Source: Myxococcaceae bacterium
GTDB taxonomy: Bacteria > Myxococcota > Myxococcia > Myxococcales > Myxococcaceae
Direction of reading: 5' to 3'
Assembly (NCBI GenBank): GCA_016926755.1
Contig: JAFGNZ010000252.1
Location: 1 to 41,250 of the forward strand
Length of the DNA stretch: 41,250 nt
Position 1 is the first letter of the stretch. Each line of letters begins with the position of its first letter. The notes beneath the pieces were generated by a model. The model was not told the DNA's origin and made no database searches. It saw only the letters and a list, made by a program, of their open reading frames with translations. Shown here piece by piece: positions 1 to 41,250 of this stretch. The translations under genes were made by a program, and so were the position numbers.

Positions 1-90
1 CGGGAGCCGCCGCGGGACAGCTCGGGCGCCTCCGGAGGAGGCTGTCGGGAGCCGCCGCGGGACAGCTCGGGCATCTCCGGCGGAGGCTGC
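1..90. repeat. 45-bp tandem repeat coding a 15-residue unit
   Basis: The string starting cgggagccgccgcgggacag begins at position 1 and again at 46, giving a 45-bp period that runs off the left edge. On the minus strand it codes a unit close to GSRQPPPExPELSRG in the tail of the FliG-like protein. Confidence 0.85.
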
Positions 91-1568
91 CGGGAGCCCG
101 CCCGAGAGGGCTCTCGTGTGGGAGGCGGGCCGATCCGGGCTCCGCCAGGATCCGGGGCGATGGGCGACTCCCGCCGGACGAGGGACTCCCGGGGGCTCAT
201 GGCCACGGACTCGCGCGGCTGCTGGCGGTGCTTGCGCGAGGCCTCGGGCGACTCGTCACCCAGCAGCTCCCGGAGGCTCGCCTCCACGGACTCGCGCGGC
301 TGCTGGCGGTGCTTGCGCGAGGCCTCGGGCGGCTCGTCACCCCCCAGAGGCTCCCGGGAGGAGAGCGCGCCGGCGCGGCGAGCCGCGCGCTCGGCCATGG
401 GATCCCGGGGATCCCTGCGCGCGCCGGGATCCGAGAAGTTGGCGCCCCCCACGGCGCCCGCACGCCGCGCCTCGCGCTCGGCCATCGCATCACGCCGGGG
501 AGCGGGCACCAGGACGCTGCTCGGGCGCGCCTCGGGCTGCGGGGGGATCCGGGCGGGAGGCACCTCGCGGTTGGGAGGCGCGCCGCGGCCCGGCGGCGGG
601 TTCAGCGCCGGGCGCTGCGGAGTGAGCCGCACCGGGCGCTCGATGAGGCCGCGAGCGGCGAGCCGCTCCAGATCCGCCACGATGTCGGCGCGGCCACCAT
701 CCGTCGTGCGGGAGACGGGCTTGGAGCGCTCGTCCCGGACCCACTTGGCCAGCAGGCTGCCGAACTCTCCGCGGTGCCGCTCGAGCATGCGCGCGGCGAA
801 CTCCGCGGACTGCGCCACGCAGGCGCGTGCCAGGCGCTGGGCGCCCGCGCTGCGGATGGCGAACGCCAGGTTCTTCAGGCCGTCATGTACCCCGAGCTGC
901 TCCTTGGCATCCTCCTCGGGCAGCTTGCGCGGGGCGTTGGCCTGGACGGCCTTGGCGGCCAGCTGCCTCATGTCCGGCGGCAACTGCGTGAAGATGGCCT
1001 CGCGCTGCTCCTCCGGCAGCCCCGCCAGCGCCGGCCCCAGCACCCGCGCGCCGAGCCGATCACACACGGTGTACAGCTCGCGCGGTGGCAGCTGGAGCAC
1101 GTCGGTGAACTTGAAGCTCACCTGGCCCCCCGCGCTGCGCGACAGCCGCTCCTCCAGCTTCCAGCGGATGATGTCCAGCACCTGCGGGCGGACCTCGCGG
1201 GTGAGCTTCACCGACCTCTGGGGCAGGTGGGCGCGCACCGCCTCGGCCAGCACCGAGGGCAGGGCGCGCAGCACCACCTCCGCCAGCGCGCCGCGCTCCC
1301 GCAGGATCAGCGCGGCCAGCTTCTCCGGCTCCGCGCTCCAGAGCTGGCCGCGCCGGTCCTTCACCAGCCGCTTGATCTCCTGAACCAGCAGGGGCAGCCG
1401 CTTCTCGCGCGGGATCTGGATGATCTCCTGCGCGCGGTGCCGGAGGACCTCTCCCTCGTCGTCGGCGAGGTGCTCGAGCGCCGCGACGCCCTCCTGACCG
1501 CCAAAGGTGACGGCGGTCAGCAGCAACATCGCCTGGCGTTTGTTGAGCGAGGTGAAGAATTGGTCCAA
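1..1568 (-). CDS. FliG-like protein in the SctK position of a type III secretion operon (3' end outside window)
   Basis: Open frame of 522 codons with no stop before the window edge, so the C-terminus is missing. An in-frame TGA lies two codons before the TTG start at 1568, which has a GAGGTGA ribosome site just upstream. Residues about 1-300 are helical and charged. One stretch (FTDVLQLPPRELY, then LPEEQREAIFTQLPPDM) resembles the FliG middle/C-terminal pattern of a phenylalanine-led LDDR-type helix followed by an EELREKIL helix. From about residue 350 the protein becomes a Pro/Arg/Ser/Glu-rich, probably disordered tail with 27-residue and 15-residue tandem repeats. It follows sctI and sctJ, where Yersinia-type operons carry sctK, a cytosolic sorting-platform protein. 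I infer a switch or sorting-platform role facing the cytoplasm. The FliG resemblance is by eye; the family is not certain. Confidence 0.6.
   Translation of the reverse strand, partial: MDQFFTSLNKRQAMLLLTAVTFGGQEGVAALEHLADDEGEVLRHRAQEIIQIPREKRLPLLVQEIKRLVKDRRGQLWSAEPEKLAALILRERGALAEVVLRALPSVLAEAVRAHLPQRSVKLTREVRPQVLDIIRWKLEERLSRSAGGQVSFKFTDVLQLPPRELYTVCDRLGARVLGPALAGLPEEQREAIFTQLPPDMRQLAAKAVQANAPRKLPEEDAKEQLGVHDGLKNLAFAIRSAGAQRLARACVAQSAEFAARMLERHRGEFGSLLAKWVRDERSKPVSRTTDGGRADIVADLERLAARGLIERPVRLTPQRPALNPPPGRGAPPNREVPPARIPPQPEARPSSVLVPAPRRDAMAEREARRAGAVGGANFSDPGARRDPRDPMAERAARRAGALSSREPLGGDEPPEASRKHRQQPRESVEASLRELLGDESPEASRKHRQQPRESVAMSPRESLVRRESPIAPDPGGARIGPPPTREPSRAGSRQPPPEMPELSRGGSRQPPPEAPELSRGGS
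203..342. repeat. Two 59-bp direct repeats, 81-bp period
   Basis: Positions 203-261 and 284-342 match except for one base (a at 251, g at 332). The 81-bp period is 27 codons, so the reading frame of the FliG-like protein is kept; the protein unit contains PEASRKHRQQPRESV. Confidence 0.9.
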
Positions 1569-1633
1569 CGGTCACCTCGCGGGCCTCAGGGCCCTGGGGT
1601 TCGATGCCAGGGGACTCGGGGTGGGCGCAAGCC

Positions 1634-2431
1634 TCAGCCCTGCCGCGGGCGGGCCCGCCCCGAGATGCCGCCAGAGCCGCCGCGCATGAGGACCCAGGCC
1701 GACAGGCCGATCATGCCCAGGACGAAGACGGCCACCACCGCGAGCATGATGCGGAACGTGCCGGCGCTGGCCGCCGTCATCTGCATGCCGAAGACGTCCT
1801 GGAGGCGGCTCTCCGGGTTGGTCTCCGCCGAGGGCGGCAGCCCGGGCGTCAGCAGCACGATGACCCGGTCCGGCTTGAGCTCCTGCACCGCCGAGGCGAC
1901 GAAGTGCTGCACGTCCTTCTCGGTGACGGGCGCCTTGCCCTCCAGGTTGGGCCGGTAGCGGATCATCACCGAGGCGGAGGGCAGCGGCTTGTTCTCCGGC
2001 TGGGTGAGATCGTTGTTCTCCGGGATGTTGACGATGACGTTGGACTCCAGCACGCCGTCGATCTTGTTCAGCGCGTTGGACACCTCGCCGCCCACCGCCT
2101 TGAGCATCATCGCGCGCTCCTCGGCGGCCGTGGGGACCATGCTGCCCTTGGCGAAGTGGTTGAAGCCCTTCTCCAGCGGGCGCGGCAGCGAGTTGGCGCG
2201 CAGCAGCTCCGCCGCCTGGGCCGCGTCCGCCTTGGGCACCGTGATGGTGAAGGACATCTCATCCCCCTCCCCCGAGGCCACCTTCGTGGCGCTGATGCCG
2301 TTCTTGCTCAGCAGGACGTAGATGTCGTTGGCGTCCTGCTCCGTCAGGGCGTGCTGCAGTTCGATGGAGCAGCCTGTCGCCAGCAGCAGGGACAGGAGCG
2401 GGAGGACGAGCGCGTACGGTCGGCGAGTCAT
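1634..2431 (-). CDS. sctJ: Type III secretion inner-membrane ring lipoprotein SctJ (YscJ/PrgK/FliF family)
   Basis: This 265-residue protein would form the periplasmic inner-membrane ring of a type III secretion base. It starts with a lipoprotein signal (lipobox LATGC, Cys21). The two ring-building domains follow: the first around residues 22-80 with the typical ANDIYVLLSKNGISA stretch, the second around 110-190 with NVIVNIPENND and PDRVIVLLTP. A transmembrane helix near residues 225-245 (MLAVVAVFVLGMIGLSAWVL) and a short basic tail complete the family layout. The ATG at 2431 was chosen because it places the lipoprotein signal at the N-terminus; an upstream in-frame start would bury it. It lies downstream of sctI and 65 bp upstream of the FliG-like gene. 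The family assignment is firm. Confidence 0.95.
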   Translation of the reverse strand: MTRRPYALVLPLLSLLLATGCSIELQHALTEQDANDIYVLLSKNGISATKVASGEGDEMSFTITVPKADAAQAAELLRANSLPRPLEKGFNHFAKGSMVPTAAEERAMMLKAVGGEVSNALNKIDGVLESNVIVNIPENNDLTQPENKPLPSASVMIRYRPNLEGKAPVTEKDVQHFVASAVQELKPDRVIVLLTPGLPPSAETNPESRLQDVFGMQMTAASAGTFRIMLAVVAVFVLGMIGLSAWVLMRGGSGGISGRARPRQG

Positions 2432-2491
2432 GTGCGGGCCTAGCTTAGCGGCGCGGCCGTCCCGTTCCAACAAGGGCCCCGGAAAACATGG

Positions 2492-2523
2492 AAGGGCGAC
2501 CCCTCTTCTGAGGGATCGCCCTT
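2492..2523 (-). terminator. Hairpin with short T tail between sctI and sctJ
   Basis: Arms 2492-2505 and 2510-2523 form a 14-bp stem with one G-U pair and a 4-base loop. On the minus strand it is followed by ccatgttttcc. It could act as a partial terminator or as an mRNA 3' stabiliser for sctI. Confidence 0.6.
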
Positions 2524-2555
2524 GGGGGCGCCGCCGGGGAGGCAGCCAGCCGGAA

Positions 2556-3116
2556 CTACACCTGGGTCTTGACGACGTCCTTGAGGCCGTTGGTGGCCTT
2601 CTCGACGACCTTGCTCGTCAGGTCCAGCTCCTGGGTGTACTTGTACATGGAGGCCTGGAGCGACAGCAGCTCGCCGTTGGAGAACTGCTTGCCGCTCACG
2701 CCGGCGTTGATGAGCTTCTCCAGGTTGAGCTGCCCCTTCTCCAGCGAGGTGACGACGCTGGTCACCATGTTGCTGGCCTTGCTCGTCTCCGGCTTGGCGT
2801 CCACGGGCGCCGCGGCGCGGGTCGTCACCTGCTCGCTGTGGGCGCCGTTGACCTTGTTGAGGGCCGCCTTCTCCGCCTTGTTGACGTGCTCGACGCTGCG
2901 GACCTGGTCCGCCTTCTGCGTCTGCTGGACCTGCTGAGCCGCCTGGGCCGCCTGCGTCGACTGGACCTGCTCGGCCCCGCCGGCCGCCTGGGCCTTGTTA
3001 GCGAGAACCCCGTCGAACTTCGAGGCTCCCTGCTTGTTCACCTGCTGCGCGCCCTGATCCTGCAGCTTCTGCTGCGCGATCTGTGCGGCCGAGACGCCTG
3101 CCATCGGACCCGCCAT
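2556..3116 (-). CDS. sctI: Type III secretion inner rod protein SctI
   Basis: Predicted 186-residue rod subunit, the periplasmic shaft between base and needle. The last 45 residues carry the SctI signature: LLSLQASMYKYTQELDLTSK followed by VVEKATNGLKDVVKTQV, the helix that packs into the rod. The first 140 residues are Gln/Ala-rich and low in complexity, longer than in the usual 80-120 residue rods. The ATG at 3116 has an ideal ribosome site (AAGGAGG, 8 bases upstream), which decides it over the ATG pair seven codons earlier. Its first 119 bp lie inside the 3' end of the sigma-factor frame, so translation is probably coupled. Placement just before sctJ agrees with other type III operons. Confidence 0.85.
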   Translation of the reverse strand: MAGPMAGVSAAQIAQQKLQDQGAQQVNKQGASKFDGVLANKAQAAGGAEQVQSTQAAQAAQQVQQTQKADQVRSVEHVNKAEKAALNKVNGAHSEQVTTRAAAPVDAKPETSKASNMVTSVVTSLEKGQLNLEKLINAGVSGKQFSNGELLSLQASMYKYTQELDLTSKVVEKATNGLKDVVKTQV

Positions 3117-3831
3117 GTGACTGCCTCCTTGCATCATCGGAGGAAGCGGGAGCTTCCTCGTCGTCCAAGAGTTCCTTGAGCCGCTCGATGGCCCGCGCAT
3201 GAAGCCGCGACGCCCAGCTCTTCGACTGCCCGATCTCCGACCCCGCCTCTTCCAGGGTCTTCCCGTGGAAGTAATACCCCTGCAGCAGCTGCCGCTCCTT
3301 CTCCGGGAGCTTCTCGATCGCCGCCCTCACCCGCCGCTTCAGCTGCTCCATCTCCAGCCGCTGATCCGCCGGCAGAGACTCGTCCGAATACCCCGCCGCG
3401 TCCGCCCCTTCCAGGCTGGTGGCGAACACCATCGCCAGGCCCGCGACCGCGTTGGAGATGTCATTGACATCATCGTCGAATGACCCCGCGCGGTTGCCTG
3501 CGCCCTGCTCGCGATCCGAAAGATTTCCAAGGTACGCGGAAGCGCGCTCGCCCACGAAGGCCGCCCGGGCATCCGCCCCGCGCAACACCCCCATCTTCCT
3601 CAGTCCGTCGAAGATGGCACCTTTAATGCGATAGTGGGCAAATGTAAGGAAATTGGTCCCTACCTTGGGATCAAACCGGTCCGCGGCCTCCAGCAGGCCA
3701 ATCTGGCCGTAGGCGACCAGCTCCTCGATCTCGAGTTGGGCGTTGAACTGCTTACGGACAGTCGCCGCCAGCGACCGCACGTAGGGGCCGTACTTTTCGA
3801 GAATCGCCTTCTTGTCGTCGCCAAAACCCAA
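2998..3831 (-). CDS. Sigma factor of the FliA/WhiG (sigma-28) type within the T3SS operon
   Basis: A 277-residue RNA polymerase sigma factor. Region 2 covers about residues 15-80 (ELVAYGQIGLLEAADRFD, TNFLTFAHYRIKGAIFDGLR), typical of FliA/WhiG. The middle is short and Asp/Ala-rich. Region 4 is about residues 170-225 (LPEKERQLLQGYYFHGKTLE, then a helix-turn-helix ending SRLHARAIERLKELL). Family members usually end there; this frame continues some 50 residues through the sctI ribosome site and into the sctI gene. The only start after the upstream stop is TTG at 3831, 6 bp after the preceding gene, with only a weak ribosome site. It probably directs transcription of the secretion genes. There is no flagellar gene in view. 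Confidence 0.9.
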   Translation of the reverse strand: MGFGDDKKAILEKYGPYVRSLAATVRKQFNAQLEIEELVAYGQIGLLEAADRFDPKVGTNFLTFAHYRIKGAIFDGLRKMGVLRGADARAAFVGERASAYLGNLSDREQGAGNRAGSFDDDVNDISNAVAGLAMVFATSLEGADAAGYSDESLPADQRLEMEQLKRRVRAAIEKLPEKERQLLQGYYFHGKTLEEAGSEIGQSKSWASRLHARAIERLKELLDDEEAPASSDDARRQSHGGSDGRRLGRTDRAAEAAGSGRAAGEQAGSLEVRRGSR

Positions 3832-3837
3832 GGCTGC

Positions 3838-4233
3838 TCACTCGGCCTTCGACCACAGCCGCTCGAGGACCTGGTTGAGCCGGGGGTCCTCCTGAAGTGC
3901 GTCCGCGATCTTGCCTGAAAGCGCGGAGGACTTCATGTGGAGCTTCTCCTTGAGGACCTCGGCGACGAGTTGACGCGTCGCCTCCTCCTTGTTCTTGAAG
4001 CCTCCTTGCTTGAGCTGCTTGGCAATGGCCATCGCCTGTGCCGCGATGGGGTCCAAGGGCTGGGCCCCCTGGACATTGGAAGAGCCCACCAGCCCCGAGG
4101 GGCCCACGAGGGACTCGGCCTTGTCCACCTTGGCCCCAAAGCCTGAACCGCCCACGGGGGCCTTGCCGGACGCACCTCTCGCGCCACCCGCCCGGCCCTT
4201 GCCACCCCCACGTCCGACTCCACCGACAGACAT
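3838..4233 (-). CDS. Small Gly-rich protein at the SctH position, function unknown
   Basis: A 131-residue protein, not recognised as a known family. Residues 1-60 are Gly/Ala/Ser/Lys-rich and probably disordered; residues 65-131 look helical (LDPIAAQAMAIAKQLKQGGF and a C-terminal helix ending RLNQVLERLWSKAE). The ATG at 4233 has AGGAGG seven bases upstream; a TTG two codons earlier is too close to that site. It lies 36 bp after the TPR gene and 6 bp before the sigma factor, so it is co-transcribed. In Yersinia this slot holds the secreted regulator SctH/YopR. Being next to a FliA-type sigma factor it might instead be an anti-sigma factor, but no FlgM pattern is evident. Both ideas are inference. 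Confidence 0.75.
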   Translation of the reverse strand: MSVGGVGRGGGKGRAGGARGASGKAPVGGSGFGAKVDKAESLVGPSGLVGSSNVQGAQPLDPIAAQAMAIAKQLKQGGFKNKEEATRQLVAEVLKEKLHMKSSALSGKIADALQEDPRLNQVLERLWSKAE

Positions 4234-4269
4234 CGCCAATCCTCCTCGGTCTCTCCAGCGCTCGACGCG

Positions 4270-4704
4270 CTACTTCTTGGGCGGAGGCAGCGCCCCCGCA
4301 TCCTTGGCTTCTACCAGGGCGCGCGCAAGCCGGGCCCCATCGCCCTCGGGCTCCAGCTCCATCGCCGCCTTCAGTTCCTTCATTGCTTCCGGGACCTTGC
4401 CCATGAACAGTAGCGCTTCTCCAGCGTGAGCGCGCGGCAAGGAGGAGCTCGGGGCCAGCCGCTGGGCCGCTCGGTAGGCCTGCAGGGCCTTGTCGTGGCG
4501 CCCCTGGGCGAACTCCAGCGCGCCGAGCGCCAGCTGCGGCACATCGCTCTTGGGCATCAGGGCCGCGGCCCCGGTGAAGATGTCCTTGGCCTTGTCGAAC
4601 CGGCCCATGTCCAGCCAGATGTAGCCAGCCTCCAGCAGGATCATCGCCTGCTGCTTGGCGACGGGAACCAGGCTGCCAGCAATCTCCGAAGCAGACTCCG
4701 CCAT
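4270..4704 (-). CDS. TPR protein, candidate SctG-like needle chaperone
   Basis: A 144-residue protein made of about three tetratricopeptide repeats, recognisable by the A/G/Y-spaced helix pairs: AGYIWLDMGRFDKAKDIFTG, then LGALEFAQGRHDKALQAYRA, then AGEALLFMGKVPEAMKELKA. There is no signal peptide, so it is cytosolic. The ATG at 4704 has GGAG upstream. It sits directly after the needle-like gene and before the Gly-rich gene. In Yersinia-type systems the TPR protein SctG together with small SctE holds the needle subunit before secretion; the same E-F-G order here supports that role. Another T3SS chaperone role is possible. Confidence 0.8.
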   Translation of the reverse strand: MAESASEIAGSLVPVAKQQAMILLEAGYIWLDMGRFDKAKDIFTGAAALMPKSDVPQLALGALEFAQGRHDKALQAYRAAQRLAPSSSLPRAHAGEALLFMGKVPEAMKELKAAMELEPEGDGARLARALVEAKDAGALPPPKK

Positions 4705-4742
4705 GAACCGCGCTCTCCTTTGCAAGGGCCCGGAAGGAAGAA

Positions 4743-4762
4743 GGGCGGCATGAGAGCCGCCC
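4743..4762 (-). terminator. Hairpin with T-rich tail after the needle-like gene
   Basis: Arms 4743-4749 and 4756-4762 form a 7-bp all-GC stem (gggcggc/gccgccc) with a 6-base loop. On the minus strand it is followed by ttcttccttcc. It lies between the needle-like gene (stop at 4805) and the TPR gene (start at 4704), and could terminate part of the transcripts. Confidence 0.6.
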
Positions 4763-4804
4763 CTCGCCCTGGATCGAGCTCGCCCGCCAACAGCTTAGCG
4801 CGGA

Positions 4805-5383
4805 TTAGCGGATGTTGCTGATGGCGTTCTTCGCCGTCTCGTGACGCTGCTTCATCACGTTGGAGACCGCCTGGTACTTCTGGGACTCGGTCTGCATGGC
4901 CGACTGCAGCTTCAGGAGGTTCTTCTGCTCCTGGAACATGCTGGCCAGCTCACCGTTGAACTCGGTGCCCGGAGCGCCGTTGTTGCCGCCCAGGAAGTTG
5001 GGGCCGCCAGCGGAGCCGGTGCCCACGCCCGGGATGCCCGCGGTGCCCGGAGCGCCCACGGTGGTGCTCACGGAGGGCACGCCCACGGTGGCCACGGCCC
5101 CCGAGCCCGCGCTGCCGCCGCCGCCCGCGCCCGGCAGGATCGCCGTGTACGGAGTGGAGGCAGAGCCCGCCGCGCCCGACGCGGTGAGGCTCAGCGAGGA
5201 GACCGCCGCCGAGACGATGCCGCCGCCGAAGGCGCCAGTGGCCAGGCCCAGGCCCGTGGACACCGCGCCCGCCGCGTTGTTCACGCCCGCCTGAACGCGC
5301 GCGCCGAAGCTGGTGTCCGGGGTCTGCCGACCCACCGAGAGGTTGGTGGACAACCGAGGCCCCATCAATCCGTCGACCTTCAT
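4805..5383 (-). CDS. Needle-like (SctF-like) secreted T3SS protein with long Gly/Ala-rich N-terminus
   Basis: A 192-residue protein. Residues 1-140 are rich in Gly, Ala, Ser, Thr and Val with no signal peptide. The last 50 residues form a long helix; its final part (SNVMKQRHETAKNAISNIR) follows the needle pattern seen in PrgI/YscF-type subunits: SN, a Lys, then an AI-x-x-x-R end. Classical needles are only about 80 residues. The ATG at 5383 has a strong ribosome site, AAGGAG, eight bases upstream. It lies between a small helical gene and a TPR gene, matching the order SctE-SctF-SctG, and is followed by a hairpin. I infer needle or filament subunit; a rod-like or translocon role cannot be excluded. 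Confidence 0.7.
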   Translation of the reverse strand: MKVDGLMGPRLSTNLSVGRQTPDTSFGARVQAGVNNAAGAVSTGLGLATGAFGGGIVSAAVSSLSLTASGAAGSASTPYTAILPGAGGGGSAGSGAVATVGVPSVSTTVGAPGTAGIPGVGTGSAGGPNFLGGNNGAPGTEFNGELASMFQEQKNLLKLQSAMQTESQKYQAVSNVMKQRHETAKNAISNIR

Positions 5384-5451
5384 TTTGCTCTCCTTCTGCG
5401 TGCAGAACTTCGAAAGGTTCGAGCCCGGCCAGCCCGGCGCTCTCACTGAAA

Positions 5452-5459
5452 TTATCGCC
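5452..5459 (-). promoter_or_regulatory. Possible sigma-28-type -10 element upstream of the needle-like gene
   Basis: The minus strand reads GGCGATAA, one base off the enterobacterial FliA -10 element GCCGATAA, about 70 bp before the needle-like ATG. A gcaa at the expected 15-base spacing matches the TAAA element at only two of four bases. Weak; listed because the operon encodes a FliA-type sigma factor. Confidence 0.2.
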
Positions 5460-5541
5460 GATCACGGGCCTGGGTTGCCTCAGGCCCCGAGATTCCAGAA
5501 TCCTCAAAATCCGAGCCCAGCAAATCCAGACCCTTGCGAGG

Positions 5542-5820
5542 CTAGCGGCGCCCCTTGCTTCCCTTGGATTCCTCGATCAGGCGCTCGCGGGTCTCCAAGA
5601 GGATGCCGAGCAGCTCTTCGGCGCTGGCCAGGGCGGCCTGGACCTTCTTGCCCTGATCCACCTTGGGGCCCTTGAGGGCCTCCAGGCCCTGCTTGATGGG
5701 GTTGAAGAGCGCCTGGATCTCCTCGGCGGAGGCGCGCTCGATGAAGGACTCGATGGCCGGAAAAGAGGGAACGGGGAGCGGCTCGACGGGTGCGGCTTCC
5801 TGCTGCTTGGGGGGAGGCAT
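5542..5820 (-). CDS. Small helical protein, candidate SctE-like needle co-chaperone
   Basis: A 92-residue protein, first gene of the T3SS operon in this window. Residues 1-20 are Pro/Gln/Glu-rich; residues 22-85 look like two amphipathic helices (AIESFIERASAEEIQALFN, then ALASAEELLGILLETRERL), ending in a basic tail. There is no signal peptide. Size and two-helix form suit SctE-type chaperones, and position before the needle-like and TPR genes matches yscE-F-G. No diagnostic motif was recognised, so the role rests on context. The ATG at 5820 has an AGGAG about 12 bases upstream, rather far for a ribosome site. A 158-bp gap separates it from the next gene. Confidence 0.7.
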   Translation of the reverse strand: MPPPKQQEAAPVEPLPVPSFPAIESFIERASAEEIQALFNPIKQGLEALKGPKVDQGKKVQAALASAEELLGILLETRERLIEESKGSKGRR

Positions 5821-5843
5821 CGTGGGGAGGGTCTCCTGTCAGG

Positions 5844-5865
5844 GCGCCGCCCGAGCGGGCGGCGC
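5844..5865 (-). other. GC hairpin in the T3SS operon leader
   Basis: A perfect 9-bp stem (5844-5852 with 5857-5865, loop gagc) sits 24-45 bp upstream of the first T3SS start codon. No T tract follows on either strand, so a leader structure affecting translation or RNA stability is more likely than a terminator. Confidence 0.45.
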
Positions 5866-6083
5866 GATGCGAGCGCAGGGACGCTAGGAGAAAACTCCCT
5901 CCATGTTCAAGACGGCTGTCAGGCCCGAGGCGACAACGAGGCGCCGCGGTGCCGGCCGCCCAGCGAGCATGCACGCGGCGCTCCCCCGGATGCGCTGTTC
6001 CGTTCCACGAGCGCACCTAGCTTCTTCCTAGCGGAGGAGCCGCACCGCTCCCACCGCACTCACCAACCTCAGGGGAGACTTCC

Positions 6084-6671
6084 ATGAAGAAGCTGTTTGG
6101 GCTGTTCCTGTCCGTGGCGCTGATGGGCTCTGGAGTGGCGCTGGCGGGCGATGAAGGAAAGAAGAAGGAGCAACAGACGCAGAGCCAGTCCGGAGCCGCG
6201 GGGCAGGACATCGGCGGCTCGGGCCAGACCGGCCAGATGGGGATGGACCCGCAGCTGAGCGGCACCCAGCTCACGGGCCGCGTGGTGAAGAGCGAGAAGA
6301 AGATGATCTACCTCGAGCACGCGGGCGCCATCGTGCCGCTGAAGATCGACAAGAACACGCAGTTCATGGATCCGGCCATCAAGCGCCCCCAGGACATCAA
6401 GCCGGGCGAGGAGATCCGCGCCTCCTTCGAGGTGCGGAAGACCGACAACGTCGCCACGAGCATCCAGAAGGCCGAAGGCATGGGAGGCAGCGGGAAGGAC
6501 GTGATGTCGCCCGACTCGAGCATCAACCAGCCGCCGGACACCACCCTGCCTCCGTCCGGTGAGGGCACCGGCGGCAGCGGCAATCTGGACACGGACATCC
6601 CCCAGGACACCGGCTCCGAGATGGACTCGGACGTGAACGCCGACCAGGACAGCACCAGCGGCGACCGCTGA
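6084..6671 (+). CDS. Exported small protein with an OB/DUF5666-like core, function unknown
   Basis: A 195-residue protein with a Sec signal peptide (basic MKK, hydrophobic core, cleavage near ALAG at residue 22). After a Gln/Gly-rich linker, residues about 60-130 form a small beta-rich module: LTGRVVKSEKKMIYLEHAG, a strand ending PLKIDKNTQFMD, and PGEEIRASFEVRKTDNVATS. This alternation resembles small OB-like periplasmic domains such as DUF5666. The C-terminal 65 residues are acidic and Gly/Ser/Asp-rich. The ATG at 6084 has GGGGAG eight bases upstream. It is monocistronic, divergent from the T3SS operon, and ended by a strong terminator. No function is assigned. Confidence 0.8.
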   Translation: MKKLFGLFLSVALMGSGVALAGDEGKKKEQQTQSQSGAAGQDIGGSGQTGQMGMDPQLSGTQLTGRVVKSEKKMIYLEHAGAIVPLKIDKNTQFMDPAIKRPQDIKPGEEIRASFEVRKTDNVATSIQKAEGMGGSGKDVMSPDSSINQPPDTTLPPSGEGTGGSGNLDTDIPQDTGSEMDSDVNADQDSTSGDR

Positions 6672-7032
6672 GCCCCCTGGCCGGGTGGCGCCCTTCCCAG
6701 AGGGCCACCCACCTCCCGTACGGGCCCGAGGCCCGCGGTCCCTCCTGGACCGCGGGCTTCTACTTTTCCCGCGTGAGCTGAAAGTGAGACAGCGCTGTCC
6801 CCTCGCTGCCACGGCAGCGGCACGGCGGGCGGGCGCCTTCTTCCCCTTCCGCATTGCAGAACGGTCCGGAACTCGATAGATGCCGCGAACCTGAGCGGTC
6901 CATCGCGAGCGCGGTGCGCCGCTCCCCGGGGGAGTCATGGACGCGCGTGGATCCAGCGACGGTGTGAGGCGGCTCTTCGATCCGCAGCTCCGCGATCTCC
7001 CCTACCGCGAGTCGTGAAAGGACCTCCCCGAC
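6672..7032. other. 361-bp intergenic region holding a terminator and a palindrome
   Basis: Contains the terminator at 6731-6770 and a perfect 12-bp palindrome gacagcgctgtc at 6788-6799, a possible operator for the ABC operon that starts 234 bp further on. An AAAGGA ribosome site precedes the ATG at 7033. No coding frame with convincing content was seen. Confidence 0.5.
6731..6770 (+). terminator. Rho-independent terminator
   Basis: A perfect 11-bp stem (6731-6741 with 6747-6757, loop ctcct) is followed by ttctacttttccc. It ends the transcript of the small exported protein. Confidence 0.9.
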
Positions 7033-7770
7033 ATGTCCCTCTCCGCAGAGCCCATCGTCTCCATCAATGAAGTCACCAAGGACTACCACCTCGGGAAGGT
7101 GGTGGTGCCGGCCCTGCGAGGCGTGACGCTCCAGGTGCACCCGGGGGAGTTCATCTCCATCGCCGGCCCGTCCGGTAGCGGGAAGACGACGCTGCTCAAC
7201 CTCATCGGCTGCGTGGACACGGCCACCTCCGGCGTGGTGCGGGTGGCCGGCAAGGACACGAAGCAGCTGTCCGAGCGCAAGCTGACGGACCTGCGGCTGC
7301 ACACCATCGGGTTCATCTTCCAGAGCTTCAACCTGGTCTCGGTGCTCAGCGTCTTCCAGAACGTGGAGTTCCCCCTGCTGCTGCAGAAGAAGCTCAACGC
7401 CTCGCAGCGGCGCGAGCGCGTGATGGCGCTGCTGGAGCAGGTGGGCCTGGCCAACCACGCGAAGCACCGGCCCAACGAGCTGTCCGGCGGCCAGCGCCAG
7501 CGCGTGGCCGTGGCCCGCGCCCTGGTGACCCAGCCGCAGATCGTCCTGGCGGATGAGCCCACGGCGAACCTGGACTCGGTGACGGGCCAGCAGATCATCG
7601 ACCTGATGAAGGCGATGAACCGCGAGCGCGGCACCACCTTCATCTTCTCCACCCACGACGCGAAGGTGATGACGCACGCCAACGCGGTGGTGCGGCTGGC
7701 GGACGGCAAGGTGCTCGACCGCGTCACGCCGGCCGAGGCGGGCGTCGCGCTCGCAGCGGGAGGCCACTGA
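7033..7770 (+). CDS. ABC transporter ATPase, MacB/LolD type
   Basis: A 245-residue ATPase that powers the two permeases encoded next. Walker A is GPSGSGKTTLLNLIG (about residues 43-57), the Q-loop is GFIFQSFNLV, the signature is LSGGQRQRVAVARAL, Walker B with catalytic Glu is QIVLADEPTANLD, and the switch His is in FSTHD. The GFIFQSFNL segment and short length are typical of the LolD/MacB/FtsE group, whose complexes move lipoproteins or drive periplasmic machines rather than import solutes. Its stop overlaps the start of the first permease by one base (TGATG), a sign of translational coupling. Substrate unknown. Confidence 0.95.
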   Translation: MSLSAEPIVSINEVTKDYHLGKVVVPALRGVTLQVHPGEFISIAGPSGSGKTTLLNLIGCVDTATSGVVRVAGKDTKQLSERKLTDLRLHTIGFIFQSFNLVSVLSVFQNVEFPLLLQKKLNASQRRERVMALLEQVGLANHAKHRPNELSGGQRQRVAVARALVTQPQIVLADEPTANLDSVTGQQIIDLMKAMNRERGTTFIFSTHDAKVMTHANAVVRLADGKVLDRVTPAEAGVALAAGGH

Positions 7771-9878
7771 TGATTACCCTGAAGCTGCTCCTGCAGGTGG
7801 CCTTCCGCAACCTGTTCAAGAGCTGGGTCAACCTCATCATCGGCGGCGTCATCTTCTTCGCCACCTTCCTGGTGGTGACGGGCGGGGCGCTGCTGGACAG
7901 CATCGACTCGTCGATGAGCCGCTCGATCATCGGCTCGATCGCCGGCCACCTCCAGGTGTACTCGGACAAGTCCAAGGAGGAGCTGGCGCTGTTCGGCGCC
8001 ATGGGCGGAGAGACGGACATCGCCGCCCTGGACAGCTTCGCCCCCATCAAGGCCGCGCTGGAGAAGCACCCCAACGTGCAGACGGTGGTGCCCATGGGCA
8101 CCAGCGGCGCGCTCATCACCTCCGGCAACACGGTGGATCTGACGCTGGCGCGGCTCAGGGCGCTGTACCGGAAGAACACCGCGGAGGGCGAGACGGCGGA
8201 GCGGCGCGGGCAGATTGACAGCCTCAAGCAGCACGTGCGCCAGCTGGCCGAGCTGCTCCAGTCGGAGCTGGCGACGCGCCGCGAGCTGATCCGCGAGGAC
8301 CAGGTGGACCCGGCCGACGCGGCGGCGCTGGAGCGGGCGCGCTCGGAGGCCTTCTGGGCCGACTTCGACAAGGATCCGCTCGGCTCGCTGGAGTTCCTGG
8401 AGAACCAGCTGGCGCCCCAGGTGGCGGACGGAGACCTGCTCTACATCCGCTACGTGGGCACGGATCTGGCGTCCTTCCAGAAGACCTTCGACCGCATGCA
8501 GATCGTGGACGGCGAGGCGGTGCCGCCGGGCAAGCGCGGCATGCTGCTGTCCAAGTTCTTCTACGAGGAGTTCCTCAAGCTCAAGTCGGCGCGCCGGATG
8601 GACCTCATCAAGGAGGCGCGCGACATGAACAAGAAGACGATCGCGCTGGATCCGCTGCTCCAGCGCTACGTGAAGGAGACCTCGACACAGACGCGCGAGA
8701 TCGTCTTCCAGCTCGACCCCATCAAGACGAAGCAGGCCACGGCGCGGCTCCAGGACATCCTCAAGAGCCAGGAGACGGATCTGTCCAGGCTGCTGAGCTC
8801 CTTCCTGACGGTGAACGACGAGAACTTCGACCTGCGCTACAAGCAGTTCTACGAGCAGCTGGTGCCGTTGCTGGATCTGTACCGCATCAAGCTGGGGGAC
8901 AAGCTGACCATCACCGCCTTCTCGCGCACCGGCTACGTGCAGAGCGTGAGCGTGCCCATCTACGGCACCTACCAGTTCAGCGGGCTGGAGAAGTCGCCGC
9001 TGGCCGGCGCGGTGAACCTGATGGATCTGGTATCCTTCCGCGAGCTGTACGGCTACCTCACCGAGGAGGCCAAGGCGGAGATCGCCCAGCTCAAGCAGAA
9101 GAGCGGCGCGGCCGAGGTGAAGCGCGAGGACGCCGAGGAGGCCCTCTTCGGCGAGGAGTCCTCCCCCACCCTGGTGGCCGAGGCCACCCCGGGCCTGATC
9201 AATGATGACGAGCAGGTCAGCGCCAACACCGCCGCCCTGCGCAGCGAGGACATGCTCAAGCGCGTCTACTCCCAGAAGGAGCTGGAGGACGGCATGGTGC
9301 TCAGCGCCGCCATCATCCTCAAGGATCCGGAGGAGCTGAACGCCACCCTGGCGGAGCTGGCGCGGACCCAGGAGCTCAAGGACCTGAAGCTGCGCGTGGT
9401 GAGCTGGCAGCAGGCCGTGGGGATCATCGGCCAGTTCGTGCTGATGATGAAGATGGTGCTCTGGGGCGTCATCGTCATCCTCTTCGTGGTGGTGCTGGCC
9501 ATCATCAACAACGCGGTGATGATGGCCACGCTCCAGCGCGTGCGCGAGGTGGGCACCATGCGGGCCATCGGCGCGCAGCGCAGCTTCATCCTGTCCATGA
9601 TCCTGCTGGAGACGGTGGTGCTGGGCCTGGCGTTCGGCGGGCTGGGCGCGGGGGCCGGCAGCGCGCTCATCTCCTGGCTGGGCAACGTCGGCATCCCGGC
9701 GGGCACCGAGGAGCTGTACTTCTTCTTCAGCGGCCCGCGGCTGCTGCCCACCCTGGGCGCCAACAACCTCATCACCGCCTTCGCGCTGGTGGTGGGCGTG
9801 TCCCTGTTCTCCACCCTGTACCCCGCCTTCCTGGCCACGCGCGTGTCGCCGGTCACGGCGATGCAGACCGACGAGTGA
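7770..9878 (+). CDS. FtsX/MacB-type ABC permease with large periplasmic insertions
   Basis: A 702-residue inner-membrane permease, far longer than the about 400 residues usual for LolC/LolE. There is one N-terminal transmembrane helix (about residues 20-45), a long periplasmic region, and a C-terminal FtsX domain with three helices (about 560-700; VREVGTMRAIGAQRSFIL is the conserved cytoplasmic coupling loop). The MacB-like core is interrupted by helical, charged stretches, around residues 125-200 and 273-370, the second between LLSKFFYEEFLKLK and YRIKLGDKLTI. A third acidic insertion lies around 445-490. It shares one base with the ATPase gene and is 4 bp from the second permease. The insertions may bind the LolA-like or barrel partner; that is inference. 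Confidence 0.92.
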   Translation: MITLKLLLQVAFRNLFKSWVNLIIGGVIFFATFLVVTGGALLDSIDSSMSRSIIGSIAGHLQVYSDKSKEELALFGAMGGETDIAALDSFAPIKAALEKHPNVQTVVPMGTSGALITSGNTVDLTLARLRALYRKNTAEGETAERRGQIDSLKQHVRQLAELLQSELATRRELIREDQVDPADAAALERARSEAFWADFDKDPLGSLEFLENQLAPQVADGDLLYIRYVGTDLASFQKTFDRMQIVDGEAVPPGKRGMLLSKFFYEEFLKLKSARRMDLIKEARDMNKKTIALDPLLQRYVKETSTQTREIVFQLDPIKTKQATARLQDILKSQETDLSRLLSSFLTVNDENFDLRYKQFYEQLVPLLDLYRIKLGDKLTITAFSRTGYVQSVSVPIYGTYQFSGLEKSPLAGAVNLMDLVSFRELYGYLTEEAKAEIAQLKQKSGAAEVKREDAEEALFGEESSPTLVAEATPGLINDDEQVSANTAALRSEDMLKRVYSQKELEDGMVLSAAIILKDPEELNATLAELARTQELKDLKLRVVSWQQAVGIIGQFVLMMKMVLWGVIVILFVVVLAIINNAVMMATLQRVREVGTMRAIGAQRSFILSMILLETVVLGLAFGGLGAGAGSALISWLGNVGIPAGTEELYFFFSGPRLLPTLGANNLITAFALVVGVSLFSTLYPAFLATRVSPVTAMQTDE

Positions 9879-9882
9879 AGCC

Positions 9883-11184
9883 ATGCTCCAGATCCTCCTG
9901 ATCGCCTTTCGCAACCTGCTGGCGCACCGGCGGCGCACCCTGCTGCTGGGCGGCGCCATCGCCGGCGTCACCGCGGTGCTCATCGTGCTGATGAGCGTCA
10001 CCAATGGGATGAAGGCCACCATGCTCGAGTCAGCCACCACGCTGATGAGCGGCCACGTGAACGTGGGCGGCTTCTACAAGGTGACGGCCGGCCAGTCCGC
10101 GCCGGTGGTCACCGGCTACCCGAAGCTCATCGAGACCCTCAAGAAGGAGCTCCCCGAGCTGGACTACGTGTCCCAGCGCGGGCGCGGCTGGGCCAAGCTC
10201 ATCTCGGACACCAGCTCCGTCCACGTGGGCATCAGTGGCATCGACGTGGAGGGCGAGCCCGGCTTCCGCAAGATCATCCAGGTGCGCGAGGGCAGGCTGG
10301 ACGACCTGAACCAGCCGGGCACCATCCTCATCTTCGAGGAGCAGGCCAAGAAGCTGGAGGTGCGCGTGGGCGACACGATGACCATCTCCGCGCCCACCAT
10401 ACGCGGCACCAACAACACGCTGGACGTGCGCGTGGTGGCCATCGCCGCCAACGTGGGGATGATGAGCTCGTGGAACACCTTCGTGCCCAGCAAGAGCCTG
10501 AGGGATCTCTACCAGCTCAAGGATGACACCACGGGCGCCGTCTACCTGTACCTCAAGGACATGAAGGACATCCCCGCGGTGCAGCAGCGGCTGCGCGAGA
10601 AGCTGGCGGAGGCCGGCTACACGCTGATGGACAATGATCCGCGCGCCTTCTGGATGAAGTTCGAGGTGGTCAACCGCGAGAGCTGGACGGGGCAGAAGCT
10701 GGACATCACCAACTGGGAGGACGAGATCTCCTTCGTGCGGTGGGTGGTCCAGGCGCTCAGCTTCCTCACCGGCTTCCTGGGCTTCGTGCTGCTGGTCATC
10801 ATCGCCGTGGGCATCATGAACACGCTGTGGATCGCCATCCGCGAGCGCACGCGGGAGATCGGCACGCTGCGCGCCATCGGCATGCAGCGGCGGCGCGTGC
10901 TGGTGATGTTCCTCACGGAGGCGCTGATGCTCAGCCTCACCGCGACGCTCACGGGCGCCGCGTTCGCCTCGGCCCTGTGCCTCTTCATCAACGCCCAGGA
11001 GGTACGGGCCCCAGAAGTCGTCCAGGTGATGCTGCTGACGGAGAACTGGTTCCTCAAGGTGGAGCCCGGCTCCGTGACGCTCGCCGTGACGCTCATCACG
11101 CTGTGCGCCATGGTGGTGAGCCTCATTCCCTCCTTCCTCGCCGCGCGGATGAAGCCCGTGACGGCCATGCACCACATCGGGTGA
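9883..11184 (+). CDS. FtsX/LolC-type ABC permease
   Basis: A 433-residue inner-membrane permease with the standard LolC/E layout: one N-terminal helix (about residues 18-40), a periplasmic MacB-like domain with GDTMTISAP near residue 165, and a C-terminal FtsX domain with three helices (about 285-430) containing the coupling loop TREIGTLRAIGMQRRRVLV. It starts 4 bp after the first permease and ends 5 bp before the LolA-like gene. With the first permease and the ATPase it would form a heterodimeric complex like LolCDE. No substrate can be read from the sequence. Confidence 0.93.
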   Translation: MLQILLIAFRNLLAHRRRTLLLGGAIAGVTAVLIVLMSVTNGMKATMLESATTLMSGHVNVGGFYKVTAGQSAPVVTGYPKLIETLKKELPELDYVSQRGRGWAKLISDTSSVHVGISGIDVEGEPGFRKIIQVREGRLDDLNQPGTILIFEEQAKKLEVRVGDTMTISAPTIRGTNNTLDVRVVAIAANVGMMSSWNTFVPSKSLRDLYQLKDDTTGAVYLYLKDMKDIPAVQQRLREKLAEAGYTLMDNDPRAFWMKFEVVNRESWTGQKLDITNWEDEISFVRWVVQALSFLTGFLGFVLLVIIAVGIMNTLWIAIRERTREIGTLRAIGMQRRRVLVMFLTEALMLSLTATLTGAAFASALCLFINAQEVRAPEVVQVMLLTENWFLKVEPGSVTLAVTLITLCAMVVSLIPSFLAARMKPVTAMHHIG

Positions 11185-11189
11185 GCCCC

Positions 11190-11969
11190 ATGACGCCTCG
11201 AAACCTGCTGTCCGCCGCGCTGGCCGCGGTGCTGCTGTCCGCCCCGCCGGCGCTCGCGCTGGACGCGGCCGGCATGACGAAGCTGCTGCAGGAGATCGAC
11301 GACCGGCAGCGCAACGGCGGCGACTACAAGTCGCTGCTGTACCTGGAGCAGAAGGAGAAGGACAAGGCGGACACCGTGCGCGAGGCGCTCATCTACCGGC
11401 GCGACGCGGACGACAAGCTGATGATCCTCTTCACCAAGCCCAAGGGCGAGGCCGGCAAGGGCTACCTGCGGCTGGACAAGAACCTCTGGAGCTACGATCC
11501 CAACGTGGGCAAGTGGGAGCGGCGCACCGAGCGCGAGCGCATCGCCGGCACCGACAGCCGCCGCGCCGACTTCGACGAGTCGCGCCTGGCCGAGGAGTAT
11601 GTGCCCACGTATGAGGGCGAGGAGGGGCTGGGCAAGTTCAAGGTGCACAAGCTGGCGCTCAAGGCCAGGCCTGGCATCGACGTGGCCTACCCCGTCATCA
11701 AGCTGTGGGTGGACAAGGACACCGACAACATCCTCAAGCGCCAGGAGTTCGCGCTCTCCGGCCGGCTGATGCGCACGCTCTACTATCCGAAGTGGCAGAA
11801 GCTCTTCAGCGAGTCCAAGGGCACGGACGTCTGGTACCCACAGGAGATCCGCATCTACGACGAGGTGGAGAAGGCCAACTCCACCATCGTCCTCATCAAG
11901 AGCGTGGATCTGCGGTCGCTGGAGGCCAACATCTTCACCAAGGCGTGGCTCGAGAGTAAGAGCCGATGA
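11190..11969 (+). CDS. LolA-like periplasmic outer-membrane lipoprotein-sorting protein
   Basis: A 259-residue protein with a signal peptide (cleavage near ALAL, residue 24) and no lipobox. The rest fits the LolA-like half-barrel family annotated as outer membrane lipoprotein-sorting protein: KSLLYLEQKEKDKADTVREA, a central LWSYDPNVGKWERR, and a late WVDKDTDNILKRQEFAL. These proteins carry a lipid chain across the periplasm. The ATG at 11190 lies 5 bp after the permease stop, and its stop overlaps the next start (ATGA). Together with the ABC genes it suggests handover of a lipidated or hydrophobic cargo to the outer membrane. Confidence 0.9.
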   Translation: MTPRNLLSAALAAVLLSAPPALALDAAGMTKLLQEIDDRQRNGGDYKSLLYLEQKEKDKADTVREALIYRRDADDKLMILFTKPKGEAGKGYLRLDKNLWSYDPNVGKWERRTERERIAGTDSRRADFDESRLAEEYVPTYEGEEGLGKFKVHKLALKARPGIDVAYPVIKLWVDKDTDNILKRQEFALSGRLMRTLYYPKWQKLFSESKGTDVWYPQEIRIYDEVEKANSTIVLIKSVDLRSLEANIFTKAWLESKSR

Positions 11970-13627
11970 GCCCCCGCTCGCTCGCCACGGCCGCGGTGCT
12001 CGCCGCGGCGCTGACGTCACTCCCGGCGGCCGCCCAGTCGCGGCCGGACGAGGACTCCCTGTTCGGCGGCGGGCAGCAGGAGGCGCCCCCCTCCGCCCAG
12101 CAGAGTCCCCAGGCTCCCTCCGAGAGCCCCCCACCCTCCTCCCGCCCGAGCGAGGACAGCCTGTTCGGCAGCCCGTCCGCGGGCGAGGCGGCCTTGGAGG
12201 CCACGCCCCAGGCGCCCGGCGCGGTCAACCCCAGCGCCCCGCCCGCGCAGCCCCCCGCCGTGGAGCAGGCCGGCCGCGAGGAGACGCGGGACGAGCAGGC
12301 GCTCAGCGGCCCCTCGCTGCAGGAGGCCTTCGGCTCCGAGGAGCACGCCGAGGATCCGCTGAAGATCGGCGGCCAGTTCTACCTGCGCGCCGTCGCCCAG
12401 GGGAATGAGGGCGTCTCCTTTGGCAGCACCTCCTTCTCCGCCCCCACGCTGGTGGATGGCTACTTCGACGCTCGCCCCACCGACAGGCTGCGCGGCATGG
12501 TGGTGGGCCGGCTGAGCTTCGATCCCACCCTGGGCTCCCAGAGCACGGCGGGCTTCGGCGCCGCTCAGGCCGATGGCACCTCCACGCCGGGCGCCTCTCG
12601 GCCCAACCCCCGCGTCCTGCTGGACCAGGCCTGGCTGCGCTTCGACATCGAGCGCACCGTGTTCGTCACCGCCGGCAAGCAGCACGTCAAGTGGGGCACC
12701 TCGCGCTTCTGGAACCCCACCGACTTCCTGTCCCCCCAGCGCAAGGATCCGCTGGCCGTCTTCGACGCGCGCACCGGCGCCTCCATGCTCAAGCTCCACG
12801 TCCCCTGGGAGGCCACGGGGTGGAACTTCTACGGCATCGCCATGCTGGACAACGCCGGGCCCGCCTCCACGCTGGGCCGCATCGGCGGCGCCGTCCGCGC
12901 CGAGGTGGTGCTGGGCGAGGCGGAGCTGGGTGCCAGCGCCGTGCTCCAGCGCGAGCGCAAGCCCCGCTTCGGGCTCGATCTCTCCTCCGCGCTCGGGCCG
13001 CTGGATGTCTACGCCGAGGCGGCCCTCAAGTCGGGCTCGGACACCCCGCTCTACCGGCTGCCCCAGGGCGTGTCGCTCCTGGAGTTGCTCGAGCAGTCCC
13101 AGGGCATCGAGATCCGCACCCTGGAGGATCTGCGCAAGCTGCCCGTGGAGAGCTACTTCCCGGACGGCCTCACCCCGCAGATCTCCGGCGGCGCCACCTA
13201 CACCTTCGCCTACAACGAGAGCGACACCGCCACCGTGGGCGTCGAGTACTTCTACAACTCGACGGGCTACTCCGAGGCCTACGCCTACCCCTACCTGATC
13301 GCCCAGGGCGCCTATCAGCCGTTCTACGTGGGCAAGCACTACGGCGCCTTCTATGCCGTGCTCGTGGGGCCGGGCTCCTGGGAGAAGACGTCCTTCATCC
13401 TGTCCAACCTCGGCAACCTCTCGGACATGTCCTTCACCAGCCGGCTGGACGTGCTCCACCGCGCGCTCTCGTACCTGAGCATCGAGGCCTACGTCGCCGC
13501 CAACTACGGCAACAAGGGCGGCGAGTTCCGCTTCGCTCTGGACTCCGGGCCGTTCCAGGTCAACGGCCGGCCCCTGCTGCCCGCCCCCACCGTGCAGGTG
13601 GGCGGCGGCCTGCGCATCAACCTCTGA
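11966..13627 (+). CDS. Outer-membrane beta-barrel (DUF1302/porin-like) protein of the ABC-LolA operon
   Basis: A 553-residue protein with a signal peptide (cleavage near AAAQ, residue 24). Residues 25-120 are Pro/Ser/Glu-rich and contain one motif twice, SRPDEDSLFG at 25-34 and SRPSEDSLFG at 59-68. From about residue 130 the sequence alternates polar and aromatic residues as in outer-membrane barrels, starting IGGQFYLRAVAQ, with a conserved-looking AGKQHVKWGTSRFWNPTDF segment like DUF1302/alginate-export-type porins, and ending in a strand VQVGGGLRINL. The ATG overlaps the LolA-like stop by four bases, so both are translated together. Probable role: outer-membrane endpoint of the ABC export line. 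Confidence 0.85.
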   Translation: MSPRSLATAAVLAAALTSLPAAAQSRPDEDSLFGGGQQEAPPSAQQSPQAPSESPPPSSRPSEDSLFGSPSAGEAALEATPQAPGAVNPSAPPAQPPAVEQAGREETRDEQALSGPSLQEAFGSEEHAEDPLKIGGQFYLRAVAQGNEGVSFGSTSFSAPTLVDGYFDARPTDRLRGMVVGRLSFDPTLGSQSTAGFGAAQADGTSTPGASRPNPRVLLDQAWLRFDIERTVFVTAGKQHVKWGTSRFWNPTDFLSPQRKDPLAVFDARTGASMLKLHVPWEATGWNFYGIAMLDNAGPASTLGRIGGAVRAEVVLGEAELGASAVLQRERKPRFGLDLSSALGPLDVYAEAALKSGSDTPLYRLPQGVSLLELLEQSQGIEIRTLEDLRKLPVESYFPDGLTPQISGGATYTFAYNESDTATVGVEYFYNSTGYSEAYAYPYLIAQGAYQPFYVGKHYGAFYAVLVGPGSWEKTSFILSNLGNLSDMSFTSRLDVLHRALSYLSIEAYVAANYGNKGGEFRFALDSGPFQVNGRPLLPAPTVQVGGGLRINL

Positions 13628-13642
13628 GGCTCGCCCGGGGCC

Positions 13643-13670
13643 GCGCCCGCCTCAGCGGGAGAGCGGGCGC
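13643..13670 (+). other. GC hairpin after the ABC-LolA-barrel operon
   Basis: An 8-bp stem gcgcccgc/gcgggcgc with a 12-base loop, 15 bp after the barrel stop codon. There is no T tract, so it may mark the mRNA end or separate the coiled-coil gene. Confidence 0.35.
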
Positions 13671-13723
13671 CCGGCCGCTCGCCCCAGTGCCGCGGCGTCC
13701 CGTGATGAACAGCTTCCTGGGCG

Positions 13724-14569
13724 ATGACTCCATGGCTCGCCATCTCCCTCGGCCTGTGGCTCGGGCAGACGCCCCAGGTCACTCCTCCCCTGCCCCCGGA
13801 CGCCGACACCCAGGATCCCGCCGCCGTCGAGCTGCGGGAGGCCTGGGAGCGGGCCCTGGAAGAGCGGGAGGCCACCGATGTGGGCCAGGGGCAGTCGGAT
13901 GAGATCCAGATGCCCACGCTCGAGATCGGCACGCCGGAGTCACCCATCACCGTTCCCGTCGTCGAAGATCCCCTGGGCACAGGGGAGGACCTGGCGGCTC
14001 CCGGGATCGGCGGTGCCGGTACGGACGTCACTCCCGCTGCCGAGGCCATCGCTGCCGAGGCCACCGCTGCCGAGGCCGCGCCGCAGCCCCAGAGCGAGGT
14101 GGCGCGGCTGCGCGCCCAGGTCGAGGAGCTCCAGACCCAGCTTGAAGCCCTGCAGGAGGAGAGCACAGCCAGCACCGAGCGCCTCCAGCAGGAGCTCACC
14201 GGCATGGAGGAGCGCGCCCAGGAGCTGGAGCGCCTGCGCGAGGAGCGCCTGGAGCTGCTGGAGCGCGCGGTGACGTGGATGCTCGCCGCCGACCAGGCGC
14301 TCGCCGTGGGCGAGCTGGACGTGGGGGACGCGCTGGCTCAGGTGGACATTGCCCTGACGGACGTCCTCCAGAACGCCTCGGACGCCGGGAGCGGGCAGAC
14401 GGTGCTGCTCGTCGAGAACGCCCGCACCCGGATTGCCTTCGTGGCCGAGGCCGTGGGCCGCAGGGACGTCCATCCCGCCCGCCTGGCCCTGTACATCGCC
14501 AGCCTGGAGCTCAGGGAGGCCCGCCGACAGGCCTTCGACCGGCCCGGCGCCTCCACCGTCCTGCCATGA
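13724..14569 (+). CDS. Secreted or periplasmic coiled-coil protein, function unknown
   Basis: A 281-residue protein not recognised as a known family. It starts with a short hydrophobic stretch (MTPWLAISLGLWLGQ) that may be a weak signal peptide. Residues 15-120 are acidic and Pro/Ala/Glu-rich. A heptad coiled coil runs from about 125 to 185 (VARLRAQVEELQTQLEALQE, then ERAQELERLREERLELLERA). The last 95 residues look helical. It lies 96 bp after the barrel gene on the same strand, with a GC hairpin between, so it may or may not belong to that operon. The ATG at 13724 lacks a good ribosome site. Confidence 0.8.
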   Translation: MTPWLAISLGLWLGQTPQVTPPLPPDADTQDPAAVELREAWERALEEREATDVGQGQSDEIQMPTLEIGTPESPITVPVVEDPLGTGEDLAAPGIGGAGTDVTPAAEAIAAEATAAEAAPQPQSEVARLRAQVEELQTQLEALQEESTASTERLQQELTGMEERAQELERLREERLELLERAVTWMLAADQALAVGELDVGDALAQVDIALTDVLQNASDAGSGQTVLLVENARTRIAFVAEAVGRRDVHPARLALYIASLELREARRQAFDRPGASTVLP

Positions 14570-14596
14570 GGTGAGGCCCCAGGCCGCCTCCCCGGC

Positions 14597-16081
14597 TCAG
14601 GGCTGCTCGCGGAAGATGAGCAGCCCGCGGGACGTCTCCGTCGTGTAGATGTAGCCGTCTCCCGCGACCGAGACATCGCTGAGCCCCTCGTAGAACGAGC
14701 CCCCGCGGTAGGAGTCCGTCTCCCGCCAGGTGTTGTAGTAGCCCGTCTGGAGCGGCTCATTGGGGTTGGACACGTCGAGGACGCGCAGGCCGTCCTGGTA
14801 GTGCGCCAGGTAGAGCTTCGTGCCCGAGAGCGCCAGCGCGCGGATGGAGATCTCCGGGCGGAGCTTGAACTGCGCCACCTGGGTGATGTTGTCCGCCGCG
14901 GTGACGTCCAGCACCCGCAGGGAGGCTCCCCAGAACTCTCCCGCCTCGAAGGCCAGCGTGCGGCTGCCGAAGGTGCCCACGGCCGCCGTACGGGTGGTGG
15001 CGTTGTCGTACACGTAGCGCCCCAGCAGCTTCGGCTTGGTCGGGTCGGTCACGTCCGAGACCGCCAGTCCATAGGACCAGTGGCTCACGTACAGCCGGCC
15101 GTTCTGGGCCAGGACGTCATACGGCCGATCCCCCACGCCCGGGTTGGACTGCTCGACGAAGTAGCGCTTGGCCACCGTGAGCTCCCGCGCGTGGGTCGCG
15201 TCGAAGACGATCACCTCGGCGTTCGGCTGGGGCGAGGCCGCGTACAGCCAGCTCCCGTCGAAGGCCAGCGCGCGCACGTCCACGGCCTCCGCCGGGAAGG
15301 ACTTGAGCGACAGCGGCGCCTCCGGATTCGACACGTCGTAGAGCAGCACCCCACGCTTGGTGCTGGCGAGGTAGAGCGTCTGGTCGCGGACCACCGCCTG
15401 GTGCCAGGCGTCGCCCTCGGAAGGCTTGAGCTGCAGGGCCCGGCGCGGAGCCGCGGGGTTCGAGATGTCATAGATGTAGAGGCCCTCCTCGAGCGCCGAG
15501 ATGTAGGCGTAGCCTCCCGCCACGAAGACATCCACCGGCACGCCATTGGTAGGGGCGACCTCCTGCGGGTCCGAGCGCGGCAGGGCGGTCTCCGAGACGA
15601 GCTGCACCCCGGAGCTCTCGGCCTCTCCCGCGCGGCGGACGATGCGCGTCGACTGGAACGTCCCCTCCAGATCCAGGGTGCCGTTGGTGCAGCGGCGGAA
15701 CTGGCCCTCCACCTGTGTTGGCGAGGACGAGCGGCAGCCCGCGAAGAGGTACTTGCGCGGGAGCGGGCCCACGGAGGTCTCCACCTGCGTCTCGCTGGTC
15801 AGCAGGAAGAGCTCCGGCTCCACGCGCTTCTCGGAGATGGGCAGCCCGGAGATCTCCGCCGTCCCGATGTAGCGGGTGACACCGGGGGTCCTCTCGCCGT
15901 CGCTGAAGGTGAGCTCCATGTTCCAGATGCCGTCGGCCTGGATGGCACCCAGGCCAGACCGATCGCATGAGGACAGGTCCAGCTTCTCCAGCTCACAGTC
16001 CTTGCGGACCTCGGACTCGTTCTTTTCACACCCTGCCAGCAGCAGCAGGGCACCAGTGAACACTACAAGGGGGCGGATCAT
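14597..16081 (-). CDS. LVIVD-repeat beta-propeller lipoprotein
   Basis: A 494-residue lipoprotein; the lipobox is LLLLAGC after MIRPLVVFTGA, with Glu at +2, so outer-membrane sorting is likely. The C-terminal 320 residues contain repeated YDVSNPxAP-type units (YDISNPAAPRRALQL, YDVSNPEAPLSLKSF, SDVTDPTKPKLLGRY, LDVSNPNEPLQTGYY), the LVIVD repeat that folds into a propeller blade. The N-terminal 170 residues hold a separate Cys-containing beta-rich region. The ATG at 16081 puts the signal at the N-terminus and has AAGGGG upstream. Such proteins are usually cell-surface with unknown ligands. It is convergent with the coiled-coil gene and divergent from the metallopeptidase gene. Confidence 0.9.
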   Translation of the reverse strand: MIRPLVVFTGALLLLAGCEKNESEVRKDCELEKLDLSSCDRSGLGAIQADGIWNMELTFSDGERTPGVTRYIGTAEISGLPISEKRVEPELFLLTSETQVETSVGPLPRKYLFAGCRSSSPTQVEGQFRRCTNGTLDLEGTFQSTRIVRRAGEAESSGVQLVSETALPRSDPQEVAPTNGVPVDVFVAGGYAYISALEEGLYIYDISNPAAPRRALQLKPSEGDAWHQAVVRDQTLYLASTKRGVLLYDVSNPEAPLSLKSFPAEAVDVRALAFDGSWLYAASPQPNAEVIVFDATHARELTVAKRYFVEQSNPGVGDRPYDVLAQNGRLYVSHWSYGLAVSDVTDPTKPKLLGRYVYDNATTRTAAVGTFGSRTLAFEAGEFWGASLRVLDVTAADNITQVAQFKLRPEISIRALALSGTKLYLAHYQDGLRVLDVSNPNEPLQTGYYNTWRETDSYRGGSFYEGLSDVSVAGDGYIYTTETSRGLLIFREQP

Positions 16082-16266
16082 AGCCCCTTCCATACCGGGA
16101 GGCACGCCGGGACGAAAGTCCTACCGGGTGGGTGACTCGCGGCGCCCCCGGACGTGCAGAGCTGAGCAGAACCCCACGTTAGACTTGTGCCTCCCACTCC
16201 CCAGAGCGAGCCTCCATACCTACGTACGCTCCGTCGCTCGTCCCTCAAGGCCCCGAGGTCGTATCC
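16082..16266. promoter_or_regulatory. Divergent promoter region, lipoprotein and metallopeptidase genes
   Basis: 185 bp between two divergent start codons must hold both promoters. No confident -35/-10 pair or operator could be read. Confidence 0.4.
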
Positions 16267-19200
16267 GTGAACCGACGCACCGCCATTGCCGCCGCGCTCG
16301 TGCTGCTGTTGCTCCCAGGCGCCGCGCTTGCCCAGGTCTTCGTCTATCCCCGCCGCGCCGACAGGAGCGCCGTCAACACCTTCGACTTCGAGTGGCGGCA
16401 CGTGGACATCCTCGTCGGCCCCGCCGCCAAGGGTGAGGCGGACCGCCCCGCCAAGACGGATCCCCTGCCCCCGGGAGTCCCAGGGGGCCCCATCCCCTCG
16501 GCGCCCACCGCGCCCCCGGACGTGAGCGTCACCTCACGGCCGGGCACCGCGCCGCCCCCGGAGACACGGCAGGAGATCAGCAGCCCACCCGCGGATGGGG
16601 TGCAGGTGGCGACGGGAGCCCCTGACGGGGGGACGCCCGCCCCTGACGGCGGCATGATGGCCTCGGGGACGACGCTCCCCGTCACGGAGCTGCTCGCGGC
16701 CACGGCCCTCGACGGGGGCACGGGCGCGGACGGCGGGTCCGGGCTCGCGCTGGGCGCCACGGATGCGGGCCCCAAGTACGCCACCTCCCTGGGGGCGGCC
16801 ACCGGCGGCGTGCGCTTCTACTTCTACGAGCGTGAGCGCCAGGTCGCCGAGCGCGCCGCTCCGGTCATCGAGGAGGCGTACCGCTACCTGGTGGAGAAGT
16901 TCCAGTACGTCCCCACCGAGACCTTCCCCTACATCCTCTACAACAGCTACCAGGAGTTCCTGCAGACCAACATCTTCGCCGTGTCGGAGGGGACGCTCGG
17001 CGTCACCAGCACGGAGGATCTGAAGCTCTCCCTGCCGTACCTGGGGGATCACCGCCTCTTCGAGGAGATCAGCACCCACGAGCTGGCGCACCAGTTCACC
17101 ATCCAGAAGGTCCGCACCGTGTCGGAGACGAACAAGACGTTCGGGGATCCGCTCCAGGCCATGCCGCTGTGGTTCATCGAAGGCCTGGCCGAGTTCTACG
17201 CCAAGCGCGGCCTGGATCCCGAGGCGGAGATGCTCGTGCGGGATCTGATGGTGAACCCGGATCTGATGAGGGGCTACGCCTTCCTCGACTTCTTCTCTCC
17301 CGGGCCGTACGGCTACCTGTGGATCTACAAGGTGGGCCAGGTGCGCGTGGCCTTCCTGGAGGCGGAGTACGGCGAGGGCTTCATCCAGCGGGTGCTGAAC
17401 GAGTCTCCCCGGCTGATCGGCGGGGGCGCCAAGGACTCCCCGTCCCTCAAGTTCGAGGACCTGCTGCAGAAGCTCACCGGAGATGATCCGAAGAAGATCT
17501 CCTCCCGCTTCGAGAACTGGATGAAGCGGCGCGCCTTCAAGGAGTACCTGAGCTCGGAGCAGTCGGCGCCGGCGCTGGAGCTGATGGAGGAGCGCGCCGG
17601 CATCACCACCGCGATGAACAGCGCGCCAGACGGGCGGGTGATCATGTACCGCACCATCAACCCGGAGACGGGCGAGAGCCGGCTGTACCTGGCGGATCCG
17701 CAGGCGCCGGGCAGCCAGCTCAAGGTGGTGGGTGACGGAGTGCCCGGAGCCGAGTCCCTGCACCCCATCTTCGGGCGCAACTTCGCGCTGGCCAAGGACC
17801 GGCTGGCCTACGTGGCGGAGGTGAACGCGCGGGACGTGATCTACGTGCAGGGCTACACGTACACCTCCGAGCAGCGCACGAGCGACGAGCTGGTGCGGCG
17901 CGACGCCATCCGCACCGGCTACCAGCGCCAGACGAGCTTCAACGTGGATCTGGATCTGGGAGAGCGCACCGCATACCGGGTCGGCCAGCACGGGCTGCTG
18001 GGGATCCCCGCGGTGGCCTTCTCGCCGGACGGCAAGTGGCTGGCCTTCATCGGCATCAACGATGCGGGCATCCGGGACGTGTACACGCTCAACCTGGAAG
18101 AGGGCGAGGACGCCAAACCCCGGAAGCTCACCGACGACATCTTCGCCGAGCGGCAGATCACCTGGGGCCCCAGTGGCATCATCTACACCTCGGACGCCAC
18201 CTCGCACCGCCTCTACAACCTCTTCCGCGTGAAGCCGGACGCGCCGAGCGCGCCCGAGCGCCTCACCAGCGAGGCGCGAGACCACTCGGATCCGGCGGCC
18301 CTGCCAGACGGCCGCATCTTCTTCGTGACCTGGAACAAGAGCAGCTCGGACCTGCACGAGCTGCTGCCGGACGGCTCCATCGTGCGGCGCACGGATCTCA
18401 CCACCGGCGTCTTCGAGCCGGGCCCTGGCCCCGAGGGCAGCATGTGGGTGCTGTTCCACCAGTCCGGCGAGCGGCGGCCCTCGCTGCTGCGCGCGCCGAA
18501 GATGCTGAGCCTGCCCACGGATCCCTCGCCGCCGGCCGAGCCTCCCCCGCCGCTGGCGTTCCGGCCGCTGACCAACGCCGAGCCGTACCGCTCCTTCGCG
18601 CGGCAGAACCTGGAGGTGGGCCCCATCTTCGGCTTCGCTGGCGCGGGGAGCGGCGGCTTCTTCGGCCAGGTCTTCGCCATGGCCAGCGACCGGCTGAAGA
18701 ACCACGCGCTGCTGCTCAACCTGGCCATCTACGGCTCGTTCGAGCTGACCGACGGCGTGCTGCTCTACGTCAACCAGGAGAAGCGCACGACGTGGGGCAT
18801 GGGCCTGTTCCAGTCCCTGCGCTTCCGGCTGGACGAGAGCTTCGCGGGGCAGGGCGTCTCCTTCTTCTCCGGAGAGCGCTACTTCGGCGCGCTGGGCAGC
18901 CTGCGCTACCCGCTCAGCACCTTCCTCTACCTGCAGGGAGATCTGACGGTGGGCGGCACCTCGTACTTCATCGACTCGTACGCCGCGTTCCGCCTGAACA
19001 ACCCCTCGTTCAACAACTCGGGACAGGACCTGTACACCCCGTGGCTCGCCGCCAACGACGAGATGCGCTTCCAGACGGAGCTGACCGGCCAGATCGGCTA
19101 CAACACCATCCGCTACCACTACGCCACCGGCCCGCTCTCCGGCAGCTCGGCGCTGCTGGAGGCCTCGGTGGGGGTGCAGCCCTTCAATGACGAGGCCTAC

Positions 19201-19761
19201 AGCAACCTCCGGCTGGATCTGGAGCGCTACTTCCCCATCTACGGCCGCAGCAACATCTTCATCCGCGCCGCCGGCGGCACCACCTTCGGCGGCCGCTACG
19301 CCCGCTCCTACTTCCTCTCCAGCTTCGACACGCTGCGCGGTGTGAACTTCGGCGACGAGGACTGGCTGCTCGGCCGCCACTTCGCCTACTCCACGCTGGA
19401 GCTGCAGGTGCCGCTCAATGAGATCGTCCGGGTCGCCTTCCTCAGCGACCTGGAGGCCATCGCCGGCCTGGATGTGGGCGGCGTGGGCAACTCGGGGCGG
19501 CGGATGTGGGATCACCGGACGCTGGACTTCGCCCTGGGCTTCAACCTCTCCCTGGGGCCATTGCTCATGCGCCTGCACTTCGCGAGGCCGGTGGACATCG
19601 GCGCCGAGGCCGGCAAGCCCGATCCCGGCTGGGTGACCAACTTCTCCATCGGCATCGCCGGCCTCAACGGCTTCTTCGACCAGCGCGGCGAGGGGGACGT
19701 ACGGCCTCCCAGAATGGCCCCCAATGGCTACGTGGGGGGAGGCGCTCGGCCAGGGCTATAA
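16267..19761 (+). CDS. Large exported protein: zinc metallopeptidase, TolB-like propeller and C-terminal outer-membrane barrel
   Basis: A 1164-residue protein, GTG start, with a clear signal peptide (cleavage at ALAQ, residue 23). Residues 55-178 are a Pro/Gly/Ala/Asp-rich linker. The peptidase domain (about 180-430) has HELAH at 271-275 and WFIEGLAEF at 302-310, the layout of the Peptidase MA (gluzincin) family, with His271 and His275 and probably Glu305 as zinc ligands and Glu272 as catalytic base. Residues 440-760 hold TolB/WD40-like propeller units (AFSPDGKWLAFIG, LPDGRIFFVTW). Residues about 790-1164 alternate like a surface-antigen (Omp85-like) barrel and end in strand SIGIAGLNGFF. I infer a surface-anchored protease; the substrate is unknown. 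Confidence 0.9.
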   Translation: MNRRTAIAAALVLLLLPGAALAQVFVYPRRADRSAVNTFDFEWRHVDILVGPAAKGEADRPAKTDPLPPGVPGGPIPSAPTAPPDVSVTSRPGTAPPPETRQEISSPPADGVQVATGAPDGGTPAPDGGMMASGTTLPVTELLAATALDGGTGADGGSGLALGATDAGPKYATSLGAATGGVRFYFYERERQVAERAAPVIEEAYRYLVEKFQYVPTETFPYILYNSYQEFLQTNIFAVSEGTLGVTSTEDLKLSLPYLGDHRLFEEISTHELAHQFTIQKVRTVSETNKTFGDPLQAMPLWFIEGLAEFYAKRGLDPEAEMLVRDLMVNPDLMRGYAFLDFFSPGPYGYLWIYKVGQVRVAFLEAEYGEGFIQRVLNESPRLIGGGAKDSPSLKFEDLLQKLTGDDPKKISSRFENWMKRRAFKEYLSSEQSAPALELMEERAGITTAMNSAPDGRVIMYRTINPETGESRLYLADPQAPGSQLKVVGDGVPGAESLHPIFGRNFALAKDRLAYVAEVNARDVIYVQGYTYTSEQRTSDELVRRDAIRTGYQRQTSFNVDLDLGERTAYRVGQHGLLGIPAVAFSPDGKWLAFIGINDAGIRDVYTLNLEEGEDAKPRKLTDDIFAERQITWGPSGIIYTSDATSHRLYNLFRVKPDAPSAPERLTSEARDHSDPAALPDGRIFFVTWNKSSSDLHELLPDGSIVRRTDLTTGVFEPGPGPEGSMWVLFHQSGERRPSLLRAPKMLSLPTDPSPPAEPPPPLAFRPLTNAEPYRSFARQNLEVGPIFGFAGAGSGGFFGQVFAMASDRLKNHALLLNLAIYGSFELTDGVLLYVNQEKRTTWGMGLFQSLRFRLDESFAGQGVSFFSGERYFGALGSLRYPLSTFLYLQGDLTVGGTSYFIDSYAAFRLNNPSFNNSGQDLYTPWLAANDEMRFQTELTGQIGYNTIRYHYATGPLSGSSALLEASVGVQPFNDEAYSNLRLDLERYFPIYGRSNIFIRAAGGTTFGGRYARSYFLSSFDTLRGVNFGDEDWLLGRHFAYSTLELQVPLNEIVRVAFLSDLEAIAGLDVGGVGNSGRRMWDHRTLDFALGFNLSLGPLLMRLHFARPVDIGAEAGKPDPGWVTNFSIGIAGLNGFFDQRGEGDVRPPRMAPNGYVGGGARPGL

Positions 19762-19770
19762 GTAAAACCA

Positions 19771-19850
19771 GGATTTCTTGAAATCCGGGGCGCGCCGGGC
19801 GCCCCGGCTCCAGAAGCGGGATCCCGCCGCGGGATCAGCCTGCGCTTCTG
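19771..19850 (+). other. Three stacked inverted repeats before the kinase gene
   Basis: ggatttcttgaaatcc at 19771-19786; ccggggcgc/gcgccccgg arms at 19785-19793 and 19799-19807; cagaagcg/cgcttctg arms at 19811-19818 and 19843-19850, with an inner gatccc/gggatc hairpin. They fill the space after the metallopeptidase stop. One may be a terminator, though no strong T tract follows. Confidence 0.55.
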
Positions 19851-19908
19851 CTTGTCTTGAGCCAGCGGCCCGGCACAGGCTCCTGCGTGTAAGCTGCAAA
19901 GCGCACCC

Positions 19909-22398
19909 ATGATGGTCCAATGCCCACATTGCCAGCACGGCCACGAGCTCGTGGCAGCGGCGGGAAGGCATTCCCTGAGGTGCACCTCCTGCCGCCGCAC
20001 GTTCCAGCCCGGTGGGCGGCCCGAGGTGACCGAGCGCACCTCGCCGAGCGAGCGTACGGATCTCTCGGCGCTCCTGGGCGAGCCGGAGCGGAGCAAGGCC
20101 GCAGCCGTGGACAGGACGACCCTCATCGTCCCGTTCCCGGAGCCGGCCCCTGGGCGGCCGGACTCCCGCAACCGGACCAGCGAGCGCAAGGCCCTGTCTG
20201 CCGCGGAGCCGCCAGAGCGCAGGGCCAGCGCGAAGAGCGCCCCGACTCCCACTCCCGCCTCGCAAGCCTCGGAGGATCAGGCGCCGCAGGATGAGGACAT
20301 CCTCCCCACGACCCGCATCAACCTGGCAGGGCCCCTCCCGCAGGCGGAGAGGCCGCCGCGGATCCCTCCCGACGAGCGCACGGTGCTGGTGCAGCTCTCC
20401 GCGGTGACCCCTGCCGCCGCGCCCCCCGTGGACGAGGGGGTGACCGGCCGTGGCACTCCGGAGGCCGTGGACGAGGTGGTGACCGACCGCAGCCTTCCGG
20501 TTGCTCAAGAGAAGGCGGAGACGCCGTCCCCTCCCCCTGTCACCGCCTCCAGGAAGGCGCTCGCGTCCCGTCGGCCGCCGGCGCCGCGCCAGGGAGCCGG
20601 CTCCCCCGAGGGGACGAACTCCCGGAGCACCTTGCCTGCTTGGAGCTCCACGCTCCCGGCCCTGGCGGCGATCACCGAGCAGGAGGACGAAACCTCACCC
20701 CACCTCTCGGACACGAACTCTCTCCAAGAGGGCAGGAAGGTGGGGGGCTACCAGCTCCTCCGGAAGCTTGGCGCCGGCAGCATGGGGACGGTGTGGCTGG
20801 CGCGCCAGCTCTCGCTCGATCGGGACGTGGCCCTCAAGATCCTCCGGCCGAGCTACGCCGAGGATCCGCAGTTCGTCTACCGCTTCACCCAGGAGGCCTT
20901 CGCCGCGGCCCAGCTCGTCCACCACAACATCGTGCAGATCTACGACTGCGGCTCGGAGAAGAAGGTCCACTTCTTCAGCATGGAGTATGTGGACGCCGAG
21001 AGCCTGCAGTCGCTCGTCAACCGCGAGGGCCGGCTGGATCCGGAGGTGGCCGCCGGCTACGTGCTGCAGGCTGCGCGAGGGCTCAAGTTCGCCCATGATC
21101 GGGGCATGGTTCACCGGGACATCAAGCCGGAGAACCTGCTGCTCAACCACAACGGCATCGTGAAGGTGGCGGATCTGGGCCTGGTCAAGCGCGCCCGCCG
21201 GGCCCCGCCGCGACCGGACTCCGATGACGCGGCGACCGAGGAGCACTCGTCCTCGAACCCCATGGCCACCGGGCCCATGGAGTCCACCATGGGGACGCCG
21301 GCGTACATGTCTCCAGAGCAGGTGGAGAACTCCTCGCAGGTGGATGCCCGCGCGGACATCTACTCGCTGGGGTGCACGTTCTATCACCTGCTCACGGGCC
21401 GCCCGCCCTTCATCTCCGAGTCGCTGCCTGCACTCATGGGCATGCACGTCCTGGAGCCGCCCGTCCCGCCGGAGGAGCGCGTCCGGCGGGTGCCCCAGGC
21501 CCTCTCGGACATGGTGCTGCGGATGCTGGCGAAGGCGCCCGAGGAGCGGTTCCAGAGCATGGGCGAGCTCATCCGCGAGCTCGAGGGCTTCCTCGGGATC
21601 GAGGGCGCGGCCTCCTTCTCTCCACGGGAAGAGCACGCCAACCTCCTGGAGCGCTGCGTGCAGGGGTTCAACCAGGCGCGCTGGGGGCGGAGGCGCCGGC
21701 GGCTGGTGCTGGGCTTCCTCGCCCTGAGCGCGTTGGCCTCGGGGCTCGCCGGGTGGCGGCTGAGTCCGCTCGTGGGGGCCGCCGTGTCCGCGTTCTCCGC
21801 CACCACGTGGATGGCCTCGTTCATCGTGCGTGGGCTGTTCCAGAAGGGGACGCTCTTCCTGCGCTTCCGGCAGTTCATCTTCCAGGCCCCGCTCCTCACC
21901 TGGCTGATGTGGCTGCTCATGCTGGGCGGCGCGGGGTATGGCATCTACCACTACGGGCTGCTCGGGCACGCCTCCTTCCTGCTCGCGGGGGCGCTGGTGT
22001 GCGCCATCGGCTTCTACGTGGTGGTGGATAGCCCGGTGGAGGACGAGCGCAGGCCCTTCGTGGACGAGGTGGAGCAGATGCTGCGCACCATGCGCCTGCG
22101 CGGGCTGGAGGAGAGCTCGCTCCGCCAGTTCGTATGCAAATACAGCGGCGAGCAGTGGGAGGCCTTCTACGAGGCGCTCTTCGGCTACGACGCGAAGCTG
22201 GTGGCGCGCGAGAAGTGGGGCCGCAACGACCGGGGCTTCATCCGCAAGAAGCACTCCGCCTGGAGGGAGCCGCTCATCCGCGGGATGGACGCCCTGGAGC
22301 ACGCCCGGCAGCACCGGCGCGAGCGGCGGCAGCTGCGGATGCTCGAGCGCAAGAAGGTGAAGGCCGAGCTAGGCGCCACCCCCGCCCCGTCCGCGTGA
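19909..22398 (+). CDS. Membrane Ser/Thr protein kinase with N-terminal zinc ribbon and multipass C-terminal tail
   Basis: An 829-residue kinase. Residues 4-31 form a zinc ribbon with two CxxC pairs (CPHC, CTSC), similar to MJ0042-type fingers. Residues 32-275 are a Pro/Ser/Arg-rich linker. The kinase domain (about 280-550) shows the glycine loop LGAGSMG, Lys310 in VALKIL, HRDIKPEN at 402-409, DLG instead of DFG at 422-424, and GTPAYMSPEQ. About four hydrophobic helices follow (residues 600-710), then a 120-residue cytosolic tail with FVCKYSGEQWEAFYEALFGY. All catalytic residues are present, so it should be active. The ATG is followed by a second ATG; no strong ribosome site is visible. Confidence 0.93.
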   Translation: MMVQCPHCQHGHELVAAAGRHSLRCTSCRRTFQPGGRPEVTERTSPSERTDLSALLGEPERSKAAAVDRTTLIVPFPEPAPGRPDSRNRTSERKALSAAEPPERRASAKSAPTPTPASQASEDQAPQDEDILPTTRINLAGPLPQAERPPRIPPDERTVLVQLSAVTPAAAPPVDEGVTGRGTPEAVDEVVTDRSLPVAQEKAETPSPPPVTASRKALASRRPPAPRQGAGSPEGTNSRSTLPAWSSTLPALAAITEQEDETSPHLSDTNSLQEGRKVGGYQLLRKLGAGSMGTVWLARQLSLDRDVALKILRPSYAEDPQFVYRFTQEAFAAAQLVHHNIVQIYDCGSEKKVHFFSMEYVDAESLQSLVNREGRLDPEVAAGYVLQAARGLKFAHDRGMVHRDIKPENLLLNHNGIVKVADLGLVKRARRAPPRPDSDDAATEEHSSSNPMATGPMESTMGTPAYMSPEQVENSSQVDARADIYSLGCTFYHLLTGRPPFISESLPALMGMHVLEPPVPPEERVRRVPQALSDMVLRMLAKAPEERFQSMGELIRELEGFLGIEGAASFSPREEHANLLERCVQGFNQARWGRRRRRLVLGFLALSALASGLAGWRLSPLVGAAVSAFSATTWMASFIVRGLFQKGTLFLRFRQFIFQAPLLTWLMWLLMLGGAGYGIYHYGLLGHASFLLAGALVCAIGFYVVVDSPVEDERRPFVDEVEQMLRTMRLRGLEESSLRQFVCKYSGEQWEAFYEALFGYDAKLVAREKWGRNDRGFIRKKHSAWREPLIRGMDALEHARQHRRERRQLRMLERKKVKAELGATPAPSA

Positions 22399-22426
22399 GC
22401 GCTCGCCGCGCCGCGTGCCCCGGCGC

Positions 22427-22900
22427 TCAGGACTGAGCGGCCACGAGCGCCGCGTTGGCGCGGGCCAGGGGCCCTCCATCGGCCTTGGGGATGCGCTCGA
22501 AGTCGCCCCGGAGCGCCTTGAGGGCGAACTTCTCCAGATCGATCTCCCGGCGCGTCCGTACTCCACCCACCGCGCGCACCAGCTCGCCCAGGGGCCCGAA
22601 GCCGAACAGGCCGTGCTGGAGCAACAGCCCCACGGCCACCCCGCCGAGGATCCGCCAGCGGCCTCCATCCATCCGGGCCGCCCCCAGCCCCAGCAGCGCC
22701 AGCAGCGCCCCCACCACCGTCACCGCCCGGTTGATGTCCCACTCCCGCTCCAGCTTCACGAGGTAGCGGGAGATCTCCGCCCGATCCTGCTGCGCCATGT
22801 GACGCACGCAGCGCTCCACCCGCTCGTCGATGCGCCGATTCACCTCTTGGGTCGCGTGCGAGCGCACTGCGTCGGTCGATGTCTGGTTCCAGGACTCCAT
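22427..22900 (-). CDS. DUF2892-type small membrane protein
   Basis: A 157-residue protein. Residues 1-50 are hydrophilic and helical (RIDERVERCVRHMAQQDRAE). The segment WDINRAVTVVGALLALLGL begins the DUF2892 pattern (NxxR followed by a helix); a second helix, WRILGGVAVGLLLQHGLFGF, follows. The C-terminal 50 residues are cytosolic (EIDLEKFALKALRGDFERIP). The ATG at 22900 has GGGAG six bases upstream and was preferred over a start 27 codons earlier that would add a low-complexity leader. It converges on the kinase gene with a 28-bp gap. The family has no firmly known function. Confidence 0.82.
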   Translation of the reverse strand: MESWNQTSTDAVRSHATQEVNRRIDERVERCVRHMAQQDRAEISRYLVKLEREWDINRAVTVVGALLALLGLGAARMDGGRWRILGGVAVGLLLQHGLFGFGPLGELVRAVGGVRTRREIDLEKFALKALRGDFERIPKADGGPLARANAALVAAQS

Positions 22901-23245
22901 GGAGGCTCCCTCACTGTCGAAGGCAGATCCTTCTTCCAAAGATAGGGGCAGAACCGGGCCGCTGCCGCCGCTGCTGCCCACCTGCTCCGCCGTTCCCCCT
23001 ACCGAAGAGCAGGCAGGCTTCCGAGCGCCACGCTCCCACTCCCCCCGCGAGGCAGCGCCCGGCTCCTTCCAGGGAGGGAAAATCGTGTCGCAGACATCCC
23101 GCCGGATTCGCCCGGGAGGACACGAGGCTGCCCCAGGTGTGAGGGCCCGCTCGCATTCTCAGCCCCCCTGCGCTCACTCCCCTCTCAGGAGCAACCGGCG
23201 AAGGCCTCGCACACCAGGGCATGCCCCTTGCTGACCGATCGCTCC
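22901..23245. other. 345-bp divergent intergenic region
   Basis: Separates the DUF2892 gene (minus) from the CotH-like gene (plus) and should contain both promoters. No convincing gene, hairpin, repeat or promoter hexamer pair was found. Confidence 0.4.
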
Positions 23246-25024
23246 ATGAGACTCTCGCGACTCTGCCTGCCTGCGCTCTTGATGCTCCTGGGCGCCTGCC
23301 AGATTGTCGACACGGGCGATGGACCTCCGCTCACCGGTGATACGCCTGCCGTGGAGACTGGCGATCCTCCTCCGACGACCGATCCGCCCGTCCCACCACC
23401 GCCACCGCCTCCACCGCCGCCGCCGCCACGGCCGCCTCCTCCACCGCCGCCGCCTCCTCCACCGCCGCCACCCCCTCCGCTCGTTCCCGAGCGGGAGCGA
23501 CCCTTCGTGCTGCCGCCGGTGCAGACGTCCGTGCCGGAGTACGAGCTGATCATGCCCCCCGAGGTGCTGGAGAAGTTCTACGCCGATCCGTTGACTCCAG
23601 AGCAGGACGCCCGCTTCAAGGCGGGCGGCGTCACCTACAACGTGAAGGTCCGCCTGCGGGGTGCCTCAGCGCGCACCTTCCCGAAGAAGAGCTGGAACGT
23701 GAGCTTCCCCAAGGGCGCGCGTTTCGAGGGCCGCACCTCGCTCAACCTGGTGGCCGAGTACGCCGATGCCACGCTGCTGGTGGAGAAGATCTCCTATGAC
23801 GTGCTGGCCGCCATGCGCGTGCCCGCCCCGCGGGCGAAGTTCGTCCGCGTGAAGGTGAACGGCCAGTACGAGGGGCCGTTCCTCGACATCGAGCAGGTGA
23901 ACAAGTCCTTCCTCGCCGCCCACGACTTCGCCGATGACGACGCCACCCTCTACCGGTGCGGCTGGAAGGACTGCGAGTTCAAGACGTGGAAGGTGCCCTA
24001 CCAGGGCAACTGGGCCAAGAAGACGAACGAGCGCGAGCCGGACACCGAGCTGCACGCGATGCTGGAGCTCATCAACCACACCCCCGAGCCCCGCTTCGCG
24101 AGCACCCTGGAGGAGCACCTGGAGGTGGAGTGGCTGCTGCGCTCCATGGTGATGGACGCGCTGATGTCCAACGACTACGTGGAGGACTCGGAGAGCTACT
24201 TCATCCACGACGAGAAGACACAGCGCTGGGTGTACGTGCCGTGGGATCTCAACAACGTGGACGCGCGCTGGTGGTACCCGATCCCCGTCGACCAGGCTCG
24301 GCCCGTCGTGAAACACCCGCTCTTCCCCTTCACGCTCACCGACGGGTGGACGCAGATCATGTATGAGCGGCGCAAGGACGAATACCCGGGCTACCTGCCA
24401 GTGTTCTCCAACCTGGGCACCCGCGTGGTGCTGAACCCCAGGCTGCACGCGCGGCTGGTGGCCCACCTCCACAAGGCCCTGGACGAGTTCTTCAAGCCGG
24501 AGGCGATGCACCCGTATATCGAGGAGTTGCACGCGCTGGTGGATCCGCACATGCGCAATGATCCGTACATGAGCTACGAGCGGTTCCGCGCGGGCGCCGC
24601 CTTCCTGCGGCGCTATGTCACCGAGCGGCGCAAGTTCGTGCTGGAGGAGCTGAAGCGGTACGCCGAGCGCGAGCCCGGCCTCGTCCTCGAGGAGTTCGAC
24701 CCGCGCGAGGGCTTCCTCGTCCTGGGCAACCGGGGCCGTGCGCCCGTGTCCCTGAAGGGGAAGACGCTGACCACGAACCTGCGCGTGAGCCTGGCCAGCC
24801 TGGTGAGCCGGCCCACGGGCACGGTGCTCCCGGACGTGACGCTCTCTCCGGGGGAGCGCCAGCGCTTCACCGCCTCGGAGCTGGGGTTGACGATCCCCGA
24901 GAAGGGGGAGATCGGCGTCTTCGACGGCGAGGGCGTGGTGGGCTTCTTCGATGTGCTCTTCTACGGCCCCCTCCCGGCCGGGCAGCGCTACGTGCGCGGC
25001 CCCAAGGGGTGGGAGGCACGCTGA
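23246..25024 (+). CDS. CotH-like kinase-fold lipoprotein with polyproline linker and C-terminal Ig-like tail
   Basis: A 592-residue lipoprotein: the lipobox is LLGAC after a hydrophobic core. Residues about 38-80 are almost pure proline. The CotH domain (about 90-430) shows the family pattern VRLRGASARTFPKKSWNVSF, SYDVLAAMRVPAPRAKFVRV, and VPWDLNNVDARWW, the Asp/Asn region expected for metal and ATP binding in CotH, an atypical protein kinase of spore coats. The last 110 residues (ending KGWEAR) look like a lamin-tail/Ig-like beta fold. The ATG at 23246 is chosen to start at the signal peptide; a TTG six codons earlier is possible. Kinase activity is inferred from the family. Confidence 0.9.
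   Translation: MRLSRLCLPALLMLLGACQIVDTGDGPPLTGDTPAVETGDPPPTTDPPVPPPPPPPPPPPPRPPPPPPPPPPPPPPPPLVPERERPFVLPPVQTSVPEYELIMPPEVLEKFYADPLTPEQDARFKAGGVTYNVKVRLRGASARTFPKKSWNVSFPKGARFEGRTSLNLVAEYADATLLVEKISYDVLAAMRVPAPRAKFVRVKVNGQYEGPFLDIEQVNKSFLAAHDFADDDATLYRCGWKDCEFKTWKVPYQGNWAKKTNEREPDTELHAMLELINHTPEPRFASTLEEHLEVEWLLRSMVMDALMSNDYVEDSESYFIHDEKTQRWVYVPWDLNNVDARWWYPIPVDQARPVVKHPLFPFTLTDGWTQIMYERRKDEYPGYLPVFSNLGTRVVLNPRLHARLVAHLHKALDEFFKPEAMHPYIEELHALVDPHMRNDPYMSYERFRAGAAFLRRYVTERRKFVLEELKRYAEREPGLVLEEFDPREGFLVLGNRGRAPVSLKGKTLTTNLRVSLASLVSRPTGTVLPDVTLSPGERQRFTASELGLTIPEKGEIGVFDGEGVVGFFDVLFYGPLPAGQRYVRGPKGWEAR
23385..23480. repeat. Low-complexity CCN (proline) tract
   Basis: About 95 bp of ccg/cca/cct codons giving a run of prolines broken by single Val and Arg residues. 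It links the lipid anchor to the CotH domain and may be length-variable. Confidence 0.9.
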
Positions 25025-25077
25025 GGCCCGCATGCAAGGAAGAGAGAGCCCGCGCATGAGGCCGAATGCCCCGAGCA

Positions 25078-28000
25078 TCACGGCGAGGACGCCCATGAGC
25101 AGCACGACAGGCTCGGCCCGGGCAGCAGCATCGCGCCATCGGTGGTCAGCAGCAGCGTGCCGCCCTTGACCGCCATCACGTCGTTCACGTCTCGCGTGGG
25201 CAGGTGCACCGCGCGCCTGCTCCCGTCCGCGCCCACCCGCACCGAGGGCATGCCCAGGCCCCCCACCCAGATCTCGTCTCCCACGGCCTTCAGGGCCCGC
25301 AGCGGCACCCACTGGCCCTCCAGCCCCGGCACCTGAGACGCCCGGCCGTCCCTCACCGCGTACACCCCGTTGGCGTAGGTGCCCACCCACACCGAGTCCC
25401 CCCGCGGCAGCAGCGCCGTCACCCAGCCACCGCGGTAGCCCTCGGCCGCGCCGAGCTGCACGCCTCGCTGATCCTCGAAGCGGTACAGGCCATCCATCCC
25501 TCCCGCCCACAGCGTCTTCCCCTGCCACGCCACCGCGAAGAACTTGCCCGCCTCCACCCCGGACTGGAGATCCACCCGGCGCACCTGCGTCCCCTCGGAG
25601 GCCACCAGCAGCCCGCGGCTCGTCGCCACCGCCAGCCCCTCCGGCCCCACCGCGAGATCGTGCACGCTCGCCTCGTGGATCCGCTCGACGCGCAGCCCCT
25701 TGCCCGAGCGGCTCAGGCGCAGCAGCCCCGCCTCGGTGCCCACCCAGAGCGCCCCGTCATGGGCCGCCAGCGCGTTCACCTGCGCCTCGCGCGCGCCGAG
25801 CTCCAGCGGCACGGGCTCGGCCTTCCCATCCACCCAGCGCCACAGCCCGGAGTCGAAGCTCCCCAGGTACACCTCTCCCTCGAAGCGGGCCGCGGCCATC
25901 ATCGCCCTCGAGCCCGTGGGGAGGGGCTGCGGAGCCAGCGCCACGTACCGGTCACGCCCCTTCTGCAGGAAGCGCCCGCTGCCGCTCAGCACCTCCACCC
26001 CGCCCGCTCCCGGCGCGAGCGAGAGCACGTGCGAGTGCGGGAACCGCGTGCGCACCGCGCGCCCGCCCGTCACCCGCCACAGCCCGTTGTACGCCGTGCC
26101 CACCACCACGTCGCGCCCGTCGAAGGCGAGGCCCGTCACGTACACGCTGCCCACGTCCAGCTTGCTGCGCTCCAGCCTCTCCCCTCGCAGCTCATGCAGC
26201 CCCTCACCCAGCACGCCCACCAGCACCGCGCCGTCCGCCTGCTTCACGAGCCCCGTCACCGGGTGGCTGGGGAAGGAACCCACCCTGCGCGCCGTGCAGC
26301 GCCCCGTCTCCCCGGGACAGCTCAGGTGGACGAGCTCCCCGCCCTGCGTGCCGAAGAGCACGGCTCCGCCCTCCAGCGGCAGCACCGCCGACAGCGCCAG
26401 CGAGCCGAGCGGCACCTCGGCGTGCGGGAAGCTCAGCGCCCGCCCCGCCACCGTGAGCCGCACCTCCGTCCCCGCGAGCCGCAGCCCCTGGCCCTCCACC
26501 CACATTGCCGGCAGCTCGCTGTCGGGCGCGAGCCGGGACACCCCCGCCGGCGCCTCATCCTCCACCATCGCTCGCAGGGCGCCGCCTTCCCAGGTGAAGG
26601 CCAGGTGAACCGTGTTGCCCGCCCGGTCCCGCGCCACCACCGTGAAGGCCCCAGGCAGCTCCGCCAGCGGCATCATCCACTCGCCCGCCAGCGCGCTGAG
26701 CGTCCGCGTCCACCCGTCGGCGCCCTCCAGCCGCACGCCGCCGAGCTCCTGCCCCGCCTCCGCCGACGTCACCCGCAGCACCCCGCGCCCGGTGTCCGCC
26801 TCCACCGCGACCGCTGGGCCCGCGTCATCCAGCCGGTACCACGCCCGCTCCTGCCGGACGCGACCATCGGAGTAGCGCTTGAACACCTCCACCGCGTAGA
26901 GCCGGTCCGTCCACCCGCGCGGCACGAGGAAGCGATCCAGGAACACGCCTTCCCGCGCGTCGTACACCAGGCGCCGGGCCTCGCCGAACGGGTACCAGGC
27001 CGTCACCTCCTCCAGCCCCGGCTCCACCCGAGCGGTGAGCAGCGGATCGCCCGGCTTGATGGAGTCCAGGCTCAGCTCGGGCGAGGAGACCTGCAACGCC
27101 GTGAAGGCCGTGGGGATGCCCTCCTTCAGGCTCGCCTCGATGATCATCTTCTTCAGCTCCGAGTCCGGCGATCGCTTGTACGCGGCCATCCACGTCTCGA
27201 GCTGGCGCTCGAAGTAGCCTCTGCGCACCGCGCGGCCCTCTGGGGACTCCGGAGCGCGGAGGGTCAGCGGCACCTGCTGGCCCACCTGTCGGCCCGCGAT
27301 GTGCGCCGCCACCTCCAGCGGAGCCTCGGAGGTGCTCCGGAAGAAGAGGCGCAGCAGGCCGCCCTCGGCCACGCGCCGGCTCGAGCTCCCCATCGGCTCC
27401 ACGCCGCTGCCGTCCTGCGTCAGCCCCGTCACCTCGAGCACCGGCAGCACCAGCTCGTCGGCCTGGGCGCGCAGCTTCGCCATGGCCTCCACCTCGGGAT
27501 CGAAGATCCGGGCGGACAGCGGCACCTGGCCTTCCAGGTGGGCACGCTCGTGCGCGTCGGCAAGGAAGATGAAGGAGGGCATCAGCGGAAGGATCTGCTC
27601 CAAGCCCGCGAGCTGCAGATCCGTCACGCCCACGCAGAGCACCTCCGGTGCGGGGCAGTGCGCGGCGTCCATCGCCCGAGCAAAGGTGGCGCCGTGCGTG
27701 GCGTGGCCCACCGTGCCATCCAGGAGCGCCTGCACCGCCGTCACCGCGTCTCCCGACATCCGCTGCTCCCGGACGGTGCTGCCCACCGCGAACAGGCGCA
27801 CCGGCGCGGAGGACTGATCCTGCAGGCGATCCACCAGCGCCTCGAGCGCCGCCCGGCGCCGCCGCATGGAGAAGGACGCGTCCACGTACAGGTGCAGCTC
27901 CTTGTAAGGAGCGCGCCACGCCCCAGCGTCATTGAGGGAGATGCGCAGGGCCACCGCGTGGCCGCCGTCCTCCAGGCGCACGGCGTCCGCGCCGTAGGAC

Positions 28001-28686
28001 AGCGGGGCTCCGCGCTCACTCCACCACACCTCGACGGGCTTGTCGGTGGTGAAGGCCAGCCGCGTGCCGCGCTCGGAGCGGCCGAACTGCGCGAACCGCG
28101 CCCCCTCCACCCCCACGTCCGCCAACGGCTCCTCCGTCTGCACGTCCACCACCACCGTGGAGACTGCCCTGCCCTGCCCCAGGAAGCGGTCCACCGCCAG
28201 CGCCACCTGGCTGCGCCCCATCTCCCGCGCCACGGGCACCCGCAGTGTCACCTCCACCCGCTGCGTGGAGCCCGCCTCCACCGGGTACACCGAGAAGCGC
28301 TGCACACCGGCCTCCGTCTTGAGGATCGCCGTCGCCCGGCCCTCCTCCGCGGCCTTGGCGTGCGCCGCCTCCGCCTCGCCCTTCTCCTTCAGCTCGGAGG
28401 CCAGAAAGCGGTCCCCCTGCCAGAAGCCGAAGGACATCACCGTGGCGCCCTCGGGCAGGTGGAGCTGGTAGTCCGCCTGGCCCAGCTCCGGGCCGTCGTT
28501 GTGGAACACCTGGACGAGGCGGACCTCCGCGTCCTCGCCCCGCACGTCCACGTGCAGGGACTGGCTCACGAGCGGGAGCTGTCGGGCCTCGGTGAAGAGG
28601 CCGGCCTTGCGGTCGTCCTGCGCACGAGCGGGGAGAGAGAGGAGGAGCAGCGAGAGGAGAAAGAGGAGGCAACGAGCGGGATTCAT
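25078..28686 (-). CDS. Exported VIT / VWA-like / beta-propeller protein
   Basis: A 1202-residue protein with a signal peptide (cleavage near ARAQ, residue 23). Residues about 30-150 are a VIT domain (VRLVQVFHNDGPELGQADYQ, LPEGATVMSFGFW). A VWA-like domain starts near residue 260 with YVDASFSM, where Asp269, Ser271 and Ser273 give the metal-binding DxSxS. The middle part is beta-rich. Residues about 780-1190 are regulator-type propeller units (LWVGTEAGLLRLSRSG, VWVGTYANGVYAV). It is the second gene after a VWA protein, with a 39-bp gap. The C-terminal residues (SLSCCSWASSP) look unnatural; see the frameshift finding. Probably surface-exposed adhesion or protein-binding; not enzymatic by sequence. 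Confidence 0.88.
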   Translation of the reverse strand: MNPARCLLFLLSLLLLSLPARAQDDRKAGLFTEARQLPLVSQSLHVDVRGEDAEVRLVQVFHNDGPELGQADYQLHLPEGATVMSFGFWQGDRFLASELKEKGEAEAAHAKAAEEGRATAILKTEAGVQRFSVYPVEAGSTQRVEVTLRVPVAREMGRSQVALAVDRFLGQGRAVSTVVVDVQTEEPLADVGVEGARFAQFGRSERGTRLAFTTDKPVEVWWSERGAPLSYGADAVRLEDGGHAVALRISLNDAGAWRAPYKELHLYVDASFSMRRRRAALEALVDRLQDQSSAPVRLFAVGSTVREQRMSGDAVTAVQALLDGTVGHATHGATFARAMDAAHCPAPEVLCVGVTDLQLAGLEQILPLMPSFIFLADAHERAHLEGQVPLSARIFDPEVEAMAKLRAQADELVLPVLEVTGLTQDGSGVEPMGSSSRRVAEGGLLRLFFRSTSEAPLEVAAHIAGRQVGQQVPLTLRAPESPEGRAVRRGYFERQLETWMAAYKRSPDSELKKMIIEASLKEGIPTAFTALQVSSPELSLDSIKPGDPLLTARVEPGLEEVTAWYPFGEARRLVYDAREGVFLDRFLVPRGWTDRLYAVEVFKRYSDGRVRQERAWYRLDDAGPAVAVEADTGRGVLRVTSAEAGQELGGVRLEGADGWTRTLSALAGEWMMPLAELPGAFTVVARDRAGNTVHLAFTWEGGALRAMVEDEAPAGVSRLAPDSELPAMWVEGQGLRLAGTEVRLTVAGRALSFPHAEVPLGSLALSAVLPLEGGAVLFGTQGGELVHLSCPGETGRCTARRVGSFPSHPVTGLVKQADGAVLVGVLGEGLHELRGERLERSKLDVGSVYVTGLAFDGRDVVVGTAYNGLWRVTGGRAVRTRFPHSHVLSLAPGAGGVEVLSGSGRFLQKGRDRYVALAPQPLPTGSRAMMAAARFEGEVYLGSFDSGLWRWVDGKAEPVPLELGAREAQVNALAAHDGALWVGTEAGLLRLSRSGKGLRVERIHEASVHDLAVGPEGLAVATSRGLLVASEGTQVRRVDLQSGVEAGKFFAVAWQGKTLWAGGMDGLYRFEDQRGVQLGAAEGYRGGWVTALLPRGDSVWVGTYANGVYAVRDGRASQVPGLEGQWVPLRALKAVGDEIWVGGLGMPSVRVGADGSRRAVHLPTRDVNDVMAVKGGTLLLTTDGAMLLPGPSLSCCSWASSP

Positions 28687-28725
28687 GGCGGTGGCTCGGT
28701 CAGGCGTGGAAGGGCGAGGCGGGGA

Positions 28726-29670
28726 TCAGAAGGTGACGCGGAGGGGCATGGAGGCAGGCACGCACTCAGCGAGGGCGTAGCGCTGGGTGCCCCCCTGGCC
28801 TTGCGTAAGGGAGAGCTGCAGGTGGAGCGCATCGTCTCCGTGGCGAGCCACCGGCGGCTGCGCCAGGGAGAGGCCCGGCGGGAGCTCCACCTGGAGGCCA
28901 CAGCGGGCGGAGGCGCCGCTCCCCTCGCGGAAGGGCACCACCTGCAGGCCCCCCTGCGTGAGGCGTTCACCCGGGGCCAGGGGCATCACGGCCAGCGCGG
29001 GGAAGCGGGAGGGATCCTCGCTCTTCGTCGGCGCCAGGGCGGTCAGCATCGCGCGGGCCAGCCCCTTCTCCCCCGCCCGCACCCGGCCGATGTGCTGGTA
29101 GCTGCCCTCGGTGGCATAGGCGAGCTTCCGGAAGAGCTTGACGCCCTCACTGTCCAGCGAGCGGCAGCCGATGGCGTTGATGACGATGCGCTTGCCCACG
29201 GCCTCTTCGATGAGGGCCTCGGGCTTCGGCCGATCCGGGTAGTCCAGGTGGGGCGGCGCGTCGGCGATGATGAACACCTGCCGCTCGGTGTCCGGCCCCA
29301 TGTCCCAGGACAGCTCTCGCAGCGCGGCGGTGATGCCGGCGAGCACATCCTCGGGCGTGTCCCCGCCGCCGTCCGCCGTGAGCGTGCCGAGGAAGCTGTA
29401 GCTCACCTCCACGTCCTCGCTCAGCGGGGACACCCGCGTCAGGTAGGCGTCTCCCTTGTCCTTGTAGGCCACCACGCCCACGCGGACGCGCTCGTTGGGG
29501 CGCGCCGTGCGCAGGGCCTCCGTGAGCTCGCGGACGCGCTCCTTGGCTTCACGGATCTCCCCGGACATGGAGCCGGTGGTGTCAAGGAGGAAGACGAGAT
29601 CGAGGTGCGCACGGGCCGACAGGGGCCAGAGCGCGAGGAGGACGGCGGCGAGGAGGAGTTGAGGGCGCAT
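28726..29670 (-). CDS. Exported VWA-domain protein
   Basis: A 314-residue protein with a signal peptide (MRPQLLLAAVLLALWP, cleavage near ARAH). The VWA domain starts directly afterwards: LVFLLDTTGSMSGEI carries the metal-ion site D-T-T-G-S, followed by VRVGVVAYKDKGDAYLTRV and QVFIIADAPPHLDYPD, the expected second and third metal-site strands. It ends with an 80-residue beta-rich region containing a Cys pair. The ATG at 29670 begins the signal peptide; the open frame upstream has no such sequence. It precedes the VIT/VWA/propeller gene by 39 bp, so the two are likely co-transcribed and may interact. Confidence 0.9.
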   Translation of the reverse strand: MRPQLLLAAVLLALWPLSARAHLDLVFLLDTTGSMSGEIREAKERVRELTEALRTARPNERVRVGVVAYKDKGDAYLTRVSPLSEDVEVSYSFLGTLTADGGGDTPEDVLAGITAALRELSWDMGPDTERQVFIIADAPPHLDYPDRPKPEALIEEAVGKRIVINAIGCRSLDSEGVKLFRKLAYATEGSYQHIGRVRAGEKGLARAMLTALAPTKSEDPSRFPALAVMPLAPGERLTQGGLQVVPFREGSGASARCGLQVELPPGLSLAQPPVARHGDDALHLQLSLTQGQGGTQRYALAECVPASMPLRVTF

Positions 29671-29869
29671 GGACACGGAGGGGGTAGGTTTCCCAGGGGC
29701 TACAGCAGGAAACGGACCAGCCCTCCGGCCACCTGGGAGGCCCTGGCTCGTGGCCGCTGGCCCGCACGTGCCGTGTCGGCGGGTCCACATGGCCCCGTGT
29801 CTTTACAGGGGTGAGGCGTCAGCCCTGCTTGACAGGCTGGATCCCGCGACCTGAGCATCCGAGGTAACC
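29671..29869. promoter_or_regulatory. Divergent promoter region, VWA and DUF2378 genes
   Basis: 199 bp between divergent starts. A TTGACA at 29829-29834 lies too close to the DUF2378 start to serve with a normal -10. No operator recognised. Confidence 0.3.
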
Positions 29870-30472
29870 ATGTCCGCGACTTCCCAGAACGAGCCGGTCA
29901 TCTTCAGTCAGCTGTTGGAGGCGCTGGTGATGCACGCCATGCGGGGCAAGCTCGATCCGGATGCCGTGCGGCGCATCGAGGCCGCGGGGTTGGACCTGAG
30001 CCGTCCCCTGCTCGTCGCCTACCCCCTCTCCGTCTGGTACGACGTCGTCCAAGCCTGCGCGCAGCTGCTCTACCCGGAGCAGCCTCGCAACGAGGCCCTG
30101 TACGCCACGGGGCGGAAGACGGCGGACGGCTACGTCCACACGACGATAGGCAAGGCGTTGTTCTCGGGGCTGCGCAAGCTGGGCTGGCAGCGGGCGCTCG
30201 GGCAGATGGCGCGCTCGCTGAGGACGGGCTGCAACTTCCTGGCATCCCAGGCTCACGAGCTGCCCAATGGCGATCTCGAGATCGTCCTGGAGATCCTGCC
30301 CGAGTTCCTGCCCGCCCTGGGTGGCCACCCCGGCATCGATCCGAGCTTCATGCGCGGGTTCCTGGATGCGTCGGCGGAGCTCATCCGAGGGCCGAACAGC
30401 CCGCGCTTCGCGCTCACCGCCACCGAGCCCGATGCCCGCCGCGCCACCTTCCTCCTGCGAGAGAAGAGCTGA
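29870..30472 (+). CDS. DUF2378 / TIGR02265 family protein (myxobacterial paralogous family)
   Basis: A 200-residue cytosolic protein matching the DUF2378 paralogous family first defined in Myxococcus: YPLSVWYDVVQACAQLLYP, then ATGRKTADGYVHTTIGKALF, then a C-terminal GFLDASAELI and beta strands. Length agrees with the family. The ATG at 29870 has GAGGTAA just upstream. It stands alone, divergent from the VWA gene and converging on pbpC with a 3-bp gap. No biochemical function is known for this family; some members are fused to or beside regulatory proteins. It is a good taxonomic marker for the window. Confidence 0.88.
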   Translation: MSATSQNEPVIFSQLLEALVMHAMRGKLDPDAVRRIEAAGLDLSRPLLVAYPLSVWYDVVQACAQLLYPEQPRNEALYATGRKTADGYVHTTIGKALFSGLRKLGWQRALGQMARSLRTGCNFLASQAHELPNGDLEIVLEILPEFLPALGGHPGIDPSFMRGFLDASAELIRGPNSPRFALTATEPDARRATFLLREKS

Positions 30473-30475
30473 GGC

Positions 30476-32848
30476 TCACGGGCGCTCGCGGACCACCAGC
30501 CGCCTGCGGGAGGTGAGGCCCCGGTCATCCGTGACGAGGATCTCGTGCGTGCCCGGCGCGGGCGTCCACCACAGCCGCTCGTCCGGGCGGGCCCTGCCCA
30601 GGAACTTCCCGTTCACGAACCACGTCAGCTCCCGATCGTGCGCGGCCTCGGCCTCCAGCGGCACCTCCTGCTGCTCCGCGGAGACGCCGGGGATCAGGAG
30701 CGCGACCTGCCCCTCGGCGGGCGAGAGGATCGCCGGCGCCTGCCCGGCCCCGCCCGGCTCGCACCCGGGCGCGTACGCGGGAGGCGTGGGCAGGCTGCGG
30801 TGCTGCTCCGTCAACCAGCGCCGGATGCCCGAGGGCCACGTCAGGTACACGCGCGACTCCACCTCCCGGCCCGCCCGACACACCGGGCTCAATGCGAGCC
30901 CCGTCCTCGCGTCCACCTCCACCCGCTGGTGGTACGGACAGGGCTGCGTGGGCACCGCCGAGCGCCGCGCGAACACCTCCCGGCGCTCCTTGCACGCGTC
31001 CGTGGGCAGGTGCCCCGAGTACGCGCACACCTCCACCCGCGCCAGATCCGGCGGAGGCAGCGTGTCCTCCTTCACCGACGCGCGCCCGCGCTTCCCCACC
31101 GCCTCCAGCAGATCGAAGAGCAGCGGCCCGGCCGCGTCCGCGCCCACCAGGTGCACGCTGGGCGTGCTGTCGAAGTTGCCCAGCCACACCACCGCCGTGT
31201 GCCGCGGCCCCGAGCCCGCCGCCCACGCGTCCCGGTGCCCGAAGCTCGTCCCCGTCTTCCAGTGCACCTGCGCCGGCATGCCCGTGAGCCAGCGCCTCGC
31301 TGGAAAGTCCGGCCGATCCTTCAGCGACAGCGCCCGCCGGGTGAGCCACGCCGCTCCCGGGGAGAACAGCTCACGAGGCTCCGGCGGAGGCTTGCCATCC
31401 TCCAGCACCTTCAGCGGGCGTGAGCCGCCATTCCGCGCGAGCGCCACGTACACCCCGGCCAGCTCCAGCGGCGTCACCTCCAGGCCTCCCACCGCCGCGG
31501 ACAGGCCGTAGTAGCCGGGCTCGGGCCGCAGGCTCTCGACGTGGGCCAGCCGCAGCGTGCCCAGGAAGCGCTCCACGCCGAGGCTCCGCAGCAGGTTCAC
31601 GAAGGGGATGTTGAGCGACTGGGACAGCGCGTGCTCCAACCGCACCAGCCCCATGAAGCGCCCGTCGAAGTTGCGCGGCATGTAGCCGCCGTAGGCCTCG
31701 GGGATGTCCGAGACCAGGTGCTCGGGCAGCGCCACCCCGCGATCGATCCCCATCGCGTAGAGCAGCGGCTTGAGCGCCGAGCCAGGCGAGCGCGGCGTGT
31801 CGAAGCCGATGATCTGCCCGCCGTGCCGCGCGTCGAAGAAGTCGAAGCTGCCCACCAGCGCGCGCACCTCCGCGTGCTCGTGATCCACCACCACCGCCAC
31901 CCCGTTGCGGATGCCCTGGCTCCCCAGCTCCCCCGCCGCGTCTCGCATGAGCCGCTCGGCCAGCCGCTGGGTGCCCGCATCCAGCGTGGTGCGCAGCCGC
32001 GAGAGCTCCGGCCGCTGTGCCCGCAACCACACCGCCGCGTGCGGCGCCTCCCGCGGGAAGGGCGTCAGCCCCCGCGGCACGGGCGTCCTCCGCACCTCGG
32101 CCAGCACCTCCTCGGAGGAGACCGCGGCCCCGGACGGCCCCAGCGGCAGCGCCCCCTCCTCCAGCAGCCGCCGCGCCACCTCATCCCTCGCCGCCTTCAG
32201 CCGCTCCGCGTTCTCCGGCGTGGGGAAGCGCCGGTTGGGGTTCTGCGGCACCGCCAGCAGCGTGGCGATCTCCGCCGGGCTCAGGTGCGTGGCCCGGTGC
32301 CCGAAGTACGCCAGCGCCGCCGCCTCCACCCCCTCCACGTTGCGCCCGTAGGGGACGAACTGGAGGTAGGCCGCCAGGATGTCCTCCTTGGACAGGCGCA
32401 GCTCGAGCTGCACTGCCCGGAAGGACTCGATGATCTTCGAGGTGAGCGTGCGCGGCCGGGGCTCCAGCACGCGCACGAGCTGCATGGTGAGCGTGGAGGC
32501 GCCGGACACGCGGCGCCCCTTCACCACGTTGGACACCACCGCGCGCGCCACCGCCAGCGGATCCACGCCCGGGTGCCACGCGAAGCGCTTGTCCTCCAGC
32601 GCGAACAAGGCCCGGAGGTAGGCCGGGTCGATGTCCTGGGAGCGCGTGAGCACCCGCCACCGCTCGTCCGGCGCGAGGAAGACGTGCGCCGGCGTGCCGT
32701 CCTGGTACTCGATGACGACCGAGTGCGTCGCCGACAGCCGCTCCGGCAGCGGCACCCACCACGCCGCCGCCAGCCCCGCCCCACTCAGGGCTAGGAGGAG
32801 CAGCAGCCCCACGGCGAGCCGTCTCTTCGTGATGCGTGGCAGGCGCAT
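30476..32848 (-). CDS. pbpC: Penicillin-binding protein 1C
   Basis: A 790-residue bifunctional peptidoglycan synthase of the inner membrane. A transmembrane helix is at residues 10-30 (LLLLLALSGAGLAAAWWV). The glycosyltransferase domain (about 60-240) has ALFALEDKRFAWHPGVDPLA with the catalytic Glu, and SGASTLTMQLVR. The transpeptidase domain (about 300-600) has SALK (active-site Ser, SxxK), SLN, and KTGTS (KTG). A C-terminal BiPBP_C beta domain (last 90 residues, LTWFVNGKFLGRA) identifies the 1C class. The ATG at 32848 is 8 bp after the alpha-2-macroglobulin stop. The pairing with alpha-2-macroglobulin is the same as yfhM-pbpC in E. coli. Confidence 0.96.
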   Translation of the reverse strand: MRLPRITKRRLAVGLLLLLALSGAGLAAAWWVPLPERLSATHSVVIEYQDGTPAHVFLAPDERWRVLTRSQDIDPAYLRALFALEDKRFAWHPGVDPLAVARAVVSNVVKGRRVSGASTLTMQLVRVLEPRPRTLTSKIIESFRAVQLELRLSKEDILAAYLQFVPYGRNVEGVEAAALAYFGHRATHLSPAEIATLLAVPQNPNRRFPTPENAERLKAARDEVARRLLEEGALPLGPSGAAVSSEEVLAEVRRTPVPRGLTPFPREAPHAAVWLRAQRPELSRLRTTLDAGTQRLAERLMRDAAGELGSQGIRNGVAVVVDHEHAEVRALVGSFDFFDARHGGQIIGFDTPRSPGSALKPLLYAMGIDRGVALPEHLVSDIPEAYGGYMPRNFDGRFMGLVRLEHALSQSLNIPFVNLLRSLGVERFLGTLRLAHVESLRPEPGYYGLSAAVGGLEVTPLELAGVYVALARNGGSRPLKVLEDGKPPPEPRELFSPGAAWLTRRALSLKDRPDFPARRWLTGMPAQVHWKTGTSFGHRDAWAAGSGPRHTAVVWLGNFDSTPSVHLVGADAAGPLLFDLLEAVGKRGRASVKEDTLPPPDLARVEVCAYSGHLPTDACKERREVFARRSAVPTQPCPYHQRVEVDARTGLALSPVCRAGREVESRVYLTWPSGIRRWLTEQHRSLPTPPAYAPGCEPGGAGQAPAILSPAEGQVALLIPGVSAEQQEVPLEAEAAHDRELTWFVNGKFLGRARPDERLWWTPAPGTHEILVTDDRGLTSRRRLVVRERP

Positions 32849-32856
32849 GGGGTGGG

Positions 32857-35800
32857 TTACAGCAGGTAGTCCTTCCAAGGGCCGGACACCACCACCTGCT
32901 GACCGCCCTCGCGCGCCCAGATGCGGGGATCGTACATCGCCTCCGCCTCCACCGGGGGCAGGGTGAACTTGCCCGCCGTCACCGCGCGCACCGCGTAGAC
33001 GACCTTCTTCGACTCGCCCGACTGCAGGCTGCCGAAGACCTCCATCCGGTCGTCCCGGATGTTCACGTAGTCCGGGGCCCACAGCGACTCGGCGTCCACC
33101 CACTCCACGCTGCCGCCGCGCCCCAGCCGAGCGTTCTCGATCTCCCAGCCGGCCGGCAGCCGATCCACCAGGGCGATGTTCTGGATCCGCTCGCCGGTAT
33201 GGTTCCTGATCTCCACCTCCACGTAGATCAGGTCCGCCAGGCCCACGGCCTCGCCCGGGCTGATGGTCGCGCCGTCGAGCTTCCGGTAGGTGCGGCTGAT
33301 CGTCAGCCCCTCCCCACCCGTCCTGACCTGGCTGCCCGAGCGCACGCCGTCGCTATTGAGGATGAGGTAGAGCTTGCCCTCGCTCTTGTCCTTCAGCTCC
33401 AGCGTGAGGCCCTTGCGCTCGCTGGCGCGGGCCAGCGCCCACGTCCGATCCGAGGCTCGCGCCGACTTCGAGTCCCTCACCTGCGACGCCACCTCCTTGC
33501 CGTCCACCATGAGCGTGGGCGGCGTGAAGCTGGAGGCCGCGCCGGTGACGCGCTTGCCCAGGCCCGTGATGCTCCAAACCAGCTCCTGCGTGGTGTACCA
33601 GCCGCTCGAGCGTCCGATGAGCGACTGGGCCACCTGCTGCGCCAGCGGCTCGCCCGCCGGATCCGCGCCGAACAGATCCTGGAAGGTGCTCAGCATCATC
33701 CCGCGGCGGCGGCGATCCGAGTAGAAGGACCAGGAGTTGCGCCGCTCGTCGGTGATGGGCGAGAGGTCCGGGCTCTTCAGCTCCCGCTCGTAGCGCCGAT
33801 CCCCCGCCAGGTAGAGCGCGGCCTTGAGCATGTGCTCCTGCTCGCGATCCTCACCGTCGAGCGTCTTCTTCTTCGCCATCGCGTCGATGAGGTTCTGCAC
33901 CCGCGCCTTGCGGCCCTTGCCGGCCATGGCCAGCACGTAGTGCATGTACGGCTCGGCCGACCCGCCATGGTAGCCCTCCTGGACGGCGCCGCCCTCCGTG
34001 CGGGTGAGCTCGCGACCCAGCCAGTCCAGGGCGTTGTCCAGGCGGTCCTGCGGGACGGGGTACTTGAGCTTCTGCGCGTCCAGCAGCATGTGCGTGGCGT
34101 AGGCGGTGCCCCAGGCCACGGGGTGGGTGTCGCCCGGCCAGTAGGCGAAGCCGCCCGAGGGCGTCTGCATGGAGAGCACGCGGTTGACGCCCGCCATCAC
34201 CATGTCCTCCACCTTCTTGTCCCCCGTCAGCGTCGGATCCACGCTGTCGATCAGCTGCGAGACGAAGAGCAGCGGACGCGTGGAGGACGTCGTCTGCTCG
34301 ATGCAGCCGTGCGGGTAGCGGATGAGGTAGCTCAGGTGCTGCAGGGACTCGGCATACGGGTTGGTGGTGACCCAGAACGTCGAGCGCTCGGTGGTGGGCA
34401 CCCAGCCCTGGAGGTACCTCGCCAGGTCCGTGCGGCCCTCCTCTAGAGGAATCCGCTGCACCAGGCGCTCGCGAGGCCCGGCCGGCAGCAGGGGCACGTC
34501 GAGCTGCTCGAAGGCCGTGTGGCCTCCCCCCTCGGCCGTCACCTTGAGGCGCGCGGCGCCTACCGCCATCACCGCCCTGGCCTGGAAGACGAGCGTGGCC
34601 GCCTTCCCGTTCTCCAGCTTCACGCGGCCCTCGCTCTTGCCCAGCATCTGCAGCGGCGAGCCCATGGAGGCCGCCGGCATCGCCAGCCCGGGCACCGGCA
34701 GGTTCTCCGCGGTGAGCGTCACCTTCACCTCCTGCGAGCCGCCGGAGAGGTTGGTGAGGAACACGGGGATCTGGATCTCGTCGTCCTGCGTGAGGAAGCG
34801 CGGCAGCGTCGTCTGCAGCACCAGCGGATCCCTCACCACCACCTGGGCGCTGGCGTGGCCCACGCGCTTGGGATCCGTGGTGACGGCCATCACCCGCACC
34901 GCGCCGCGGTACATGGGGAGCTGGAAGGGGATGCTCACCTTGCCGCTGGCCGGCACGGGCACCACGCCGCTCCACAGGGCCACGGGCTTCACCGGCTGCA
35001 CGCGGCCCGCCGCGCCCTCCTCGTCACCGCCCGTGGTGCGCGAGTTGCCACCCGGGGGCACCAGCAGCGTCCAGCCGATCGTCTCGAACGTCTCCACGCC
35101 CAGCGCGCGCTTGGCGAACAGCTCCTTGAGCGGATCCGGGCTCTGGAAGCGGGTGAGCGAGAGGATGCCCTCGTCCACCACCGCCACCGTGGCGAAGGTG
35201 GGCCCCTCCTGCGCGCCCAGCTCCAGGTTCACCGTGAGGGTGCTGTTGGAGCGGACCTCCTTGGGCACGTCCAGCTTCAGCACCTGGGTGAAGTCCGTGG
35301 GCTCCAGGGCGATGTTGCCCACGCCGAAGGCGCGATCCGGCATGAAGGCCTCGGCGGACTCCAGGTGCGGATCCTTCACCAGGAAGGCGCTCACGTAGAC
35401 GTTGGGCGCGAAGGCCTTCGGCGTGAAGGTCCACGTCGCCTCGCCCGGCTCCACCGCCTTCCACTCGGCGGCGATCACCTGGTCCGTCTCCGCGGTGAAC
35501 AGCACCCGGCCGCGGTAGGGCGCCTTGAACTTCACGGCGATCGCCTCGTTCACCTTGCTGGTGCGCGGCAGCTCCAGGGCAAGCGACGCGGGCTTGAGCG
35601 GGCGCGGCGTCTGGTCCACGCGCGCCTCCCCGTCGCCGTACCAGTAGTAGCGGCCGTTGCCCTCGAGCTGCAGGTCCGTCTGCGCCCCGCCGGAGCGCAC
35701 GCGGACGATGAAGCCGGAGGCGTCCTGGGCGGGCGTCACCTGGAGCTGGAACTTCCCGCCCTCCACCTTCGCGGTGGCGCGGCCCTCGCGCACGGGGCGC

Positions 35801-38586
35801 TGGTAGCGCTGGTAGCGCTCATAGCCCTCGTCCTCGTCATAGTAGTAGCCGTACTCCTCCTCCAGCCGGAGGTACTCCACCTCCAGCGGCTTGAGGGCCT
35901 TGGCGTCGGTGATGAGCCGGCCCTCCCAGTCCACCACCACGCCCGTGATGGTGAAGGGCTTGCCCGCGGACACCTTCTTCACGCCGGCCTGGAGGCCCAC
36001 GTAGAAGGCCTCGGGGTGCATGGGCACGGTGACGTCGCCCACCGTGGAGCGGCCGCTGCCCGCCTCGAAGACGCTGGCCTGCGCCACCAGCCGCGCCGGG
36101 CCCTTGAAGCCGCCCGCCGTCTCCTTCGCCGGGCACTCGACGAGCGTCTGCCCCTTGTCGTTCACCTCGCCCTTCACCTGGCCCAGGGTGACGGCCTTGG
36201 CCTCGGTGGCCTTCCGCCGCCACACGCCATAGGTGAAGTTCGCGTTCTCCTTGGGCCGGAAGTCGGAGGGCTCCAGCCGGCACGTCAGCTCCACCGGGCT
36301 GCCCTCGGCCGAGCCGCCGAACAGGTACGCCGCCTCCACCTTCACCGGCACCCCCGCGCCCTGCAGGTAGCCGGGCTTGTCCACGGCGGCCGTCACCTTC
36401 ATGCGCTCGGGGACGAACTCCTCCACCTGGACGCCGTAGCTGGCCACGTCCCGGTCCGCCACGCGCAGCGCCACCTTGTAGCTCCCCGTGTCCTGGAAGG
36501 CCGCGAAGGGCAGCTCCAGCGCCACCAGGCCCGCCTCGTTCGTCTTCAGCGTCACCTTCTTGAACTCGCGCTCGCGCGGATCCACCACGCGCAGCTCCAC
36601 CGGCATGCCCGCCGGGGGCGCCTTGTTCTCCTGATCGCGCAGCACCGCCGCCACGTGGGCGGTGTCCCCCGGCCGGTACACGCCGCGGTCCGAGTAGATC
36701 GAGGCGCGGTACGGGGCCTCGGCGCGGTACGGCTCGCCCTGCACGTCCGAGTTGGCGATCTCCGTCTTCAGCTCGCTGTACTTCAGGTACGTCAGATCCT
36801 CGCCCTTGCGCGCGATGAGGGCGAAGGGCGCGGCGGTGTCCACCGTCTGCGCGGGCACCTGGAGCTTGCACCCGTCCGCGCCGCTGGTGGTGCAGCGGGC
36901 CACCGCCTGGCCGCTCTTCTTCACCAGCGACACCTCCACGCCGGACAGCGGCTCGGTGGACTCCATCCCGAGCGCCCACACGAGCACCTCCTCCTGCCCC
37001 TTGCCCGTGCCGCCGCGCTTGGCCACCAGGCTCAGGTCCGTCAGCAGGATGCGCGCGGCGGCCTGGGCGTCATCCCGCCTGGCCAACACCTCCACCACGC
37101 CCCGAGTGGTGGCGGGCACCATGCTGCCCACGTCCAGGTAGGCGCTGGTGAGGACGTCATCGGTGCCATTGAGGGGGATCGTCTTGCTGAAGAGGACGTT
37201 GGAGGTGCGCTCGTCGGCGGCCTCCTGCCCGTCATTGCTCATCCAGAAGACGAGGTTCTCGGGGGGCACGTGGCGGAGGGTGAGGTCCACCGAGTCCACG
37301 TTGAGGTGGCTGAGGGGCAGGTTGCGCCAGGCGCTGCGCGGCAGGTAGCGGCCGGCGGAGGTGAAGGACACCTGCGGCTTGCGCGCGCTGATCGAGTAGC
37401 GGTTCTGGAAGTCGGACAGCAGGCGGCCGCCGCCCTGCGAGAGCGTGCCCGCGTTGATCCTCATCGTGTAGGTGCCGCGCTTGAAGTCCCCGAAGATGCG
37501 GAAGCCGCGGCGCGACGGGGAGAGGGAGAACTTCACCTGCGGGGTGAAGCGGATGGCGTCCGCGGCCACGCTGTCATCGAGCTCGCAGCCCAGGTTGTCG
37601 CGCTCGTAGTAGTAGGGATCCCACTCGCCCTCGGGGGGAGCGGGGGGAGCGTTCATCTCCACGTCCCGGCAGCTCACCTCCATATAGAAGCCGGTGTTGC
37701 CCTCGCTGACGGTGACGCCGGTGATGTCCAGGCGCTTGCCGCCGTGCAGCTGGAAGGTGCCCTCACCCGCGGGGGCCGCACCGCCACCCTTGGGGGACGT
37801 CAGCCCCGACTTGAGGGCGAAGCGCACGGTGGCGCCGGGCCTGAGCTGCGAGCTCGTCAGCAGCGCGGTGACGATGTGGCGCTGGGTGGCGTGGGTGCTC
37901 AGCTTCACGCCCGAGAGGGGCTTGCCCTCCACCTGGAAGCTGGCGTACCGGCGCACGGAGTTGGCATCCACCGGACCGGAGAAGTGCAGCTCCACCGTCA
38001 CCTGGCCCTTGACGGTGTCCACCTGGGCCGGGGCCATGCGGAGGAAGGAGAAGCTCGGGGTGGTGAAGCGGTAGCGCCACGCCTCCGGGGAGGGGGCCTT
38101 CACCAGGCCGGAGGGCGTCTCCACGGACTCCAGGGTGACGGTGTACGTCGTCCCGAGGCTGAAACCGCCGCCCGGGGTGAAGGAGAGCGCGGAGCTGTTG
38201 CGGTAGTGCTCCAGGCTGCCGCCCACCTCTGGAGAGATCGTGACGACGGTGCCCTTCTTCCCCGCCTCGTCGGAGTACTGGACGTTGCGGGGGAACTCGA
38301 ACACCACCTTGTCGGGGACGACGCCCTCGGGGCCCATCTCCCTGATGACGGGGGTGAAGGACTCGGGCTTGGGGGGCTCCACGCTGGCCTGGGGGGCCTG
38401 GCCCTGGCTCTTCGGCTCCTGGCCCGAGCCGGACGCGGGGGCGCCTGGGATGGGGGTGGGCGGCTGCGGCCCGGTCTTCTCTTCCTGACAGGCGGCGAGC
38501 GAGGTGCCCACCAGCAGCATCGCCGCCAGCCACCGCGCACGGGTGGAGCGGAGCGGACTCGGCGTCACGACTGACTGCGGACCCAT
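32857..38586 (-). CDS. Alpha-2-macroglobulin-family lipoprotein (YfhM type, with thioester)
   Basis: A 1909-residue lipoprotein. The lipobox is SLAAC (Cys33, Gln at +2) followed by a Pro/Gly/Gln-rich spacer. The body consists of macroglobulin beta domains, including RGVYRPGDTAHVAAVLRD, and the thioester motif GCIEQ near residue 1428 (DNA about 34294-34305), which covalently traps attacking proteases. After it come the helical TED domain and a C-terminal receptor-like domain (SPGEAVGLADLIYVEVEIRN). Length is longer than the about 1650 residues of YfhM. The ATG at 38586 has GGAGG six bases upstream. The next gene is pbpC, consistent with periplasmic protection when peptidoglycan is breached, relevant to a predator that secretes proteases. 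Confidence 0.95.
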   Translation of the reverse strand: MGPQSVVTPSPLRSTRARWLAAMLLVGTSLAACQEEKTGPQPPTPIPGAPASGSGQEPKSQGQAPQASVEPPKPESFTPVIREMGPEGVVPDKVVFEFPRNVQYSDEAGKKGTVVTISPEVGGSLEHYRNSSALSFTPGGGFSLGTTYTVTLESVETPSGLVKAPSPEAWRYRFTTPSFSFLRMAPAQVDTVKGQVTVELHFSGPVDANSVRRYASFQVEGKPLSGVKLSTHATQRHIVTALLTSSQLRPGATVRFALKSGLTSPKGGGAAPAGEGTFQLHGGKRLDITGVTVSEGNTGFYMEVSCRDVEMNAPPAPPEGEWDPYYYERDNLGCELDDSVAADAIRFTPQVKFSLSPSRRGFRIFGDFKRGTYTMRINAGTLSQGGGRLLSDFQNRYSISARKPQVSFTSAGRYLPRSAWRNLPLSHLNVDSVDLTLRHVPPENLVFWMSNDGQEAADERTSNVLFSKTIPLNGTDDVLTSAYLDVGSMVPATTRGVVEVLARRDDAQAAARILLTDLSLVAKRGGTGKGQEEVLVWALGMESTEPLSGVEVSLVKKSGQAVARCTTSGADGCKLQVPAQTVDTAAPFALIARKGEDLTYLKYSELKTEIANSDVQGEPYRAEAPYRASIYSDRGVYRPGDTAHVAAVLRDQENKAPPAGMPVELRVVDPREREFKKVTLKTNEAGLVALELPFAAFQDTGSYKVALRVADRDVASYGVQVEEFVPERMKVTAAVDKPGYLQGAGVPVKVEAAYLFGGSAEGSPVELTCRLEPSDFRPKENANFTYGVWRRKATEAKAVTLGQVKGEVNDKGQTLVECPAKETAGGFKGPARLVAQASVFEAGSGRSTVGDVTVPMHPEAFYVGLQAGVKKVSAGKPFTITGVVVDWEGRLITDAKALKPLEVEYLRLEEEYGYYYDEDEGYERYQRYQRPVREGRATAKVEGGKFQLQVTPAQDASGFIVRVRSGGAQTDLQLEGNGRYYWYGDGEARVDQTPRPLKPASLALELPRTSKVNEAIAVKFKAPYRGRVLFTAETDQVIAAEWKAVEPGEATWTFTPKAFAPNVYVSAFLVKDPHLESAEAFMPDRAFGVGNIALEPTDFTQVLKLDVPKEVRSNSTLTVNLELGAQEGPTFATVAVVDEGILSLTRFQSPDPLKELFAKRALGVETFETIGWTLLVPPGGNSRTTGGDEEGAAGRVQPVKPVALWSGVVPVPASGKVSIPFQLPMYRGAVRVMAVTTDPKRVGHASAQVVVRDPLVLQTTLPRFLTQDDEIQIPVFLTNLSGGSQEVKVTLTAENLPVPGLAMPAASMGSPLQMLGKSEGRVKLENGKAATLVFQARAVMAVGAARLKVTAEGGGHTAFEQLDVPLLPAGPRERLVQRIPLEEGRTDLARYLQGWVPTTERSTFWVTTNPYAESLQHLSYLIRYPHGCIEQTTSSTRPLLFVSQLIDSVDPTLTGDKKVEDMVMAGVNRVLSMQTPSGGFAYWPGDTHPVAWGTAYATHMLLDAQKLKYPVPQDRLDNALDWLGRELTRTEGGAVQEGYHGGSAEPYMHYVLAMAGKGRKARVQNLIDAMAKKKTLDGEDREQEHMLKAALYLAGDRRYERELKSPDLSPITDERRNSWSFYSDRRRRGMMLSTFQDLFGADPAGEPLAQQVAQSLIGRSSGWYTTQELVWSITGLGKRVTGAASSFTPPTLMVDGKEVASQVRDSKSARASDRTWALARASERKGLTLELKDKSEGKLYLILNSDGVRSGSQVRTGGEGLTISRTYRKLDGATISPGEAVGLADLIYVEVEIRNHTGERIQNIALVDRLPAGWEIENARLGRGGSVEWVDAESLWAPDYVNIRDDRMEVFGSLQSGESKKVVYAVRAVTAGKFTLPPVEAEAMYDPRIWAREGGQQVVVSGPWKDYLL

Positions 38587-38833
38587 GTTTCCTCCAAAGG
38601 ATGGCATCGACTTTACACGCCGCGTGCCGGAGGCCCGGCGCAGCGAGCAAGGGGAAGTGCGGTCGCCTGCCCACGGCCCGATGGCGCTCCCCGCGCGTCT
38701 CGGGGCCCACACGGTGTCTCGGGAGCCACGGAGGCCCGCGGACCCGAGCGGGCAGCGATCGACGGCGGACGCTAGGCCCCATGCTGGCTGCGGTCAACGG
38801 GGCCGGCCGGGTAGGCGCTAAGGTGGAGGACCC
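38587..38833. promoter_or_regulatory. Divergent promoter region, alpha-2-macroglobulin and TrmJ genes
   Basis: 247 bp between divergent starts. Each gene has a clear ribosome site (GGAGG in both). No promoter hexamers could be assigned. Confidence 0.35.
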
Positions 38834-39583
38834 ATGGTGCTCCCGATCCGTTTCGTCCTGATGCGCCCGCGCAACGCGGAGAACCTCGGCGCCGCCGCGC
38901 GGGCGATGAAGAACTGTGGCCTGTCCGAGTGGACCTGGGTACGCCCGGAGGCGGAGGAGCTCGGGCCGGCGCGGCGGCTGGCGGTCCACGCGGAGGACGT
39001 GCTGGACGGGGTGCGGCGGGCGGACACGCTGGACGAGGCGGTGGCCGACTGCGTGTGGGTGGTGGGGACGAGCTCACGCAAGGTGGAGGGCAAGCGGCGC
39101 CTGTCGCCACGGGCCGTGGGCGAGGAGCTGGTGGCGCGGGCGGCGCAGGGGCCGGTGGCGGTCGTCTTCGGAGACGAGCGCAGCGGGCTCACGAACGCGG
39201 AGGTGGAGCGCTGCCATGATCTGTCCGCGGTGCCGACGGATCCCTCCCAGCCATCCATCAACCTGGCCCAGGCGGTGCTGCTGTACGCCTACGAGGTGCG
39301 GATGGCCTCGCTGGCGGCGTCCCCTCCCCCACCGGCCCCGCTGCCAGTCGCGGCCTCGGACGCGGAGCTGACCCGGGTGGAGGAGACGCTGGAGGCGACG
39401 CTGAAGGCGGGAGGCTTCCTGGTGGACGAGCACCCCGGCCGCACGGGGCTGCGGGACTTGTTCGCGCCCTTGCGCCGCTCGAGGCTGACGCACAACGAGG
39501 CACGGCTGTGGCTCGCGGCGCTCCACACGCTGGCCAAGCGCCTTCAATCTCATCTCCAGCACCGGGAGTGCCCCCGTGATTGA
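38834..39583 (+). CDS. trmJ: tRNA/rRNA 2'-O-methyltransferase, TrmJ type (SpoU family)
   Basis: A 249-residue SPOUT methyltransferase. The three SpoU motifs are present in order: NAENLGAAARAMKNCG (motif 1, about residues 15-30), VVFGDERSGLTNAEV (motif 2, about 109-123), and PSINLAQAVLLYAYE (motif 3, about 137-151), which form the knot that binds S-adenosylmethionine. The C-terminal extension (about 175-245, GLRDLFAPLRRSRLTHNEAR) matches TrmJ, which methylates position 32 of tRNAs. Length is close to E. coli TrmJ (246 residues). The ATG at 38834 has GGAGG upstream. Assignment to TrmJ over other SpoU enzymes is likely, not certain. Confidence 0.85.
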   Translation: MVLPIRFVLMRPRNAENLGAAARAMKNCGLSEWTWVRPEAEELGPARRLAVHAEDVLDGVRRADTLDEAVADCVWVVGTSSRKVEGKRRLSPRAVGEELVARAAQGPVAVVFGDERSGLTNAEVERCHDLSAVPTDPSQPSINLAQAVLLYAYEVRMASLAASPPPPAPLPVAASDAELTRVEETLEATLKAGGFLVDEHPGRTGLRDLFAPLRRSRLTHNEARLWLAALHTLAKRLQSHLQHRECPRD

Positions 39584-39616
39584 CGGGCCTGTCATGGTTC
39601 CCCTGTAACCTCGGGG

Positions 39617-40459
39617 CTACGGTGCGCTGGGGACGCGCGTCAGGACCTTGCCATCTGGTGATACCGCATAGAGCGCAGACCCGAGACCCGCGTTGAAGCT
39701 GGGGTCTGACCCTTCGCACCTGTCCACGCGGGGATTGATGCGAACGATATACATGCCTTCCCCCTCGAAGATGAGGACATCCATGGCCTTGGGCGTGGCG
39801 TCGCAACGGTCGGAGAATCTTTTGCCCTTTAGCGCGAAGCGGCCCAGGAGATCCTGCACCGAGGCATGGGCCGCGATGACGGCACGCCCGTCCAACATGG
39901 TCAGAAACCGCGTCTCCTCGGGCCAGCGGATGCCATCAACGATGAGGGGCTTGGGGAGGACGAGAGGAATTTCATGCTTGTATGGATAGTCTATCAGGAT
40001 CTCTCCTTCCGGTGATACCGCATACAACTCAGGATCGGTGACATCGTTGAAACCGGGATCCAACCGGCCACACCTGTCCAGGCGGGGATTGATGCGAACA
40101 ACATACATACCCTCCGCCTCGAAAATGACGACATCCATGGCTTTGGGCGAATAGTTGCAATGTCCTGCATATCGCGGATCGCTCTTCGCGAAGAGTTCCA
40201 TGAGATTGCGTATCGCGGAACGAGCCGCGATGATGGCGCGCCCGTCCAGTCTGGCCAGCAACTGCGGCTTCTCGGGCCACGGAGTGCCCTCCGGGATGGC
40301 AGGCCTGGGCTCGCCAGCCCCCCCATCCCGCTCCTGCGCACGGGCTGAGTCAGCAGCGGCAGTCCCTGCATCTGGCGCTACCGGGCTGGGTAGAGGTTGG
40401 GCGGTCCCTCCATCCACTGAGAGCGCGATGAGCAGAATGAAGTGATGAAGTTTCAGCAT
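39617..40459 (-). CDS. Exported protein with two copies of a 96-residue module, function unknown
   Basis: A 280-residue protein with a signal peptide (MLKLHHFILLIALSV). After a Pro/Ala/Asp-rich linker it contains one module twice, residues 61-156 and 179-274, exactly 118 residues apart. Shared landmarks are WPE, LDGRAxIAA, SPKAMDVVIFEAEGMYVVRI against TPKAMDVLIFEGEGMYIVRI, NPRxDRC, and LYAVSPxG. Each unit has two Cys that could pair. The family is not recognised. It is 24 bp downstream of the JAMM-like gene, so co-transcribed. Base composition is visibly less GC-rich than the rest of the window, suggesting later acquisition. It converges on trmJ. Confidence 0.82.
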   Translation of the reverse strand: MLKLHHFILLIALSVDGGTAQPLPSPVAPDAGTAAADSARAQERDGGAGEPRPAIPEGTPWPEKPQLLARLDGRAIIAARSAIRNLMELFAKSDPRYAGHCNYSPKAMDVVIFEAEGMYVVRINPRLDRCGRLDPGFNDVTDPELYAVSPEGEILIDYPYKHEIPLVLPKPLIVDGIRWPEETRFLTMLDGRAVIAAHASVQDLLGRFALKGKRFSDRCDATPKAMDVLIFEGEGMYIVRINPRVDRCEGSDPSFNAGLGSALYAVSPDGKVLTRVPSAP

Positions 40460-40483
40460 GGATCATCTCAAGGGAACCACGAC

Positions 40484-41250
40484 CTAATACCAAACGTTCA
40501 ATTCAGGAGAGCACTTCGGCGGGAGAGCGGTGTCAGGGAAAATGCTCCTGGACAACTGCGGCTGACAGCCCGCCTGAAATTCCCACTGTTTCTTGTCCTC
40601 ACTCCACCTGAACACCTCGCCCGCGCGATTCCACTTGTAGAAGCGCGGCGCATCACGATGCCCCGTGGCGAGCCAGGCCCAGGCTGGAATCCGCTCTCCG
40701 ATGGAATCAAGTGCCGGCTCGCCGCTGGGAGTTGTTCCATAACCCACCATAACCCAGTCTCCCGAGGACATTTTCTTCGTGGGAAAATTCCCCAGGTCTC
40801 GACTGCTCGCGAAGAGTCCGCACGGGTGATTATGAGCGTAGCCAAACACCGGTAATCCTCGCCCGAAGTCCGCGTCTTCAACCCCTCCGAAAGGAGGAAC
40901 GCATGAACGGTGTGCATCCTTCACCTTCTGGATGGGCCACGTCACGCGCCAATCCTCCGGCGTCCGATAGACTCCGACGCAATACTCGGATGCATGGGGG
41001 AGCGGAAGACCATCCGCACCACAGGAATCCGCCGCCCCTGGGAGGTCCATCAAGGCTTTGAGCATCGACAGCACCAGGTCGTCCGGCACACTGTCCATGC
41101 TCGCGAGCACCGCGGGGACATTCGGCCAGGGCCCAGGGCCCACCACCAGCCTGGGATCGCCCTCTAGGAGCTTGTCGGCGAATAAGGCAGAGCGAAGAGG
41201 GCGCATAGGAGGCACCCCATAGGCTCCAGGCGGACGGCTCAAGAGTGCTC
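40484..41250 (-). CDS. JAMM/JAB-like protein, partial at the 5' end
   Basis: The frame is open to the right edge, so the true N-terminus may lie outside; starts inside are TTG at 41242 and ATG at 41206. About 250 residues are visible. The segment FGYAHNHPCGLFASSRDL (DNA about 40795-40850) resembles the JAMM metal motif HxH followed by S-x-x-D, with one residue less than the usual spacing. Several Cys occur (SEYCVGVY, HRSCVPPF), and aromatic residues are frequent near the end. No signal peptide is seen after either start. It may be a metallopeptidase or an RHS/toxin-associated domain; function is inferred only from the motif. GC content is lower than in neighbouring genes. Confidence 0.65.
   Translation of the reverse strand, partial: ALLSRPPGAYGVPPMRPLRSALFADKLLEGDPRLVVGPGPWPNVPAVLASMDSVPDDLVLSMLKALMDLPGAADSCGADGLPLPHASEYCVGVYRTPEDWRVTWPIQKVKDAHRSCVPPFGGVEDADFGRGLPVFGYAHNHPCGLFASSRDLGNFPTKKMSSGDWVMVGYGTTPSGEPALDSIGERIPAWAWLATGHRDAPRFYKWNRAGEVFRWSEDKKQWEFQAGCQPQLSRSIFPDTALPPKCSPELNVWY

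Follow-up and report, generated by a model that had tools for sequence, protein, structure and literature searches.

A needle-like protein with candidate co-chaperones, and flagellar parts, in the non-flagellar type III secretion operon of myxobacteria

The left end of the stretch of DNA analyzed here (the window, 41,250 nucleotides in full) carries eight type III secretion system (T3SS) genes, among which the evidence supports a homologue of the needle protein SctF and a homologue of the flagellar protein FliG. Taking the explanation as a whole, we consider it likely that the part of the main T3SS* operon present in the window is its proximal half (T3SS* being the non-flagellar T3SS of myxobacteria), that this operon joins a SctE-SctF-SctG module to ancestral flagellar parts, and that, as far as its genes go, T3SS* does not lack a needle.

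The window is the whole of one contig (C350) in a source draft genome of 9.6 Mb and 409 contigs. The eight genes run head to tail on the minus strand from position 5820 to the left contig end, in the order E, F, G, H, sigma factor, SctI, SctJ and FliG-like protein (Table 1). All eight frames are open, and the 3' end of the sigma-factor gene overlaps sctI by 116 nt. Because the contig ends within the FliG-like gene, the distal half of the operon and its left flank are absent from the window. A search with Rfam gave no match, and the sigma-28 and sigma-54 consensus sequences 5' of gene E fitted no better than they did in shuffled sequences. Elsewhere in the draft genome, sctV of the same system is split between contigs C89 and C45. 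Contig C259 carries a second T3SS, which is compact and likewise includes an F-like gene.

Table 1. Features of the T3SS operon in the window
Feature	Position	Strand	Basis
E, 92 aa, helical, SctE candidate (needle co-chaperone)	5542..5820	-	ortholog position, AF2 model
F, 192 aa, needle-like (SctF-like), Gly-rich hydrophobic N-terminal extension	4805..5383	-	profile A1, PF09392
F, needle-like C-terminal 52 aa	4805-4963	-	family profile
G, 144 aa, TPR, SctG/class II-type chaperone candidate	4270..4704	-	LcrH_SycD, SctY, CdsG, TPR_2
H slot, 131 aa, Gly-rich, function unknown	3838..4233	-	family A4
Sigma factor, FliA/WhiG-like, regions 2 and 4	2998..3831	-	TIGR02479, Sigma70_r2, Sigma70_r4
SctI, inner rod	2556..3113	-	T3SS_basalb_I 0.0091; orthologues in 24 ORFs
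SctJ, inner-ring lipoprotein (FliF homologue)	1634..2431	-	YscJ_FliF, TIGR02544
FliG-like switch/adaptor, SctK slot, Pro-rich tail, truncated by contig end	3..1568	-	FliG_C, A5 profile, AF2

The operon is real, and its arrangement is not a product of chance. The FliG-like gene has an orthologue in 93 of 145 genomes of the order, and the order E, F, G, H, sigma, I, J, FliG is kept in nearly all of the approximately 20 relatives whose loci could be read across the region. Hyalangium versicolor (L013) has the same block, as do some 20 other genomes of myxobacteria. In two genomes of another Myxococcota family (G194 and G192), E (7e-6 and 9e-6, respectively), F (5e-29 and 4e-35), G, sigma (about 1e-78), I, J and FliG (about 1e-37 and 1e-39) were recovered in the same order. 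The one gene of the block that was not recovered in these genomes is H, in whose slot G194 has an unrelated-looking protein. Every one of the eight genes is under purifying selection, so the block is not a relic; G and H are its most constrained genes.

The ysc genes follow the alphabet from E to U, and the flagellar order is fliF-G-H-I-J-K-M/N-O-P-Q-R-flhB. The first-pass annotation of this DNA had described the genes, apart from a sigma factor inserted between H and I, as colinear with yscE to yscK. This colinearity holds and extends further, since in relatives with longer contigs the genes after FliG continue as L-N-O-P-Q-R-S-T-U, with FliK in the P slot and FliO between Q and R. The order in T3SS* fits the ysc alphabet over this whole range and, starting at J, also the flagellar order from fliF to flhB. 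Past U, the relatives have an FlhB C-terminal fragment, TPR genes, a DUF1521 protein and tandem short needle-like genes, and beyond these short genes sctV, near which lies a gene encoding FHA/YscD cytoplasmic domains. The proposal to look for the remaining apparatus genes in the left flank could thus be followed up in relatives, where L, N, Q to U and sctV were all found.

By gene content and gene count, the system in the window is T3SS* of Myxococcus xanthus (MXAN_2434-2464). With MXAN_2445 as sctQ (PMC10196010), the gene count leads us to infer that gene F is MXAN_2434. Non-flagellar T3SS of this 'Myxo' type are said to be without SctF and FliG (Abby and Rocha 2012, PMC3459982), and T3SS* of M. 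xanthus has been called needleless (PMC12075869). In the open-access literature, no needle has been reported in M. xanthus; a cryo-ET study with 95 tomograms had as its target a different, hat-like structure, not a needle (PMC9380563). In light of the analyses below, the published absences of SctF and of FliG both look wrong.

The suggestion that F is SctF was upheld in both directions of search. Starting from F, we used a profile (A1) built from the C-terminal 52 residues of F-family proteins together with the short paralogues from downstream. Against 177,635 PDB sequences, its sole significant match was 7y6c_F (EsaG, E=4e-6), and the next match was at 0.1. In the crystal structure 7Y6C (EscE-EsaG33-73-EsaH), the needle protein EsaG is in complex with both of its co-chaperones (PMC9426511). 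Chain 7y6c_F was deposited under the name of a co-chaperone, yet its 43 residues hold V61, K62, M64 and M65 of EsaG in register. Profiles of only the long F proteins and only the short paralogues also ranked 7y6c_F first, at 0.072 (which is weak by itself) and 9.8e-5, respectively. A phmmer search of the PDB with the single F sequence found nothing; only profiles gave matches.

In the other direction, the needle family PF09392 is the commonest Pfam match among F-family members (9 of 23). We ran the Pfam needle model over 91 whole genomes, for 68 of which a match was listed and a FliG-like gene is present. In 50 of these 68 genomes, the best genome-wide match lies at most 25 kb from that gene, and in 39 it is exactly at F; among the tabulated genomes of one or two contigs, it is at F in all 10. 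Taken one by one, most of these scores do not reach the curated cut-off, and the strength of the evidence is the location of the match in the genome. Only two tandem copies in one genome (G085) pass Pfam's cut-off. In 16 of the 91 genomes, some of them complete (e.g., G075 and G079), the model had no match at E<=1, and in the source genome it had a single match (E 0.86), whose place was not listed.

It is important to note the respects in which F departs from known needle proteins. Alone, F of the window matched no Pfam family at all, and it did not reach the curated Pfam or NCBIfam cut-offs of the needle models (PF09392 and TIGR02105); we therefore name it an SctF-like homologue, not a canonical member. 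With 192 aa, it also does not meet the SctF criterion of approximately 80 aa and two helices, and its conserved, hydrophobic, glycine-rich N-terminal extension is not seen in known needles. Comparison of the families supports F as a homologue of SctF, while its polymerization into a needle is an inference. We also considered F as a second SctI, and rejected this idea (hhalign to SctI of 0.3% for the short family and 16% for the long). Separately, similar C-terminal segments were observed on other proteins, including a NolX-like one, and the F-type C-terminal segment could mark exported substrates in general.

In relatives, needle-sized F paralogues of 72-77 aa lie in tandem 3' of sctU. The short and long families are clearly related (hhalign 3e-18). 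The tandem copies are near-identical (there are five in G079), which is what we would expect, by inference, of an abundant filament subunit. In the source draft genome, needle-like segments were also seen on contigs C97, C151, C56 and C259. The short paralogues make it conceivable, if somewhat doubtful, that they are the real needle subunits and that the long F is instead a cap, tip, adaptor or membrane-inserting translocator that borrows the C-terminus of the needle for chaperoning and docking. Needle length and up to five near-identical copies would suit this role for the short proteins, which alone match EsaG better than the long F does (9.8e-5 versus 0.072). The conserved hydrophobic glycine-rich segment of the long F, and the fact that the NolX-like protein likewise ends in an F-type segment, are compatible with the role that it would assign to the long form. 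However, it is the long F that occupies the slot between E and G, and that is the copy found in the compact second system and in distant families, whereas the short copies were seen within Myxococcaceae loci only. Moreover, the best match of the Pfam needle model is the long F in most genomes.

Our preferred account, in which F belongs to a needle module, also has to be weighed against the absence of a secretin. The first-pass annotation had asked whether one is present, and we found none in the T3SS* locus of five genomes (G079, G118, G104, G059 and G075), in which the nearest secretin gene is at least 70 kb from the FliG-like gene. In the source draft genome, secretin genes are on contigs other than C350. 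Co-recruitment of T3SS* and Kil has been published (PMC12075869), from which we infer that the outer-membrane route possibly runs via the Tad/Kil secretin. If T3SS* were a needleless basal body that, as published, serves the Kil pilus merely by moving proteins through the inner membrane, then E, F and G would not be needle parts, and the shared segment would be a generic helix of export substrates. The reported absence of both a secretin and a canonical tip (PMC12075869, PMC3459982) fits such a system, as do the presence of the F-type segment on several other proteins and the failure of the window's F to reach any curated cut-off. We nevertheless regard it as improbable, given that the profile match picks out the needle of an E-F-G complex and not just any helix, that the gene order is that of a needle module, and that the curated needle model singles out F in genomes of 9-13 Mb.

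The two neighbors of F are candidates for its chaperones, with differing degrees of support. The claim that G corresponds to SctG is sustained in that G is a TPR protein of T3SS-chaperone type (LcrH_SycD 4.8e-13, TPR_2 1.3e-12, SctY 2.4e-6 and CdsG 9.7e-5). It is conserved beside F, and meets the SctG criterion of a TPR protein adjoining sctF. On these family matches, we regard G as a candidate needle chaperone, and infer that it may bind the C-terminus of the needle. As for E, 18 other loci have an orthologous ORF at the corresponding place. Searches of Pfam and the PDB with its sequence found no relatives, and it has no sequence similarity to SctE. Its AF2 model (pLDDT 83) consists of a short helix followed by an antiparallel hairpin. 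This model superposes on EscE (7y6b_A, VIA-align rank 4) with Z 6.4 and 2.0 A over 63 of 72 residues. This is the lowest rmsd listed for E, but its Z-score is tied with those of generic hairpins, and Foldseek with the same model gave no significant match. The predicted fold is therefore consistent with the proposed identity as SctE without being decisive or specific, and pairing of E with SctG is inferred.

The first-pass annotation had called SctI and SctJ certain members of the operon. This is so for SctJ (YscJ_FliF 1.6e-21, TIGR02544 1.8e-39). SctI is recognizable by its slot and motif, but its match to PF17001 (T3SS_basalb_I; 0.0091) has 16.9 bits against a cut-off of 32.4.

Evidence that the protein in the K slot is a homologue of FliG, as had been proposed, comes from Pfam, a PDB profile search and a predicted fold. 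The Pfam model FliG_C matches with 6.2e-8 (33.3 bits, cut-off 23.3). In a search of the PDB with a profile of the family (A5), all six matches are FliG (best 1.8e-4), with both ARM domains covered. A non-platform fold of the partial gene would have refuted the proposal, but the AF2 model of residues 73-314 (pLDDT 84) has the ARM fold of the middle and C-terminal domains of FliG. Its 13 best VIA-align rows are FliG (Z 9.4-6.9), with large overall rmsd values that result from differing domain orientations. Row 14 is PscK, an SctK protein (Z 5.4, 3.8 A, 114 residues), and unrelated rows are at 3.8 or below. The position in the K slot and the rank of PscK as the first structural match other than FliG might suggest that the protein is merely a divergent SctK, so that no FliG was retained and nothing ancestral kept. 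This seems very unlikely to us: the FliG_C cut-off is passed, the profile matches in the PDB are FliG without exception and extend over both ARM domains, and FliO and FliK are present too. The predicted protein is thus supported as a FliG homologue, but not as a flagellar FliG, because the FliM-binding motif EHPQ is not kept (E-r-g-a in the alignment to 1lkv). No other FliG_C match was found in the source genome, and a flagellum is accordingly not expected in it.

The sigma factor had been assigned to the FliA/WhiG type. Its best family is indeed TIGR02479 (FliA_WhiG; 4.6e-33), but its 114.8 bits are below the curated cut-off of 189.6, and in Pfam only Sigma70_r2 and Sigma70_r4 matched, with no match for region 3. 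It occupies the same operon slot at the depth of the phylum (about 1e-78 in distant families). Judged by its sequence, the factor is closest to FliA/WhiG, and its targets are inferred. The Gly-rich protein H had been placed in the H slot. Only its position speaks for this assignment; a profile of its family (A4) found no relative in Pfam or the PDB. It has a conserved helical C-terminus that ends in DPRLNQxLERLW. Since H is directly 5' of the sigma gene in every relative read, and is with G the most constrained gene, we considered by eye that it might be an anti-sigma factor like FlgM, exported by the T3SS, which with the FliA-like sigma would form a checkpoint in the style of the flagellum. 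We give this little credence, as hhalign to FlgM gave 4% and the Pfam FlgM model finds nothing at H.

The proposal that the operon keeps flagellar traits was supported, and was extended by genes in the relatives: FliO (Pfam 1.1e-10), a FliK hook-length domain just under the Pfam cut-off (1.2e-6), and in the SctL slot a protein closer to FliH (1.4e-17) than to SctL (3.5e-8), i.e., a FliH-type SctL. A YscO-like protein (2e-45) is also present. In the account that we prefer, the TPR chaperone G and the hairpin protein E would keep hold of the C-terminal helix of F until it is exported. F would then polymerize on the rod of SctI and the ring of SctJ, together with the tandem paralogues of 72-77 aa in genomes that have them. 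FliG, in the slot of SctK, may connect the rings of the inner membrane with the platform of SctQ, and the FliA-like sigma factor may transcribe later T3SS genes. Because FliG, FliO, FliK and a FliH-type SctL stand in flagellar order beside injectisome parts, we take T3SS*, as part of this account, to be an intermediate between flagella and injectisomes. A bolder possibility is that this living intermediate has a real needle made from several SctF-like proteins, FliG acting for SctK as the anchor, control by its own FliA-like sigma factor, and a route to prey via the Tad/Kil secretin. We put this forward as a speculation that is unlikely to be right in full.

In the accepted account, the earliest branch of the injectisomes lost the needle and is without FliG, and in the model of predation the tips of the Kil pilus replace the needle. 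Both the account and the model would have to change if FliG was kept and F serves as a subunit of a needle. A protein that resembles FliG first and SctK second could link the flagellar and injectisome adaptors, and FliG, FliO and FliK are flagellar parts that were thought to be lost from injectisomes. The genes have names, are conserved and can be deleted in a standard laboratory predator.

Compared with T3SS* of M. xanthus as published, the system described here has the same apparatus genes, the same lack of a secretin in the locus and the same conservation in Myxococcaceae, but includes homologues of SctF and FliG, as well as FliO and FliK. With the SctE-SctF-SctG modules (EscE-EsaG-EsaH and YscE-F-G), it shares the gene order, the C-terminal helix of the needle, a TPR partner and, on the predicted fold of E alone, a candidate hairpin partner. 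It differs from these modules in the length of F (192 aa) with its Gly-rich hydrophobic N-terminus, and in the tandem short paralogues elsewhere in the locus of relatives; E lacks sequence similarity to SctE. The protein in the K slot has the operon position of SctK and resembles PscK in its predicted structure (Z 5.4), but its sequence and its better structural matches are those of FliG. Relative to the flagellar operon from fliF to flhB, FliG, a FliH-type protein, FliK and FliO are in corresponding positions, whereas SctI, SctJ and the needle module stand in place of FliE, FliF and the rod and hook genes.

Outside the window, the same draft genome carries further T3SS-type genes on other contigs. 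On C56, a protein with a needle-like C-terminus has a NolX/HrpF-type translocator-like domain, matched at 1.7e-4, under the cut-off, and is followed by a TPR gene; it is possible that this protein is a tip/translocon-like part. In the compact T3SS on C259, an F-like gene immediately precedes sctI and sctJ, and the FliG-like protein is short and degenerate (12284-12838). The SctI gene on C237, 85% identical in DNA to the window's sctI, is solitary, with no further T3SS gene nearby.

Within the window, sctI shares 116 nt (2998-3113) with the sigma gene, each read in a different frame; Hyalangium versicolor shows a comparable overlap, as does a distant MAG. AAAACCTAGGTGCGC and TTTTCnCCTAGCGT are conserved blocks in the intergenic region upstream of gene E, a region in which neither a sigma-28 nor a sigma-54 consensus was found.

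Additional features of the window, its genome and related loci
Feature	Location	Remarks
Second, compact T3SS	C259, L008:10206-14041	
Second SctI gene	C237, L010:11618-12085	
NolX/HrpF-like protein, 355 aa	C56, L084:5893-6960	Domain match, needle-like C-terminus
Divergent intergenic region	Window 5821-6083	Between gene E and conserved + strand gene 6084-6671
FlhB/SctU C-terminal fragment gene (FlhX-like), 93 aa	L049:15944-16225	Also in relatives
DUF1521 protein	L047:18147-19340 (G079)	Domain match 9e-13

In the T3SS* loci of relatives, the FlhX-like fragment is a separate gene immediately 3' of sctU. The DUF1521 protein of G079 lies within the T3SS* locus, adjoining the array of short needle-like genes; the DUF1521 domain is found in rhizobial T3SS effectors.
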